This document shows, piece after piece, positions 1 through 62,969 of a stretch of DNA of 62,969 nt. The notes beneath the pieces are model-generated. The model saw only the letters and a list, made by a program, of their open reading frames with translations, did not search any database and was not told where the DNA came from. Numbering within the stretch: the stretch's first letter is position 1; every line of letters begins with the position of its first letter. Source of the stretch: Acidobacteria bacterium Ga0077522 (GTDB taxonomy: Bacteria > Acidobacteriota > Vicinamibacteria > Vicinamibacterales > Vicinamibacteraceae); the NCBI GenBank assembly GCA_001464065.1, contig LNDN01000013.1, positions 1-62,969 on the forward strand, written 5' to 3'. The position numbers were made by a program, and so were the translations under genes.

Positions 1-299
1 AGGCTCCGTGCGGACCCGCCGAACGCCTGCTGGAGCAACTGCCCGGCGAGCGCGCGCTGGGTCGCGCTGCGTGGCTGCGCCGGCGCATACACATGAGACT
101 TGAACCGTTCCTGGCGGGTGAGCAGGCCCTTCTGGTGCATCACCTGCATCTGCTTGAGCACGGTCGTGTAGCCGATGTCGCGCAGCCCGGACACGACGTC
201 GTGCACCTCACGCACCGTACTCTCGCCCCGGTCCCACACGACCCTCAGAATGTCGAGTTCAGCATCCGTCGGCGTTGGTGCTGCGGCGCGTTTGACCAT
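1..299 (-). CDS. BlaI/MecI/CopY-family repressor (3' end cut by window)
   Basis: N-terminal 99 codons of a winged-helix repressor; the rest lies beyond the left edge. The start is ATG at 297-299. Residues 10-60 read as the BlaI winged helix: an ELDIL opening, VREVHDVVS, then GYTTVLKQMQVMHQKGLL (43-60), the recognition-helix and wing signature of the family. Such repressors bind as dimers to palindromes in their own promoter and are usually inactivated by cleavage by a BlaR/M56 membrane protease encoded next door; here that partner would lie off the left end. Two palindromes sit just upstream (325-340 and 346-359), so autoregulation is likely. Family assignment is firm; the controlled genes cannot be seen. 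Confidence 0.88.
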   Translation of the reverse strand, partial: MVKRAAAPTPTDAELDILRVVWDRGESTVREVHDVVSGLRDIGYTTVLKQMQVMHQKGLLTRQERFKSHVYAPAQPRSATQRALAGQLLQQAFGGSARS

Positions 300-324
300 G
301 GCGTCACCTCTGTGGCGACGCTAC

Positions 325-340
325 TACGACAGTTGTCGTA
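325..340. promoter_or_regulatory. BlaI-type operator, palindrome 1
   Basis: TACGACA-GT-TGTCGTA, a perfect 7-bp inverted repeat with a 2-bp spacer, centred 33 bp upstream of the repressor start. TACnACA/TGTnGTA half-sites are the usual type for BlaI/MecI/CopY operators. Binding is inferred from position and symmetry. Confidence 0.65.
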
Positions 341-345
341 TGTTA

Positions 346-359
346 ACGATCATGATCGT
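346..359. promoter_or_regulatory. BlaI-type operator, palindrome 2
   Basis: ACGATCATGATCGT, a perfect 14-bp palindrome. Its centre is exactly 20 bp from that of the 325-340 palindrome, so two dimers would sit about two helical turns apart on the same face. It shares the ACGA/TCGT core of the first site. Confidence 0.5.
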
Positions 360-437
360 AGCAACAGGGGCGTCGCTGACGCGGCCGCCTGGCGCGCAAG
401 ACCCGCCGTGACGGCCCCTGAGCCCTGAGCCCTGAGC

Positions 438-1930
<1,493 letters not shown>

Positions 1931-1944
1931 GGCAGAAGGGTTCA

Positions 1945-1972
1945 GGGCTCGGGACTCACGGCTCGGGGTGCG
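1945..1972. repeat. Degenerate heptamers between nusB and lysS
   Basis: GGGCTCG, GGACTCA, CGGCTCG, GGGTGCG in direct succession. They are imperfect, but they hold a 7-bp period and resemble the GGGCTCA units at 416-472 just past the other end of lysS. Confidence 0.6.
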
Positions 1973-2003
1973 CAGCGGGACGGTCTCGGGGCTCGCGACG
2001 GTC

Positions 2004-2468
2004 TTACCCGTTCGGCGCCCGCTGCCCGGTGCCCGGTGCCCGGTCCTGTTCGATCCGCTTGCGAATGGCATCGAGCACGCCGTTGACGAAACGCACCGCG
2101 TCCGGGCTGCTGAAGGTGCGCGCCAGTTCGATGGCCTCGTTGATGACGACCGGCGCCGGCACGTCCGGGCGTTCGAGCAGTTCGTACACCGCGAGTCGGA
2201 GCACGAGGCGATCGATGACGGCCAGGCGTTCGAGGCGCCAGTTCGTCGCCGCCGCCGCAATCAGGGGATCGATGCGATCGAGCGTCCGGGCCGTGCCCTG
2301 GGCCAGCGAGACGGCGAGCGCGTCGCGGTCGGCGACCGGCGGACGCAGTTGCAGGTCGCGGACACCGGCGATGGCCTCGGGCAGGGCGTCACCGCTCAGC
2401 TCCCAGCCATAGAGCATCTGCAGGGCGCTCTCGCGGGCCTGCCGCAGGTGCTGGGGATCGCGCGTCAC
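2004..2468 (-). CDS. nusB: Transcription antitermination factor NusB
   Basis: All-helical RNA-binding protein of 154 residues. With NusE (S10) it binds boxA RNA and supports rRNA antitermination. The start is GTG at 2466-2468, which overlaps the ribH stop as GTGA; this choice gives the normal NusB N-terminus (RQARESALQMLYGWE). The C-terminal half carries the family signature around RLAVYELLERPDVPAPVVINEA and SSPDAVRFVNGVLD. The last residues (APGTGQRAPNG) are written partly by a GCCCGGT heptamer run. ribH-nusB is a common pairing in bacteria. Translation is probably coupled to ribH. Confidence 0.93.
   Translation of the reverse strand: MTRDPQHLRQARESALQMLYGWELSGDALPEAIAGVRDLQLRPPVADRDALAVSLAQGTARTLDRIDPLIAAAATNWRLERLAVIDRLVLRLAVYELLERPDVPAPVVINEAIELARTFSSPDAVRFVNGVLDAIRKRIEQDRAPGTGQRAPNG
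2024..2044. repeat. GCCCGGT x3 heptamer run
   Basis: Three exact consecutive copies inside the last codons of nusB. A different word from the neighbouring heptamers, but the same period. Confidence 0.8.
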
Positions 2469-2959
2469 GCGCCGCTCCCAGCCGGCGGCTGCCAGGCCCT
2501 GGCCAGGTTCGCCATCGTGACCACGGCGACGGCGGCCTCGAAGCCCTTGTTGCCGGGGCCCTCGGGGACGCGGGCCTCGGCCTCCTCCTGCGTGTTGACG
2601 GTCAGCACGCCGAAGGCCATCGGGATGCCCTGCTGCAACGACGCCTGCATGATGCCGTGCGAGACCGCCGAGGCGATGTAATCGAAGTGCGGCGTCTCGC
2701 CCTTGATCAGGCACCCGAGGCAGATGACGGCATCGATGCGGCCTGACGCGGCGGCGACCCGGGCGCCGAACGGCACCTCATAGGCACCGGGGACGTCGAG
2801 CCGCTCGATGTCGGCCGCGGCCACCCCGGCCGCAGCCAGCGCCTCGAGGGCGCCACTGGCCAGACGACCGGTGATGCCGTCGTGATAGGTGGAGACGATC
2901 AGCGCCACGCGCAGACCTGGGGCCTGGGGAACAAGCTGGGCAACGGCAGGACGAGACAC
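2465..2959 (-). CDS. ribH: 6,7-dimethyl-8-ribityllumazine synthase
   Basis: Lumazine synthase, 164 residues. It condenses 5-amino-6-ribitylaminouracil with dihydroxybutanone phosphate in riboflavin synthesis and assembles as pentamers or icosahedra. Visible signatures are STYHDGIT near the N-terminus, VPGAYEVPFGA, CLGCLIKGETPHFDYIASAV containing the substrate-loop and catalytic His region, GVLTVNTQEEAEAR and NKGFEAA. Length is typical. No other rib genes are in the window. The gene lies between a crotonase and nusB on the same strand, 13 bp after the crotonase stop. Confidence 0.96.
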   Translation of the reverse strand: MSRPAVAQLVPQAPGLRVALIVSTYHDGITGRLASGALEALAAAGVAAADIERLDVPGAYEVPFGARVAAASGRIDAVICLGCLIKGETPHFDYIASAVSHGIMQASLQQGIPMAFGVLTVNTQEEAEARVPEGPGNKGFEAAVAVVTMANLARAWQPPAGSGA

Positions 2960-2972
2960 GCGGTGATGACTC

Positions 2973-3755
2973 CTAGCGACCGGTAAACGAGGCGTGACGC
3001 TTCTCGAGGAAGGCGCGCACGCCCTCCCGCATGTCGGCGGAGGCGGCGGCGAGCCCGAACAGCCGCGCTTCGACCGCCAGCCCGTCGGCCAGCGGACGGT
3101 CGAGTCCGGCGGCCACGGCTTCGCGGGCGTAGCGCAGCGCCAGCGGTGCCCGGGCGGCGAGCTGATTCCCCAGCGCCTGGGCGGCCTCCATCACCTGGTC
3201 GGCCGGCACGGCGCGCAACACCAGGCCGAGGCGAACGGCCTCCGCGGCGTCGACCTGACGCCCGGTCAGGATCAGCTCCAGGGCCTGCTGTCGGCCGATG
3301 GCCCGCGCCAGGCGCTGCGTGCCGCCGAATCCCGGGATCAGACCAAGCGAGGTCTCGGGCAGGCCGAGCCGCGCCGTCTCGGCCATCACCCGGAACGTGC
3401 AGGCCAGCGCCAGTTCGCACCCGCCGCCCAGCGCATAGCCGTTGATGGCCGCAATCGTCGGCACCGGCAGCCCCTCGAGCCGATCCAGGACCAGTTGCCC
3501 GTCGCGGGCGTAGCGGGTCGCCGCGTCGGGGGTGAGCCCCTCGAACTCGGAGATGTCCGCACCGGCCACGAAGGCCTTCGGACCGGCCCCCGTGATGATC
3601 AGGACCCGCAGCGTCTCGTCGCGAGCCAACGCGTCGAGGCGTGCCGCCAGCGCGGCCAGCATCGCCCGGTTCAGCGCATTGAGCTTCTCGGGACGCGTGA
3701 TCGTGAGCACGCGCACCGCGTCCGTGCCCGACAGGGCCAGGTACTGGTCATTCAT
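2973..3755 (-). CDS. Enoyl-CoA hydratase/isomerase family protein (crotonase)
   Basis: Crotonase-fold enzyme, 260 residues, ATG at 3753-3755. The oxyanion-hole segments are present (KAFVAGADISEF and INGYALGGGCELALAC). Both hydratase glutamates are present, one in MAETA and one in GLPETSLGLIPGFGGTQR, so a true enoyl-CoA hydratase is more likely than a decarboxylase or isomerase. It probably hydrates short-chain 2-enoyl-CoA in the cytoplasm, fitting the three acyl-CoA dehydrogenases elsewhere in the window. A longer N-terminal reading is possible but would add low-complexity sequence. Substrate chain length cannot be told. Confidence 0.93.
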   Translation of the reverse strand: MNDQYLALSGTDAVRVLTITRPEKLNALNRAMLAALAARLDALARDETLRVLIITGAGPKAFVAGADISEFEGLTPDAATRYARDGQLVLDRLEGLPVPTIAAINGYALGGGCELALACTFRVMAETARLGLPETSLGLIPGFGGTQRLARAIGRQQALELILTGRQVDAAEAVRLGLVLRAVPADQVMEAAQALGNQLAARAPLALRYAREAVAAGLDRPLADGLAVEARLFGLAAASADMREGVRAFLEKRHASFTGR

Positions 3756-3813
3756 GGCGGGGGATCGAGAACACCGGGCACCGGACCGCGGACATCGGGC
3801 GCCACCGGTGCCC

Positions 3814-4209
3814 CTAGGGCCGCGGCACGGACGCGCGCCTGCCGAGGAGTATAGCCCACGCCCAGGCGCCGGCCAGGGCGAGCGCGGCGCCGGCGGCGTC
3901 GGCCGCGACGTCGGCCACGTCGGGCGTGCGGCCAGGCACGAAGGCCTGATGGATCTCGTCGGAGATGCCATACAGCACCGCGAGGGCGAACGCGGCGAGC
4001 ACGCTGGCGCCTGCCACGCGGCGCCAACGCCAACCGGTCAGCCCCATCAGGCACAACAGGGCGAGCACGCCGTAGGCGGCCGCGTGGGCCTGCTTGTCGT
4101 TGACCCCGGGCGGACTGGGGAGCGCGGGCTGGGAGGACAGGATGAACAGCAGGGCGCCCCAGAGCACGGCCGGTCCCCAGCCGAGCCAGGCGCGTCGAGC
4201 CGCCGTCAC
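3814..4209 (-). CDS. VanZ family membrane protein
   Basis: 131-residue membrane protein with about four hydrophobic segments. The family signature is clear: DKQAHAAAYGVLALL in the middle and SDEIHQAFVPGRTPDVADV with its conserved Asp, His and Arg. VanZ proteins are small integral membrane proteins of unclear biochemical role; the founder raises teicoplanin tolerance. The GTG start (4207-4209) overlaps the stop of the small upstream gene as GTGA. It is the last of four overlapping membrane-protein genes. Confidence 0.88.
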   Translation of the reverse strand: MTAARRAWLGWGPAVLWGALLFILSSQPALPSPPGVNDKQAHAAAYGVLALLCLMGLTGWRWRRVAGASVLAAFALAVLYGISDEIHQAFVPGRTPDVADVAADAAGAALALAGAWAWAILLGRRASVPRP

Positions 4210-4379
4210 AGCGGCAGCGGGTACATCACCCAGCCGAGCACCAGCGCCGCGCCGATGAAGCCGCCGGCGATGTACAGGGCCAGCCGCACCTGCCCGGCGC
4301 GGTCGTCCTTCTGGAGCACGGCCATCACCGTGGCGACACAGACCGCGAAGAACACGAGGAGCAGGAAGTGGCTGGTCAT
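4206..4379 (-). CDS. Small two-helix membrane protein, 57 aa
   Basis: Unrecognised 57-residue protein. It has two hydrophobic segments (about residues 4-21 and 34-53) separated by a charged loop containing QKDDRAGQVR, which suggests a helical hairpin. Its start and stop overlap the genes on both sides (TGATG upstream, GTGA downstream), so it is almost certainly translated as part of the cluster. No function can be assigned. Confidence 0.72.
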   Translation of the reverse strand: MTSHFLLLVFFAVCVATVMAVLQKDDRAGQVRLALYIAGGFIGAALVLGWVMYPLPL

Positions 4380-4843
4380 CACGCCTTCCGCCCCACCGCG
4401 ATGTCGTACGCGTCGAGCACGACGAGCGCATTGAGCAGGCCCGCGACGATCAGGTACGTGTTCGCGTACTCGTAACTGCTCGCGACGACGTTGCCCGCGC
4501 CGAGACCGAGCGCCCACGCCACGAAGTACGGCACGCCGATCCCGATGTTGGCCAGCGCCGCCAGCGCCACGAGCGGCTCCTGCGGCGTGACGGGAAAGAT
4601 GCGTCCGTCGAGCCAGAGCCCGGCGGCGAACAACGCCACGAGCACGACGAGAAAGACCAGGGCCTTGTCGCGTCGCCCCAGCCAGAGGTGCGCCGCGCCG
4701 GGCACGAACCAGCCGATCGCACACAAGGCGAGCGGCGGCAGGTCAGGAAACGGCGAGGACGGGGAACGCGCGGGCATCTGGGCGCCTAGTGTAGCAAGTC
4801 GATCTCGGCGGGAACCGGGAAGCGGGCGGGAGGCGTTCGTCAT
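4379..4843 (-). CDS. DUF6677-like membrane protein
   Basis: 154-residue membrane protein with about four hydrophobic segments. The stretch GWFVPGAAHLWLGRRDKAL resembles the short glycine-rich entry of TM2/DUF6677-type proteins. EYANTYLIVAGLLNALVVLDAYDIAVGRK near the C-terminus is characteristic of the acidobacterial family, which has no known function. The start used is the ATG at 4841-4843, which overlaps the previous stop; an internal ATG (4775-4777, MPARSPSS) would remove a polar N-terminus and is a fair alternative. Family naming is from memory. Confidence 0.72.
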   Translation of the reverse strand: MTNASRPLPGSRRDRLATLGAQMPARSPSSPFPDLPPLALCAIGWFVPGAAHLWLGRRDKALVFLVVLVALFAAGLWLDGRIFPVTPQEPLVALAALANIGIGVPYFVAWALGLGAGNVVASSYEYANTYLIVAGLLNALVVLDAYDIAVGRKA

Positions 4844-5355
4844 CACTCCGGGAGTGCTCGACCGGCCAGCCACCCGGCGACCAGGCCCAGCGGCAGGGCC
4901 GCCAGCGCGCGCAGGGGCGTGCCGGGATTCCAGAGACCGGCCATTTCGAGGCCCCACGTCATGGCCGTCGGCAGCGCGGCCAGGGCGAGCCAGCGCATGC
5001 GCGGGTCGAACGACGACGGCCACCATGCGCCCATCGGGGCGGCGACGGCGCCGCGCCCTCGGCGGCGCCCCCCACGGGTAGCGGCGAGCAGACCGAGCGC
5101 ACCCGCGACGTAGAGGCCGGTGCAGCGGCCGCAGACGGCGAGCGGCCGGCCATGCAGGTGGAACGACCGCTCCGGGCGCTGATGGCAGATCTGCGCGCCC
5201 GCGAGCCGCACCAGCACCGCCACGGTGGCCGCCGTCCGTCTGGCGGCCCCGTCCGGCTGGGCACTCGCCCACCGCGGGGCGAGCAGCAACAGGGCGACCC
5301 ACCCGATCGCGACCAGCGCCAGTGCCAGACGCAGCCCGCGTGGCCGCCCCCTCAT
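4843..5355 (-). CDS. DUF2085 membrane protein
   Basis: 170-residue membrane protein. The DUF2085 signature is plain: ICHQRPERSFHLHGRPLAVC followed by GRCTGLY, a Cys/His set that could bind metal. Hydrophobic segments lie near the N-terminus, after the Cys motif and at the C-terminus. The ATG at 5353-5355 was chosen over a TTG six bases upstream; it lies 7 bp after the PfkB stop. First of four overlapping membrane-protein genes. Function unknown. Confidence 0.85.
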   Translation of the reverse strand: MRGRPRGLRLALALVAIGWVALLLLAPRWASAQPDGAARRTAATVAVLVRLAGAQICHQRPERSFHLHGRPLAVCGRCTGLYVAGALGLLAATRGGRRRGRGAVAAPMGAWWPSSFDPRMRWLALAALPTAMTWGLEMAGLWNPGTPLRALAALPLGLVAGWLAGRALPE

Positions 5356-5362
5356 CGTCAAC

Positions 5363-6304
5363 TCAGAACGGGCACGAGCCCCCGAACGCCTCGACGTAGC
5401 GCTCGCGGAACTCGTCGTGACTGTAGGCGTGGCTCTGGCCGCCCACGTGCTCGAGGCAGTAGGTGGCCGCCACGCTGCCCAGCCGTCCGGCGGTCTCCCA
5501 ATCGGCGCCCAGGGCGAGCCCCTTCATGAGGCCGCCGCGGTAGGCGTCGCCGACGCCAGTGGGATCGGCGATGCGGCGCTCCGGCGCCACGGGCACGTCG
5601 ATGCGGCGCCCCTCGAGATGGATCGAGGACCCCTTCTCTCCCCGCGTGATGATCACGGCTTCGGACTTGTCGAGGAGGGCATCGACGTCGAGGCCGGTCT
5701 TCTCGCGAATCAGCTCGTACTCGTAGTCGTTGCAGATCACGATGTTGGCGCCGACGAGGCCGGCGGCCAGCTCGGGGCCATCCATCCGCGCGCACTGCTG
5801 GCCGGGGTCGAAGATATAGCGCAGCCCGAGCGCACGGCACTCCTCGGCGTACTGCACCATCGCCTTCGGGTCATTGGGCGAGATGATCACGAGGTCGGCC
5901 GCGCCGGCCGTGCGAAACGACAACTCGTCGGCCGAGGCCATCGCCCCGGTGTAGAACGACGCGATCTGGTTGTTCTGCGTGTCCGTGCTGCAGAAGAACG
6001 AGGCCGTGAACTTGTCGGCGACCTCGTGCACCAGCGACGTGTCGACGTTGGCGGCCTCGAGCCAGGCCCGATAGTCCGAGAAGTCCTGGCCCGCCGTCCC
6101 CATCAGCACCGGCCGCTCGCCGAGCAGGGCGAGCGTGTAGGCGATGTTCGGCGCGCATCCGCCGCGCCGCTTCTCCATCTCGTCGACGAGAAAACTGAGG
6201 CTCAGACGCTGCAGGTGCTCGGGGAGCAGCAGTTCGGTGAACATTCCGGGGAACGTCATGAGGTAGTCGAAGGCGATGGAGCCGGTGACGATGTGGCGTG
6301 GCAT
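5363..6304 (-). CDS. PfkB-family carbohydrate/nucleoside kinase
   Basis: Ribokinase/PfkB-fold kinase, 313 residues. The N-terminal GSIAFDYLMTFPG start, KRRGGCAPNIAYTLALLG (the substrate-binding GG region) and the C-terminal DPTGVGDAYRGG, with the catalytic Asp and anion hole, define the family. The layout is closest to adenosine-kinase-like members; directly upstream lies MTA phosphorylase, which releases adenine and methylthioribose phosphate, so a salvage role is reasonable but unproved. The ATG (6302-6304) is preceded within 6 bp by a 70-bp heptamer array that leaves no purine-rich ribosome binding site. Confidence 0.88.
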   Translation of the reverse strand: MPRHIVTGSIAFDYLMTFPGMFTELLLPEHLQRLSLSFLVDEMEKRRGGCAPNIAYTLALLGERPVLMGTAGQDFSDYRAWLEAANVDTSLVHEVADKFTASFFCSTDTQNNQIASFYTGAMASADELSFRTAGAADLVIISPNDPKAMVQYAEECRALGLRYIFDPGQQCARMDGPELAAGLVGANIVICNDYEYELIREKTGLDVDALLDKSEAVIITRGEKGSSIHLEGRRIDVPVAPERRIADPTGVGDAYRGGLMKGLALGADWETAGRLGSVAATYCLEHVGGQSHAYSHDEFRERYVEAFGGSCPF

Positions 6305-6310
6305 GGGGTA

Positions 6311-6380
6311 GGGAAACGGGAACCGGGAATCGGGAATCGGGAATCGGGAATCGGGAGTCGGGAGTCGGGAGTCGGGAGTC
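6311..6380. repeat. Perfect-period heptamer array, 10 units
   Basis: Ten uninterrupted 7-bp units: GGGAAAC, GGGAACC, four GGGAATC, four GGGAGTC. Sequence changes occur in blocks, as expected from slippage spreading variants. The array ends 6 bp before the PfkB start codon and 40 bp after the MTA phosphorylase stop. Confidence 0.97.
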
Positions 6381-6420
6381 GGCCAGCGGCGGAGGCACGA
6401 AGGCCGAACGACGACCGACG

Positions 6421-7287
6421 TCAGGAATCGAGGTACTTGCCCATGATCGGCGCCAGCTTCTGGCGCGTCTCCTCGGGCACGATGTCCGGGCGCGTGATGA
6501 TGGCCGTCGCGAGTGCCTGGCCGCAGCCGCACGTGCGGGGCGCCGCCGCGAGGGTCGCGACGGCACCGGCGATGACCTGCTGTGCCGTCCGGGCGTTCTG
6601 GGTCAGGTTGGCGATGACCATCTCCACGGTGACGTGGTCGTGGTCCGGATGCCAGCAGTCGTAGTCGGTGACCAGCGCGATGGTGGCGTAGCAGATTTCG
6701 GCCTCGCGCGCGAGCTTGGCCTCCTGCAGATTCGTCATGCCGATGATGTGCGCGCCCCAGGAGCGGTACAGGTGCGACTCGGCGCGCGTCGAGAACGCCG
6801 GCCCCTCCATGCAGACGTAGGTGCCGCCCTTGTGGACCCGGGCGCCGGCCTGCACCGCGGACTCGTAGGCCACCTGGGCGAGATGACCGCAGACGGGATC
6901 GGCAAAGGCGATGTGACCGACGAGGCCGTCACCGAAGAAGGTCCCGATGCGGCCGCGCGTGCGGTCGATGAACTGGTCGGGGATCACCAGGTCGAGCGGG
7001 GCCAGGTCCTCGCGCAGCGATCCGACGGCGCTGGCCGACAGCAGGCGCTGCACGCCGAGCGTCTTGAACCCGTAGATGTTGGCCCGGAAGTTCAGCTCCG
7101 ACGGGGTCAGTCGATGCCCCACCCCATGTCGCGCCAGGAACGCGACACGAGTGCCGGCCAGGGTGCCCGTCACGTAGGGGCCCGAGGGCGCGCCGAAGGG
7201 CGTATCGATGGAGATCTCGTGCCGGTCGGTGAGCTCGGCCATGTCGTACAGGCCGCTGCCGCCGATGATGCCAATCTGGATGGACAT
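6421..7287 (-). CDS. mtnP: S-methyl-5'-thioadenosine phosphorylase
   Basis: Purine nucleoside phosphorylase family, 288 residues. It cleaves methylthioadenosine with phosphate to adenine and methylthioribose-1-phosphate in methionine salvage and polyamine recycling. Signatures are [11 protein letters not shown] at the N-terminus (phosphate loop), [21 protein letters not shown], and [17 protein letters not shown] with the substrate-contacting Met and Glu. FSTRAE and [13 protein letters not shown] are typical of MTAP and not of inosine-specific PNP. The start is ATG at 7285-7287 ([10 protein letters not shown]). Confidence 0.94.
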
Positions 7288-7407
7288 AAGTGCAGGTACG
7301 GGAATCAGCGTGGACACCGGCCGCCACGATCGGCGGCGCGCCTCGGCGCCGACAAACACGTCATGATGCGGGCCGGGCGGCGGTCTTGGCAAGCCGACCG
7401 ACGCCGG

Positions 7408-8355
7408 TCAGCGCCCCTCGAGCAGGCGTGCGGTCAGCGCGCGTGCCGCAGCGTGGGCGTCGATCTCGCGGGCGGCCACGCGGTCGATCAGCGCCTCGAA
7501 TCCCCCGGGGCCCAGCGCCTCCCGTTCCAGATGGCCCCAGACCTGCCGCAGGGCCAGGTCGCGCACGCGGGCCGCGGCACGTTGGCGACGACGGGTCTCG
7601 ACGAGGGGGGCCGTGCGGGCCAGGAACGCCTCGGTGGCGTCGATCACCGCCTCGACCCCGGCGCCACTGGTGGCCTCGGTCCGGAGCACGGGCGGTCGCC
7701 ACGCCTCGGCGGCGACCGGTTGCAGCGACAGCAGCCCGTCGATGGCCGCCGCCGCCCGATCGGCACCGTCGCGGTCGGCCTTGTTGACCACATAGATGTC
7801 GGCAATCTCCATGAGGCCGGCCTTGAGCGCCTGCACGTCGTCGCCCATCCCCGGGACCACGACCACGAGGGAGACGTCGGCGGTGCGGACGATCTCGACT
7901 TCGTCCTGCCCGACGCCGACCGTCTCGACGATCACGAGGTCGTAGCCCGCCGCCTCGAGCACGATGGCGGCATCGGCCGTCGTTCGCGCCAGGCCGCCGA
8001 GATGGCCGCGGGTGGCCATGCTGCGGATGAACACGCCGCCGTCGCCCGCGTGCTGCATGCGGACGCGGTCTCCCAGCAGGGCCCCGCCGGTGAAGGGACT
8101 GGTCGGATCGACGGCGAGGATCGCGACGCGCCGCTGGCGTGCGCACCAGCCCAGGGCGAGGCGGTCGACGAGCGTGCTCTTGCCGGCGCCGGGCGCCCCG
8201 GTGAGTCCGACGATGGCGCCGTGCCCGGTGTGGGGGTACAACGCGCCGACGAGGGCGCTGGCCTGCGGTGTCTCGTCCTCGACCACGGACAGGGCACGCG
8301 CGAGCGCCCGCGGCTCGCCGGCGCGGACGCGTGCGGCGAGTGCCTCGATGGTCAT
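7408..8355 (-). CDS. meaB: MeaB/ArgK-type G3E GTPase (B12 mutase chaperone)
   Basis: SIMIBI-class G3E GTPase, 315 residues. Walker A is [12 protein letters not shown] (about residues 53-64). [19 protein letters not shown], the switch region [13 protein letters not shown] and the NKAD specificity motif ([10 protein letters not shown]) are all in place. MeaB-type GTPases gate B12 delivery to acyl-CoA mutases and protect them. The only mutase in the window is the split enzyme at 42164-44291, so that is a candidate partner; its active site looks like isobutyryl-CoA mutase. The ATG overlaps the stop of the upstream acyl-CoA dehydrogenase, so the two are co-translated. Confidence 0.93.
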
Positions 8356-9491
8356 GCCAGCAACTGCCGGGCGATGACGAGCCGCTGCACCTCGCTCGTG
8401 CCTTCGCCGATGGTGAGCAGCTTGACGTCGCGGAAGTACTTCTCCGCCGGGTAGTCCTTCACGAAGCCGTAGCCCCCGTGAATCTGCACGCACTCCTCGG
8501 CGGCGCGGACGGCCACCTCGCTCGCGTACAACTTGGCCATCGACGACTCGCGGGTGGTGCGCACGCCCTCGTCCTTGAGGGCGGCGGCCCGATACGTCAG
8601 CAGGCGCGCGGCCGCGATCCGGGTCGCCAGATCGGCGAGCTTCCAGCGAATGCCCTGGAACGACGCGATGGGCTGGCCGAACTGCTCGCGCTGCAGCGCG
8701 TACGCCCGAGCCGCCTCCCACGCCCCCTGCGCCAGGCCGACCGACAGGGCCGCGATGCCGATGCGCCCCGCATCGAGCACCTGCAGCGTGTTGATGAACC
8801 CCTGACCTTCCTCGCCGAGCAGTGCGTCGGCCGGCACCCGGCAGCTCTCGAAGATGACCTCGCTGGTCTCGCTGGCGCGCATGCCGAGTTTGTTCTCCTT
8901 GCGCCCGGCACGCATGCCGGGCGTGCCGGCTTCCACCACGAACGCCGAGATGCCCCGATTGCCGCGCGAGCGGTCGGTGACCGCCATCGCCACCAGCACG
9001 CCGGCGATGTTGCCGTGCGTGATGAAGGTCTTGGCCCCGTCGATGACCCAGCCCGCCTCGTCGCGACGGGCCACGGTGCGGGTCCCCGCGGCGTCGCTGC
9101 CGGCCGTCGGTTCGGTCAGGCCCCACGCCCCGAGGACCTGCCCTGTGGCCAGTGGCACGAGGAACCGCTGCTGCTGTGCCGGAGTGCCGAACATGTGGAG
9201 GTGGGCGGCGGCGAGCCCGTTGTGCGCCGCGACGCTCAGCGCGATCGCGGGATCGACGCGCGCCAGTTCCTCGATGCAGAGACAGTAGTCGACGGCCGAC
9301 ATGCCTGCCCCGCCCACCGCTTCCGGAAACTGAATCCCCATCAGGCCGAGGTCGGCCAGCGCGGGCAACAGCGTCATCGGGAAGTGCTGCGCCTCGTCCC
9401 AGGTCATGACGTGGGGCCGGATCTCGCGCTCCGCGAACTCGCGGACGCTGTCGCGCAACAACCGCTGGTCGTCGGTGAGGTGCAGGTCCAT
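8352..9491 (-). CDS. Acyl-CoA dehydrogenase (catalytic Glu present)
   Basis: FAD-dependent acyl-CoA dehydrogenase, 379 residues, normal length. [21 protein letters not shown] (flavin and substrate contacts), HGNIAG and the C-terminal IGEGTSEVQ place the general base at Glu363, the position used by short- and medium-chain enzymes. The chain [20 protein letters not shown] is typical of short/branched-chain members. It oxidises an acyl-CoA to the 2-enoyl-CoA and passes electrons to ETF. Overlap with meaB suggests a role in branched-chain or odd-chain acyl degradation. It starts 21 bp from the divergent beta-barrel gene. Confidence 0.93.
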
Positions 9492-9512
9492 GGCGTTCTT
9501 GCATAATGCCCC

Positions 9513-9998
9513 ATGCCGTCCGCTGCGCGTCGCGCCCTGCTCGTTCTCCTCCTGCTGCTCGGCTCGTCCTGGCCCGCGCGGGCAGACCTGACCATCTTCG
9601 CCGGCTTGCAGAACGCGCCGGCCATCCGGCCGACGACCGGGATCGGACTCGGCTTCGGTCTGCTGATTGTCGGGTGGGAGGTCGAGATTGCCCGGACGAG
9701 CGAACGCCTCGAGGATCTGGCGCCGTCGATCGCCTCGGGGACGGGCAGCGTCTACGTGCAGAACCCGGTGCCCATCAACGGCGTGCAGTTCTATGCCATT
9801 GCCGGCGCGGGACTCTACCGCGAACGCCTGGACGTGGCCTCCCAGCAGACCGACGTGCATGTCGCGGTGGGGGGTGGCGCCAAGATCTCGCTGGCGGGTC
9901 CGCTGAAGCTGCGCCTCGACTACAGGATCTTCAAGCTGCGCGACGCACGGTCGCCCAATCCCCAGCGGCTCTCAGCCGGCCTGACGCTCGCCTTCTAG
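9513..9998 (+). CDS. Small secreted outer-membrane beta-barrel-like protein
   Basis: 161 residues. Residues 1-24 are a signal peptide with a Leu-rich core ending at ARADL. The mature part alternates hydrophobic and polar residues with many aromatics and Gly ([57 protein letters not shown]) and ends in a C-terminal Phe, as expected for an eight-strand OmpA/OmpW-type barrel. No specific family is recognised. Divergent from the acyl-CoA dehydrogenase and convergent with the next gene. Confidence 0.75.
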
Positions 9999-10032
9999 CG
10001 TCGGCCACGTGGCGGCCCGGGCCGTGGACGCT
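9997..10032. terminator. Hairpin filling a convergent gene junction
   Basis: AGCGTC and CCAC pair with GTGG and ACGCT across the 33-bp gap between convergent stops, with a GC-rich loop. There is no T-tract on either side, so it is at best a weak bidirectional terminator. Confidence 0.3.
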
Positions 10033-10502
10033 CAGTCCCTGAGATTGACCAGGTAGGTGTTGCCGGACGGGTTGGTGGGGTCGAGGCTGCCCGTCAACTG
10101 CAGCTTCAGCGCCGTGGCCTGCGCCGGCAGGAGCGCATCGATCAGGACGTCGAAGCCCGAACGGTCGGCATCGCCGGTCAGCGCTGGAATCTGGAGGAAG
10201 TACATGACCTTGCCGTCCACGTTGGGCAACGCCGACCGGTGGATGCGCAAGTCGCGGGCCTGCGCCTGGCGGACCTCCTGGGGACTCCTGGTCATCGCCT
10301 CCCGGACCTGCCGCGCCACCGCTTCGAACTCGGCCGTGCGGCCGGGCAGGACGCTGTAAATCACCAACCAGACATCGCCCGCGGTGCTCGTGGCGGCGGC
10401 CGCGGGCGCCTGGACGGCGGCCGGCGTCGCGGGACTGGTCCCTGTCGCGGGCGCCTGCGCCGACAGCCCGAGTACGCACAGCCACACCAGCCCCGCGGTC
10501 AT
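10032..10502 (-). CDS. Secreted protein, tandem paralogue C (unknown function)
   Basis: 156 residues, not recognised. An N-terminal signal segment (TAGLVWLCVLGLSAQAPA) is followed by an Ala/Pro/Thr linker to about residue 42. The folded part of about 110 residues begins WLVIYSVLPGRTAEFEAV and runs through a basic helix, RIHRSALPNVDGKVMYFLQIP and a final helix. The same plan occurs in the two genes upstream: strand, K/R-rich turn, EFE helix, RxHR strand, then a DGxVxYxxxxxP strand. This beta-alpha-beta-beta-alpha order with conserved Phe and Arg suggests a ferredoxin-like (dimeric alpha-beta barrel) fold. It overlaps the upstream paralogue by 4 bp. Confidence 0.75.
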   Translation of the reverse strand: MTAGLVWLCVLGLSAQAPATGTSPATPAAVQAPAAAATSTAGDVWLVIYSVLPGRTAEFEAVARQVREAMTRSPQEVRQAQARDLRIHRSALPNVDGKVMYFLQIPALTGDADRSGFDVLIDALLPAQATALKLQLTGSLDPTNPSGNTYLVNLRD

Positions 10503-11077
10503 GGCTTGGGCGCCGGCGGCGCGGTGGCCGCGGCCGCCGGAGCGGCGGCGCCGGGCGCGATGACGATGGTGAGGTTCGAGGCCTGGACGGTGGGCTGGAC
10601 GTGCGCGTCGCGGAACTGCTCGTAGAGCTGCGCCGCCTCCGTGGGTGCCGCCTCGGCGAGGAGGCGCGGCACGTCGTACTCGGCATTGGCCACCACGGGC
10701 TCGAGGAACGAGATGTACAGCACGCTGCCGTCACCGAGCGGCGTGGCCTGCCGGAAGACACGCCACCCGGCCCCCTGCTGGCGGCGCGTCTCGGTGGCGC
10801 TCGCGGCCAGCAGATCGCGCAGCCGGGTCATCACGGACTCGAAGTCGGCGGTCTTGTCGGCCTTGATGGCGTGGAAGACCATCCCCGTGGGCCCGGCCAT
10901 GGGCAGCGCGGCCGGCACGGCCGGCACCGTGGGCGCGGGCGTGGCGGGCGCCTCGGCGGCGGGAACGGCAGCCGGGGCGGCCGGCGCCGGGGGGGCGGAC
11001 GGCTGGGCCGGCGGCTGGGCGGCCAGCCCGGTCGGACCCGCGAGCGCGATGCAGAGGGTAAGCAGAATCGTTCGCAT
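10499..11077 (-). CDS. Secreted protein, tandem paralogue B (unknown function)
   Basis: 192 residues, not recognised. A signal peptide (MRTILLTLCIALAGPTGLAA) is followed by about 40 residues of Ala/Pro linker. The core domain begins GMVFHAIKADKTADFESVMT and carries GWRVFRQATPLGDGSVLYIS and a C-terminal helix, then a second Ala/Pro tail. It aligns by eye with the products of 10032-10502 and 11145-11696. The start is ATG at 11075-11077; a GTG six bases upstream is possible. The long Ala/Pro arms suggest tethering or spacing in the periplasm. Confidence 0.75.
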   Translation of the reverse strand: MRTILLTLCIALAGPTGLAAQPPAQPSAPPAPAAPAAVPAAEAPATPAPTVPAVPAALPMAGPTGMVFHAIKADKTADFESVMTRLRDLLAASATETRRQQGAGWRVFRQATPLGDGSVLYISFLEPVVANAEYDVPRLLAEAAPTEAAQLYEQFRDAHVQPTVQASNLTIVIAPGAAAPAAAATAPPAPKP

Positions 11078-11144
11078 GAGCACGAAGACCCCGGCCGGCG
11101 CGTGAGCACCGCCGGGGTCTGCTGAAATCAGGACGACGTCGACG

Positions 11145-11696
11145 CTACATGCCGCCGAGCGTCATGACGTTGGTCAGCGGCACGGCCGCGTTGAGCCCCT
11201 TGTCGTTGATGAGCGTCTGGAGCTCGTCCACGAGCGTCTTGGCCTCGGTCGGGAAGACCTCGAACAGAAGCATGCCCGGGCTGTATTCCTGGCCCTTGGC
11301 GATCGGGCTCACGAGCAGCACGTAGTTGATCGTGCCGTCGCCGGCGGGCGACGTCGACTTCATGAGCCGCATGCCCTCGGCCTGCGCCTTGCGCTCGGGC
11401 ACGGTGCTCTTGGCCATGGCTTCCTTCACACGGCCGAAGAACTGCTCGAACTTGGCACTGCTGTCGCCCTTGACCGCGTAGAACCACACGACGGCGTCGG
11501 CATTGTCGAAGGTCAGCTGTGGTTTGGCCGGTGCCGCCGGAGCGGCCGGGGCCGCAGGCTGCGCCGCATCGGCGGCCGGAGCTTGCGCCAGTGCTGGCGT
11601 GCTCACCATCAGACTGCTGACCATCAGTACGGCGGCGCCCAGGGCCACCCGCGTGCCCGCACGACGTGCGGCCCGCGCCTCCATCAACGAACGCAT
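11145..11696 (-). CDS. Secreted protein, tandem paralogue A (unknown function)
   Basis: 183 residues, not recognised; first of the three tandem paralogues. The ATG (11694-11696) has a good ribosome binding site, GGAGGAG, 6 bp upstream. A long signal segment ends near VSTPALAQAPA, an Ala/Pro linker follows, then the core VVWFYAVKGDSSAKFEQFFG, GMRLMKSTSPAGDGTINYVL and FEVFPTEAKTLVDELQTLI. It is the only one of the three with an obvious promoter and strong ribosome site, so the set is probably one operon. The core fold resembles that of its neighbours; no catalytic residue is evident. Confidence 0.75.
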   Translation of the reverse strand: MRSLMEARAARRAGTRVALGAAVLMVSSLMVSTPALAQAPAADAAQPAAPAAPAAPAKPQLTFDNADAVVWFYAVKGDSSAKFEQFFGRVKEAMAKSTVPERKAQAEGMRLMKSTSPAGDGTINYVLLVSPIAKGQEYSPGMLLFEVFPTEAKTLVDELQTLINDKGLNAAVPLTNVMTLGGM

Positions 11697-11742
11697 AGCA
11701 AGCTCCTCCAACTCCGAAACAGGGGTGGTGATTCCGGCGCCT

Positions 11743-11770
11743 ACTGTACCGTAAACGCCCTCCCGAACAA
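11743..11770 (-). promoter_or_regulatory. Possible sigma70 promoter for the paralogue operon
   Basis: On the minus strand TTGTTC (11765-11770), a 16-bp spacer and TACAGT (11743-11748) lie 47 bp upstream of the 11696 start. The match is moderate. Confidence 0.4.
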
Positions 11771-11773
11771 ACC

Positions 11774-12901
11774 TCATACGAAGACCTGCATCACTTCGTT
11801 TGCGAGGAGCATGCCACGACGCGTGAGCCGCATTCGGCCCGTCTCCCGCACCAGCAGGCCAGCCTCGACCGCAGGGGCGAGGGACGATCCGTAGCGACTC
11901 CAGACATCCTGACCGAAACGTGCCCGGTACGCGCCGGTGTCGATGCCCTCGGTCAAACGCAGCCCCATGAACAGCGCCTCGGCCAGTTGCGCCTCCGGAT
12001 CGAGACGCCGGGCTTCGGCGACAGGATCGGCCCCGGCGGCGACGCGATCGACGTAGGCGCGGGTATCGGCCACATGCTTCCAGCGGCGCCCGTCACGGGA
12101 CCCGTGCGCCCCGCAGCCGAAGGCCAGCCAGCCCGAGTCCCGCCAGTACTTCAGGTTGTGGCGGCTCTCGCGACCCGGTCGGGCCACGTTCGAAATCTCG
12201 TACTGGTGCAGCCCGGCGGCCTCGAGCTGGTCCATCGCCGCCTCGTACATGTCGGCCGCATCGTCGTCGGGGGTCTGCGACCACTGCTCGCGCGCCATCA
12301 GTTCCTGCAAGGGCGCGTTCGGATAGAGCTCGAGGAGGTAGAGCGACGCGTGGTCGGGGGCGGCGTCGATCAAGGCGCCGACCGACTGGAGCCACTGCGC
12401 GACGCTCTGGCCCGGCAGCCACATCATCAGGTCGAGGCTGACATTGTCGATCCCGGCGGCACGCGCCTCGCGCACGGCCTGCCGGGCGCGATCGGCGTCG
12501 TGGAGGCGACCGAGGCGACGCAGCTCGTCGTCCAGGAACGACTGCACGCCGAACGACATGCGGGTGACGCCGGCGGCGCGGAAGCCGGTGAGCCGGGCGA
12601 CATCCACCGTCTCGGGATTGGCCTCCATGGTGACCTCGGCATCGGCGGTCACCCGGAAGGCCGCGCCGCAGGCCTCCAGCACTCGCGCGATCTCGTGCGG
12701 CTCGAGCAGGGAGGGCGTGCCGCCGCCGAAGTAGATCGTGTCCACCGCGACTGGCTCGGCATCACGCGTGATGTGGGTGATCAGGGCGTCGACGTAGGCC
12801 GTCTTCAGCGCGGCGTCCATCAGCCCGCGGTTGAAGTTGCAGTAGTGGCAGATGGCGCTGCAGAACGGAACGTGGATGTAGACGCCGAGCGGCTCGGGCA
12901 C
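11774..12901 (-). CDS. hemW: Radical SAM HemW-like protein (CPO-III-related)
   Basis: Radical SAM protein, 375 residues. The 4Fe-4S motif is CSAICHYCNF (CxxxCxxC) near residue 15, after VYIHVPFC. GGGTPSLL, VTMEANPETV and RMSFGVQSF follow the HemN/HemW order, and LMMWLPGQS and ELYPNAPL continue it. HemW is now viewed as a haem chaperone and not a coproporphyrinogen oxidase; the short N-terminus and CxxxCxxCNF favour HemW over HemN. The GTG at 12899-12901 was chosen; no ribosome site is visible, and a CTG at the upstream stop is possible. It follows the DnaC-like gene by a few bases. Confidence 0.9.
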   Translation of the reverse strand: MPEPLGVYIHVPFCSAICHYCNFNRGLMDAALKTAYVDALITHITRDAEPVAVDTIYFGGGTPSLLEPHEIARVLEACGAAFRVTADAEVTMEANPETVDVARLTGFRAAGVTRMSFGVQSFLDDELRRLGRLHDADRARQAVREARAAGIDNVSLDLMMWLPGQSVAQWLQSVGALIDAAPDHASLYLLELYPNAPLQELMAREQWSQTPDDDAADMYEAAMDQLEAAGLHQYEISNVARPGRESRHNLKYWRDSGWLAFGCGAHGSRDGRRWKHVADTRAYVDRVAAGADPVAEARRLDPEAQLAEALFMGLRLTEGIDTGAYRARFGQDVWSRYGSSLAPAVEAGLLVRETGRMRLTRRGMLLANEVMQVFV

Positions 12902-12906
12902 GAGCG

Positions 12907-13785
12907 TCAGCGGCGGGTGCCGGCGCGCCCGCCGGGCCACTTGAGCTCCGGGGCTGCCGTGCCGGGTGTGCGATCGCCGTCGCGCAGCTTCGCGCGCATC
13001 GGGGCGCTCGCCTTGATGGGCAGCGAGGGGGGGCCGCCCTGCTTCTTGCGCTTGCGCCACAGGGCGACGAGGTCCTCTTCGCCGCCGTTGGCGGGCAGCT
13101 CGCGGAAGTCGCCGCCATCGAGGTCGAGGAACTCGCACATCTCGTGCAGCCGTGACCGCATGCGGAAGCCGATGCGGAACAGCAACGAGTCCGGCGTGGC
13201 GCCTTCCGGGTCGTCCACGTAGTTGGACGTGAACAGCGTGAGTCGCTTCTCGCTGTAGCGGGTGTTGACGATCAGGTTCAGGGTCTCGTCCACCCACTCG
13301 GACGCCTTCTCGGCCCCGAGGTCGTCGAGCACGAGGACGTCGGCCGTCATCACCGGACGCAACACGTCGCGCTCGGTCTCGCGCACGAGCGGGTCGTAGG
13401 TGCTGCGGATGACGCGCAGCAGATCGCGCGTGTCGTAGAACACGCCGCGCGCGCCCTTCTCCTGCACGAGCGTGCGCAGGATGGCGACGGCGAGATGCGT
13501 CTTGCCGACGCCCGGGGGGCCGAGGAGGAACAGCCCGCGATCGGCGACGGGATAGCGCTGCACGAGCGTGCGCGCCGACATCAAGGCGCGCTCGAGCGAC
13601 TCGTTGCCGTAGGTGAGGAACGCCGAGAAGTCGCAGTGCTGATAGCGACGCGGGATGCGCGAGTCGTGACGGCGCCGCGACGCGGCGGCAGTGCGCCAGC
13701 AGTCACACCGGGTCACACGACGTTCGCCGTCGTGCTCCACCGTCTTCCAACCCGTTCCATTGCAGATGCTGCAGGCCACGTCCAA
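12907..13785 (-). CDS. DnaC/DnaI-like AAA+ helicase loader with zinc motif
   Basis: 292-residue AAA+ ATPase. The N-terminus has a CxxC and CxC pair (CSICNGTGW, then TRCDCW), a DnaI-like zinc ribbon. Walker A is GPPGVGKTHLA, Walker B is VLVLDDLGAE, sensor 1 is LFTSNY, and an arginine-finger segment is FRMRSRLHEMC. DnaC/DnaI proteins load the replicative helicase; IstB transposition helpers share the core but lack this N-terminus, and no transposase partner is adjacent. The start is TTG at 13783-13785, with GTG at 13779 as an alternative; both are weak. The C-terminal 50 residues are basic and disordered. Confidence 0.87.
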   Translation of the reverse strand: MDVACSICNGTGWKTVEHDGERRVTRCDCWRTAAASRRRHDSRIPRRYQHCDFSAFLTYGNESLERALMSARTLVQRYPVADRGLFLLGPPGVGKTHLAVAILRTLVQEKGARGVFYDTRDLLRVIRSTYDPLVRETERDVLRPVMTADVLVLDDLGAEKASEWVDETLNLIVNTRYSEKRLTLFTSNYVDDPEGATPDSLLFRIGFRMRSRLHEMCEFLDLDGGDFRELPANGGEEDLVALWRKRKKQGGPPSLPIKASAPMRAKLRDGDRTPGTAAPELKWPGGRAGTRR

Positions 13786-13845
13786 GGGATCGGCATGATA
13801 GCGCGAAGGGCGCGCCGCGGCAGCCGAACGCCGGGCGAAGGTGTG

Positions 13846-14265
13846 TCAATCGTCGGGATCGGTGGGCGAAGGCGCGTCCGTCGGGGGCCGCACGAACGAG
13901 GCGGGACCACTCTTGACCATCGCCGTGGACAGGCGCTGCTCCCAGTCGCCGAGGCCTCGCACCATTTCCTGCTTGACGTAGCCCATGAACTCGTTGACCT
14001 CGTGCTGCATCTGTGCCATGCGCTCGCGCAGGTTGAGGATGATCTCGACACCGGCGAGGTTGACGCCGAGCTCGCGCGTCAGCGTGAGGATGGTCTCGAG
14101 CCGCTCCAGGTCTTCATCCGAGTAGAGGCGGGTGTTGCCGTCGGTGCGTGACGGACGGAGCAGGCCCTCGCGTTCGTAGAGCCGCAACGTCTGCGGGTGG
14201 ATGTTGTAGCGCTGCGCCACCGCGCTGATCATGTAGAGCGCCTTGCCTGGACGACGTGTGGACAT
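13846..14265 (-). CDS. hspR: MerR-family heat-shock repressor HspR
   Basis: 139 residues. The N-terminal MerR winged helix reads YMISAVAQRYNIHPQTLRLY, then EREGLLRPSRTDGNTRLYS and DLERLETILTLTRELGVNL. A helix able to form the antiparallel coiled coil follows (IILNLRERMAQMQHEVNEF). HspR represses dnaK operons and uses DnaK as co-repressor, and the position directly behind dnaK and dnaJ supports this name over other MerR proteins. No HAIR inverted repeat (CTTGAGT-N7-ACTCAAG) is visible upstream of dnaK, so the operator in this lineage may differ. It starts 4 bp after dnaJ. Confidence 0.9.
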   Translation of the reverse strand: MSTRRPGKALYMISAVAQRYNIHPQTLRLYEREGLLRPSRTDGNTRLYSDEDLERLETILTLTRELGVNLAGVEIILNLRERMAQMQHEVNEFMGYVKQEMVRGLGDWEQRLSTAMVKSGPASFVRPPTDAPSPTDPDD

Positions 14266-14268
14266 CGC

Positions 14269-15438
14269 TCACCCTTCCGTCTTCTCGCTGACGTCCACCG
14301 CCGTCGTCGCGGTCGCGACCTCGGCAGACCACCTCGCGGTGGACGCAGCCGCATCGCCGGTGCGCCATGCCGCGCGCACGTCCTCGGGATGCAATCGCGC
14401 GAACTCCTGCATCAACTGACGTCCACGGGCGTCGATCACCGGCGGCAGCACCAGCTGCACCTCGATGACCAGGTCGCCGCGCGGTCCACGGCGCGATGGC
14501 ACCCCCCGTTCACGCAGGCGGAGCCGTTGTCCGGACTGCACACCGGGCGGCACCCGCACGGACACCACACCGTCGACGGTCGGCACCGCGATGCGTGCCC
14601 CGAGCACGGCTTCATGCACGGCCACCGGCAGCGTCATGTGCAGATCGCTGCCGTGCCGCGTCAGCCGCGCATCCGGTGCCACGCGCACCCGAAGGTGCAG
14701 GTCCCCGGGCGCCCCGCCCCGATGCCCGGCATGCCCGTCGCCGGGCTGTACCAGCAGATCGCCATCGGCGAGGCCCGGCGGCAGGGCCACGCTGACCGAC
14801 TGCGTCATCTCGTGGTGACCGTGCCCGTGACACCCGCGACACGGGCGCTGGCCGACCAGGCCCGCGCCCTGACAGGCCTCGCAGGCGCGCACGAACACCA
14901 TGTGCCCTCGGCCCAACCGCACCTGCCCGGAGCCCCCGCAAGGCTGACAGCGGACCGGCGCCGCATCGAGGACCCCGAGCCCGCGACACAGACGGCAGGC
15001 CACGCGACGGGACACCTCGATCTGCCGGACGGCGCCGTGCAGCACCTCCGCCAGCGTGATGACGATCTCGGCGTGGACATCGGTGCCTCGCAGGCTCCCG
15101 GGACCACCCGTCGCGGCCTGCCGGAAGACGTCCACGAAGAGATCCCCGAACGTGGACGCCTCCGCGCCATGCACGGCGAGCGAGAAGTCGAAGCCGGCAA
15201 ACGAGGCGGGCGCCGCCGCCGGTGGCGGCGCCATCGCCCCTGACGCGTCGTACGAGCGCCGCCGCACGGGATCCACCAGTGTCTCGAAGGCGGCGGTGAT
15301 GGCCGCGTATCGCTGCGCGGCCTCGGCGTTGCCGGGGTTCAGATCGGGATGCCAGCGGCGCGCCAGGCGGCGGTACGCCCGTCGCACTTGCGCCTCCGAC
15401 GCATCCCGATCGAGTCCCAGCAGGTCGTACGGCGACAT
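14269..15438 (-). CDS. dnaJ: Chaperone DnaJ (type I, four zinc motifs)
   Basis: 389-residue Hsp40. The J-domain at residues 1-65 contains the HPD tripeptide (RRWHPDLNPG). A short linker replaces the usual Gly/Phe stretch. The zinc region has all four CxxCxGxG repeats: CRLCRGLG, CQPCGGSG, CEACQGAG and CRGCHGHG. The C-terminal beta domains follow. It stimulates DnaK ATPase and delivers clients. It begins 3 bp after the dnaK stop. There is no grpE in this operon. The C-terminal 50 residues, Ala-rich and charged, are outside the usual family length. Confidence 0.95.
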   Translation of the reverse strand: MSPYDLLGLDRDASEAQVRRAYRRLARRWHPDLNPGNAEAAQRYAAITAAFETLVDPVRRRSYDASGAMAPPPAAAPASFAGFDFSLAVHGAEASTFGDLFVDVFRQAATGGPGSLRGTDVHAEIVITLAEVLHGAVRQIEVSRRVACRLCRGLGVLDAAPVRCQPCGGSGQVRLGRGHMVFVRACEACQGAGLVGQRPCRGCHGHGHHEMTQSVSVALPPGLADGDLLVQPGDGHAGHRGGAPGDLHLRVRVAPDARLTRHGSDLHMTLPVAVHEAVLGARIAVPTVDGVVSVRVPPGVQSGQRLRLRERGVPSRRGPRGDLVIEVQLVLPPVIDARGRQLMQEFARLHPEDVRAAWRTGDAAASTARWSAEVATATTAVDVSEKTEG

Positions 15439-15441
15439 CGT

Positions 15442-17334
<1,893 letters not shown>

Positions 17335-17408
17335 GACGTCTGCCCCTCTGCGTAAGCAATGGGCCCGTCCGTGGGTACGTTCCCTCGGCAGCCCTTCATA
17401 ACGTTGGC

Positions 17409-17437
17409 ATCATAAAACCTGCGTACGACAATGTCAA
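17409..17437 (-). promoter_or_regulatory. Near-consensus sigma70 promoter of dnaK
   Basis: On the minus strand: TTGACA (17432-17437), 17-bp spacer, TATGAT (17409-17414). The match is -35 perfect and -10 five of six, at optimal spacing. CIRCE and HAIR are both absent nearby. The spacer holds the palindrome CGTACG. Confidence 0.85.
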
Positions 17438-17445
17438 CCACACAC

Positions 17446-17560
17446 CATTCCTTCGCCCTTTCCCCCTCGCCCTTCCCCCTTCCCTTTGCCCTTTCTTCCC
17501 TCCCTCCTGTCCCCTCCGTCCTCCCTCCGTCCTCCCTCCTCTGCTCCTCCGTCCTCGTCC
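17446..17560. repeat. Pyrimidine-rich tract between dnaK and the FecR-like gene
   Basis: About 115 bp of almost pure C/T on the plus strand, with a loose 7-bp rhythm (GCCCTTT, CCCCCTC, GCCCTTC, CCCCTTC; later CCTCCGT and CTCCCTC units). The 339-bp gene-free stretch 17335-17673 holds the dnaK leader and promoter, this tract and the upstream region of the next gene; I see no coding sequence in it. Confidence 0.75.
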
Positions 17561-17673
17561 GGGGTGTTCTCCCACCCCGTCCCAGCCGTTGCTTCAAGTG
17601 GCGAGTCCTATACTCGACCCGCCATGACCGGTCTCGCCGCGATGCCTGAGCGTCCGGTCCCGAAAGGAACGAC

Positions 17674-19410
17674 ATGAACGTGCAGGTCCTTGCTCGCGCG
17701 CTGGCCGTGGTGGTGGCGCTCGGAGTGCCGGCGCTCGGCAGCGCCCAACCTGAGGCCGCTGGCCCTCCGCCGGACCAGGCCGTCCAGCCCGGCGAGCCGC
17801 CGCCGCACCTGATTCGGCTCGAGGGGTCGGGCGCCCAGGTCGTGCGGGACGGCACGGCGCTCGCGCTGGAGCCGGGCGACCCCGTGCTCTTTGGCGACCG
17901 GGTGGACATCGGGGCGGCCTACGGTCAGGTGCTCTGGAGCGAGGGGTCGCGTGTCGCCCTCGATCACGGCGGCCGTCTCGAGGCGCTGGCGCCCGACCTG
18001 CTGGCGCTGACGGCCGGTCGCGCCTTCGTCCAGCGACCGGCGTCCGCCACCGCGGTGCTCCGGGTCGATACCCCGGCAGGGTCCTTCCTGCTGGCGGCCG
18101 GCGGTGAGTACCGCCTCACCATCGACGGGGAAGAGACCACGCTCGGGGTGACCCGGGGGCAGGCCGAGGTCCAGACGGGGATGGGCGCGCAGACGGTGGC
18201 CGCGGGCCAGCAGATCGCCGTGCGCGACGGGCTGACCCCGGAGGCGCCTCGGCGCTTCAACGCGGCCGGCTACGACAGCTTCATCGCGTGGGCGAGCGCG
18301 CCGGCCGGCGCACCGGCGGCGGGCGCCCCGCTCGACACGTTCCAGGATCCGCGATTCGAGGCCTACTCGGACGTCTTCAACCGCGAAGGCGCGTGGGAGA
18401 CGGACCCGCAGCTCGGCGCCGTGTGGTTCCCGACCGTGGGCGCCGACTGGCGTCCCTATGCCGACGGCTACTGGCAGGCCTACGGCCCGCAGAGTCAGTG
18501 GCTCTGGGTCGGCCGCGATGCCTGGAGCTGGCCGACGCACCACTTCGGCCGCTGGGGCGTCAACGGGCGTGGCCGGTGGTACTGGACGCCCGGGCGGGAG
18601 TGGGCGCCGGCCTGGGTTTCGTGGAGTGTGGGCCCCGGCTACATCGGCTGGACGCCGCTGGGATCGCAGAACCGCCCGGTGTCCAGCTGGGACAGCGTCG
18701 CGCAGCGCCGCGGCGTCTACCCGGGCGGCACGCTCGACCCGTCACGCGCGTGGACGGTGATTCCGTCGGACCGCTTCGGCGAGCGCGATCGCATGCGACT
18801 CCATGCCGTGGATCCGCGCACGCTGGACAACCTCTCGGCCTTCGTGTCGCAGCGCACGGGTCCCCCGGGCCGGTACGGCCCCGGCCGGGGCGGCGCCGGC
18901 GCGTACGGCTACGGCGCCGGGGGCACGCGTCCCTACGGCGCGGGTGGGGGCACGGCGGTCTACGGGCCGGGTGGGTACTACGGCGGCGTGCGGTCGCGCA
19001 CGGGCGACGACACCACGGGTGAGCTTCGCCGTGGCGTCGGCCCGACGCGTGTGGGACCGCCGGCTCCCGGCTACGGCGGCCCGACGCCCCCGCCCGAAGA
19101 CCCCTACGAGCGCGCCCAGCGGGCCGTCGCGCCGCGCAGTCCGCAGCGGGCTCCGCGCCCCACGACGTCGGGGAGCGGCGCCGGGACGTCGTCGGAGACG
19201 GCGCCGGCCCGCGGGGCCTCGCCGCAGCGCCGCCCACCGCGCGAGGCGCCGCAGACCGCGCCACCGCCGGCAGCGCCCGAACCGCGCCCCACGCCCCCAC
19301 CGGCGGCCGAGCCGGCGCCTCCGGCGCGCGACCGCACGTCTCCGCCCGACGCCGCCACGGGCCGCAGCACGGGCACCTCGACCGGGCGGAAGGCCGTGCC
19401 GCGCCCCTGA
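17674..19410 (+). CDS. Secreted FecR-domain protein with DUF6600-like region and Pro-rich tail
   Basis: 578 residues. The signal peptide is about 1-24 (ending LGSAQP). A FecR-like beta domain spans about 60-190 (LFGDRVDIGAAYGQVLWSEG, TPAGSFLLAAGGEYRL, VTRGQAEVQ). Then comes a Trp/Tyr-rich region at about 245-345 (GADWRPYADGYWQAYGPQSQ, WYWTPGREWAPAWVSW, GPGYIGWTPLG) of the DUF6600 type. The last 180 residues are Gly/Tyr- then Pro/Arg-rich and disordered. No anti-sigma helix precedes the FecR part, so this is a secreted or periplasmic protein and not a FecR signal transducer. AAAGGA lies 8 bp before the ATG. Followed 41 bp later by PBP1A. Confidence 0.85.
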   Translation: MNVQVLARALAVVVALGVPALGSAQPEAAGPPPDQAVQPGEPPPHLIRLEGSGAQVVRDGTALALEPGDPVLFGDRVDIGAAYGQVLWSEGSRVALDHGGRLEALAPDLLALTAGRAFVQRPASATAVLRVDTPAGSFLLAAGGEYRLTIDGEETTLGVTRGQAEVQTGMGAQTVAAGQQIAVRDGLTPEAPRRFNAAGYDSFIAWASAPAGAPAAGAPLDTFQDPRFEAYSDVFNREGAWETDPQLGAVWFPTVGADWRPYADGYWQAYGPQSQWLWVGRDAWSWPTHHFGRWGVNGRGRWYWTPGREWAPAWVSWSVGPGYIGWTPLGSQNRPVSSWDSVAQRRGVYPGGTLDPSRAWTVIPSDRFGERDRMRLHAVDPRTLDNLSAFVSQRTGPPGRYGPGRGGAGAYGYGAGGTRPYGAGGGTAVYGPGGYYGGVRSRTGDDTTGELRRGVGPTRVGPPAPGYGGPTPPPEDPYERAQRAVAPRSPQRAPRPTTSGSGAGTSSETAPARGASPQRRPPREAPQTAPPPAAPEPRPTPPPAAEPAPPARDRTSPPDAATGRSTGTSTGRKAVPRP

Positions 19411-19451
19411 GGCGGCTGCCGGGAGACGAGGCATGATCGTAGGATCGCGTC

Positions 19452-21683
19452 GTGGCCACCTACGTCGTTCGCGTCGCACGCCAGGCGACGGTCTTCCTGC
19501 TCTTCCTGCTGACGATCGTGCTCGGCGCCGTGAGTGGCGTGCTCTTCGCCTTCGCGGGCGACCTGCCGCAGATCTCCGCGCTGGACGACTACGCCCCGAG
19601 CACCATCACCCGCATCCACGCCAGCAACGGTGAGGTCGTCGGGGAATTCGCCACCCAGCGCCGCACCGTCGTGACCTACGACGAGATCTCGCCGCTGCTC
19701 CGCAACGCCATCATCGCCGCCGAGGACAAGGACTTCGACAAGCACGTCGGCCTCAGCGTGCCCCGGATCCTCGCCACCCTCGTCAAGGACATCCTCGAGC
19801 GCCGCAAGGCCGGCGGCGCCAGCACCATCACGCAGCAGCTCGCCCGCAACCTCTTCCTGACGTTCGAGAAGACCTGGGAGCGGAAGATCAAGGAGGCGAT
19901 CCTCGCCATCCAGATCGAGAAGCGCTACACCAAGCGTGAAATCCTGACGATGTACTGCAACACGATCTACTTCGGGCACGGGGCCTACGGGGTCGAAGCG
20001 GCGTCGCGGTTGTACTTCGGCAAGTCCGCCAAGGCCCTCGCCCTGGAAGAGGCGGCGCTCATCGCGGGCATCATCCAGGGCAACGTCCGCCAGAGTCCGT
20101 ACATCAACCCCGAGGCCGCCATGCGGCGGCGCAACTACGCGCTGCAGCGCATGGCCGAGGAAGCGTTCATCACCGAGGCGCAGGCCACGACCGCCAAGGC
20201 GAGTCCGGTGAAGACGGCCGGCCTGCCGACGCAGCCCTATTCCCCGGCGCCGTACTTCGTCGAAGAAGTGCGGCAGCAGCTCGAGGCCAGCTTCGGCGCC
20301 AAGCAGCTGTACGAGAACGGGCTGTCGGTGCAGACCAGCCTCGACCTGCCGTTGCAGATCGCCGCCACGCGCGCCCTGCAGGCGGGCCTGCGGCGGCTCG
20401 ACCAGCGCCGCGGCTTCCGCAAACCCACCAACCTGCTCGATGCTGGCGCCGATCTCGACGCCTACCGTCATCCGCGCTGGCAGGGACCGATGGTCGTCGG
20501 CGACGTCGTGCCGGCGGTCGTCACCGGCACCACGACGACCGAGATTCAGGCGCGGGCCGGTCGGCTCGACGTCCGCATCCCGAAGGCCGGCTTCGACTGG
20601 ACGGGCAAGACCACGGCCACGGCGCTGGTCTCGCGCGGCGACCTCGTGCAGGTGCTGATCGAACAGCTCGAGGAGTCGGCGCACACCGCGGTCGCCCGTC
20701 TCGATCAGGAACCGGAGCTGCAGGGGGGCATCGTGGCCCTCGACAATCGCACCGGACGCATCCTGACGATGGTCGGCGGCTTCGACTTCGACCGCAGCAA
20801 GTTCAATCGCGCCGTCCAGGCCTCGCGGCAGCTCGGCTCGACCTTCAAGCTGGTGGTCTACACGGCCGCCATCGATCGCGGGTACACGCCCGCGAGCACG
20901 CTGCTGGACGCGCCCGTCTCGTTCCCGGGCGGTGCCGGCTCGCCACCCTACGCCCCCCTCAACTACGACCGGCAGTTCCAGGGACCGATTTCGCTGCGTC
21001 GGTCGCTCGAGCAGTCGCGCAACGTGCCGACGGTGCGACTGATGAACGCGCTGGGGCCGAAGCAGGTGATCCAGTACGCGGAGAAGCTCGGCTTCACCTC
21101 GACCATCCCGCCCTATCTGTCGAGCGCACTCGGCGCCGGCGAGGCGACGCTGATGGAGATCACCAGCGCGTTCTCGCTGTTCCCGAACCAGGGCGTGCGC
21201 ATGACGCCGTACCAGATCCTTCGGGTCACCGATCGCGAGGGCAATGCGCTCGAAGAGAATCGGCCGGTGCCGACCGAGGCCATCCGCGCCGACACCGCCT
21301 ACGTCATGACCACGCTGCTGCGTGGCGTGGTCCAGCACGGCACCGCGGCCCGCGCGGCCGCGCTGCAGTGGCCTCTCGGCGGCAAGACCGGCACGACCGA
21401 CGACTTCACCGACGCGTGGTTCATCGGCTTCGACCCGGACATCACCATCGGCGTCTGGGTCGGCTTCGACACCAAGCGTCCGATTGGCCAGGGGCAGAGC
21501 GGCTCGGTCGCCGCCCTCCCGATCTGGATCGACGTGATGCAGCACTGGATCGATCGCCAGCGCAAGGCCGGCAAGGGCGTCCCCGAATTCCCGGCGCCCG
21601 GCAACATCGTCTTCACCACCGACGACACCGGACAGCAGGACGCCTTCATCGCCGGGACGGAGCCGGGGGCGGAGATACGCTGA
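19452..21683 (+). CDS. Class A penicillin-binding protein (PBP1A type)
   Basis: Bifunctional peptidoglycan synthase, 743 residues. One N-terminal membrane anchor (about residues 10-34) precedes the glycosyltransferase (GT51) domain with catalytic Glu91 in AAEDKDFDKHVG, followed by GASTITQQLARNLFL, KRYTKREILTMYCNTIYFG and GAYGVEAASRLYFGK. The transpeptidase domain has GSTFK with the acyl-serine near 463, the SRN motif in LEQSRNVPTVRL and KTGTTDDFTDAWFIG near 645. The GTG start is at 19452. It polymerises lipid II and cross-links stem peptides in the periplasm; beta-lactam target. Confidence 0.95.
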   Translation: MATYVVRVARQATVFLLFLLTIVLGAVSGVLFAFAGDLPQISALDDYAPSTITRIHASNGEVVGEFATQRRTVVTYDEISPLLRNAIIAAEDKDFDKHVGLSVPRILATLVKDILERRKAGGASTITQQLARNLFLTFEKTWERKIKEAILAIQIEKRYTKREILTMYCNTIYFGHGAYGVEAASRLYFGKSAKALALEEAALIAGIIQGNVRQSPYINPEAAMRRRNYALQRMAEEAFITEAQATTAKASPVKTAGLPTQPYSPAPYFVEEVRQQLEASFGAKQLYENGLSVQTSLDLPLQIAATRALQAGLRRLDQRRGFRKPTNLLDAGADLDAYRHPRWQGPMVVGDVVPAVVTGTTTTEIQARAGRLDVRIPKAGFDWTGKTTATALVSRGDLVQVLIEQLEESAHTAVARLDQEPELQGGIVALDNRTGRILTMVGGFDFDRSKFNRAVQASRQLGSTFKLVVYTAAIDRGYTPASTLLDAPVSFPGGAGSPPYAPLNYDRQFQGPISLRRSLEQSRNVPTVRLMNALGPKQVIQYAEKLGFTSTIPPYLSSALGAGEATLMEITSAFSLFPNQGVRMTPYQILRVTDREGNALEENRPVPTEAIRADTAYVMTTLLRGVVQHGTAARAAALQWPLGGKTGTTDDFTDAWFIGFDPDITIGVWVGFDTKRPIGQGQSGSVAALPIWIDVMQHWIDRQRKAGKGVPEFPAPGNIVFTTDDTGQQDAFIAGTEPGAEIR

Positions 21684-21738
21684 ACAATTGAGGTCTCTTC
21701 AGCGACCTTCACCGTTCAGAATGCAGCATCTTCCGGGA

Positions 21739-23059
21739 TCAGCGTGGGTAGAGGTCACCCTCCGGCCACCCCGTTGGTGGTGGGTGCTTGCCGTAGCGCA
21801 GCACGCCGTCGAGATGCCGGTGCAGCATGCGGGCGCCCGGCCAGACGGGTTCCAGGCGTGAGCGGAGGCCCCATCCCGCGCCGCCCTGCACCGTGCTGCA
21901 CCGCACCAGATCGGCTCGAGCAACAGCGTGAAGCGCGGCCGTGGCCGCCCCCAGCGTGCCTGACGACTTGGCCATCAGGTAGGTCTTGATGAAGTTGTCG
22001 ATGTCGCCGTCGAGCACGCGCGTGACATCGCCCTCCTGATACTTCGTGCGGTGGTCCTTCGCCATCTGGTAGGGATGCAGCACGTAGCTGCGGATCTGGC
22101 TGCCGAAGGCGATGGCCTGCTTCTCGCCCCCGAGCCGATCGAGCTCGGCCTGCTGTTCCTTCAGCTTCAGATCGTAGAGACGCGAACGCAGCACCTTCAT
22201 CGCCACGTCCTTGTTCTTGTGCTGGGACCGCTCGTTCTGGCACGACACGACGATGTTGGTCGGCAGGTGCGTGATGCGGACGGCGGAGTCGGTCACGTTG
22301 ACGTGCTGACCGCCGGCGCCGCTCGACCGGTAGGTGTCGATGCGCAGGTCCTTCTCGTCGATCGTGATGTCCACATCGTCTGGCAGCTCGGGCCACACGT
22401 AGAGGGACGCAAACGACGTGTGACGCCGCGCCGCCTGATCGAACGGCGAGATGCGCACCAGTCGATGCACGCCGGCTTCGGCCGCGAGCAGGCCGTAGGC
22501 GAACTCACCGGAGACGGTGAGCGTGGCGCTCTTGATGCCGGCTTCGTCACCGGGCTGCGCCTCGAGCAACTCGCGCTTGAAGCCGCGGCGCTCGGCCCAG
22601 CGCAGGTACATGCGCAGGATCATCTCGGCCCAGTCCTGCGACTCGGTGCCACCGGCGCCCGGATGGACGGTGATGATGGCATTCTTGGCGTCGTGCTCGC
22701 CGCCGAGCATCTTCTTGATCTCGCCGGCTTCGACTTCGCGCTCCAGGTCGTCGAGGCCGCGCAGGAGGTCGTCGCCGACGTCCTCGCCCCCGTCAATCCA
22801 TTCGCGCAGGACGACGAGATCGTCGGTGCGCTGCCGCAGCGACTTCAGCAGCGTGACGTCTTCGTCCAGGCGACGACGTCGCTGGAGGACCTTCTGGGCC
22901 TCGGCCTGGTTGTTCCAGAAGTCCGGCGCGCTGGCCTGCGCCTCGAGTCGAGCGAGTTCCTGTTCGGGTCTGGCCGCGTCAAAGATACCTCCCGAGTTCG
23001 ACAGCACGGCGCTGCAGGTCCTCGAATCGCTTGTAGGCCTCATCCTTCACGAACGCCAC
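21739..23059 (-). CDS. prfB: Peptide chain release factor 2 (programmed +1 frameshift; C-terminal extension)
   Basis: RF2 recognises UGA and UAA. The GTG start (23057-23059) has GGAGGAG 8 bp upstream. Codons 1-26 (ending RYL) read to an in-frame TGA at 22979-22981, where ribosomes shift +1 to continue with the main frame down to 21739. The SPF anticodon-like tripeptide (VRISPFDQAARRHTSF) and GGQ (SSGAGGQHVNVTDSAVRITH) are intact. The family normally ends soon after NFIKTYLMAKSSGTLG; here about 70 further residues follow (GWGLRSRLEPVWPGARMLH and on to EGDLYPR) with no RF2 counterpart, suggesting loss of the original stop or fusion to a fragment. Confidence 0.94.
22978..22993 (-). promoter_or_regulatory. 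prfB autoregulatory frameshift site
   Basis: Minus strand GGGAGG-TAT-CTT-TGA-C: an internal Shine-Dalgarno (22988-22993), slippery CTT and an in-frame TGA with a following C. This is the classic RF2 arrangement, in which low RF2 lets the ribosome shift +1. Confidence 0.96.
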
Positions 23060-23114
23060 GGTGACAACTCCTCCGGACAGCTCGGTGATACCCGACCTCG
23101 CTGTCCTCCGAACG

Positions 23115-23260
23115 AAATGCTGAAATGCTGGAATGCCGAAATGCTGAAGAGCGAAGAACGAAGAACGAAGAACGAAGAAACAAAGGTCGAAGTCAAAAGG
23201 GCTGAGGTCGAGAGCGAACCGCGTCATCCCCGCATTGCGGCATGGCGGCATTCCGGCATG
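23115..23260. repeat. Mixed heptamer cluster with inverted arms
   Basis: Left part: four 8-bp units (AAATGCTG, AAATGCTG, GAATGCCG, AAATGCTG; 23115-23146). Middle: AAGAGCG, three AAGAACG, AAGAAAC (23147-23181), then AAGGTCG-like words. Right part: CGGCAT, CGGCATT, CGGCATG (23238-23260), the inverted complement of the left words. The 207-bp gap between lnt and prfB contains nothing else except the prfB ribosome site. Confidence 0.85.
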
Positions 23261-23266
23261 ACAAGT

Positions 23267-24724
23267 TCACGGCCCTGTCCTGCCCCGCCGGCCGACGCTC
23301 TCCCGGAGAGGCAGCACGAGCAACGTCCCGACAACGAGCATACAGGCCCACGCCACGGCATCGCCAAGACGCACGTATGGCGTGAGGCCATCGAGCCACC
23401 GGATTTCGCCGATCCACGTGCCCGTCTCGAACAGCGGCGACTGGACGACGACGCGGCCGTAGGGGTCGACCACGCCACTGATGCCCGTGTTGGCGGCCCG
23501 TACCAGGTAGCGGCCGGTCTCCACCGCCCGCACCCTGGCCTGCTGGAAGTGCTGGTAGGGCGCTGCCGAGGTGCCGTACCAGGCGTCGTTGGTGATCGTG
23601 GCGAGGAGCTGGCTCCCCTGCTGCACGGCCTGGCGCGACAACCCGGGGAACACGGCTTCATAGCAGACCGCCACCGACAGTCGGTGCCCGGCGACGGGCA
23701 GCAACGTCAGCGTCTGCCCCGCGCTGAAGTCCGAGAAGCCCTCGACCAGCGGCGAGGCGAAGAACAGCAGCCACCGCACCGGGATGTACTCGCCGAACGG
23801 GACGAGCTGCATCTTCCGATACGAGCCGCGAATCTCGCCCGTCGCATCCATCACGAACGCCGAGTTGTAGAACTCGGTCGGCCCGAGGACCTCGTCACTG
23901 CCGAAGACCACGGGCACACGCGCCTCGACGATCCCCGCCCGCATGACCTCGGTCTCGATGCCATCGCGACCGAACACGAACGGGGTCGACGACTCGGGCC
24001 AGACGACGAGGTCGACGTCCTGGGTCGCGACGCGCTGCGTCAGCGACAGGTACCGCGACAGGATCTCGCCGCGGTACGCCGGATCCCATTTCTGTCCCTG
24101 CGGCACGTTGCCCTGCACCAGCGCGACCCGCGCCACGGGTCCGTCGAGCAGTGCCTGCCGACTGACGCGCGCCGCGCCCCACACCGCCCCCGCCGCGGGC
24201 AGCGCCAGCAGCACGACCGCCGCGCCGAGACGCGCGCGCCGTCGTCCCGGCGTGGGCACGAGCAACAGGGCGAGCGCCGCCGAGGGACACGCCACCAGAC
24301 CAGACAGCCCGTAGATGCCGACCACGCTTGCCACCTGCAGCGGTGCCATGACGTCGGACTGGCTGTACCCGAGCAGCACCCACGGAAACCCGGTGAAGAG
24401 CGTGCCACGCAGCCACTCGGTGCCGACCCACAGGATCGGCGCCAGCGCCAGCGCCGGCGTGCCGGCCCGCGCCACGGCCGTCGTGAGTGTCAGGCTGAAG
24501 AGGGCCGGGTACACCGCCAGGTAGGCGATGAGCAGGGCGGCGAGCGCCCACGCGAGCGCGGCGTTCAGCCCCCCGAAGATGGCGAGGACGTCGGACGTCC
24601 AGGAGACGGTGCCGGCGAAGGCGACCAGGCCCGTCACCAACCCGAGCAGGAACGGACGGGGGCCACGCGGGGCGGGGCGTGCGGCGCCCCGGGCCACCGC
24701 CACGCACAACGGCGCCAGCGCCAC
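23267..24724 (-). CDS. lnt: Apolipoprotein N-acyltransferase
   Basis: Adds the third acyl chain to lipoproteins in the inner membrane. Hydrophobic helices fill the first 190 residues, then comes the periplasmic nitrilase domain with the triad Glu244 (VVWPESS), Lys304 (YRKMQLVPFGEY) and Cys354 (VAVCYEAVFPG), numbered from the GTG at 24724. TNDAWYGTSAAPYQHFQ is also typical. The hydrophobic N-terminus clearly continues upstream (LAVLSGLLFALSLPKPALA) to the SPOR stop at 24790, but no ATG, GTG or TTG exists there; a CTG at 24803-24805, overlapping that stop, may be the true start. Length would then be about 512, normal for Lnt. Confidence 0.92.
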   Translation of the reverse strand: MALAPLCVAVARGAARPAPRGPRPFLLGLVTGLVAFAGTVSWTSDVLAIFGGLNAALAWALAALLIAYLAVYPALFSLTLTTAVARAGTPALALAPILWVGTEWLRGTLFTGFPWVLLGYSQSDVMAPLQVASVVGIYGLSGLVACPSAALALLLVPTPGRRRARLGAAVVLLALPAAGAVWGAARVSRQALLDGPVARVALVQGNVPQGQKWDPAYRGEILSRYLSLTQRVATQDVDLVVWPESSTPFVFGRDGIETEVMRAGIVEARVPVVFGSDEVLGPTEFYNSAFVMDATGEIRGSYRKMQLVPFGEYIPVRWLLFFASPLVEGFSDFSAGQTLTLLPVAGHRLSVAVCYEAVFPGLSRQAVQQGSQLLATITNDAWYGTSAAPYQHFQQARVRAVETGRYLVRAANTGISGVVDPYGRVVVQSPLFETGTWIGEIRWLDGLTPYVRLGDAVAWACMLVVGTLLVLPLRESVGRRGRTGP

Positions 24725-24789
24725 CCACCCGAGGGGCGCGAGCGCCGGCTTGGGCAGGCTCAGCGCGAACAGCAGCCCGGACAGGACGG

Positions 24790-25500
24790 CTAGCGCGTAA
24801 TCCAGGGCTTGAACTTCTCTTCGCTCTGCAGGCGCCGCATGACCTTGTCGGCTTCGGGCCGCTGCATGTTCATGCCGACCCGCACCTTGTAGATGACCTG
24901 TCCCCCACCGGTCGGGGCCAGCACGTAGGCCTTGTAGCCACGCGTCTGGAGGCGCTGGGCAATCGCATCGGCCTCAGGCTTGTTCTTGAGGGCCGTCACC
25001 TGGACGGTGAAGCCCCCGTCGCCAGCGGGCGCGGGTGCCGGCGCCGGTGACGCGACGTCCTTCGGTGGTGCGACGGCCTTCGGGGCCTCCGGCGGGGCGG
25101 GCGTTGGCGCGGGTGGCGTCCTCACCTCGACCGCGGCCGGCGGGGCGGGCGGCGCGGTGACAGGCGGCGCGATCTCGGCCGCCGCACCCGCCTCCACCCG
25201 AGGTGGCTCCCCGTCCTTCGCAGTCAGGTTCTCCGGGTAACTCAGCCCGACCACCGACGTCGGCTCGCCGGTCGTCGGCAGCGACGCCGAGTCAGCCTCA
25301 CCGCCTCCGGTCGAGGCCGACGCGTCGAGACCGACGGCCTCGGCGACGCTGCCGCGGGCGTTCTGGACGCCACGGCCGACGAGGACGCCGCACAGGAAGA
25401 TGACGATGGAGACGACGGTCGTCGCCATGAACAGGAAGACCAGCTGCTTGCCGCTCAGCTGAATCTCGTGAAAGCCGTCGTCGTGAATCTCGTGGGCCAT
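24790..25500 (-). CDS. SPOR-domain membrane protein
   Basis: 236 residues with a cytoplasmic N-terminus of about 17, a single membrane helix at about 18-42 (LVFLFMATTVVSIVIFLCGV), a long Ala/Pro periplasmic linker, and a C-terminal SPOR domain (about 160-236) beginning FTVQVTALKNKPEADAIAQ with KVRVGMNMQRPEADKV. SPOR domains bind denuded glycan strands at division septa, so a FtsN/DedD-like division or septal-wall role is likely. It immediately precedes lnt, and the two probably overlap. Confidence 0.9.
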   Translation of the reverse strand: MAHEIHDDGFHEIQLSGKQLVFLFMATTVVSIVIFLCGVLVGRGVQNARGSVAEAVGLDASASTGGGEADSASLPTTGEPTSVVGLSYPENLTAKDGEPPRVEAGAAAEIAPPVTAPPAPPAAVEVRTPPAPTPAPPEAPKAVAPPKDVASPAPAPAPAGDGGFTVQVTALKNKPEADAIAQRLQTRGYKAYVLAPTGGGQVIYKVRVGMNMQRPEADKVMRRLQSEEKFKPWITR

Positions 25501-25642
25501 GCGTGCACCCAGGACGCGAACCCGTGGGCTGGGAAGCCGGGGTCGAGGCGTCTGCTGGACGGAAACCAGGGACGACCAGATGGCGAGCGCAGTTTGCCCC
25601 GGCGCTCGACCTGCTGGACAGACCGGGAGTGTACCACTTCGC

Positions 25643-27295
25643 TCAGGGCGTCCTGGCCGGGGTGGCGCGGATGCGTTCGAGCAGTGCCTTGCCCTCGACC
25701 GACTCGGGCGCGATCTGGACCGCCCGTTCGGCGTGCACGCGCGCGTCGGCGGTCTCCCCCGTGGCGAGGTACGCCTCGGCCAGCAGGAGGCGCGCGTCGA
25801 GGCTCTCGGCGCTCCAGAGGGAAATCTTCAGCGACTCGATGGCGTCGCGCAGCCGCCCCGCCCGCACCAGCACCCGCCCGAGCGCGAGGTGGGTCTGGGC
25901 GTCGTACGGCGAGAGATACAGGGACTTGCGGAACTCCGACGTCGCCTCGCGATCCTGGAGTTGCTCGGCCAGCCGCTGGCCGCGGTCGAAGTGGAAACGC
26001 GCCAGTTGCAGGTGGTCCTGCTGGGTCGTGCTGACCAGCGCCGAATCGACGCGCACGGGGCTGGTTTCGGCGTCGCTGGCCCGCTCGAGGCCGCGTGGCA
26101 CTCCGCCGATCCCTTCGTCGCGCGGGCGCGTGTCCCACTCGTCGAAGCGGGACGACAGCTGGCGGGCGAGGTCGCGCTCGCGCATCCCCTCGACCGCGTT
26201 CCCGGCGGCCTGCAGGGCGGCCGCGAGCACGAAGTGCGCCTCGCCGTCAGCCGGGCGGCGGCGGACCACCTCCCGCAGCCAGTAGATGGCCGCGGGCGTG
26301 TCCTTGTCGAGCCAGTAGGCGTAGCCGAGATTGAAGAAGTAGTCGGGCGAGTCGGGCACGGCCTCGGAGGCCCGCGTGAAGTACCACGCCGGCTTGCCGG
26401 TCTGGGCCGTCACGCTGCCCCGACGGGCCTGGATGACGCCGAGGTTGTTGTAGATCGCCGCCGAGGACGACTCGTCGAGCAGGGCCTTGTAGGCGCTGAA
26501 CGCGTCGTCCCATCGCTGCAGGTGGATGAGGGACAGGCCGGCGGCAAAGCGTGCGCGACGGCTGAACCGCGACGAGGCCGGAACGGCCTGGGCCGCGGCG
26601 AGCGCCCGCGCGTGCTGCTCTTCCTGCGTGCAGACCTCCCAGATGGCGAGGTGCGCCCGTGCGTACTGCGGGGCCGCCTTGACCGCCTGCTCGAGGAACT
26701 TCAGCTGCGTCGACGGGGTCTCGGCGACCAGGCCCTTCACGAAGGCCTCGAACACCTCGAGCGACGGCGTGGCATCGCCCGGGCCCGGACTGCTGCCGGG
26801 CGGCACGCCCGCCACCGCGGCCGCCACGCGCGAGGCGATCGCGAACACGTCGCGCAGGGGGCCCTGTTCCCGAATCTCGGGCTGGCCGCGGCCGGCTTCG
26901 ACCTGCACGACGCGCACGGACACCGTCAGCGTGTCGCCGTCGACGTGGACCGTGCCGGTGACCAGGTCCCGCACGCCGATGACCTGCGCCGCGCGCAGCA
27001 GCGTCGCCCGCGAGAGCTCGCGGTCATCCGGCAGTTCGAGGGCATCGAAGGCCGCGACGCGGTCGGTCCGCGTGATGGCGGGCCGGCCGAGCGCCGTCAC
27101 GCCATCGCCGACGAGCAGGGCGATGCCCTCGCCCAACCAGAGCGCCCGGGGATCGTCGTCGGTGGGCTGCAGCGGCATGACGAGGACGGTCGGGACCGCC
27201 GCGGCCGCCTGCGCGCGCGCGGTCGCCGGGAGCGCGGTGAAGACGGTGAGCAGGAGCAGAGCCCGCCAGCGGTGGCGCAGCGCCATCATCGTCAT
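25643..27295 (-). CDS. Secreted TPR-repeat protein with FlgO/TolB-like N-domain
   Basis: 550 residues. The signal peptide is about 1-26 (ATARAQA). The N-domain (about 32-150) starts VPTVLVMPLQPTDDDPRALW and contains VRDLVTGTVHVDGDTLTVSV, the pattern of the FlgO/CsgG-like domain often found before TPRs. From about 175 on there are several TPR units (LKFLEQAVKAAPQYARAHLA, AAIYNNLGVIQARRG, DYFFNLGYAYWLDKDTPAAI, THLALGRVLVRAGRLRDAIE). It is a periplasmic scaffold or assembly factor; partner unknown. The ATG overlaps the upstream stop (ATGA), so it is made with the 191-residue protein. Confidence 0.82.
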   Translation of the reverse strand: MTMMALRHRWRALLLLTVFTALPATARAQAAAAVPTVLVMPLQPTDDDPRALWLGEGIALLVGDGVTALGRPAITRTDRVAAFDALELPDDRELSRATLLRAAQVIGVRDLVTGTVHVDGDTLTVSVRVVQVEAGRGQPEIREQGPLRDVFAIASRVAAAVAGVPPGSSPGPGDATPSLEVFEAFVKGLVAETPSTQLKFLEQAVKAAPQYARAHLAIWEVCTQEEQHARALAAAQAVPASSRFSRRARFAAGLSLIHLQRWDDAFSAYKALLDESSSAAIYNNLGVIQARRGSVTAQTGKPAWYFTRASEAVPDSPDYFFNLGYAYWLDKDTPAAIYWLREVVRRRPADGEAHFVLAAALQAAGNAVEGMRERDLARQLSSRFDEWDTRPRDEGIGGVPRGLERASDAETSPVRVDSALVSTTQQDHLQLARFHFDRGQRLAEQLQDREATSEFRKSLYLSPYDAQTHLALGRVLVRAGRLRDAIESLKISLWSAESLDARLLLAEAYLATGETADARVHAERAVQIAPESVEGKALLERIRATPARTP

Positions 27296-27867
27296 TGATC
27301 CTGGGCCTCGAGGCGGACCACGCAGCACTCGCCGCCGAGCGCCCGACAGGCGACGAGGGTGCCCCGATGGGGCCAGGCGTCCTGCGCCACCAGGGCTTCG
27401 GCGAACGCGAGATAGTACCGGCACTGGGCGTCGCGGGCCTGCTCGCGACTGCTGCAGAAAATCGAGCCACGGATTTCGAGGTCGAGCCGGCCGCGGCGGA
27501 CGTGCACCTTCACCTTGGTCCCGCGGTACGAGGCTTCGAAGTGCCGCTTGGCCAGCGTCCCGACCTGCCGCAGGCGCATCCACCGGGGCAGCAGCCGGCC
27601 GCCGGTGCGCACGTGCCAGGGCTGACCGGCCATCCACCAGGTGGAGGCATAGGCCGCCGCCTGGACCATGACGGCGTCATGGGTGTCGCCGTCCTCGTGC
27701 CGCAGGAAGCTGAGCACGGCACTGATGGGCGCGAGATTGACCGCATCCTCGCGCCAGCCGCGCGGCCGCAGATAGCTCTCGTAGAACTCCAGCCGCATCG
27801 GCAGGAGGTCCGCGATGGCCTGGTGCAGCGCCGCCGCGAGCAGCCGGTCGATTCTCGCCTCACTCAT
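27292..27867 (-). CDS. Unknown 191-aa cytoplasmic protein, possibly V4R-like
   Basis: Not recognised with confidence. No signal or membrane helix. The N-terminal 90 residues look helical (RLLAAALHQAIADLLPMRLE); the C-terminal half is beta-rich and Cys-rich: KVKVHVRRGRLDLEIRGSIF, CSSREQARDAQCRYYLAFAE, then ACRALGGECCVVRLE. A YYxxFAxxL helix followed by xxCxAxGGExCxxxL recalls the C-terminus of V4R (4-vinyl reductase) ligand domains, which sense small molecules or bind metal. Translationally coupled to the TPR protein and divergent from mobA. Confidence 0.65.
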   Translation of the reverse strand: MSEARIDRLLAAALHQAIADLLPMRLEFYESYLRPRGWREDAVNLAPISAVLSFLRHEDGDTHDAVMVQAAAYASTWWMAGQPWHVRTGGRLLPRWMRLRQVGTLAKRHFEASYRGTKVKVHVRRGRLDLEIRGSIFCSSREQARDAQCRYYLAFAEALVAQDAWPHRGTLVACRALGGECCVVRLEAQDQ

Positions 27868-27887
27868 TTTCTGGTAACGTTTTCGCG

Positions 27888-28499
27888 GTGCAGAGGCGTC
27901 CGGACGGTCCGGCGGTGAGCTGGACCGGCGTGGTGCTGGCCGGCGGGCGCAGCCAGCGGTTCGGCGGCGTGGACAAGACCCGGTTGCCGCTGGGGGGCCG
28001 CACGCTGCTGCAACGGGCCGTCGATGCGCTGGCCCCGATCTCCACCTCGTGCCTGGTCGTCGGCGGTGGCCCGGTGGCCGGCGCGACGTCGGTGCCCGAC
28101 CAATACCCGGGCGCAGGCCCTCTGGGGGGCGTGCTGACGGCGCTGGAGGCCATCGACACGTCGCACGCGCTGATCCTCGCGGTCGACCTGCCCTTCATCT
28201 CCGGCTCCCTGCTGCGCGACGTGCAGCGCGCGGGCGCGGATGCCGCCGCGGCGGTGGTGGTGCTGCTGCCCGATGGTCGGCTGGCCCTGTGCCTGTCGGT
28301 GCGCCGTGCGTGCGCCCCGGCCGTGCGCGAGATGTGGTCCCGCGGCGCGCGACGCGTGCGCGACCTCGAGAACCTGGTGCCCTGCCGGAGGGTCCCCGCC
28401 GAGGCGCGAACCGCGGCGGACGCCCTGTGGAACATCAATGATCCGCTTACCTATGCGCGGGCGCTCGAATTGGCGGAGCACGACTGCCCGGCATGCTAA
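27888..28499 (+). CDS. mobA: Molybdenum cofactor guanylyltransferase MobA
   Basis: 203 residues. It transfers GMP to molybdopterin to give the bis-MGD type cofactor. The nucleotide-binding signature LAGGRSQRFGGVDKTRLPL, GPLGGVLTALEAI and VDLPFISG (metal-binding Asp) define the family. An in-frame GTG at 27915 (VSWTGVVLAGG) gives a tighter N-terminus than the GTG at 27888; either is possible. No molybdoenzyme or other moa/moe gene is in the window. Followed 26 bp later by argS. Confidence 0.9.
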   Translation: MQRRPDGPAVSWTGVVLAGGRSQRFGGVDKTRLPLGGRTLLQRAVDALAPISTSCLVVGGGPVAGATSVPDQYPGAGPLGGVLTALEAIDTSHALILAVDLPFISGSLLRDVQRAGADAAAAVVVLLPDGRLALCLSVRRACAPAVREMWSRGARRVRDLENLVPCRRVPAEARTAADALWNINDPLTYARALELAEHDCPAC

Positions 28500-28525
28500 C
28501 CCACTGATCTGACCGAGTCAAACCG

Positions 28526-30538
28526 ATGATCCTGCCTCTGCAGCAGGCCGTGCGAGCGGCGCTACAGGACACACTGACAACACTTTACGGGCATGCCGCC
28601 GTGCCCGCGACGCTCGTCGTCGAGACCCCGCCGACGCGGGCCCTCGGCGATCTGGCATTCCCCTGCGCCTTCGAACTGGCGCGCACCCTGAGGAAGGCAC
28701 CGCGCGCCATCGCGCAGGAGGTCGTCGCGGCCCTGCCGGCCGTCCCGGGCGTGGCTCGCATCGAGGCGCTGGGCGGCGGCTACATCAACGTCTTCCTCGA
28801 CCGTGCCGCGTTCCTGCGTCGCCACCTCGGCCAGGCCTCGACCGTCGTCGCCACCGGACGCGCCAAGACCATCGTCGAGCACACCGCCATCAACCCCAAC
28901 AAGGCGGCCCACATCGGCCACCTGCGCAACTCCATCCTCGGCGACACCGTCGGGCGCCTGTTGCGGTTCCTGGGGACACCCGTCGAGATCCAGAACTACA
29001 TCGACGACACCGGCGTGCAGGTCGCCGACGTCGTGGTGGGGTTCGAGCACCTCGAGGGCAAGGGCCTCGACGAGGTGCGGGCGCTGGCCGGCGGCGAGAA
29101 GTTCGACTACGACTGCTGGGATCTCTACGCCAGGGTCACCGAATGGTACGAGGCCGACAAGGCGCGGCTCGCCATCCGCAAGGCCACGCTGCACGCCATC
29201 GAGCACGGCGACAATCCGACGGCCGCCATGGGCGCGGTGATCGCCGAGGCCATCGTCCGCTGCCACCTGCGGACCATGGCACGCCTGCACATCGACTACG
29301 ACCTGCTGTCGTGGGAAGGCGACATCCTCCGCCTGCAGTTCTGGGCCACGGCCTTCGACATCCTCAAGCAGCGCGGGACGGTCTACCTGCAGACCGAGGG
29401 CAAGCTGAAGGGGTGCTGGGTCATGGAGATCGACGAGGACGTCGAGGCCACGATCGAACAGGCCGACGCGCCGCCCGCCGACGTCCCCGACGCCGAGGGT
29501 GGTCCGAACCAGCGCGAGAAGGTCATCGTGCGGTCGGATGGCACGGTCACCTACGTGGGCAAGGACATCGCCAACCAGTTCTGGAAGTTCGGCCTGCTCG
29601 GCAAGGACTTCGCGTATCGCCCGTTCGCCACGCGACTCACGGGCGAGACCCTGTGGGCCACCACGTCGACCGGCGGCGCGGCGACCCATCCGGCGTTCGG
29701 GCGGGCCGGCACGGTGATCAACGTCATCGACACCCGGCAGGCCTACCTGCAGAAGCTGCTCAAGCAGGCCCTGGCCACGATGGGGCATCGCACCCAGGCC
29801 GAGCAGTCGATCCACTTCTCATACGAGATGGTGGCGCTGTCGCACAAGACGGCACGCGAACTGGGCTACCACGCCGATCCCGATGGCAAGCCGTTCGTCG
29901 AGGTCTCGGGCCGCAAGGGCCTCGGCGTCAAGGCCGACGACCTGCTCGATCGCCTGGTCGTCAAGGCGCAGGACGAGGTCGGCAAGCGCAACCCCGACTT
30001 CACCGAGGCGGAGGCTCGCGCCACCGCCGAGGAGATCGCCATCGCCGCGGTCCGCTACTTCATGGTGAAGTTCTCGCGCACGAAGATCATCGCCTTCGAC
30101 ATCGACGAAGCCCTCAGCTTCGAGGGCGAGAGCGGACCGTACCTGCAATATGCCGCGGTCCGCGCCGGCAACATCTTCACCAAGCTGCGCGACCGCACCC
30201 AGCTGGACGAAGCGGCCGTGGCCGCCGCCATCGCGGCGCTGCCGGAAGACGCCATCGCCAGCGGCGACGATGCCGATGCGCTCTGGGACCTCGTGCTGGC
30301 CTGCGGACGCCTGGACGAGATCGCGGAGTCGGCCGTGCGGAGCCTCGAGCCGGCGGTCGTCGCCAAGTACGCCTTCAGTCTCGCGCAGGCGTTCAGCGGC
30401 TTCTACCACCGCTGCCCGATCCTCTCCGAGGAGCGTCACGACGTGCGGCTCTGGCGCGCGGCGGCCGCCAGCTACTTCCGCCAGCAGATGACGCGCACGC
30501 TGGATCTGATGGGCGCCGTCGTCCCGGGTCGCATGTGA
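28526..30538 (+). CDS. argS: Arginyl-tRNA synthetase
   Basis: Class Ia synthetase, 670 residues, slightly longer than many bacterial ArgRS. The N-terminal tRNA D-loop-binding domain (LGDLAFPCAFELARTLRKAP) is followed by the HIGH-type motif in NKAAHIGHLRNSILGDTVG (about residue 128) and the KMSK-equivalent GRKGLGVKADDLLDRL. The C-terminal anticodon domain ends DLMGAVVPGRM. About 90 residues between the two motifs (LEWEGDILR-like region to GPNQREKV) form an insert seen in a subset of ArgRS. The TGA overlaps the next gene's ATG. Confidence 0.95.
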   Translation: MILPLQQAVRAALQDTLTTLYGHAAVPATLVVETPPTRALGDLAFPCAFELARTLRKAPRAIAQEVVAALPAVPGVARIEALGGGYINVFLDRAAFLRRHLGQASTVVATGRAKTIVEHTAINPNKAAHIGHLRNSILGDTVGRLLRFLGTPVEIQNYIDDTGVQVADVVVGFEHLEGKGLDEVRALAGGEKFDYDCWDLYARVTEWYEADKARLAIRKATLHAIEHGDNPTAAMGAVIAEAIVRCHLRTMARLHIDYDLLSWEGDILRLQFWATAFDILKQRGTVYLQTEGKLKGCWVMEIDEDVEATIEQADAPPADVPDAEGGPNQREKVIVRSDGTVTYVGKDIANQFWKFGLLGKDFAYRPFATRLTGETLWATTSTGGAATHPAFGRAGTVINVIDTRQAYLQKLLKQALATMGHRTQAEQSIHFSYEMVALSHKTARELGYHADPDGKPFVEVSGRKGLGVKADDLLDRLVVKAQDEVGKRNPDFTEAEARATAEEIAIAAVRYFMVKFSRTKIIAFDIDEALSFEGESGPYLQYAAVRAGNIFTKLRDRTQLDEAAVAAAIAALPEDAIASGDDADALWDLVLACGRLDEIAESAVRSLEPAVVAKYAFSLAQAFSGFYHRCPILSEERHDVRLWRAAAASYFRQQMTRTLDLMGAVVPGRM

Positions 30539-31230
30539 TGCGACCGCCGCGCATCCTCTACGTGCAGTGCAGCCGGGACGAGGACTACCTGCGGTCGCTC
30601 GAGGCCGTGGGCCTCGAGGTCGAGTCCGTGCCGCCCGACGGCGACGTGGGAGTGGCGCTGCAGGGCATCGACGGCGTCGTGCTCGCGGGGGGATACGACG
30701 TCGATCCGGCCCTCTACGGCGAGACCATGCATCCGGCGTGCACGCTGGCCGACGCCAGCCGCGATGCCTTCGAGATCGATCTGGCGCGCCGCTGCCTGCG
30801 CGACGGCCTGCCGCTGCTCGCGATCTGTCGCGGCATGCAGGTGCTCAACGTCGCCGCCGGGGGCTCACTGATCCAGGATCTCCCGTCGCAGGTGCCCGTG
30901 GCCATCCCGCATGCCGTGGACGACACGCTGACGACCATGGCCCACGGCCTCGACGTGGTGGAAGGCACCCTGCTCTCGCGCGCCGTCGGGGCGGGCATGC
31001 CCGCGCAGGTCAACAGCCGGCATCATCAGGCCGCCAAGGTCATCGGCCAGGGCCTGGTCGTCTCCGCCCACGCCACCGACGGCATCGTCGAGGCGCTCGA
31101 AGCGCCGGACTCGCCGTTCTGCGTCGGGGTGCAGTGGCACCCCGAGAACTTCTGGCGCACCGGAGAGTTCCTGCCGCTGTTCCGGCTCTTCGCCATGGCC
31201 TGCCAGAACCGCTTCGCGGTGCACATGTAG
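30538..31230 (+). CDS. Class I glutamine amidotransferase-like hydrolase (peptidase C26, PuuD-like)
   Basis: 230 residues. The nucleophile Cys sits in LLAICRGMQVLNVAAGGSL, and the catalytic His and Glu in GVQWHPENFW. GGYDVDPALYGE and VNSRHHQA are typical of the gamma-glutamyl-gamma-aminobutyrate hydrolase family, which hydrolyses gamma-glutamyl amides. There is no puuABC context; overlap with argS (TGATG) only shows co-translation. Substrate unknown. Confidence 0.88.
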   Translation: MRPPRILYVQCSRDEDYLRSLEAVGLEVESVPPDGDVGVALQGIDGVVLAGGYDVDPALYGETMHPACTLADASRDAFEIDLARRCLRDGLPLLAICRGMQVLNVAAGGSLIQDLPSQVPVAIPHAVDDTLTTMAHGLDVVEGTLLSRAVGAGMPAQVNSRHHQAAKVIGQGLVVSAHATDGIVEALEAPDSPFCVGVQWHPENFWRTGEFLPLFRLFAMACQNRFAVHM

Positions 31231-31239
31231 CGTGCACCC

Positions 31240-32373
31240 TCACCGCCCCGTCAACACCGCCGCCAGTGCCTGCATGTCCTCGGGCGTGTTGTAGACGTGC
31301 GGCGAGACCCGAATCGCGGTGCCGCGCATCGAGACGTGGACACGCGCGGCGGCGAGACGTGACGCGATGGCCGACATGTCGGTGCCGGCCGGCGGTCGCA
31401 GCCCAACGAGGTGCTCGCCGCGCCACGCGGGATCCTCGATACGGTAACCGGCGCGCCGCAGAGGCTCGACGATCGGCGCCCACAGCGACGCCGCGTGCGC
31501 CTGGATGCGAGCCGGTCCCCACGCCGTCACCAGCCGCAGCGCCTCGATGGCCATCGGCAGGGTGATGAAGTTCGACCGCTGGCCGACGTCGAAGCGCGCG
31601 CTGCCCGGGCCATAGTCGTCGGTGTAGTGCACCAGTCCGGCGAAGTCCTCGCTGCCCCGTCGACCGCACCACGTCTCTTCGAGCGGCTCGCCGTCCTGCA
31701 GCGCCTCACCGAACCAGCCGAAGGCCAGCCCGTACGGCCCCAGCAGCCACTTGTAGGCCGCGCACACCACGGCGTCTGGCTGCACCTCGTCGAACGGGAA
31801 GGCCAGCGCCCCGACCGACTGCGTGCCGTCGACGACCACGAGTGCGCCGACCTCCCGCGCGCGCGCCGCGAGCCGCGGCAGGTCGAAGCGCGTGCCATCG
31901 GCCCAGTGGACGTGTCCGAGGGCCAGCAGGGCCGTTCGCTCGTCGATGGCGGCGAGCAGCGCCTCGTTCCAGGCGGCGCCACGGCCCTCGGCCACATCGG
32001 GGACCGTGACCGTGCGCACCTCCCCACCACGCTGGGCCGCGATGCGGCGCCAGGGATGGACGTTGCTCGGGAACTGCTCGCCAGCCACGACGATGTGCTG
32101 CCCGGGCCGAAGGCGCAGATTCCTGGCCACGATGGCCATGCCGTAGGAGACGCTGGGCAGCACGGCCACCTGTTCGGGACGCCCCGCCCCGAGCACCTCG
32201 GCAAACCGCGCCTTGACGTCCTCGACCTCGACGAAGAAGTCCTCGGGACGAATCGTCCACGGGCGCTGCTTCCTTGCCATGCCGACGCGGCCCGCCTCCT
32301 CGACGGCGTGCGCGAGCGGCGACATGTAGGCGCAGTTCAGGTAGTGGACGTCCGGATCGATCAGGAAGGACAT
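31240..32373 (-). CDS. Class V aminotransferase-family PLP protein
   Basis: 377 residues, fold-type I. The PLP lysine lies in VVCAAYKWLLGPYGLAFGWF; the PLP-phosphate and Asp contacts are in VVVDGTQSVGAL. The start LIDPDVHYLNCAYMSPL and HYTDDYGPGSARFDVGQRSN resemble isopenicillin-N-epimerase or CsdA-like members used for amino-acid epimerisation, transamination or Cys desulfuration. No Cys loop typical of desulfurases is evident, so the reaction remains open. Its 5' end overlaps the methyltransferase stop by 13 bp. Confidence 0.87.
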   Translation of the reverse strand: MSFLIDPDVHYLNCAYMSPLAHAVEEAGRVGMARKQRPWTIRPEDFFVEVEDVKARFAEVLGAGRPEQVAVLPSVSYGMAIVARNLRLRPGQHIVVAGEQFPSNVHPWRRIAAQRGGEVRTVTVPDVAEGRGAAWNEALLAAIDERTALLALGHVHWADGTRFDLPRLAARAREVGALVVVDGTQSVGALAFPFDEVQPDAVVCAAYKWLLGPYGLAFGWFGEALQDGEPLEETWCGRRGSEDFAGLVHYTDDYGPGSARFDVGQRSNFITLPMAIEALRLVTAWGPARIQAHAASLWAPIVEPLRRAGYRIEDPAWRGEHLVGLRPPAGTDMSAIASRLAAARVHVSMRGTAIRVSPHVYNTPEDMQALAAVLTGR

Positions 32374-33653
32374 GCGGTCAATGTCACCACGGTCTCGACA
32401 TGCGCCGTCAACGGAAAGAGGTCGAAGACCCGCAGCGAGTCGATGGCCAGCCCCGATGCGACGAGTCCCTGGAGGTCGCGGGCCAGCGTGGCTGGATCGC
32501 AGGAGACATAGACGACCCGGCGGGGATGCGCGGCGGCGAGCGCCTTCGACACGACCGGCGAGAGCCCGGTGCGCGGCGGGTCGACGATGACGCAGGCGTC
32601 GCCGAGCAACTGCGTCTCCTCGCGGGCGAAGGTCTCGACGTCGCCACGCACGGCACGGACGCGATCGCCGTACGGCAGCGCGTTGGTCACCAGATCTTCG
32701 GCACTGACCGCATCGCCCTCGACGCACGTCACCGACGACGCGCCGAGGGTCGCGGCCGCGAGGCCGAAGAGCCCGACCCCGGCATAGAGGTCGACGACGG
32801 GGGTGTCGGCCGGCACCGCGCCGGTGACCGCCGTGACCAGTTCCGGGAGCAGGGCGCGATTGCCCTGGAAGAAGGCGGCAGCATGGCGCATCAGACCGGC
32901 CTCGCCAGCGGTCGGAACGCCGAGGGCCGCCAGCGACTCCTTGACCCACGGGAATCCGGCGAGCACCGAGGGATGCCGCGACGACACGAGACCGGCGCTG
33001 ACACCCGTGCACGCGGCCGGCGGGCCGCTCACCCAGACCTCGCCGTGCCGTGGCAGGGGACGCGACAGCTCGAGGTGCACCGCCTGCTGGTCGCCGCGCA
33101 CCGTCTGCGAGACGACGATCGCCTCGACACTCCGCGCCAGGTCTGGCCGCAGGTGCGTCAGGGTGGCCTCGGCCAGTTCCAGCAGGCCCGGCACCAGCTG
33201 ACCGGACGGACCGGCGTCGCACAGCGCATGCGTGCCCTCGCGGAAGAACCCGACGTGCATGCCCTGGACGTGCAGACGCGCCCGCAGTCGCCAGTGCTGC
33301 CTCGGCGACCCGGTGGCCGTGATCGGGGGCAGGTCATGCAGGCGACCGATCCGGCCGAGGGCGTCCTCGACGATCGCGCGCTTCAGCTCGAGCTGTCGTG
33401 CGTACGCGACGTGGGCGAAGACCTGGCCGCCGCACTGCGGATCCGACTCCGGCGTGATCCGATCCGGCGAGGCGTCCTCGACCTCGACGACGCGCGCGAA
33501 CGCGACCCCCTTGCCCGTCCGCTCCATCACCGCGCGCACGCGCTCGCCGGGGATGCCTCCACTCACCAGCACGATGCGGCCGTCGAGGCGCGCGAGGGAT
33601 CGACCGCCGGCCACCGGCTTGTCCAGGGTCAGCGTGAACGTGTCATCAGCCAT
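32361..33653 (-). CDS. TrmA/RlmD-family RNA (uracil-C5) methyltransferase lacking the Fe-S cysteines
   Basis: 430 residues. The N-terminal TRAM/OB domain (about 1-60) is followed by the SAM domain: AAFFQGNRALLPELV, VVDLYAGVGLFGLAAA (motif I), CVIVDPPRTGLSP (motif IV) and VYVSCDPATLARDL with the catalytic Cys. It methylates uracil C5 in rRNA or tRNA. Members of the RlmD branch carry a Cx5CGGC cluster; here the site reads SDPQCGGQVFAHV, with only one Cys left, so an iron-sulfur cluster is unlikely. The ATG overlaps the end of the birA fusion by 8 bp. Confidence 0.88.
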   Translation of the reverse strand: MADDTFTLTLDKPVAGGRSLARLDGRIVLVSGGIPGERVRAVMERTGKGVAFARVVEVEDASPDRITPESDPQCGGQVFAHVAYARQLELKRAIVEDALGRIGRLHDLPPITATGSPRQHWRLRARLHVQGMHVGFFREGTHALCDAGPSGQLVPGLLELAEATLTHLRPDLARSVEAIVVSQTVRGDQQAVHLELSRPLPRHGEVWVSGPPAACTGVSAGLVSSRHPSVLAGFPWVKESLAALGVPTAGEAGLMRHAAAFFQGNRALLPELVTAVTGAVPADTPVVDLYAGVGLFGLAAATLGASSVTCVEGDAVSAEDLVTNALPYGDRVRAVRGDVETFAREETQLLGDACVIVDPPRTGLSPVVSKALAAAHPRRVVYVSCDPATLARDLQGLVASGLAIDSLRVFDLFPLTAHVETVVTLTACPS

Positions 33654-35240
33654 CGAGTCGCACCTGCGGAAGCGAGAAATGCCGCCGCGCGAGTTCACCG
33701 AGCAGGGCATGCTCGGCATCGCGGAAGGCAGCAGGGGGCATCTGGCCCCGGAACGGTGACAGCTCACGCTGCACCTGGTCGAGCAGTTCGCGACGCGCGA
33801 GCGCCGGCAGCGCGGCGAGCGCCGCCTCGGTCAACTGCCCGTCGATCACGATGAGTCGTTCGAGCAGCGCCGTCCGCGCCTCGCGTCGGGCGCCGCGCGA
33901 CGTGTCGAGACACGCATCGACATCGCGAATCGTCGCCGCAATCGCGGCCGCGAGCGCTGGTGACATATCGCTCGTCGCGCCAAGTGCCGACAACCGCAGC
34001 AGGACGCGCTCGAGATGCTTGGGCAGCGACGGCAGCCGCGCGCTCGACGGCTCCGCGGCCTCCTCGGTCGTGCTGCCCGCGGGCGACGCGTTTGCCGCGG
34101 CCCGCACGCCGACCGCTCGACGCCACTGCTCCGCGGCGTCGCGGACGTCGGCCTCGCAGAACTCGATGCGGATCGGACGACGCCGCGGCCCCTTCGCGGT
34201 CAGGCGCGCGACGGTGCGGTCCACGCCGTGCAGGGCGACACGGAGCGGCATGCCCTCCCGGGCCCAGCCGGCGACGAGTTCGAACGCCGGCCCCACGATG
34301 CGCACCAGATGGCCGCCGTTGACCCGGCAGAGGTGGGCCTCGACGGCGCGGCAGAAGGCGCCGATGTCGGGGCCCATCCGCCACTCCACGTCACCACCGT
34401 GCACGGTCACGACCCCGCCGTCGGGCCGGCGCACCCGCAACGCCCCGCCGTCGTCGATGCCCGCGGCGTGCCCTTCGTGCTCGCCCGCCTGGTCGCGCCA
34501 GCGGACGACGGTGCCCTCGACCGACGGCGCACACCGGCGCCATTGCTCGCGGACCTCGTCGGCCGCGCCACGCGCGAGCAGCGCCGTGCCTTCGCGCAGG
34601 CGGACGAGCAGCGCCCGCACGAGCGCGGTGAGCGTCTCTGGCCCCGCGGCCGCGGCGCCGGGCAGCAACTGGTCCAGGCTGATCATGCGCACCGCGACCT
34701 CGGCCGGCGCGGCCGACGGCGTCAGGTTGAGGCCGATGCCCAGCACGACACTGCGCAGCACACCGCCGTCGCTCGTCCCTTCGGCCAGGATGCCGGCGAG
34801 TTTGCGCCAGGGGGCCCCTGGGGACGACGTGCGCACCATGACGTCGTTGGGCCACTTCAGTTCGACCGGGGCCGCACACACCTCGCCAATCGCTCTCGCC
34901 ACGACCACGCCGGCCATGAGCGTGACCAGGGAGGCCACCGGCGACGCCGCGTCGGCTCGCAGGGCGGCCCACCGGTCCGGGCGCAGCAGCGTCGAGAGAT
35001 AGAGCCCCTGCGCCGACGGCGAATGCCACGACGCGCCGCGTCGGCCGCGCCCGGCAGACTGCTCCGCCGCGATGACGGTATACCCCTCGGGAGCCCCGGT
35101 GGCGGCGGCGCGCGTCACATCGTCGTTGGTCGAGGTCGTGAGTGCCCGGATGGAGACCTGATGCGCGAAGGCGCCGGCCTCGGCGCCGGCGCTGGCCACG
35201 CCGCCGCGCACGGCGTCCAGCCAGCCCGGGAGGTCGAGCG

Positions 35241-35244
<4 letters not shown>
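33646..35244 (-). CDS. birA: Biotin-[acetyl-CoA-carboxylase] ligase fused to an unknown C-terminal domain
   Basis: 532 residues. Residues about 25-285 are a biotin protein ligase: STNDDVTRAA, AAEQSAGRGRRGASWHSP (biotinyl-AMP loop), LKWPNDVMV, KLAGILAEG, and the small C-terminal SH3-like domain ending VTVHGGDVEW. There is no N-terminal DNA-binding domain, so it is a monofunctional ligase and not a repressor. Then the frame continues without a stop through RMGPDIGAFCRAVEAHLCRV into about 240 more residues (RPIRIEFCEADVRDAAEQWR, a helical C-terminus) matching no family I know. The junction looks like two overlapping genes that lost a stop. The GTG start (35242-35244) overlaps nadC as GTGA. Confidence 0.88.
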
Positions 35245-36094
<850 letters not shown>

Positions 36095-36098
<4 letters not shown>

Positions 36099-38698
36099 GC
36101 GCCGACCTCCGGAGCCTTCTCGAGTTCACCGAGTTCGACGGTGGCCGCGCGCGGTTCGCCCTCCGACGTCCGCACCTGCTGCACGAAGCCGGCCGCCGCC
36201 ACATCGGCGCGGGCCGCTTCGAAGGCCACCAGATCGGCCGCAGACGCCGTCACGTGGAAGTCCACGACCGGCGTCCGCAGCGGCTTCTTCGCCTCCGACT
36301 TCGTGCGGCGAATCTCGCCGAGGGCCCACGACGCCATGGTCAGGGCCTCGGCGCCGGCCGCATCGCCCGCCCCACCGACCGAGGCCAGGACCTCGTCGGC
36401 GGTCGGCCAGGTGGCCCGGTGGACGGAGCCCTCCTGCCACCACGACCAGACTTCTTCGGTGACGTACGGCAGGAAGGGGGCGAACAGGCGCAACAGCGTG
36501 CGCAGCGTGACCACCATCGCCGCGTTGGCCGAGCCGGCGCCGTCGAGGCCGAGGTCGCCGTACCGGCGCGCCTTCACGAGCTCGAGATAGTTGTCGCAGA
36601 AGTCCCAGAAGAACTGCTCGGTGCGTTCGAGGGCGCGCGTGTAGTTGTATTCCTCGAGATCCGAGGTGGCCTCGGTGACGAGGGACGCCAGGCGCGTCAC
36701 CAGCCCGCGGTCGACCGGGGCCGTGATGGCGCCGATCGGCTCGGTGCGGGCGAGGGCGAACTTGGCCGCGTTGAGCAGCTTGATGGCGAGCCGACGGCCG
36801 ACCCGCATCTGGCCGGTGTCGAAGGCCGTGTCTGCCCCGGGACGTCCACTGGCGGCCCAGTACCGCACCGCGTCGGACCCGTGCTCCTCGAGCAGGCCCA
36901 TGGGCGTCACCACGTTGCCCTTGGACTTGGACATCTTCTTGCGATCGGGATCGAGGACCCAGCCCGAGATCGCGGCGTGCTTCCACGGCAGGGCATCGTG
37001 CTCGAGATGCGCCCGCAAGACCGTCGAGAAGAGCCACGTGCGGATGATGTCGTGCGCCTGCGGACGCAGGTCGAGCGGAAACACCCGAGCGAAGAAGTCC
37101 TCGTCGTCGCCCCACTGCCCGACGATCTGCGGCGTCAGCGACGACGTCGCCCACGTGTCCATGACGTCGGGATCGCCGATGAAGCCGCCCGGCACGCCGC
37201 GCTGCGCCCCCTCGTAGCCCGCGGGGACGTCGGTGGACGGGTCCATCGGCAGCTGGGCCTCGGTGGGCAGCAGCGGCTGGTCGTAGCGCACGGCGCCGTC
37301 CTGGTCCAGCGGATACCACACGGGGAACGGCACGCCGAAGAATCGCTGCCGCGACACGCACCAGTCGCCGTTGAGCCCCTCCACCCAGTTCTCGAAGCGG
37401 GCCCGCATGTAGGGCGGGTGCCACTCGAGGGCGCGCCCACGCGCGATGAGCGACTCGCGATGGTTCATCGTGCGGACGAACCACTGCCGGCTGGTGACGA
37501 TCTCGAGGGGCCGGTCGCCCTTCTCGAAGAACTTGACGGCATGCGTGATCGGCCGCGGATCGCCGATGAGATCGCCCGACTCCTTGAGCTGCTCGACCAG
37601 CCGCGTACGGGCCTGTGAGGCCCCGCGACCGACGAGGGGCGCATAGGCGGCGTCGGCGCGCGCCGGGTCGACCGACGGCCAGCCGTCGCTGCCGAAGGTG
37701 ATCGGGCGCAGGGTGCCGTTGGCCTCGATGATCGAGCGGACGGGCAGGCCGAGTTCGCGCCACCAGATCACGTCGGTGAGATCGCCGAACGTGCAGATCA
37801 TCGCGATGCCGGTGCCCTTGTCGGGATCGGCGAGGTGATGGGCGCGAATCGGCACCTTGACCCCGAACAGCGGCGTGACGACCTCGGTGCCGAACAGCGG
37901 CTGGTACCGCGCGTCGTCCGGATGGGCCACCAGGGCGACGCAGGCGGGAATCAGCTCGGGCCGCGTCGTGTCGATCTCGACGACGCCGCCGCCGTCGGCG
38001 CGCGCGAAGCGGATCTTGTGGTACGCGCCGGGCATCTCGCGGTCTTCGAGCTCGGCCTGGGCGACGGCCGTCCTGAAGTCGACGTCCCAGAGGGTCGGCG
38101 CCTCGAGCTGGTACGCCTGGCCCTTCTGCAGCAGCCGCAGGAACGCAAGTTGGGAAATCTTCTGCGCACGCCTGCCGATCGTGGCGTAGGTCATCGACCA
38201 GTCGATCGAGAGCCCGAGGTACTTCCACAGGTGCTCGAAGGCCTGCTCGTCCTGTTCGGTCAGCCGGGTGCAGAGTTCGATGAAGTTGGGGCGGGACACC
38301 GAGATCGGCTGCTTGCCCGGCGTGGCCGGCGGCTCGAACGTCGGGTCGTAGGGCAGCGACGGCTCGCACCGCACGCCGTAGTAGTTCTGCACCCGACGCT
38401 CGGTCGGCAACCCGTTGTCGTCCCAGCCCATCGGGTAGCACACCGAGAAGCCGCGCATCCGCTTGTAGCGGGCGATGACGTCGGTGTGGGTGTACGAGAA
38501 GACGTGACCGACGTGCAGCGACCCGCTGACGGTCGGGGGCGGCGTGTCGATCGCGTAGACCTGATCACGCGGCCGGGTCCGGTCGAACCGGTAGACGGCG
38601 TCGGCCTCCCAGCGGGGCTGCCATTTCGCTTCGAGGCCCTCGAGGGCCGGTTTGTCGGGAACGTTGTAGGACGGGGACTGGCTCGACGCCTCGGACAT
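36095..38698 (-). CDS. valS: Valyl-tRNA synthetase
   Basis: Class Ia synthetase, 867 residues. The HIGH motif is in PPPTVSGSLHVGHVFSYTHT, and KMSKS in DRKKMSKSKGNVVTP. The editing CP1 domain carries EIDTTRPELIPACVALVAHP. MGWDDNGLPTERRVQNYYG and the absence of a long C-terminal coiled coil resemble the shorter archaeal/actinobacterial-type ValRS. The ATG at 38696-38698 is preceded in frame by a GTG. A GC hairpin lies between it and the upstream response regulator. Confidence 0.95.
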
Positions 38699-38765
38699 CA
38701 CCCGTTGATCGTAGGGGGTGCCCCGCTCCCCCGCAAGGGGGCGCGAGGCGCCAGGGGGGATCGCG

Positions 38766-39635
38766 TCAGGCCTGTCCGACCTTGATGCGCTCGATTTCCT
38801 CGGAGATCAGCCGTTCGGCCACCTCCAGCACCCGAGCCGTCACTTCTTCGCGCAGCACGCGGTCGGTCAGCCTGCCGACGACGCGGCGGGCGAGTTCGTC
38901 GACCAGGGCGTCGGAGATGCCCGGCACGGCCTGACCGGCGGCCGGCGTCGGCCCCACGGCTGCGGGCCCTTCCCCACGCTCCTCGGCGAGGATGGCCGAG
39001 AAGGCGCTGGCCAGCGACGTCGCCCCACCGCCCGACGCCTCGGCGGGGACGTCGGCACTCGCCTCGGCGGGCACCTCGGCGTGGGCGACCTCGGCCGGCG
39101 CGGTCACCCTGACGAGCGTCGAGCGCCCCTGGCGGGCCGCGAGATGCTGATCGAGTCGCGACGCGTACGTGTCGAGGCCGGGCGCGAGGGTGACTGCACT
39201 CTCGGCCACCGGCGCCGCGGATCCCGGGCGCGGCGGCGCGAACTCGCCGAGCGACTCGCCGCGTTCCCCGCCGAGCATCCGCTTGACGAGCGAGACCACC
39301 TGCTGCGGCTCGAAGGGCTTCACGAGGACGGCATCGGCCTGGCAGGCTTCGGCGCGGCGATCGTCGATGGGCTCGAACGCGCCCGTCATGAGCACGACGG
39401 GCACCTGCGAGAGGGACGCTTGGCCCCGCACCCACGTGGCCACGTCGTAGCCATCCCGGGCCGGCATGGTGGTATCGGCGAGGATGACGTCGGGCGTGTT
39501 CCCCGCGCCGAGGTAGCCCACCACCTCGTCGCCGTCGCTGAACGAGACGACCTTGAAGCCCTCGTCGGCGAAGGTCAACTCGATCACGCGCTGGACCGTG
39601 ACACTGTCATCGGCCAGCAACAGCGTGTAGCTCAT
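38766..39635 (-). CDS. Response regulator with REC domain and charged C-terminal helix
   Basis: 289 residues. REC domain 1-122: DDS near residue 10, phosphoacceptor Asp in DVILADTTMPARDG (about residue 54), switch Thr in VLMTGAF, and Lys in VLVKPFEP. There is no HTH or enzyme output; an Ala/Pro/Glu linker of about 90 residues leads to a conserved helix (VDELARRVVGRLTDRVLREE, then SEEIERIKVG), the C-terminal pattern seen in FrzS-like and acidobacterial adaptor regulators. It likely acts by protein-protein contact. No histidine kinase is adjacent. Confidence 0.88.
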   Translation of the reverse strand: MSYTLLLADDSVTVQRVIELTFADEGFKVVSFSDGDEVVGYLGAGNTPDVILADTTMPARDGYDVATWVRGQASLSQVPVVLMTGAFEPIDDRRAEACQADAVLVKPFEPQQVVSLVKRMLGGERGESLGEFAPPRPGSAAPVAESAVTLAPGLDTYASRLDQHLAARQGRSTLVRVTAPAEVAHAEVPAEASADVPAEASGGGATSLASAFSAILAEERGEGPAAVGPTPAAGQAVPGISDALVDELARRVVGRLTDRVLREEVTARVLEVAERLISEEIERIKVGQA

Positions 39636-39875
39636 GGGGCTGAGCGTAGTCACCCCGATGAGCAGCCGTCAAGCACGACACCACGACGGCATCCCCGCGG
39701 GCCCGGAAATCCGCGCGCCAGGGAACTCGCGCCACCGTCCCGCCGTCGATTGTCCCGGGCACCGCACCTCCTCCCCGGACGCCCACGAAATCCGGCGGTT
39801 CCGGCCTGTTCGGCCGGCCTCTCCCGTTCGTTAAGGTCTTGGGCCACGCCTCGCGCGCGGCCGTGGAGTCATCTC

Positions 39876-40871
39876 ATGCGTGTGCTGCTGAAGGTCCTCG
39901 GTGTTCTGGTCGTGTCTGCCTGTGTGCTGGCCGTCGGCGGCTACTCCTACCTGCTGCTCGCCTACCCCCGTGTCGGCCCGGCCCCCGATCTCCGCGTCGA
40001 CGCGACACCGGAGCGCATCGCGCGCGGGCGGTACCTGGCCGACCACGTCGCCGTGTGCACCGACTGCCACAGCCAGCGCGACTGGACGCGCTACGCGGGT
40101 CCGCTGAAGCCCGAGACGTATGGCGCGGGCGGCGAGGTCTGGGACGAGACCGTCGGCTTCCCCGGCCGCCTCGTGGCGCGCAACATCACACCCGCCAGCC
40201 TCGGCGCCTGGACCGACGGCGAGATCGTGCGAGCCTTCACCGAAGGCGTGGCTCGCGACGGCACCCCGCTCTTCCCGCTGATGCCGTACACGACCTACGG
40301 GCAACACATGGCGCCCGACGACGCCCAGGCCATCGTGGCGTACCTCCGCAGCATCCCGGCGCGCACACAGCAGATTGCCGATCGCACGCTCCACTTCCCG
40401 CTGCCCCTCGTCGTCCGCACCATGCCGGCGCGAGCCAACACGCGGGCCGTGCGACCGGACGCGAGCGATCGGATCGCCTACGGGGGCTACCTCACCAACA
40501 TCGCCGGCTGCGCCGAATGCCATACGCCCGTGGACGCACGCCGCACCCCGCTGGCGCACATGCGCCTGGCGGGCGGGCAGGAGTTCCCGCTGCCCAACGG
40601 CCTCATCGCCCGATCGGCCAACCTGACACCGGACGCCACCGGCATCGGCGGTTGGACGGAGGCGCAGTTCGTGGAGAAGTTCAAGGCCTACGCGGATGGA
40701 CGAGCCCACGTGCCGGTGGGCGCATCCGACTTCAACACGCCGATGCCGTGGCAATCGTATGCGGGCATGACCACCGAGGACCTCGCGGCCATCTTCGCCT
40801 ACCTGCAGTCGACGCCGGCAATCCGACATACCGTCGAGAAGGTGGGTCGGCGCCCGGCGGCAACCAACTAG
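39876..40871 (+). CDS. Membrane-anchored dihaem cytochrome c
   Basis: 331 residues. An N-terminal hydrophobic anchor (about 1-30) is followed by two cytochrome c domains with haem motifs CTDCH (about residue 62) and CAECH (about 211); distal Met candidates lie in LMPYTTYG and TPMPWQSY. The layout resembles the cytochrome subunits of periplasmic alcohol or aldehyde dehydrogenases, but no dehydrogenase is adjacent. The TAG stop (40869-40871) is part of the CTAG duplicated by the IS insertion; the protein is not truncated. The 240-bp gap upstream has no gene and no feature I recognise. Confidence 0.88.
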   Translation: MRVLLKVLGVLVVSACVLAVGGYSYLLLAYPRVGPAPDLRVDATPERIARGRYLADHVAVCTDCHSQRDWTRYAGPLKPETYGAGGEVWDETVGFPGRLVARNITPASLGAWTDGEIVRAFTEGVARDGTPLFPLMPYTTYGQHMAPDDAQAIVAYLRSIPARTQQIADRTLHFPLPLVVRTMPARANTRAVRPDASDRIAYGGYLTNIAGCAECHTPVDARRTPLAHMRLAGGQEFPLPNGLIARSANLTPDATGIGGWTEAQFVEKFKAYADGRAHVPVGASDFNTPMPWQSYAGMTTEDLAAIFAYLQSTPAIRHTVEKVGRRPAATN

Positions 40872-40885
40872 CAGGCTGCTGAAAA
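40872..40885 (+). repeat. IS left terminal inverted repeat
   Basis: CAGGCTGCTGAAAA; inverted copy at 42141-42154. Confidence 0.93.
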
Positions 40886-41015
40886 GATGACTGTCAGTAA
40901 GTGGCGGCTCTCTGCGGTGGTGCTGGATGGCCGTCTGCGGGCCGTCGATGGCGCCGAGCGACCGGCGGCGGTGGCCGCTGCGGGCGCGTTGCGCGCCCGA
41001 CAGCGACACCTCGCC

Positions 41016-42089
41016 TCACGCGGGGGCCACGCCGAGCGTGCGGAGGCGCACCAGGTTGTAGGCCGCGGCCGCGAAGGTCACCTGCCAATCGACCAAGCGG
41101 CCCCCGCGATGCTTCACCTGGCGCAGTCCGCCGACCGTCTTCATCCAGCCAAACACTTGCTCGACCAGCTTGCGTTTGCGCTGACTCACGGCGTACCCGG
41201 GATGTCGCGTCGTCCGACCGTCGATCGCGCTGTAGCGCACCTTGGCGGCCACATGCGCGGTAATGCCACGCGCCCGCAGCGGCGCGACAAACGGGCCCTG
41301 GTCGTAGCCCTTGTCCGCGCCGACGGTACAGCCCGGCCGCACGGTCGCCTGCACCAGCAGGACGCCGGCCTCGGCCTCCGCGGTGCCGGTGGCGTGGGTC
41401 GCACAGACGTTGCGCACCAGGCCATGCCGATTGTCGAGCAGGACGTGCGCGTAGTAGCCCAGCACCGCGGCCTGCCCATCGCCTTTGCGCGCCAAGCGCG
41501 CGTCGGGATCCGTGGTGGATCGATGCGTCTCGTTGCGGCGCCGCTGCCCGCGGAAGTCCACGTCGGTGTTGCTGCCGCCGCCCGGCGCGGGCGGCTCCTC
41601 GCCGATCGGCTTCACGCTCTTGTGGCTCGCCCACGCCTGCAGCAGCGAGCCATCGACCGTGAAGTGCTCGTCCGACAGCAGCCCGGCCGTCTCGGCCTGG
41701 CGGGCCACGGCATCGAAGAAGCGCGCCGCGATCTCGCCCTCAAGCAGCCGTGCGCGATTCTTGGTGAACGTGGTCGGCACCCAGAGGTCGGCGTCCATCG
41801 CCAGGCCGACGAACCAGCGAAACAGCAGGTTGTACTCCAGCTGCTCGATCAGCATCCGCTCACTGCGAATCGAGTACAGCACCTGCAGCAGCAAGGCGCG
41901 CAGCAGCTGCTCGGGTGGCACCGACGGCCGGCCCGCACGCGAGTACAGCGCGTCGAGCGCCGGCCCCAGCTCGCGCAGCGCGGCGTCGGTCATGCGACGA
42001 ATCGCCCGCAGCGGATGGTCGGCCGGCACCCGCTGCTCGGGCGAGAGGTAGCTGAAGAGATGACCGCTCTGCTCGTCGTCGCCACGCAT
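41016..42089 (-). CDS. IS5-family DDE transposase
   Basis: 357 residues, intact. The N-terminal InsH/DUF772 domain (RAIRRMTDAALRELGPALDA, SVPPEQLLRALLLQVLYSIR) is followed by the DDE core: first Asp in EHFTVDGSLLQAWASHKS, second in CTVGADKGYDQG, and Glu in KLVEQVFGWMKTVGGLRQVK. It cuts and pastes the surrounding element. All catalytic residues are present, so the copy may be active. Overlapping frames inside the element look like shadows. Confidence 0.95.
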   Translation of the reverse strand: MRGDDEQSGHLFSYLSPEQRVPADHPLRAIRRMTDAALRELGPALDALYSRAGRPSVPPEQLLRALLLQVLYSIRSERMLIEQLEYNLLFRWFVGLAMDADLWVPTTFTKNRARLLEGEIAARFFDAVARQAETAGLLSDEHFTVDGSLLQAWASHKSVKPIGEEPPAPGGGSNTDVDFRGQRRRNETHRSTTDPDARLARKGDGQAAVLGYYAHVLLDNRHGLVRNVCATHATGTAEAEAGVLLVQATVRPGCTVGADKGYDQGPFVAPLRARGITAHVAAKVRYSAIDGRTTRHPGYAVSQRKRKLVEQVFGWMKTVGGLRQVKHRGGRLVDWQVTFAAAAYNLVRLRTLGVAPA

Positions 42090-42140
42090 GGCGTCGATGC
42101 TAAGTCACGGGGATCCACCTGTCGATCCCTTCAACCTTCT

Positions 42141-42154
42141 TTTTCAGCAGCCTG
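42141..42154 (-). repeat. IS right terminal inverted repeat
   Basis: Inverted copy of CAGGCTGCTGAAAA; the next base pairs diverge (A versus G at position 15). Confidence 0.93.
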
Positions 42155-42163
42155 CTAGGCGAC

Positions 42164-42580
42164 CTACGCGTCGAGCGGCGCGTGCCGGCGCACGTCTCGA
42201 CGGATGCCGTCGACGATGGCCTGCATCGGCGTTCCCGGCAGGTAGATGCCGCGGACACCGATCGCCTGGAGACGCGGGACGTCCTGGTCGGGGATGATGC
42301 CGCCCACCAGCACCAGCACGTCGTGCAGCCCCTCCGCGCGCAGCAGTTCCATCAGGCGGGTGCACACGTGCAGGTGCGCGCCAGACAGGATCGACAGGCC
42401 GATCACGTCGGCATCCTCCTGCAGGGCGGCCGACACGATCTGCTCGGGCGTCTGCCGGAGGCCCGTGTAGATCACCTCCATGCCGGCATCCCGCAAGGCC
42501 CGCGCGATGACCTTGGCCCCGCGGTCGTGGCCGTCGAGTCCCGGCTTGGCGATCACCACGCGAACGGGACGCTCACGCAT
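42164..42580 (-). CDS. B12-binding small subunit of split acyl-CoA mutase
   Basis: 138 residues, a lone cobalamin-binding Rossmann domain. The base-off motif DxHxxG is [15 protein letters not shown], followed by GLSILSGAH and [12 protein letters not shown]. Size and isolation match IcmB-type small subunits (about 136 residues) or the small chain of split methylmalonyl-CoA mutases. It works with the large subunit at 42714-44291, from which a 133-bp heptamer-filled gap separates it. The ATG at 42578-42580 follows an in-frame GTG. Its stop is 5 bp from the IS target duplication. Confidence 0.93.
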
Positions 42581-42602
42581 CACAGATAGCCTTCATCGAG
42601 GG

Positions 42603-42706
42603 GGCCTTCGTCATTCGGCCTTCGGCCTTCGTTGTGCCCTTCACGCGTCGACCTTTCCCTCTTCGACCTTCGACCTTCGGCATTCGGCATTCGGCATTCG
42701 GCATTC
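42603..42706. repeat. Heptamer arrays between mutase subunits
   Basis: First block 42603-42630: GGCCTTC, GTCATTC, GGCCTTC, GGCCTTC. Second block 42665-42706: two GACCTTC and four exact GGCATTC. These words are complements of AAGGCCG, AAGGTCG and AATGCCG used at 23115-23260 and 58466-58518. The gap separates two subunits of one enzyme. Confidence 0.92.
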
Positions 42707-42713
42707 CGAGCGC

Positions 42714-44287
<1,574 letters not shown>

Positions 44288-44291
<4 letters not shown>

Positions 44292-46420
44292 CCCGTCACC
44301 TTGACGCCCGTGAGGCGGCGCGGGGCATCAGCCGCGTCGCCCGCCTTCACCTCGATGAGGAAGTCCCCGGCCGGCAGACTCGCGAGCGGGATCTCCGCCT
44401 CGTGCGTGAACGGACTGCCCGTCGGCGCCGCGCGGACCACGAGGGCACTCATGCCATCACCGGTGCGACTCATCAGGCGGATGGCCGGCTCTGCGCCGGT
44501 CACGTGCACACGCAGCAGCAGCTTCTCCGTCCGGCTGAACTGCCGCGCCGCGGTCGGCTGCGCCGTGGGTGCGGCCACCAGCGCCTGCAGGTCGCGCGCC
44601 GTGCGGGCCCGGAACAGCGCCGGCGTGCCGACGACCTGCGGCTCCTTCGTGAAGTCGGGCACCGCAATCTCGATCACGTCGGACTGGAGCACGCCACCGC
44701 CGGTGCCTTCGGCCGACACCTTGACCTGGGCCGCCCCCGGCGTGATCAGGAACGACGTCTGTCCGCCGCCCGGTGAGGGCGCGGCACCGGCCGCGCCGGC
44801 TGCCGCCACCTTGCCGCGGTAGACGGGGCCTTCGGCCTCGTTGACGGCCATCACCGTGACCTGCGATACCGGCTCGCCGGTCGACGGAGGACCTCCCGTG
44901 GCGCCGCCCACGGGTTCCCACGAGAACATGACGCGGGTCTTGCCGCTCGCATCCGGGGCGTAGCCGACCCACGTCCGCACCGTCCGCGCCCGCGCCACCT
45001 TGTCGATCTCGGACAACGCCACGTTGACGTCCGGCGGGGGGCCGGGCTTGGGTGGCGCCATCACGGCGGCCGCCTCGTCCGCCCGCAACGCCCAGTACCC
45101 CTTGCGGGCCCGGACCTCGATGCCCGGCCGCTTCACGCGAACGCGAATCTGGTGGAACTTGCCGTCGGTCGGCGCCGCAGAGGACGAGTAGCCGAGCAGG
45201 TAGTAGGCGCTCGCGTCGCGCATCATCTGCGCCAGGCCACTCCCGAGGTCGTTGCTGTTGATGATGGCGCGCCCGTCGGTCTCCTCGGCCATCGTCTGCA
45301 GCGATTCGATTGTCGTCCGCAGCGAGTTGGCGTCCATCGTCAGGCCGACGCCCTCGTTGATGTCGAACTCGAAGCCGGCCAGGCCGCGCGGATCGAGCAT
45401 GTACATCGAGACGTTGTTCCGATTGGCGTCCGTGGTGACGTCCCGCATCAGCATGCGGATGTCCATGTCCCCGAAGAAGCGGTTGCGGTCCTCGGCCATG
45501 GCGCCCACAGGATCGATGGACGCATCCCCGGTCAGCGCCGACGTGCCGCGTCCCACCATGCCGGAGCTGGCGTTGTTGCCACGCAGTTGCGGCGGCAGGT
45601 AGTCCGTGTAGCCCTCGCTGACGACGATGACCGTCTTGCGCCCCTCGCGCATGCCGCCCAGCCGCGTCATCAGGCCGCGCAGCGCCGACAGGCTGACCTG
45701 ATTGCGAATGCGCTCGACGATCTGCGTCGGGTAGTTGGCGTACTGCTCCTCGTACATGTTGCGGGGCGGGATGTACTGGTACTTGCGCCCCTGCCAGCTG
45801 AGAATCTGCTGGATGACGGCCTTCTTGTTGCGCGTGAAGCTGACGGCGCGCAGCGGATCGAGCGGATACATCATCGCGATCATGTCGAGCGGGCCGACCT
45901 GCGTCTCGATGAACTTGACGAGCGGCGCCTTGACGGCCAGGCTGGCCCCGAGCCGCACGTGATAGTCGTCGAAGAAGATGACGAACAGCCGGACGTCGTC
46001 ACGCCGGGCCTCGCTCTCCTCGGCGTAGATCGAGTTGATCTCGCGCGGCGCCGACTCGCCGGGCGGCGGGTTGCCGTCGACGCGAATCAGTTTGAACGTC
46101 TCGATGGACTGCGGCTGGCCATCCTCCAGGACTTCGAAGTCTTCCGGCTTCAGGTCGGCGACCGGCCGCCCCTGCTTGTCGGTGACGATGGCGTCGACGC
46201 GCACGAAGTTGATGTCCGTGCGGAACGTCGGCTGCGGCGGCGGCGCGTTGGGATCCGCCGGCGCCTGAGGGTCGGGAGCCGGCGCGGGCTGGCCTGCCGG
46301 GGTGCCGGCAGCGGGACGCGGCTGGGCAGGGGGGGGCGACGGCTGCTGCGCCGCTACGCCGACGAGCGTCGCCACCAGCGTCAGAGAGACTGCGACACTC
46401 CGAAACCCTGTCCTGATCAT
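44288..46420 (-). CDS. Secreted VWFA-related protein (acidobacterial type)
   Basis: About 710 residues. The signal peptide ends near VGVAAQQPS, a Pro-rich linker follows, then a beta domain ([38 protein letters not shown]) and the VWFA-like domain ([32 protein letters not shown]). The MIDAS DxSxS is replaced by DDYHVR, usual in this family. [15 protein letters not shown] and a C-terminal beta region complete the acidobacterial architecture. Function unknown, probably surface or periplasmic adhesion. Starts at 46441 and 46456 are possible. An extended -10 (TGCTATCAT, about 46432-46440) lies 12 bp upstream of the ATG. Coupled to the mutase gene. Confidence 0.9.
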
Positions 46421-46582
46421 GCGTGAGAGTGATGATAGCATCACGATTCGAGGCACTTCCGGTGCGGGATTGCTCCCTTTTGACGCCCCGCCGTGCCCTC
46501 GCGGTCGGCTCGCTCACGCGCAGTCGCCCCCCGGCGTCGACGGGCCGCCCCCGGCCATCCGCCCCCTCGCAAGGACGCTCCA

Positions 46583-47749
46583 GTGACCACGCCCGCTGTG
46601 ACCCTGCCTGACGCCCTGACCACCCTCACCGAGGACGAACGCCTGCTCCGGCAGAGCGTCCGTGAGTACGCCGCACAGGAACTCGCGCCGCGGGCGCGCG
46701 CCATGGACGAGGCCGCGCGGATGGACCCGGCGCTGGTCTCCAGCCTGTTTGCGATGGGGCTGATGGGCATCGAGGTGCCCGAGCGCCTCGGCGGCCAGGG
46801 CGGCACCTTCTTCCACTCCGTGCTCGTCGTCGAAGAGCTGTCGCGAGTGGATCCGTCGGTGGGCGTGCTGGTGGACGTCCAGAACACCCTCGTCATCAAC
46901 GCCCTGCTCCGCTGGGCCAGCGACGACCAGCAGCGCGAATGGCTCCCGCGGCTGGCGGGCGAGGCCATCGGCGCCTACGCGCTCTCGGAGGCCGGCTCGG
47001 GCAGCGACGCCTTCGCCCTCACCACGCGGGCGGTGCGCGACTCCGACAGCTACGTGCTCGACGGCCGCAAGCTCTGGATCACCAATGGCGCCGAGGCGTC
47101 GCTCTTCATCGTGTTCGCCACCGTGGATCCGGCCGCCGGCTATCGCGGCATCACGGCCTTCCTGGTGCCACGGGAGACGCCGGGCCTTGCCGTCGGCAAG
47201 AAGGAAGACAAGCTCGGCATCCGCGCCAGCAGCACCTGCGAGCTCGTCTTCGAGTCGTGCCGCGTGCCCGCCTCGCACGTCCTCGGCGACGTCGGCAAGG
47301 GCTACAAGGTCGCCATCGAAACGCTGAACGAGGGACGCATCGGCATCGGCGCCCAGATGCTCGGGCTGGCGCAGGGCGCGCTCGACCATGCGGTGCGATA
47401 CACGAAGACACGCACGCAGTTCGGCAAGGCCATCGCCGACTTCCAGGGCGTCCAGTTCCAGTTGGCCCGCGCGGCGATGGAGGTCGAGAGCACGCGGCTG
47501 CTCGTGTACAACGCGGCGCGCTTGCGCGATGCGAAGCTGCCCTTCCTCACCGAGGCCGCGATGTGCAAGCTGCAGGCCTCCGAGGTGGCCGAGCGCACCG
47601 CCTCGCTGGCCATCAATCTGTTCGGGGGCTACGGCTTCGTGAAGGACGCGCCGGTCGAGAAGCTGTATCGGGACGCCAAGATCGGGCAGATCTACGAGGG
47701 GACGTCGAACCTGCAGTTGCAGACGATTGCCCGGGCGCTGCTGGCATGA
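46583..47749 (+). CDS. Acyl-CoA dehydrogenase (catalytic Glu present)
   Basis: 388 residues, GTG start with AAGGA 5 bp upstream. AYALSEAGSGSDAFAL, WITNGAEASLFIVFAT and the C-terminal IYEGTSNLQLQTIAR (Glu372) match short/branched-chain acyl-CoA dehydrogenases. ITAFLVPRETPGL and KLGIRASSTCELVFE are typical. It feeds electrons to ETF. Divergent from the VWFA gene and coupled (ATGA) to a DUF5829-like gene. With the mutase nearby, a role in butyryl/isobutyryl or valine-derived acyl-CoA oxidation is plausible. Confidence 0.93.
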   Translation: MTTPAVTLPDALTTLTEDERLLRQSVREYAAQELAPRARAMDEAARMDPALVSSLFAMGLMGIEVPERLGGQGGTFFHSVLVVEELSRVDPSVGVLVDVQNTLVINALLRWASDDQQREWLPRLAGEAIGAYALSEAGSGSDAFALTTRAVRDSDSYVLDGRKLWITNGAEASLFIVFATVDPAAGYRGITAFLVPRETPGLAVGKKEDKLGIRASSTCELVFESCRVPASHVLGDVGKGYKVAIETLNEGRIGIGAQMLGLAQGALDHAVRYTKTRTQFGKAIADFQGVQFQLARAAMEVESTRLLVYNAARLRDAKLPFLTEAAMCKLQASEVAERTASLAINLFGGYGFVKDAPVEKLYRDAKIGQIYEGTSNLQLQTIARALLA

Positions 47750-48555
47750 CCGAGCCGCTGCTCCTCAATCACGTCTTTCGCGTCGTCGACGGCGAGACGT
47801 TTGCCGCGGCCCGCGACTCGGCCTGGCTGCGCGAGCTCTTCGCGCCGTCGGAGCTGAGGACCACGCGTCGCCCCGACTGGACCTACACGGGCCTCTACTG
47901 GTACGGCACCACGACGTACCTGGAGCTGTTCGAGGAAGGGGCCCAGGGCCCCCCAGGCGCCAGCGGCATGGCCTTCGCGATCGAGACGCCAGGCGCCACG
48001 GCGGCCATCGCCGCCGCCTGGCGCGACACACTCGGGGAGGCGGAACACCGCCTCGTCGTGCGGCCCCTCGGCGACGAGGCCGTGCCCTGGTTTCACATCG
48101 CGAACGCGCTGCCGGACCATCGCGGCCGCCTGAAGCTCTGGTCGATGGAGTACCACGCCGACTTCCTGGCCTCGTGGCACCCAGCCCACACCGGGGCCCG
48201 CGGCATCACCCGCGCCGAGATTCTCGAGCGCTACGCCGCACTGAGCGCCGGCCCCGCCTCGCCCCTGCTGGACGACGTCGTGGCGGTGACGCTGGCCGTG
48301 ACGCCGGGCGAGCGCGGCTTCTTCGAGCGCCACGCCGCGGCCTTCGCGGTCGAGACGCGCGACGTCGGCGCGTCGCGCGTGCTGTCGAACGGCGACCTGA
48401 CGATCGGCCTGTCCGAGGCCGACGATGGCCGGCACGGCGTGCAGGAGATCGTGTGCCGCCTGCGCCGCGCCGCCGGCCGGGAGGTCCTCCGCATCGGCCG
48501 CAGCACGATCACGGTGGACGGCGATCGACTGGTGTGGAAGTTCAGGGACGTGTAG
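47746..48555 (+). CDS. DUF5829-like protein (possible glyoxalase fold)
   Basis: 269 residues, no signal peptide. The opening LLLNHVFRVVDGETFAAARD and TYTGLYWYGTTTYLELFEEG resemble DUF5829, thought to be related to vicinal oxygen chelate proteins; the conserved His and Glu would be metal ligands. The second half (DVVAVTLAVTPGERGFFERH, LSNGDLTIGLSEADDG) repeats a similar strand pattern, suggesting two lobes. Function unknown; coupling to an acyl-CoA dehydrogenase suggests work on an acyl metabolite. Its 3' end overlaps the convergent phosphatase gene by 14 bp. Confidence 0.7.
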   Translation: MTEPLLLNHVFRVVDGETFAAARDSAWLRELFAPSELRTTRRPDWTYTGLYWYGTTTYLELFEEGAQGPPGASGMAFAIETPGATAAIAAAWRDTLGEAEHRLVVRPLGDEAVPWFHIANALPDHRGRLKLWSMEYHADFLASWHPAHTGARGITRAEILERYAALSAGPASPLLDDVVAVTLAVTPGERGFFERHAAAFAVETRDVGASRVLSNGDLTIGLSEADDGRHGVQEIVCRLRRAAGREVLRIGRSTITVDGDRLVWKFRDV

Positions 48556-50155
48556 CGCCCTGCTGTCCCTCGTAGCGCACGACCAGCAGCGAGACGTCGT
48601 CGCCGGCCGGACGCCCGTCGCGGAAGCGCACCGAGGCATCGAGCAGGGTGCTGGCCATCTCCGAGGGTGTACGCCCTGCCACCGTCGCCAGCGTGGTGGC
48701 GACGCCGTTGGGGCCGAAGTCCTCGCCGGTGTGCGCGGTGGACTCGCTGACGCCATCGCTGTAGATCACCAGCGCATCGCCAGGCTCCAGTTGAAGGGTC
48801 TCGACCTCCCACGACCCGAACGGGAGCAGACCCAGGACGGGACCGCCGGCCTCGAGCGTCGTCACCTCGCCGGACCTGCGGACGAGCACCGGTGCGCAGT
48901 GCCCGGCATTGGCGAGTTCGAGCCGCCCGTCCGGATACAGGACCGTGGCGCCCAGCGTGAGGTACTTGTTGCCGGGACTGTAGTTCAGCAACTGGGTGTG
49001 CAACGTGGGCAGGATCTGCGACAGCGGCTGCCCGAGGTCGTGCAGGAGCCGCAGCATCCCGGTGGCCAGCGCCATGATCAGCGAGGCGCCCACGCCCTTG
49101 CCCGAGACATCCCCCAGCGTCAGTGCCAGGCTGCCGTCCGGGCGGGTGACGCCCTGGTAGAGATCGCCGCCGACCGACGCGGCCGACTCGGTGGTCGCGA
49201 AGGTCGTCGCGAACGACACCTCGGGCGGCGCCTGCAGCAGCGCCGCCTGGATGTCCTTGGCGAGCGTCATCTCGTGCTCGTACTTGGCCTTGGCGCGGGC
49301 TTCCTTGTAGAGACGCGCGCTGTCGATGGCCATCGCCGCATCGGCCGCCAGCGACTCGAAGATCGCGATCTCCTCGCGCGGCACGACCTGCGTGCTGGCC
49401 GTCCGTGCCACCAGCAGCGCCCCCACGGCGTCGAGTCGACCGATGAACGACGAGTCGTCGGCCAGCGCGCGGCGCGCCACCATCAGCGGCGTCGCGACCA
49501 TGTCGGGTCGCGTGCCCGTCGCGGCCCCGATCAGCGTCTCGTGCATCGCCTGGCTGGTGATGGTGCGATGCCCCTTGACCGCCTGCCGGAGCAGGTCGAG
49601 TTCCTGCTGCGCCACGGGCCCTGCCGCGAGCTTGGGCAGGCGCAGCACCAGCTCGAGCTTCTGGTCGCCGTTGATCAGCGCCAGCGCGCCGCTCTCGGCG
49701 CGCATGATGCGGATGGCCGATCGCAACACGGCCGCGAGCACCTCCGGCAGCACGGCGGCACTGTTCAACTGCCGTGCGACGTCGAGCAGTTCCTGCAGAT
49801 GGCGCACGCCCGTGCTGCGGTCGTCCATCCCGGCCGACTCGAGCAGCGACGCGATGGTCTCCGACACCACCTCGAACTGCACCTGCCGGCCGAACCGCAC
49901 CCGATCACCGTCGCTCAGGATGTGGGCGTGGACCCGCTGATCGTTGACGTACGTGCCGACGGCACTGCCGAGATCTTCCAGGACGAGCGTGCCCTCCCGG
50001 CGGACCAGCTGCGCATGGCGACGAGAGACACTGGGTTCGGAGAGGACCACGCCCGACAGCGGGTCGCGACCGATGATGATGGGCTGGTCACCGGGGACGA
50101 TCTCGGTCGTCGCTTCGGGCGAGCTGGGCACGAGCTTCAGGCGGGCGGGAGGCAT
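48542..50155 (-). CDS. FHA-GAF-PP2C (RsbU/SpoIIE-type) phosphatase
   Basis: 537 residues, three domains. The FHA domain (about 1-95) has GRDPLSGVVLSEPSVSRRHA and VGTYVNDQRV for phosphothreonine binding. The GAF domain (about 115-290) senses ligands. A coiled linker (EMTLAKDIQAALLQ) precedes the PP2C domain with SVGGDLYQG, LGDVSGKGVGASL and AGDDVSLLVVRY, the metal-binding Asp residues. RsbU-type enzymes dephosphorylate anti-anti-sigma proteins in partner switching; no anti-sigma partners are adjacent. Divergent from the PEGA gene across 50 bp. Confidence 0.92.
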   Translation of the reverse strand: MPPARLKLVPSSPEATTEIVPGDQPIIIGRDPLSGVVLSEPSVSRRHAQLVRREGTLVLEDLGSAVGTYVNDQRVHAHILSDGDRVRFGRQVQFEVVSETIASLLESAGMDDRSTGVRHLQELLDVARQLNSAAVLPEVLAAVLRSAIRIMRAESGALALINGDQKLELVLRLPKLAAGPVAQQELDLLRQAVKGHRTITSQAMHETLIGAATGTRPDMVATPLMVARRALADDSSFIGRLDAVGALLVARTASTQVVPREEIAIFESLAADAAMAIDSARLYKEARAKAKYEHEMTLAKDIQAALLQAPPEVSFATTFATTESAASVGGDLYQGVTRPDGSLALTLGDVSGKGVGASLIMALATGMLRLLHDLGQPLSQILPTLHTQLLNYSPGNKYLTLGATVLYPDGRLELANAGHCAPVLVRRSGEVTTLEAGGPVLGLLPFGSWEVETLQLEPGDALVIYSDGVSESTAHTGEDFGPNGVATTLATVAGRTPSEMASTLLDASVRFRDGRPAGDDVSLLVVRYEGQQGATRP

Positions 50156-50205
50156 GCGATTCGCGTTAGTTCAGGCTTACGTCGTCACGTGGTAGGCTGG
50201 CATCC

Positions 50206-51021
50206 ATGCGCAGCCTGGAGGAGCCGGAGGCCCCCCGAGGGCGCGGTCTGCTGTGGATTCTACTGGGCATCGCGATGCTGGGCGGCCTGGCCGTCTGGTA
50301 CGTCGCGGACCGGTCCGCACCGACGGGCCGCCCCGTGAGCCCCTCGGCGACCGCTCCGACGTCGGACGCCCCACCTTCGAGCAACGTTCCGCCGAGTTCG
50401 ACCGAACGAAACGCGCCGGCGACCGACCCGCGCACGCCGGTCGAGCGCGCCGCGCGGTCCACCGTGCCGGCGCGGCCGATGCCACCACCGGCCACACCGC
50501 CGCCAGCCGCCCGCGAACTGCGCGTCACCAGCGACGTGCCCGGCGCCTACGTCTTCCTGGACCGGAAGTTCCTTGGCACGACGCCCCTGACCTCACGGGA
50601 CGTCACGCCGGGCCCCCATCAGCTCAACGTCCAGGTCGAAGGCCGCCCGCCCGTGGTGCGCAGCGTGGACATCACGCCGGAGGGCGTCACCGACATCGCG
50701 GTCACCCTGCCCGCCGCCGCGTCGACGCCCGCCGCCGCCGCGGCCCTCGCCGCCGAGGTCGCCGTCGTGCATCAGCACGCCGTCGGGTCCTGCGAAGGCA
50801 CCTTGCGGGCGTCCGGCGACGGCCTGCGCTACGAGACCACCCACAAGGACGCCTTCTCGCTGCCCTTGGCCCAGGTCGAGACGTTCACGATCGCGTACAC
50901 CGAGAAGCGGCTGCGCCTGAAGCAGCGCGGCGGTCGCACCTGGAACTTCACGACCAGGGCCGCCACGGCCGACCCGCTGTTCGTCTTCCACCGCGACGTC
51001 GACGCCGCACGCCCCCGGTAG
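50206..51021 (+). CDS. Membrane-anchored PEGA-domain protein
   Basis: 271 residues. A cytoplasmic N-terminus with basic residues, one membrane helix at about 15-34 (LLWILLGIAMLGGLAVWYVA), a Pro/Ser/Thr linker to 100, then a PEGA domain at about 105-165 (RVTSDVPGAYVFLDRKFLGT, PLTSRD, GPHQLNVQVEGRPP). The last 80 residues form a second beta-rich domain (GSCEGTLRASGDGLRYETTH, FTIAYTEKRLRLKQRGGRTW) that resembles a small PH-like lipid or peptide binder. It is envelope-linked. Convergent, end to end, with the HAD gene. Confidence 0.8.
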   Translation: MRSLEEPEAPRGRGLLWILLGIAMLGGLAVWYVADRSAPTGRPVSPSATAPTSDAPPSSNVPPSSTERNAPATDPRTPVERAARSTVPARPMPPPATPPPAARELRVTSDVPGAYVFLDRKFLGTTPLTSRDVTPGPHQLNVQVEGRPPVVRSVDITPEGVTDIAVTLPAAASTPAAAAALAAEVAVVHQHAVGSCEGTLRASGDGLRYETTHKDAFSLPLAQVETFTIAYTEKRLRLKQRGGRTWNFTTRAATADPLFVFHRDVDAARPR

Positions 51022-51711
51022 CTACGCGTCCCTCAGCCAGGCGCCAGGCCCCTCGAGGAACGCCTCGTAGTCGGTCAGCACGGCATGCGGGGCCGGGATG
51101 TGGGCATTGAACTGCTCCACCGAGAAGGTCGTCGCCACGCCGACGCAGACCATGCCGGCCCCGACGGCGGCCGCCACGCCGATCGGCGCGTCCTCGAAGG
51201 CCAGACACTCGTCCGGCGGCACCTGCAGTCGCTGCGCGGCCAGCGCGAAGACGTCCGGGAATGGCTTGCCGCGCGGCACTTCGTCCCCGCGCGCGATGAT
51301 CGTCAGGCGGGCATCCAGGCCCGTCTCCGCGAACGTGTGCACGACGTTCTTGAGCGGCGCCGACGTGGCCACCGCGACGCCGATGCCATGCGCCTCGAGT
51401 CGGGCGAGCAGGGTCAGCGCCCCGCGCACCGGCACCAGCCGGCCACGCGACAACTGCCGGTAGGCCCCCTCCTTGTCCTCTTCGAGTTGCAGCATCTCGT
51501 CCATCGACATCTCGCGCTCGAACAGCATCGGGAAGATCTCGCTGTTGCGCTTGCCGTCGATGCGGCGACGCAGGTCCATCGTCAGCGGCGGTAACCCGTG
51601 CGCCTCGGCGAACCGCTCGAACGCCTGCGCGTGCAGCGACATGTTGTCGACGAGTGTGCCGTCCAGGTCGAAGACGACGGCGCGGGGGCGAAAGGCAGAC
51701 AGATCGGTCAC
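51022..51711 (-). CDS. HAD-superfamily phosphatase (beta-phosphoglucomutase-like)
   Basis: 229 residues. Motif I is VVFDLDGTLVDNMSLH (nucleophile Asp), motif II is in VAVATSAP, motif III Lys in PRGKPFPDVF, and motif IV is LAFEDAPIGVAAAVGAG. The cap insert after motif I (HAQAFERFAEAHGLP, KRNSEIFPML) is the C1 helical type of the PGM/phosphonatase branch. Sugar-phosphate phosphatase or mutase; substrate unknown. The GTG start is followed upstream by GGTCTCA heptamers. Its stop touches the convergent PEGA stop. Confidence 0.9.
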   Translation of the reverse strand: MTDLSAFRPRAVVFDLDGTLVDNMSLHAQAFERFAEAHGLPPLTMDLRRRIDGKRNSEIFPMLFEREMSMDEMLQLEEDKEGAYRQLSRGRLVPVRGALTLLARLEAHGIGVAVATSAPLKNVVHTFAETGLDARLTIIARGDEVPRGKPFPDVFALAAQRLQVPPDECLAFEDAPIGVAAAVGAGMVCVGVATTFSVEQFNAHIPAPHAVLTDYEAFLEGPGAWLRDA

Positions 51712-51713
51712 AG

Positions 51714-51734
51714 GGTCTCAGGTCTCAGGTCTCA
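51714..51734. repeat. GGTCTCA x3 heptamers
   Basis: Three exact units. The GNAT stop codon (51725-51727) is inside the middle unit, and the repeats encode its last residues. Confidence 0.85.
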
Positions 51735-52552
51735 AGGCTGGCCATGACGAGGCGACTGTAGAGTGGCACGAACCCGCGGCGCTGGACGTTGGCCTGCGAG
51801 CGCGATCCCGGCTCCACGGTGACGACGGCGAGATCGCACCGCTCGGCGCGCGCCTCTTTCAGGCGGGCCGAGAGCAGCGCCGACTGCACGCCACGGCGCC
51901 GGTGCGTCGGCAGCGTCGCGGCGCCGCAGAACTGATAGATGCCCTCGTCGACGCGGGCCGAGGCCGCGCCGGCCGGCACGCCGTGCAGGTGCGCCACGTA
52001 CCGCCGCACGTCTCCGACACCGGCGAACTGCTCGACCACCATCTCGAGCGCGCTGGTGTCGTAGTGCTCGGCGGGAGCCTCGCGCCCGTCCACGGTCTCG
52101 GCGGCGGCGAACCCCTCCACCGAGATGCGGGCCCACTCTGCCTCGGGACCGCGGGTCACGGTCAGGCCATCGGGCAGCACCTGTGGCAACAGCGCGCCGA
52201 TCTCGCATCCGAGCACCATCTCGACGCGCTGCAGGCGGTAGCCGCGCGCCTCGAGCCGGCGCACCGAGTCGACGTCGGCGAGCGTGGAGAGCTCCCATCC
52301 CGGGCGCTCGTCGAACGGCGCGTACGCGCGCTCGATGGCATCGATGTTCTCGTCGGTGAGGGGCTCGGCGATCGCCACGCCGATCACCTTGGTCATCGGG
52401 GAGCCCGGGCCGCAGTAGACGGCCGCGCCGGCCCCGACGCGCAGGCCGAACGCGGCGGTGCGTCCGGACCTCTGCGTCACGTCGGCCATCGCGAGGCTCA
52501 GTCGTGTTTCTGCGGCCTCGATGCGCCTCGCCAGCGCAATCGTGCCGATCAC
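51725..52552 (-). CDS. GNAT-family N-acetyltransferase
   Basis: 275 residues. The acetyl-CoA loop is in AATLPTHRRRGVQSALLSAR (RRxGxG/A type), followed by VTVEPGSRSQANVQRRGFVP with the conserved Asn. The N-terminal 130 residues (VIGVAIAEPLTDENIDAIER, LADVDSVRRLEARGYRLQRV) suggest a second, degenerate GNAT lobe. Substrate unknown. The GTG start overlaps the dehydrogenase stop (GTGA). The C-terminus SLET and the stop are formed by GGTCTCA repeats. Confidence 0.87.
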   Translation of the reverse strand: MIGTIALARRIEAAETRLSLAMADVTQRSGRTAAFGLRVGAGAAVYCGPGSPMTKVIGVAIAEPLTDENIDAIERAYAPFDERPGWELSTLADVDSVRRLEARGYRLQRVEMVLGCEIGALLPQVLPDGLTVTRGPEAEWARISVEGFAAAETVDGREAPAEHYDTSALEMVVEQFAGVGDVRRYVAHLHGVPAGAASARVDEGIYQFCGAATLPTHRRRGVQSALLSARLKEARAERCDLAVVTVEPGSRSQANVQRRGFVPLYSRLVMASLET

Positions 52553-53688
52553 CCGAGCACCGCGTCGGCGATGATCATGCGCTGGACTTCGGACGTCCCC
52601 TGGTAGATTTCCGTGGCTCGCACGTCGCGGAACAGGCGTTCGACGGTCGACCCACGGCGATAGCCTTCCGAGGCGAGAATCTGCATCGCGCGATCGGCAG
52701 CCGCGTGCGCCGCCTCGGACGCCGCCAGCTTCGCCATCGACGCCTCGAGGGTGCCGCGCAGCCCGCGCGCGCGTGTCGTGGCGGCCTGCCAGGTGAGCAT
52801 CCGGGCGGCCTCGAGCCCGGTCGCCATGTCGGCGAGCATGAACTGGATGGCCTGGTACTGGGCGATGGGCTGGCCGAACGCCACGCGCCGCTTCGCGTAG
52901 CCGAGGGCTTCCTGGAGGGCGGCTTCGCCGACGCCGAGGGCCTGCGCGGCAATCGCCACGCGCCCGCCATCGAGCGCCTCCATCGCGATGCCGAAACCCT
53001 GGCCCGGCTGGCCAATCAGCTGACTGGCATCGACGAACACATCGTCGAGCCGCAGGTCCATGCAGCCGAGACCGCGTACGCCGAGCGAGTCCGTGCGGTT
53101 GCGTCGCACCAGTCCCGGCGCGTCCATCGGGAGCAGGAACGCCGAGATGCCGCGAGCGCGCAGGTCGGGCCGCGTGGCGGCGAACACGATGGCGACATCG
53201 GCCGCCTCTGCGTTGGCGACCCAGACCTTGCTGCCGCGCAGGCGATATCCGACACCATCGGCGGTGGCCGTGGTCTGCTGGTTCGCGGCGTCGGAGCCCG
53301 CCTGCTCCTCCGACAAGGCAAAGGCGCCGATGGCCTCGCCGCGCGCCAGGCGACGCAGCCACTGGTCGCGCTGCGCGTCGGTGCCGTGCCGCAGCAGGGT
53401 CTCGGCGACCAGGGAGTTGTTCACCGAGAGGATGACCGCCACGGTGGCGCTGGCGTGTGCCACCGCTTCGAGCGCGAGCACATACGCGACGTCGTCTTCC
53501 CCGGCCCCTCCCCACGCCTCGGGGAGGGTCACGCCCATCAGGCCCAGCGTGCCGGCCTGCGCGATGAGGTCGCGCGGGAAGGCGCCCTGCTCATCGATCG
53601 CGGCGGCACGCGGCGCGACATGCTCGGCCGCGAACTGCCGGGCGCGCGCCGCGAAGGCGTGCTGTCGTTCGGTGGGCTGGACCTTCAC
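52549..53688 (-). CDS. Acyl-CoA dehydrogenase with catalytic Glu replaced by Gln
   Basis: 379 residues with normal flavin-binding blocks (FALSEEQAGSDAAN, VANAEAADVAIVF, YAKRRVAFGQPIAQYQA). At the site where the other two dehydrogenases in the window have IGEGTS or IYEGTS, this one reads EIYQGTSEVQRMIIA, so the base would be Gln363. The alternative helix-G Glu used by isovaleryl-type enzymes is not apparent (EALDGGRVAIAAQ). It may be inactive as a standard dehydrogenase, or act on a pre-acidified or different substrate. The CAG codon is unambiguous in this sequence. Coupled to a GNAT. Confidence 0.9.
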   Translation of the reverse strand: MKVQPTERQHAFAARARQFAAEHVAPRAAAIDEQGAFPRDLIAQAGTLGLMGVTLPEAWGGAGEDDVAYVLALEAVAHASATVAVILSVNNSLVAETLLRHGTDAQRDQWLRRLARGEAIGAFALSEEQAGSDAANQQTTATADGVGYRLRGSKVWVANAEAADVAIVFAATRPDLRARGISAFLLPMDAPGLVRRNRTDSLGVRGLGCMDLRLDDVFVDASQLIGQPGQGFGIAMEALDGGRVAIAAQALGVGEAALQEALGYAKRRVAFGQPIAQYQAIQFMLADMATGLEAARMLTWQAATTRARGLRGTLEASMAKLAASEAAHAAADRAMQILASEGYRRGSTVERLFRDVRATEIYQGTSEVQRMIIADAVLG

Positions 53689-53700
53689 GCCCGTAGGCTA

Positions 53701-54204
53701 TCAGAGGGCGGCGGTGGCGGCGTCGGCGAAGAGGGGACGCAGGCGCAGCGCGGTGGCCTCGAGGGCCTCCGGCAACACGCGGGTCTCACCGACGGTGGTC
53801 ATGAAGTTGGTGTCGCCGTTCCAGCGTGGCAGCAGGTGGATGTGCAGATGATCGGCCACCCCCGCGCCAGCCGCCCGGCCGATGTTGATGCCGACGTTGA
53901 TGCCGTGCGGCTGATAGGCCGCCCGCAGCACGATCTCGGCGCGCTGGGTCAGCTGCATCAGTTCGTGCAGCTCCTCGGGCGTCGCCTCGGCCAGAGTCGC
54001 GATGTGGCGCCCCGGCACGACCATCAGATGGCCGTTGTTGTAGGGGAACAGATTGAGGATGACGTAGCAGGTGGTGCCGCGCTGGACGATGAGCGAGGCC
54101 TGGCCGGCGTCGGCACCGGCATCGGCCGTGCAGAACACACACCCCGGCGGGGCGTGACCGGCGGTCACGTACTGCAGGCGCCAGGGAGACCAGAGATGAT
54201 CCAT
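53701..54204 (-). CDS. HIT-family nucleotide hydrolase
   Basis: 167 residues. The HIT motif is DHLHIHLLPRW, and the N-terminal half has the CxxC pair (GCVFCTA) of zinc-containing HIT proteins such as Ap4A phosphorylase-like enzymes; LNLFPYNNGHLMVVPGRHIA is the usual substrate strand. It acts on adenosine or dinucleoside polyphosphates in the cytoplasm. The ATG at 54202-54204 is 4 bp after the HU stop; an in-frame GTG lies just upstream. Fairly long for a HIT protein, with an Ala-rich tail. Confidence 0.9.
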   Translation of the reverse strand: MDHLWSPWRLQYVTAGHAPPGCVFCTADAGADAGQASLIVQRGTTCYVILNLFPYNNGHLMVVPGRHIATLAEATPEELHELMQLTQRAEIVLRAAYQPHGINVGINIGRAAGAGVADHLHIHLLPRWNGDTNFMTTVGETRVLPEALEATALRLRPLFADAATAAL

Positions 54205-54208
54205 CACC

Positions 54209-54544
54209 TCAGGACGCGACCGGCGCGGGGTCGGCCTCGGGCAGGACGATCTCGGCGTCGGTGCCTGCGCTGGCGTTGATGATGTCCTTCAGTTCCTTGC
54301 CCGGCTTGAAGTAGGGCACGTGCTTGGAGGGCACGTCCACACGGTCGCCGGTCTTCGGATTGCGGCCCTTGCGGGGCTCGCGACGACGCAGGCGGAAACT
54401 GCCGAAGCCCCTGAGCTCGACCTTGTCGCCCGCGTGGAGGGCACGGATGACCGACAGGAAGACCGTCTCGACGATGAGCTCGGCGTCCTTCTTGGTGAGT
54501 TCCGAGACGCGGGAGACCTCTTCGACGAGATCCGCCTTGGTCAT
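54209..54544 (-). CDS. HU/IHF-family DNA-binding protein
   Basis: 111 residues. The N-terminal helices MTKADLVEEVSRVSELTKKD and the beta-arm signature GFGSFRLRRREPRKGRNPKTG are unmistakable; the arm tip and VPYFKPGKELKD follow. It bends DNA as a dimer. A 15-residue acidic/Pro tail extends past the usual 90-95. KGRNPKTGDRVDVP looks closer to IHF-alpha-like than HU proteins. It sits behind the rpsA terminator and precedes the HIT gene. Confidence 0.93.
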   Translation of the reverse strand: MTKADLVEEVSRVSELTKKDAELIVETVFLSVIRALHAGDKVELRGFGSFRLRRREPRKGRNPKTGDRVDVPSKHVPYFKPGKELKDIINASAGTDAEIVLPEADPAPVAS

Positions 54545-54555
54545 GAGTGCCTCGA

Positions 54556-54598
54556 CATAAAAAGACGCCGGGCGGAGGCAGCCCCTCCGCCCGGCGTC
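54556..54598 (-). terminator. Intrinsic terminator of rpsA
   Basis: A 15-bp perfect GC-rich stem (54564-54578 with 54584-54598), 5-base loop, then TTTTT on the minus strand (54559-54563). It begins 10 bp after the rpsA stop and ends 12 bp before the HU start. Confidence 0.95.
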
Positions 54599-54608
54599 GA
54601 TGGGGCGA

Positions 54609-56375
<1,767 letters not shown>

Positions 56376-56506
56376 GCGTGGTAAATCCTCCTCGGTGGCG
56401 TTTGCCGGTCTTTACAGCGCCGGCGGCTGTCGGTTGTGGCACGCGCTATGCGGGCAACCTACGGAATCTACACCATTTAGCGCGCGCCCGTCAAAACGCC
56501 CGACGC

Positions 56507-57163
56507 CTACGGACGCGCCTGGGCGGCGCGGACCAGGGCCAGCACCTGCGCCACGACGTCGTCGATAGGCAGGCCCGTGGTGTCGATGTAGGTGGCGTCG
56601 GACGCCTGCGTCAACGGCGACACCGTCCGGCTGCGGTCGCTGTGGTCCCGCTGGGTGAGCGCGGTCGCAATGGTCGAGACATCGCCGCCGCTGGCCGCAT
56701 GCGCCGTGTCGCCGGCGCGCCGACGGGCCCGCTCCTCGGCCGAGGCGTCCAGGAAGATCTTCACGTCGGCCTGGGGCAACACGACGGTGCCGATGTCCCG
56801 CCCCTCCATGACCAGGTCGCCATCGGCGGCGTAGCCGCGCTGCCGGGCCACCAGGGCGTCGCGCACCGGGGCCAGGCGCGCGACTCGGGCCGCCGCCGCA
56901 TCCATGTCGGGCGTCCTGATGGCGCGCGTCACGTCGTGACCGTCGATGACGACGCGGCCCTGCTCGGCCTGCAGGGCGGCATCCCGGGCGACCGAGGCCA
57001 CCCCGGCCTCATCGTCCAGACTCACCCCGCGATCGAGCGCCCGCCACGCCACCGCGCGGTACATCGCGCCCGTGTCCACGTGCCGGCACCGCAACGCCTC
57101 GGCGATGGCTCGCGCCACCGTGCCCTTCCCTGCCCCTGACGGCCCATCGATTGCGATCAACAC
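56507..57163 (-). CDS. cmk: Cytidylate kinase
   Basis: 218 residues. It phosphorylates CMP and dCMP. The P-loop is IDGPSGAGKGTVARAIAEAL; CRHVDTGAMYRAVAW, MEGRDIGTVVLPQADVKIFL and SDRSRTVSPLTQASDATYID are the family blocks. The GTG at 57161-57163 begins LIAIDGPSG; adjacent TTG at 57160 is equally possible. 131 bp separate it from rpsA. Divergent from the alpha/beta hydrolase. Confidence 0.95.
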   Translation of the reverse strand: MLIAIDGPSGAGKGTVARAIAEALRCRHVDTGAMYRAVAWRALDRGVSLDDEAGVASVARDAALQAEQGRVVIDGHDVTRAIRTPDMDAAAARVARLAPVRDALVARQRGYAADGDLVMEGRDIGTVVLPQADVKIFLDASAEERARRRAGDTAHAASGGDVSTIATALTQRDHSDRSRTVSPLTQASDATYIDTTGLPIDDVVAQVLALVRAAQARP

Positions 57164-57240
57164 GGCGCACAGGATACCCGCCTTCGCGCGAGTCCCAGAG
57201 CGGCGACCTGCGAAGGATGCCTGATGGCTTCGCCGGCGAC

Positions 57241-57290
57241 TGTAGCCGTCGACCTTCAGGTCGACGGTCCGTTCGCGGGTCGCCCCTACA
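57241..57290. repeat. 50-bp palindromic element (REP-like)
   Basis: Outer arms begin TGTAG and end CTACA. Inside is a perfect 10-bp inverted repeat with a 2-bp spacer (CCGTCGACCT at 57246-57255, AGGTCGACGG at 57258-57267) and an imperfect second hairpin around GGTCGCCCC. Located 8 bp upstream of the hydrolase GTG. Confidence 0.75.
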
Positions 57291-57298
57291 ATGCCAGC

Positions 57299-58459
57299 GT
57301 GCGTCTGCTGCTGATGGGGGGCGTCGTCGTGCTCGCGCTGCTGCTGGTCGGCTGGCTCGGCCTGTCGCAGAGCCGGTACGGACGCGCGATGTCGCTGCTC
57401 GTCCGGATGGGCAAGGTGCCGGGCCCGGTGGCCGCGCACATCGGCGGCTGGCAGACGACCACGGTGGACCGCGTCATGCTGTCGTTCACCGGACGGCACG
57501 GCGACCGTGTCGCCAGACTCTACCGCCCGCAGCGCGTCCGCACGCGCCCGCTCCTGCTCAGTGGTGGCGTCCACGCACTCGGCATCGACGAACCGCGCCT
57601 CATCGCCTTTGCCGAGGCGCTCGCGCGGTCCGGCACGCCGGTCGTGACGCCGTCGCTGCCCGATCTCAAGGAGTACCGCATCACGCCGCGCCTCACCGAC
57701 GACATCGAGGACGCCGCGCTGGCCGTCCTCGCGGCGGCCGAGGTGCCACAGGATGCCGACGGCCGCATCGGGCTGCTCGGCATCTCCTTCGCGGGCGGTC
57801 TGTCCATCGTCGCCGCCGGGCGCGAGGCGCTGCGCGACCGGGTGGGCTTCGTGTTCTCGGTCGGGGGGCACGCCCGCCTGCCCGGCGTCATGCGCTACCT
57901 GTGCACCGGCCGGCAGCCAGACGGCCGCCTGCATCCGCCGCACGAGTACGGCGCCGTCATCCTGCTGACCAACGTGGCCGAGGACGTCGTGCCGGCCGCC
58001 CAGGTCGCCCCGCTGCGCGCCGCGGTCCATCAGTTCCTGCATGCGTCGCACGTCGACATGTTCGACAAGCCGCAGGCGGCCGTGGAGTTCGCCCGCGCAC
58101 GCGCGATGGAAGAGGGCCTCCCGCCAGAGGCGCAGTCGCTCATGCACCTGGTGAACACGCGCGACGCCGCCGGCCTCGGCACACGCCTGCTGCCGTTCAT
58201 CGACCGCTGGGGCGCCGATCCCGCCCTGTCGCCGGCCAGTTCGCCGGCCCCACGCGCTCCCGTCTTCGTGATGCACGCGCAGGACGACGACGTGATCCCC
58301 GACAGCGAGGCCCCGGCCCTTGGCGCGTTCCTGCGCGGGCACGGCACGCCCGCGCGCGTCCACGTGACCTCGCTCATGAGCCACGCCGAGGTGGCACGCC
58401 CACCGACGGCGGGTGAACTGCTCACGCTGGTGCGGATGTGGGCGGAGTTGCCGTGGTGA
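57299..58459 (+). CDS. Membrane-anchored alpha/beta hydrolase
   Basis: 386 residues. An N-terminal anchor (VRLLLMGGVVVLALLLVGWL) is followed by an alpha/beta hydrolase domain: LLLSGGVHALGIDEPRLIAF, nucleophile elbow LLGISFAGGLSIVAAG (GxSxAG), late Asp in HAQDDDVIPDSE and His in SLMSHAEVAR. The GTG at 57299 was chosen because an earlier start would translate the palindromic element. Exact substrate (ester, lipid) unknown. The 3' end is followed 6 bp later by AATGCCG repeats. Confidence 0.82.
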   Translation: MRLLLMGGVVVLALLLVGWLGLSQSRYGRAMSLLVRMGKVPGPVAAHIGGWQTTTVDRVMLSFTGRHGDRVARLYRPQRVRTRPLLLSGGVHALGIDEPRLIAFAEALARSGTPVVTPSLPDLKEYRITPRLTDDIEDAALAVLAAAEVPQDADGRIGLLGISFAGGLSIVAAGREALRDRVGFVFSVGGHARLPGVMRYLCTGRQPDGRLHPPHEYGAVILLTNVAEDVVPAAQVAPLRAAVHQFLHASHVDMFDKPQAAVEFARARAMEEGLPPEAQSLMHLVNTRDAAGLGTRLLPFIDRWGADPALSPASSPAPRAPVFVMHAQDDDVIPDSEAPALGAFLRGHGTPARVHVTSLMSHAEVARPPTAGELLTLVRMWAELPW

Positions 58460-58465
58460 CGAGAG

Positions 58466-58518
58466 AATGCCGCGATGCCGGAACGCCGCAATGCCGAAGG
58501 CCGCGATGCCGAAGGCCG
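58466..58518. repeat. Short repeats, left flank of four-helix gene
   Basis: AATGCCG, CGATGCCG, GAACGCCGC, AATGCCG, AAGGCCG, CGATGCCG, AAGGCCG. Units of 7-9 bp that are the reverse complement of the CGGCATT words at 59131-59161. The rest of 58519-58744 has no gene; a 7-bp GC hairpin lies at 58631-58649. Confidence 0.8.
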
Positions 58519-58744
58519 CATGCTCGATGCGACGGCAGAGGCAACGTGATGACAGGCCGTCACGCCGGCCGCCAGTGAGATCTCGCCACGTCACGCGACG
58601 CAAGCTGCTCGAACGTTGCAGTTGATGCCACACCGCGAAGGGCGCGGTGGTGTTGAAGCTGCGACGTGGAGGCATCGCTCGGTGCGGGACCGCGCGCGAA
58701 CCGCCTGTGCGTGAACTGGCATGGGACGTGCCATCACCTCAGGC

Positions 58745-59110
58745 ATGCCGCGAGACATTCAGGAGCGGGCGTTCGCGCTTGCACTTCGCGTGGTGACTCT
58801 CGAACGAGACGACTCGTTCCGTGTCACCGTGCGGCGGGTGATCGTCGAACAGTTGGTCCGGGCGGCAACGTCCATCGGCGCGAATCTGGAGGAAGCGACG
58901 GGAGCGCAATCCAAAGCCGACTTCATCGCCAGAGTAGGCATCGCCCGCAAGGAGGCACGGGAGGTACAGTTCTGGCTTCGGCTGGGACAGGAAGCTGGGG
59001 TCGTGCAGGCCGCGGATTGGACCGGCCTGCTGCAGGAGGCGGAGGAGGTGTCGCGAGTGGTGTCGGCGATCGCCCGTAGCGCGAAGCGCTCACCGAGCCG
59101 CGGGGACTAG
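58745..59110 (+). CDS. Four-helix-bundle protein (23S rRNA-intervening-sequence family)
   Basis: 121 residues from ATG 58745 (an in-frame ATG at 58721 is possible). Family signature: VEQLVRAATSIGANLEEATG, AQSKADFIARVGIARKEARE and VQFWLRLGQEAG, with the long amphipathic helices of the S23/TIGR02436 group. These proteins pentamerise and, in related Avd, assist reverse transcriptases; no RT or rRNA is here. Function in this setting unknown. The gene sits alone between convergent genes and is bounded by inverted AATGCCG/CGGCATT repeats. Confidence 0.87.
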   Translation: MPRDIQERAFALALRVVTLERDDSFRVTVRRVIVEQLVRAATSIGANLEEATGAQSKADFIARVGIARKEAREVQFWLRLGQEAGVVQAADWTGLLQEAEEVSRVVSAIARSAKRSPSRGD

Positions 59111-59130
59111 CCTGCGGCGAGAGTGCCATC

Positions 59131-59161
59131 CGGCATTCCCGGCATTCAGCACCGCGGCATT
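59131..59161. repeat. CGGCATT repeats, right flank of four-helix gene
   Basis: CGGCATT at 59131-59137, 59140-59146 and 59155-59161, inverted relative to AATGCCG at 58466-58496. The last copy overlaps the rluB TAA stop (59160-59162). Confidence 0.85.
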
Positions 59162-60116
59162 ACTTGGTTCGCTTGCGCGGCCCCCGCTTGGGGGCGACGG
59201 CCCGGGCGTACTCCTTGAGCGTGATCTTCTTCGAGACGCGCTTCCTGGCCGCCTTCTTGGTCACGCGGGGCTTGCCGCCGACCGTGCGCGTGATGTGCTT
59301 GGGCGTCGGCGCGTGGCCGAAGCGGACGCCGGCCTGGGGCTCGGTGCTGGTGCGGGTCTTGGCCGGCGCGGGGCCCGCGGCGAGACCGGCGTCGGCCCGC
59401 AGTTGCTGCACCTCCGCCGGGCGCAGCTCGCGGTACATGCCGGGCTTCATGCGGCGATCGGTCAAGGTGCCGATGCTGGTGCGCGCCAGCGTGATTACCG
59501 GCAGGCCGACGGCCTGGCACATGCGACGCACCTGGCGGTTGCGGCCCTCGTGGATGACGATCTGCAACAGGGACTGCTCACCCGAGCTCTTGGTGAAGCT
59601 CTCGATGATGCGCACCCTCGCCGGTGCCGTGCGGCGGCCATCGAGCGGCACGCCCCCCTCGAGGCGGCGCAGGGTCTCGGTGGTCGGCACACCGAAGACG
59701 CGCACCTCGTAGGTGCGCGGCACCTCGTGACGCGGGTGCGTGAGCCGGTCGGCGAGTTCGCCGTCGTTGGTCAGCAGAATCAGCCCCTCGGAGTCGAAGT
59801 CGAGACGTCCGACCGGATAGAGGCCCTGCCCGGCCTGGCCGAGGAGCGTCAGCACGGTCGGCCGACGCTGTGGATCCGACCGGGTCGTGACGTAGTGCAC
59901 CGGCTTGTAGAGCAGGATGTACCGGCGCGGCACGGCCGTGTGCAGGCGACGACCGTCGACCTCGATGCGATCGACATCGGGATCGGCCTTGGCGCCGAGC
60001 TCGCTGGCGACCTCGCCGTTGACCCGCACGCGGCCTTCGGTGATCAGCGCTTCAGCCACGCGTCGCGATGCGACACCGGCGGCCGAGAGAATCTTCTGCA
60101 GGCGCTCCTGGGGCAT
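59160..60116 (-). CDS. rluB: RluB/RsuA-type rRNA pseudouridine synthase
   Basis: 318 residues. An N-terminal S4 RNA-binding domain (QERLQKILSAAGVASRRVAE) precedes the synthase core with catalytic Asp in GRLDFDSEGLILLTNDG, and YEVRVFGV, IHEGRNRQVRRMCQAVGLPV. It isomerises a uridine of 23S rRNA (RluB, U2605 in E. coli) most likely. A 60-residue Lys/Arg-rich C-terminal tail (TKKAARKRVSKKITLKEY to RGPRKRTK) exceeds the usual length and may bind RNA. Placement behind scpB is a widely conserved scpA-scpB-rluB order. Confidence 0.94.
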   Translation of the reverse strand: MPQERLQKILSAAGVASRRVAEALITEGRVRVNGEVASELGAKADPDVDRIEVDGRRLHTAVPRRYILLYKPVHYVTTRSDPQRRPTVLTLLGQAGQGLYPVGRLDFDSEGLILLTNDGELADRLTHPRHEVPRTYEVRVFGVPTTETLRRLEGGVPLDGRRTAPARVRIIESFTKSSGEQSLLQIVIHEGRNRQVRRMCQAVGLPVITLARTSIGTLTDRRMKPGMYRELRPAEVQQLRADAGLAAGPAPAKTRTSTEPQAGVRFGHAPTPKHITRTVGGKPRVTKKAARKRVSKKITLKEYARAVAPKRGPRKRTK

Positions 60117-60133
60117 GGTGCGAGGCTCCCGCC

Positions 60134-61240
60134 TCAGCGTTCCTCGTCTGGGGTGTCGGACGCGGCCGGCGCATCGGCATCGGCCGGCACCTCGACGTCC
60201 GTCGCCGGGGCAGGCGTGGCCACCCGTGCCGTGCCCACCGGCATCGTCGGGCCGGCCGCCAGCGCCGCGGCCGCCGCACGCAGTTCCTCTTCCTCGAACA
60301 GCAGCGGCTCGACCGGCGCCGCGTCGTCGAAGGGCAGCGACACGCCGTCGTCTTCGTCCACCGGCGTCGGCAGATCGAACCCGAGGGCCTCGGACATGTC
60401 CTCGACCTTCGGGAGATCGCTGAGGTCCTTGAGACCGAACTTGTCGAGGAACTCGCGGGTCGTGCCGTACATGAACGGACGACCGACGACCTGCTTGCGG
60501 CCGACGATCTTCACGAGCTTGCGGTCCAGCAGCGTGTTGAGCACGCCCGTGGTGGCGCTGACGCCGCGAATCTCGGCGATCTCGCCCGAGGTCACCGGCT
60601 GCTTGTAGGCGATGACCGCGAGCGTCTCGAGCGCCTGCACCGACAGCTTGGACGTCGTGCGTTCCTTGAACAGGCGACGCACCCACTCGTAGAGCTCGGG
60701 CCGCGTGACGATCTGGAACCCGCCCGCCACCTCGACGAGCTGCAGGCCGTCGGATCGCAGGTAGGAGTCGCGGACCTCCCCGAGCGCCGCCTCGATGTCC
60801 TCCTTCGGCTGGTCGTCGAGCAGGCGGCTCATCGCCTTGAGCGTGAGCGGCTCCGGCGAGGCGAAGATCAGCGCCTCGACCACCGGCTTGAGCGGATGCG
60901 GCGCGCGCGGCGCGTTGGCGACCTCGGCCGGATCGAAGAGCTCGGGGTCCCGCAGTTCGCCGGTGATCGCCTCGAAGTCGCTGGCCGACATCGAGTCCTC
61001 GCGGACCACCTCGCTGTTGCCATCCGCGTCGTCGACGTCCGTCGGGCCAGCCACCGCGTCGTCGTCGACCGGGGGCGCGGACGATGCGTCCGTCTCGTCG
61101 GGCGCGGGCACGGTCTCGGTCTCGGCCGGGGCCACGGTGGTGGACGCACGCCCCTTGCCGCGGCGGCCCCGTGGCGTGGGCGCCGGGGCGTCGTTGACGT
61201 CGTCTTCGACGGTCACGTCAGGTGTCTGCTCGTCGCTCAT
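60134..61240 (-). CDS. scpB: Chromosome segregation/condensation protein ScpB
   Basis: 368 residues, longer than usual (about 190-240). Winged-helix core at about 115-275: VVEALIFASPEPLTLKAMSR, LSVQALETLAVIAYKQPVTS, GEIAEIRGVSATTGVLNTLL, GRPFMYGTTREFLDKFGL. The extra length is an acidic, disordered N-terminus of about 115 residues and an acidic C-terminus. It dimerises and binds the ScpA middle in the SMC complex. Its ATG overlaps the scpA stop (ATGA). Confidence 0.94.
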   Translation of the reverse strand: MSDEQTPDVTVEDDVNDAPAPTPRGRRGKGRASTTVAPAETETVPAPDETDASSAPPVDDDAVAGPTDVDDADGNSEVVREDSMSASDFEAITGELRDPELFDPAEVANAPRAPHPLKPVVEALIFASPEPLTLKAMSRLLDDQPKEDIEAALGEVRDSYLRSDGLQLVEVAGGFQIVTRPELYEWVRRLFKERTTSKLSVQALETLAVIAYKQPVTSGEIAEIRGVSATTGVLNTLLDRKLVKIVGRKQVVGRPFMYGTTREFLDKFGLKDLSDLPKVEDMSEALGFDLPTPVDEDDGVSLPFDDAAPVEPLLFEEEELRAAAAALAAGPTMPVGTARVATPAPATDVEVPADADAPAASDTPDEER

Positions 61241-62154
61241 GACTGCGATCCGGGCGTACCTTGCGGCCGCGCGGCAGGCTCGTGGTAATCGATCGGGCGC
61301 GGCGCGTCCAGCGGACGGTCACGCTTGTAGACCCGGATGGGGCCACCGGTGCCGCTCTGGAACACCCGCAGCACCTTCAGGCGAATCATCTCCAGCACGG
61401 CCAGGAACGTGACGATCAGGTGAGCGTTGCCCGCCACGTCGTCGAAGAGCTCCTCGAACCCGACGGCCTCGACGCCCTCGAGCCGATGCAGCAACTGCTC
61501 GATCCGCTGCTCGATGGACATCTGCTCCATCGGCAGGTAGGTCACCGGCCGCTGCTTCGCGCGCTCGACGACGGCCTTGAAGGCCGTCATGAGACTGAAG
61601 AGATCGACCTCGAGCTCGGGTTCCTTGTCGAGACCTTCGCCGGCCAGCGCGGCGATGCGCTCGTCCGGCCGCGCCCACTGGGCACTGCGGACGGTTTCCT
61701 TGTCGTGCAGCAGTTCGGCCGCGGCCTTGAACTTCTGGTGCTCGACGAGCCGGCGGACCAGCGCTTCGCGCGGGTCCTCTTCCGGGTCCTCCTGCTCGGG
61801 CGCGGGGCGCGGCAGCAGGCTGCGCGACTTGATGTGGATCAGCGTCGCCGCCATCACGAGGAAGTCGCCGGCGACGTCGAGCTGCAACTCCTCCATCAAC
61901 CCGATGTAGTCGAGATACTGCCGCGTGATCAGCGCGATCGGGATGTCGTAGATGTCGAGTTCGTGCTTCTTGATCAGGTGCAGCAGCAGATCGAGCGGCC
62001 CCTGGAAGACCTCGAGCTTCACGGGGAAGCGCTCGAGCGACGACTCGAACCCCTCGACTCCGCTCGGGGCTCCTCCCCGGGTGGCCGCCGGGCCTGCGGC
62101 CTGCTCGTCGCTCGGTGCAGAGCCGTCGTCCCGGCGTGTCCTGGAGCGCGCCAT
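61237..62154 (-). CDS. scpA: Segregation/condensation protein ScpA (kleisin)
   Basis: 305 residues. The N-terminal SMC-neck helix segment FQGPLDLLLHLIKKHELDIY and IDIPIALITRQ-type sequence (YDIPIALITRQYLDYIGLME), VAGDFLVMAATLIHIKSRSL and the C-terminal winged helix (NAHLIVTFLAVLEMIRLKVL) are standard. It bridges SMC heads with ScpB. An Arg-rich tail of 35 residues ends the protein. Its ATG (62152-62154) overlaps the trpS stop. Confidence 0.95.
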   Translation of the reverse strand: MARSRTRRDDGSAPSDEQAAGPAATRGGAPSGVEGFESSLERFPVKLEVFQGPLDLLLHLIKKHELDIYDIPIALITRQYLDYIGLMEELQLDVAGDFLVMAATLIHIKSRSLLPRPAPEQEDPEEDPREALVRRLVEHQKFKAAAELLHDKETVRSAQWARPDERIAALAGEGLDKEPELEVDLFSLMTAFKAVVERAKQRPVTYLPMEQMSIEQRIEQLLHRLEGVEAVGFEELFDDVAGNAHLIVTFLAVLEMIRLKVLRVFQSGTGGPIRVYKRDRPLDAPRPIDYHEPAARPQGTPGSQS

Positions 62155-62969
62155 CAGTACGCCAGGTGCAGCGCGTCACGGACACGCTGCATGGTCTGCA
62201 CGGCGACCGCGCGCGCCTTGCGCGACCCCTCGTGGATGATCTCGCGCACCCGCTCGGGATGCGCTTCGAGCACCGACCGCCGCTCGCGCAGCGGCTCCAG
62301 CGCGGTATTGAGGGCCTTCGACAGCTTCTTCTTGACCTCGACGTCGCCGACGCGGCCCTCGCGGTAGCGCGTCTTGAGGTCCTCGACCTCGTCGCGATCC
62401 GGATTGAAGGCATCGTGATAGACGAACACCGGATTGCCTTCGACGGTCCCGGGAATGTCGGCCCGCACACGCTTGGGGTCCGTGTACATCGCGCGGACCT
62501 TGGTCTCGACGTCGGCGGCGCTGTCCGAGAGGTCGATGGTGTTCTGGTAGCTCTTGCTCATCTTCCGGTTGTCGAGCCCCGGCAGACGCGGGAAGTTCGT
62601 CAACAGGGCCTGCGGCTCCACGAAGATGCTGCCGTGCATGTGATGGACCCGGCGCACGACCTCGCGCGAGAGCTCGAGATGCGGCACCTGGTCCTCGCCG
62701 ACCGGCACGAAGTGGGCGTCGTAGATGATGACGTCGGCGGTCTGCAGCAGCGGGTAGCCGAGGAACCCGTAGGTGGTCAGGTCCTTCTCGGTCAGCTGGT
62801 CCTGCTGCTCCTTGTACGTGGGCACGCGCTCGAGCCACGGAATCGGGATCATCATCGACAGCAGCAGGTGCAGTTCGGCGTGCTCGGGCACCAGCGACTG
62901 GACGAAGATGGTCGCCCGCTCGGGGTCGACGCCGGCCGCGATCCAGTCCATGACGTTGTCGATCACGTA
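62154..62969 (-). CDS. trpS: Tryptophanyl-tRNA synthetase (5' end cut by window)
   Basis: C-terminal 271 codons of TrpRS; the N-terminus with its HIGH motif lies beyond the right edge. The visible part contains FLGYPLLQTADVIIYDAHFV, VGEDQVPHLELSREV, KMSKS in DNRKMSKSYQNTIDL, and the C-terminal helical domain ending MQRVRDALHLAY. Its stop overlaps scpA, giving trpS-scpA-scpB-rluB on one strand. No attenuator can be judged from the visible part. Confidence 0.95.
   Translation of the reverse strand, partial: YVIDNVMDWIAAGVDPERATIFVQSLVPEHAELHLLLSMMIPIPWLERVPTYKEQQDQLTEKDLTTYGFLGYPLLQTADVIIYDAHFVPVGEDQVPHLELSREVVRRVHHMHGSIFVEPQALLTNFPRLPGLDNRKMSKSYQNTIDLSDSAADVETKVRAMYTDPKRVRADIPGTVEGNPVFVYHDAFNPDRDEVEDLKTRYREGRVGDVEVKKKLSKALNTALEPLRERRSVLEAHPERVREIIHEGSRKARAVAVQTMQRVRDALHLAY

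Follow-up and report, generated by a model that had tools for sequence, protein, structure and literature searches.

In this report, we describe Q-ACAD, a full-length acyl-CoA dehydrogenase (ACAD) homologue from Acidobacteria bacterium Ga0077522 in which the catalytic Glu is missing and which, judged from its sequence, very probably has no dehydrogenase activity. The fold is certainly that of the acyl-CoA dehydrogenase superfamily. The family is carried by a single lineage of Acidobacteria from soil and water (the order of the window), and the full-length protein and its closest shortened relatives are under purifying selection. There is about an even chance that Q-ACAD is a pseudo-acyl-CoA dehydrogenase working by protein-protein contact, possibly within an active dehydrogenase as one of its subunits. 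The window, the whole stretch of DNA that was analysed, comprises 62,969 nucleotides of contig LNDN01000013.1, and its relevant features are collected in Table 1. The strand of the gene was absent from the first-pass annotation; the open reading frame runs from 53688 to 52549.

Table 1. Positions in the window of Q-ACAD, the codons discussed in the text, and the neighbouring genes
Feature	Position	Strand	Remarks
Q-ACAD, full-length acyl-CoA dehydrogenase homologue without catalytic Glu	52549..53688	minus	379 aa, GTG start
Gln363 codon CAG, place of the catalytic Glu	52600..52602 (read 52602-52600)	minus	corresponds to SCAD precursor Glu392
Ala158 codon	53215..53217	minus	corresponds to SCAD Thr187; Thr in most active relatives
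Ala339-Ser340 codons	52669..52674	minus	Gly-Gly of FAD loop in most relatives
Gly242 codon, helix G	52963..52965	minus	place of the base in IVD/LCAD-type enzymes
E-ACAD, ACADSB-like dehydrogenase, intact Glu	46583..47749 (ORF from 46493)	plus	candidate partner
GNAT gene, directly downstream of Q-ACAD	51725..52534	minus	start codon uncertain
HIT-domain gene, directly upstream of Q-ACAD	53701..54207	minus	12 bp from Q-ACAD
HU/IHF-type gene	54209..54544	minus	conserved block; start taken as Met of MTKADL
Ribosomal protein S1 gene	54609..56375	minus	conserved block

The N-terminal, middle, and C-terminal ACAD domains of Q-ACAD were all found to score above the Pfam cut-offs. The best sequence match in the PDB is human SCAD (E = 5e-99; 44-45% identity), and the alignment with the SCAD precursor is gapless, residue n of Q-ACAD being paired with SCAD residue n + 29 and Gln363 with Glu392, which we take to be the catalytic base. 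The predicted model (pLDDT 94) superimposes on rat SCAD (1jqi) with a Z score of 58.9 and an rmsd of 1.3 Å over 379 residues. Q-ACAD is thus like SCAD in its whole fold and in most residues of the FAD site, but the catalytic Glu, Thr187, and Gly368-Gly369 are replaced, and an acidic residue on the ETF side is lost. The roles of the FAD-site residues in Q-ACAD were assigned by homology. In the tree, the Q family forms one clade (SH-aLRT 100, stem 0.65) that is not sister to the family of the neighbouring dehydrogenase, E-ACAD. Viral contigs gave five distant or partial matches.

The motif of Q-ACAD reads DVRATEIYQGTSEVQR, with its core at 52608-52595. The first-pass annotation had placed Gln at the catalytic base, with Glu in the two other dehydrogenases of the window and no alternative Glu in helix G, and all of this was confirmed. 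The other two dehydrogenases lie at 46493-47749 on the plus strand (IYEGTSNLQL) and at 8352-9860 on the minus strand. Helix G of Q-ACAD reads AMEALDGGRVAIAAQALG, with Gly242 where enzymes of the IVD/LCAD type have Glu. Position 242 is Gly, and helix G is free of Glu there, in 45 of 45 aligned rows of the Q family (the window gene is present twice), which rules out an alternative base at this helix. In another ACAD of the same genome, at locus L005, the base position is taken by Val (LYVGTSEIQR) and helix G supplies a Glu (MEAERL), an arrangement like that of IVD and LCAD.

Residue 363 was compared in loci from a scan of GTDB genomes (80 loci), the bacterium's own genome, and five genomes of its family. 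Gln was found in 45 of 45 loci at identities of at least 63%; the next relatives, down at 48% identity, carry Glu. At E 1e-110, an orthologue was found in 71 of 193 genomes of the class, all of them in the window's order, and all 71 were compared; this set overlaps the GTDB loci, so that the counts are not additive, and most of the genomes in the analysis are metagenome bins. Residue 363 is Gln in 65 orthologues, Ala in four, and Pro in two. Orthologues with Glu, which according to the first-pass annotation would have suggested a recent mutation or an error, number 0 of 71. Together with the 45 Gln-bearing loci, this rules out a sequencing error, a recent mutation, or a one-off event. The four Ala copies come from four genomes of one genus, and the two Pro copies from different families. 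Because these three groups stand apart in the tree, Gln was probably left three times (codons CCC, CCG, and GCC), and never toward Glu, although Glu is only one base from a Gln codon. The Ala and Pro variants weaken Gln-specific chemistry as a rule for the family. Where the earlier annotation suggested that the protein "may catalyse something else" or be a partner, the loss of normal dehydrogenation and a partner or other role are well supported, but the Gln itself is not the point. A DNA pattern for [I/L]-Y-Q-G-T-x-E-x-Q, so strict that it would pass over divergent forms and did pass over some of the orthologues, matched 19 of 396 genomes in the phylum, each time at the Q-ACAD locus (rows tallied by eye), and none of the 354 genomes outside the order.

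The flavin site is altered as well. Residue 158, at the place of SCAD Thr187, presumably a flavin contact, is Ala in 69 of the 71 orthologues and Ser or Thr in one each, versus Thr in 85 of 89 comparison rows. Ala339, usually Gly, is present in 70 of 71 and Ser340 in 68 of 71. W156, F271, D332, E360, and T365 are kept in every orthologue, and R268 and Q336 in 66 each; of these, W156, R268, F271, Q336, and T365 belong to the flavin site. The residues specific to the family include S80, A158, S201, C209, H328, D332, A339, and G346, as determined by comparing 45 Q rows (window gene twice, L048 omitted for length) with 30 E-ACAD rows (window gene twice) and 59 others; among them C209 (70/71), D332 (71/71), and H328 (66/71) are nearly fixed. 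Position 199 is Glu in 66 of the 89 comparison rows versus one of the 71 orthologues; this acidic position probably lies at or adjoining Glu212 of MCAD, near the place of ETF docking. The ETF-docking Glu212 of MCAD is described as important (PMC11153573). The genome contains a gene for ETF alpha.

Normal dehydrogenation with some other carboxylate serving as the base would be in keeping with the fold and with the FAD-site residues, most of which are those of SCAD. We consider this very unlikely. Of the features needed for SCAD-type competence, Glu is present neither in the J-K loop (0 of 71) nor in helix G, residue 240 varies among Asp, Glu, and Gln, the Thr at the flavin is gone in all but two orthologues, and the acidic residue on the ETF side is lost.

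Q-ACAD is found in a conserved block, S1-HU-HIT-Q-ACAD, which is followed by E-ACAD on the opposite strand and a VWA gene, with methylmalonyl-CoA mutase where it is in view. The HIT gene and Q-ACAD are probably co-transcribed. A transposase-looking reading frame, recognized by eye, adjoins the block at 41016-42089 on the minus strand. Several families lack Q-ACAD although its neighbours are intact there, so it is dispensable. The stretch beside E-ACAD was inspected in a hand-picked sample of 45 of the 122 class genomes without a Q match. The first reading, that the slot is empty in genomes lacking Q-ACAD, was overturned: an ACAD-like reading frame was found there in 16 of the 45 genomes. One (G062) is a full-length divergent copy with Gln (IQQGTADVQR). 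In two intermediates of 322-339 residues (G129 and G134), the middle part is eroded and Ala stands at the base position. The other 13 are mini-ACADs with lengths of about 204-250 residues, G151 having an uncertain start. A further ten genomes have HIT and E-ACAD with no ACAD reading frame between them, one has a Q-ACAD fragment at a contig end, and the remaining 18, with HIT out of view, allowed no judgement of the slot.

Nine of the 15 eroded reading frames (G062 apart) were submitted to Pfam. The C-terminal domain scored above the cut-off in all nine, the middle, flavin-binding domain was detected in none of the nine, and the N-terminal domain was below the cut-off wherever it was seen. Eight of the minis stop just short of the catalytic loop. 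The HMM of the Q family scored best for 14 of the 16 slot reading frames, with one virtual tie (68.0 versus 67.9). Residues specific to the Q family recur in them, namely S80 (10/12), G254 (14/16), G346 (12/15), and D332 (6/16), compared with 1, 7, 0, and 2 occurrences, respectively, in the 89 comparison rows. A tree of the C-terminal domain placed the Q family and 13 of the 16 slot reading frames on one side of a branch with a support of 99 (G151, G118, and G114 omitted); the alternative grouping of the slot reading frames with E-ACAD was not rejected by the AU test (p 0.135). In a reverse search from one mini, the minis topped the list, followed mostly by Q loci. The slot reading frames mostly lack H328 (0/16) and A339 (1/16), so the minis could have split off early, and their function is not necessarily that of the full-length protein. 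The same reverse search also listed mini-like reading frames in G121, G137, G140, G144, and G154. Eroded ACAD-like reading frames of about 204-339 residues adjoin E-ACAD at L172-L174, L197-L205, L215, L216, and L235.

The dN/dS ratios were determined by the method of Nei and Gojobori, a simple pairwise method applied here at high G+C. For Q-ACAD, the values were about 0.05-0.22 (0.048-0.217) in 20 same-genus pairs, and for E-ACAD in the same pairs 0.032-0.220. Among 31 pairs of minis and intermediates, the ratios were 0.073-0.125 in six pairs among G114, G115, G118, and G120, 0.22-0.25 in four other close pairs, and as high as 0.51 in distant pairs, where dS was high. If the gene were dying and functionless, this would explain its erosion in steps, from Gln through Ala or Pro to minis and empty slots, and the single in-frame stop found in three of the 71 orthologues. 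We give this explanation hardly any credence, since the ratios in the full-length pairs and in the six closest mini pairs are low and 68 of the 71 copies are free of stops.

What selection keeps across the family is unlikely to be flavin catalysis, because the base is gone, the flavin site is altered, the flavin domain is unrecognizable in a related branch, and selection nonetheless persists. Counting against a pseudoenzyme is the retention of many flavin-site residues together with the near fixation of new ones, as if the pocket still mattered. The full-length protein could instead be a flavoenzyme with Glu-free chemistry, for example, an elimination from an activated acyl-CoA, and the minis a side branch that lost it. 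This would suit the new residues of the pocket region (A158, C209, and D332 nearly fixed, Q363 in most copies) and the mostly retained FAD site, and an ACAD-fold desulfinase is known. The structure of that enzyme, 3-sulfinopropionyl-CoA desulfinase (5af7), resembles Q-ACAD in having the ACAD fold with Glu at neither base position, but it has Gly at the place of residue 363 and Gln in helix G, whereas Q-ACAD has the reverse. Q-ACAD fell short of the curated scores of two models, reaching 257.6 of 600 bits with the desulfinase model NF042439, and 359.8 of 640 bits with NF042972 for the acryloyl-CoA reductase AcrC. Abandoned catalysis is favoured over a new chemistry that requires Gln, because the base position is also Ala or Pro (six of 71) and the slot has relatives without a detectable flavin domain; the Ala variants are also altered at Y362 and Q336. 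Glu-free chemistry is thus a doubtful explanation.

The reading that we prefer, a pseudoenzyme acting through protein contact, has parallels in known systems. The heterodimers of steroid ACADs have Glu in only one subunit each, and the base-less half of CasC is needed for FAD (PMC8399759; PMC11153573). The ChsE, IpdE2, and Scd subunits and the N-terminal half of CasC are, like Q-ACAD, base-less chains of ACAD fold beside Glu-bearing ACADs (PMC8399759). These subunits belong to another branch than the SCAD-like Q-ACAD, which scored 45.6 bits of 450 with the IpdE2 model. Unlike them, Q-ACAD mostly lies in convergent orientation to its neighbour, and a split FAD site was not observed. Forms without a flavin domain were not met among the steroid ACAD and CasC systems in the portions of the literature compared. 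A literature search, weak in that it mostly excluded subscription papers, returned no report of the Q-ACAD family or of ACADs lacking the middle domain.

By analogy with the mycobacterial ChsE4-ChsE5 and ChsE1-ChsE2, Q-ACAD might be the base-less subunit of an alpha2beta2 ACAD in which E-ACAD would provide Glu and the isoalloxazine contacts and Q-ACAD the ADP-side contacts to FAD. One chain without the catalytic Glu does lie beside one with it. E-ACAD, whose closest relative in the PDB is human ACADSB, was found in 64 of the 71 Q genomes and on the same contig in 51 pairs, 50 of them within 15 kb (the other at 2.46 Mb) and three in tandem. Q-ACAD mostly keeps R268, F271, and Q336 but has lost its base and its Thr, a pattern that such a subunit should show (PMC8399759; PMC11153573). 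However, 47 of the 51 pairs are convergent and therefore not one operon, and E-ACAD is present in 158 of the 193 class genomes, far beyond the range of Q-ACAD. E-ACAD retains its own FAD contacts (R, F, and Q at 268, 271, and 279 in 30 of 30 rows), so that the split site, a Glu chain without ADP-side contacts, is not observed. The idea of complementary loss, which came from an Asn at the 336 place of E-ACAD, was dropped because this Asn occurs both with and without Q-ACAD in the genome. In the minis, F271 is gone as well, and so in most cases is Q336. The correlation of the Q and E trees was -0.05 given S1 (n = 15, p 0.63) and 0.22 given HIT; it rose to 0.56 only given HU (n = 26), which does not discriminate as a control because every pair tested was significant with HU alone. 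We regard the alpha2beta2 arrangement as improbable, and it is likewise unlikely that the neighbouring E-ACAD, a candidate, is the partner of Q-ACAD. The strongest correlation was that of Q-ACAD with HIT (partial 0.82 given S1, n = 20, p 0.001; 0.72 in a larger set), which may reflect a functional link or the shared inheritance of neighbours as a block.

If Q-ACAD is a pseudoenzyme, it would not catalyze the alpha,beta-dehydrogenation of acyl-CoA, and the full-length form might still hold FAD as a structural cofactor. The C-terminal domain of ACADs builds the core of the oligomer. The selected function would reside in the helical regions, above all in the C-terminal domain, and would be exerted through protein-protein contact, a role to which we assign roughly equal chances of being right and wrong. 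Most likely, Q-ACAD would then be a structural or regulatory subunit that assembles together with an active ACAD. ACAD9, an assembly factor of complex I, resembles Q-ACAD as an ACAD with a structural job; it is of the VLCAD type and keeps its Glu. A fuller account is somewhat less likely than not: an ACAD lineage of one bacterial order would have turned stepwise into a pseudoenzyme family, with loss of the base throughout, replacement by Ala or Pro in places, loss of the flavin domain in one branch, and a helical mini-ACAD of 200-250 residues still under selection. The family would then be a subunit dedicated to a structural or regulatory task, in a beta-oxidation enzyme or some other complex, and would need no flavin.

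As a rule, pseudoenzymes are encountered at a single end point; the Q-ACAD locus shows a series across related genomes. With the neighbours conserved, full-length base-less, further eroded, and middle-domain-less forms and empty slots are found, all without Glu, and this natural series allows one to ask which part of a flavoenzyme survives the loss of catalysis. It is also a warning that naming by homology could label all of these forms as active dehydrogenases. Elsewhere in the window, at about 6300-6500, a repetitive coding-like stretch with RESGIGNRESGVGSR repeats in one frame was noticed by eye; it is probably an intergenic repeat.

Follow-up and report, generated by a model that had tools for sequence, protein, structure and literature searches.

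To our knowledge, no function has been assigned to S23 genes, which encode four-helix-bundle proteins and are present in many bacterial phyla, and the heptamer arrays of bacterial genomes have no accepted origin. The 23S rRNA intervening sequences (IVSs) of Coxiella and Leptospira hold an S23 open reading frame (ORF) between complementary, stem-forming ends; in Coxiella, the number of heptamer copies before the ORF differs among strains, and the IVS has been termed a selfish element (PMC4990558). In REPIN-RAYT systems, a gene sits beside its own repeat, which is dispersed as singlets and as inverted doublets that form hairpins, and one genome has several such genes, each tied to a separate group of repeats (PMC3116915). 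In a study of G-quadruplexes, Rehm et al. (2015) described GGGAATC repeats in Xanthomonas and GGGGA(C/T)T repeats in Nostoc, mostly noncoding and preferentially in four units, with 70 to 75 convergent inverted pairs per Xanthomonas genome; a link to mobile elements was generally not found, and the S23 gene is not mentioned (PMC4692102). Avd, the accessory protein that partners the reverse transcriptase of diversity-generating retroelements, is homologous to PF05635 proteins (PMC10053308).

The locus described here lies in Acidobacteria bacterium Ga0077522, in a window (the whole stretch of DNA that was analyzed) of 62,969 nucleotides, which is one whole contig of a 5.44-Mb genome. It resembles the 23S rRNA IVSs in its protein family and in the placement of an S23 ORF between complementary ends, as judged from a predicted fold and from a family-wide statistic. 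Unlike them, the window cassette lies outside the 23S rRNA gene, between a hydrolase-like ORF and a rluB-like gene, and the cassettes considered here are intergenic, with arrays on both sides and a locus-specific word that is common to dispersed arrays. As with REPIN-RAYT, the S23 gene is flanked by a repeat dispersed in the same genome, and inverted doublets are present as short hairpins. However, S23 is a four-helix bundle and not an IS200-like tyrosine (HUH) transposase (only four-helix/S23-type models match it), and its arms are tandem heptamers, not REP palindromes. Because the cassette has the form of an IVS but lies outside rRNA, and has a REPIN-RAYT-like population but neither a RAYT nor REP palindromes, we assign it to neither class. 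The repeats of Rehm et al. are the same as those seen here, and the arms of the Xanthomonas S23 gene are GGGAATC. Among the neighbors of the window gene there is no reverse transcriptase or TR/VR pair of a diversity-generating retroelement. Among the open-access papers searched, we found none that links free-standing S23 genes to heptamer arrays, and the novelty of the link is provisional.

The S23 locus of the window

The S23 gene (58745..59110, + strand) encodes a protein of 121 amino acids that matches PF05635 (Pfam 23S_rRNA_IVP; E value, 8.9e-21; 74.5 bits against a curated cutoff of 33.8) and TIGR02436 (E value, 3.4e-23; 81.9 bits against a cutoff of 24) and has a relative of solved structure, PDB 2RLD (E value, 1.9e-14). 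The ATG at 58745 is preferred over an upstream ATG at 58721 because the start codon of the copy in a sister genome aligns with it. The left (5′) arm (58465..58523, + strand; Tandem Repeats Finder [TRF] 58465-58523) is a degenerate AATGCCG-type array with a period of 7/8/15 and is retained in the sister genome; the right (3′) arm (59130..59162, − strand) is made of CGGCATT words, the left arm's reverse complement. On the + strand, AATGCCG is found at 58466 and 58490 and CGGCATT at 59131, 59140, and 59155. The host flanks are a hydrolase-like ORF (57224..58459, + strand), conserved in three sister genomes, and a gene for a rluB-like rRNA pseudouridine synthase (59160..60107, − strand; PF00849, PF01479, and TIGR00093). 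The former has zero Pfam or NCBIfam matches, and its name, given in an initial sequence-only reading, is used without profile confirmation. The two neighbors are convergent, as shown by their ORF ends at 58459 (hydrolase) and, on the minus strand, 59160 (rluB-like). Thus, the arrangement that the sequence-only reading described, AATGCCG to the left and CGGCATT to the right of an S23-family gene between convergent neighbors, is present in full.

The window holds 15 copies of AATGCCG on both strands, compared with 6.85 ± 2.63 in dinucleotide shuffles, and none of 100 shuffles had as many as 15. Two AATGCCG words within 40 bp facing two CGGCATT words within 1 kb occur nowhere else in the window or in 400 kb of sister-genome sequence. 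Atypically, the window copy has ∼220 bp from the left arm to the start codon and worn arms, whose strict alignment score of 12 falls under the threshold of 14 used below and whose duplex energy, taken alone, is at just the 6% tail of random geometry. In the predicted whole-RNA fold of this copy, the two arms form the terminal stem (z = −2.9). The orthologous cassette of the sister genome has a 15/15 arm-arm match, AATGCCGCGATGCCG; for the window copy taken alone, these matching arms add support against a purely accidental neighborhood of gene and repeats.

Related words also form an inverted pair with no gene inside it at 23115..23260 (TRF rows; AATGCCG at 23132 on the + strand and at 23246 on the − strand). 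The sequence-only reading had this interval bracketed by the same inverted words as the S23 insert; the pair is there, and its words are related but degenerate (GAAATGCT/AATGCCG on the left and GCATTGCGGCATGGCGGCATT on the right), with a GAAGAAC array within. It is possibly a gene-less hairpin of the AATGCCG word family; that it represents a cassette left empty or decayed, as the sequence-only reading put forward, is conjecture. Elsewhere in the window, a 10-unit GGGAATC array lies at 6311-6382, a word that is also that of dispersed arrays and S23 arms in Xanthomonas and Solimonas; further heptamer arrays without an S23 gene lie at 416-475, 42603-42706, and 51706-51734 (CCCTGAG, GGCCTTC/TTCGGCA, and GGTCTCA).

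Inverted heptamer flanks across the S23 family

The genome of the window has nine family members, all of which were examined. The other copies mostly have inverted words of their own (CGGGAGT and its complement, GGGCTCA, GGGACAA, GGAGGA type, and others), and two are weak. AATGCCG/CGGCATT flanks as a trait of all S23 genes are therefore ruled out, the window copy alone having them. To score flanks irrespective of the word, the left flank was aligned to the reverse complement of the right flank with a strict score and a threshold of 14; a laxer score (+1/−1/−2) gave 17% positives at random positions and was dropped because its alignments ran through coding sequence. Family members were sought in the genome collection with an alignment of five sequences.

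In the order, 93 loci from 30 genomes were scored; 80.6% have matching inverted flanks at a score of ≥14, compared with 3.4% when flanks from two different loci are paired, 3.7% at random positions, and 15% in direct orientation. At a score of ≥25, the percentages are 49.5% for inverted flanks and 0.3%, 0.1%, and 5.4% for the respective controls. The pattern is the same in a cross-phylum set of 77 loci from Proteobacteria, Acidobacteria, Planctomycetes, Chloroflexi, Cyanobacteria, Bacteroidetes, Verrucomicrobia, and others (inverted, 85.7%; mismatched, 3.0%; nearby positions, 2.5%; direct, 13%), and the two S23 subfamilies, type A and type B, are alike in it. With equal flank length, 81% of 170 S23 loci reach 14, compared with 0 of 117 small control genes, each of which is bordered by intergenic space at either end; these controls are long nonoverlapping ORFs and not annotation derived. 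Inverted arrays are thus the rule in the family (81 to 86% against ∼3%), and S23 genes do not generally lack such flanks. We hold it practically certain that S23 genes are associated with inverted heptamer arrays. The association proposed from the sequence alone stands for inverted heptamer arrays generally and falls for AATGCCG/CGGCATT specifically, which flank a single one of the genome's nine copies. The window insert is an example of a compact cassette consisting of a heptamer array, an S23 gene, and an inverted array.

Could an ordinary host gene have come to lie by chance among intergenic microsatellites? The lineage is rich in heptamer arrays, some of which will be near any intergenic gene, but the controls with mismatched flanks, direct orientation, nearby positions, and small genes are all contrary to this explanation, and phyla whose loci have few other arrays show the pattern as well. 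For the family as a whole, the controls already refute this explanation, and we give it hardly any weight.

The arms are tandem heptamers, most often of four units (28 of 58 left arms and 31 of 61 right arms), with median lengths of 31 and 30 bp; they lie about 30 to 40 bp from the matched domain, and in Solimonas the S23 stop codon adjoins the 3′ arm. The density of arrays with a period of 7, 14, or 21 is 2.55 per kb up to 300 bp from the gene and 0.168 per kb at greater distances, a 15-fold difference. Aligned arm words have an RGGNNTC-like core, all five core positions being matched by 26% of arm words and by 4.6% of shuffled words, with the register fitted to the core in the same way for both. 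The S23 gene is under purifying selection (pN/pS, 0.09 to 0.36). The type A profile has a solved relative, 2GSC (Xcc0516; E value, 2e-37), and Xcc0516 is cited in PMC4990558 as four-helix bundles assembled into a homopentamer. The S23 protein has no known catalytic residues and no evident catalytic domain.

Dispersed arrays, gene presence, and junctions

Arm words recur away from the gene. In a set of 18 genomes, GGGAATC gave 181 hits in Xanthomonas and 33 in Solimonas, both of which have GGGAATC arms; 16, 13, and 7 hits in three genomes with related GGGA-word arms; and zero hits in the other 13 (because the 17-base hits overlap, they exceed the number of sites). AGGATTG hits came from three genomes with AGGATTG arms and, at a low count, from one more, and AGGGGCT was present in its own genome and one other. 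Thus, for the three words tested, the arm word is the word of the same genome's dispersed arrays. In the genus of the window, arrays far outnumber S23 genes, and many words are in use. Words present in both arms that recur in dispersed arrays in 400 kb of the sister genome (G001; a single contig of 7,480,314 bp) are ACTCCCG, AGCCCTG, and AAGGCCG (canonical forms); AAGGGAC, ACTCATG, and ACTGCCG, also both-arm words, are absent from dispersed arrays there, and of 18 arm words of other genera, none recurs. Gene-less hairpins of the same word, with ∼30-bp arms and loops of about 20 to 60 bp, are exemplified in Solimonas, Pseudoxanthomonas, Xanthomonas, and a metagenome-assembled genome.

At three Solimonas loci (L281, L282, and L283), paired GGGAATC arrays lie inside coding genes; the array at L282, in the linker of a putative dihydrolipoamide acyltransferase, is 30 bp long, so the reading frame is kept. 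At 1,236,882-1,237,868 of the sister genome (L220), a non-S23 gene (protein of up to 260 amino acids) lies inside a heptamer-type inverted pair, the sole such case in 463 kb.

The dispersed arrays bear on an explanation in which the arms act at the RNA level only, as a stem for RNase III cutting or for control of S23 translation, with the protein binding its own transcript and array spread being unrelated. The anatomy is that of 23S rRNA IVSs, which are cut by RNase III and, in Coxiella, have tandem heptamers before the S23 ORF (PMC4990558), and the predicted terminal stem of the window transcript agrees with it. This explanation leaves unexplained both the match of arm words with dispersed arrays of the same genome and the differing words between loci, and we think it improbable.

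Gene presence and array number are correlated in the order: RGGNNTC triplets have a median of 41.5 in 30 gene-bearing genomes and 0 in 10 gene-less genomes (Mann-Whitney P = 4e-4, not corrected for phylogeny), and in sampled DNA, TRF found 16 period-7 arrays in 344 kb from gene-bearing genomes (5 kb of which was masked) and 1 in 283 kb from gene-less ones. Arrays also exist without the gene. Two order genomes of one genus, G009 and G021, have 71 and 12 RGGNNTC hits and lack S23; an overlooked S23 gene was considered and rejected for such genomes, as the type B profile likewise found none. A Xanthomonas relative has retained arrays and lacks the gene. Two gene-less Solimonas relatives have 38 and 22 query matches, nearly all against the arms, and three gene-bearing relatives have one or two each; in the Solimonas set, S23 presence and the count of one-word arrays are uncoupled. 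The suggestion, made from the sequence alone, that the S23 family has a role in making or spreading the arrays draws support from the matching of words and from the correlation with gene presence but is weakened by arrays in gene-less genomes.

Comparison of junctions shows cassettes present and absent, with empty sites at the hydrolase-rluB, accB-accC-like, and metF-like junctions. At the hydrolase-rluB junction, the arms are shared by the sister genome, in which the S23 gene is frameshifted, and another relative has an AATGC-type array pair and no gene. The insert-free relative that the sequence-only reading had called for exists: in a third relative, the gene is absent, and hydrolase and rluB are ∼35 bp apart in total, with a short direct array only; this gene-free state may be ancestral or derived. 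In a genome of another family, a type A S23 gene is apparently at the same junction (L052, G011:C38); the window gene is type B, and the arm words differ, which suggests independent insertion. The Xanthomonas cassette lies between genes read as accB and accC; the outgroup junction is 14 to 27 bp, and outgroup homology stops near the arms. In Solimonas, homology to cassette-less relatives ends at the arm borders, and other hairpins occupy those sites. One genome has two nonorthologous S23 copies that are homologous from arm to arm. No clear target site duplication was found at the aligned empty and filled junctions, which are diverged. Several S23 copies look vertically inherited with their arms, and movement would thus be rare or old.

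Recent transposition between two Calothrix plasmids was considered and rejected: S23 lies inside a longer stretch of gene order common to both plasmids, so the pair is uninformative on transposition. The Calothrix S23 flanks match in inverted orientation with a score of 25.

The main rival explanation treats heptamer hairpins as a repeat family in their own right, made by slippage and quasipalindrome template switching or spread by another protein, and S23 as a passenger in the loop. Arrays and hairpins that occur without S23 favor it, as does the abundance of period-7 arrays in the genus away from S23. So does a junction in Solimonas relatives, upstream of a metF-like gene (L301, L302, L303, and L309), which is occupied in one relative or another by an S23 cassette, by a heptamer hairpin with a different word, or by REP-like palindromes of the GTAGGAGCGGC type and resembles a hot spot for hairpin elements; the varied occupants imply a site that attracts several kinds of hairpin. 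On the other hand, 463 kb (sister genome plus window) contains one S23-free heptamer-like inverted pair scoring at least 20, and a passenger would thus need near exclusivity. The conservation across phyla of four-unit arms beside the gene, together with purifying selection, suggests a function, and the arm-to-arm duplication demonstrates that the gene travels with its arms. We think a passenger S23 less likely than a part of S23 in array spread, yet more probable than arms that act in RNA only.

A candidate two-part repeat system

The gene with its paired arms keeps its form across phyla, has a word in common with dispersed repeats, and is present or absent as a unit. These observations suggest that gene and repeats are one hairpin-based selfish, or formerly selfish, system. 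By analogy with REPIN-RAYT, the S23 protein and the heptamer hairpins may constitute a two-part repeat system in which the protein helps the repeats to spread, a reading that we put slightly short of an even chance; the causal role of S23 is unproven because there are array-bearing genomes without the gene.

In such a system, the arms would pair across the S23 gene, either as RNA or as single-stranded DNA, and make a long stem like the ends of S23-encoding 23S rRNA IVSs. The four-helix protein would recognize the arrayed hairpin, in its own arms and in dispersed copies, and may assist its copying or reinsertion. Since the protein is without an evident catalytic domain, we propose that host or other enzymes would be borrowed for these steps. 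The nature of the nucleic acid intermediate and any benefit to the host are conjectural. A broader and more tentative proposal, which we hold to be possible but less probable than the two-part system itself, is that S23 proteins are trans-acting partners of an unrecognized, phylum-spanning class of heptamer hairpins, in which each gene would define and spread its own word and the 23S rRNA IVS would be a special case.

The association can be checked at once in annotated genomes because the family already has a name there and scanning its surroundings for repeats suffices. If the link is causal, one protein experiment would address the function of S23 and the origin of heptamer arrays together, and S23 IVSs in rRNA would be a case of a wider element. 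If S23 proteins are indeed trans-acting partners of the hairpins, this would account both for what a large protein family does and for where the heptamer arrays of bacteria come from.
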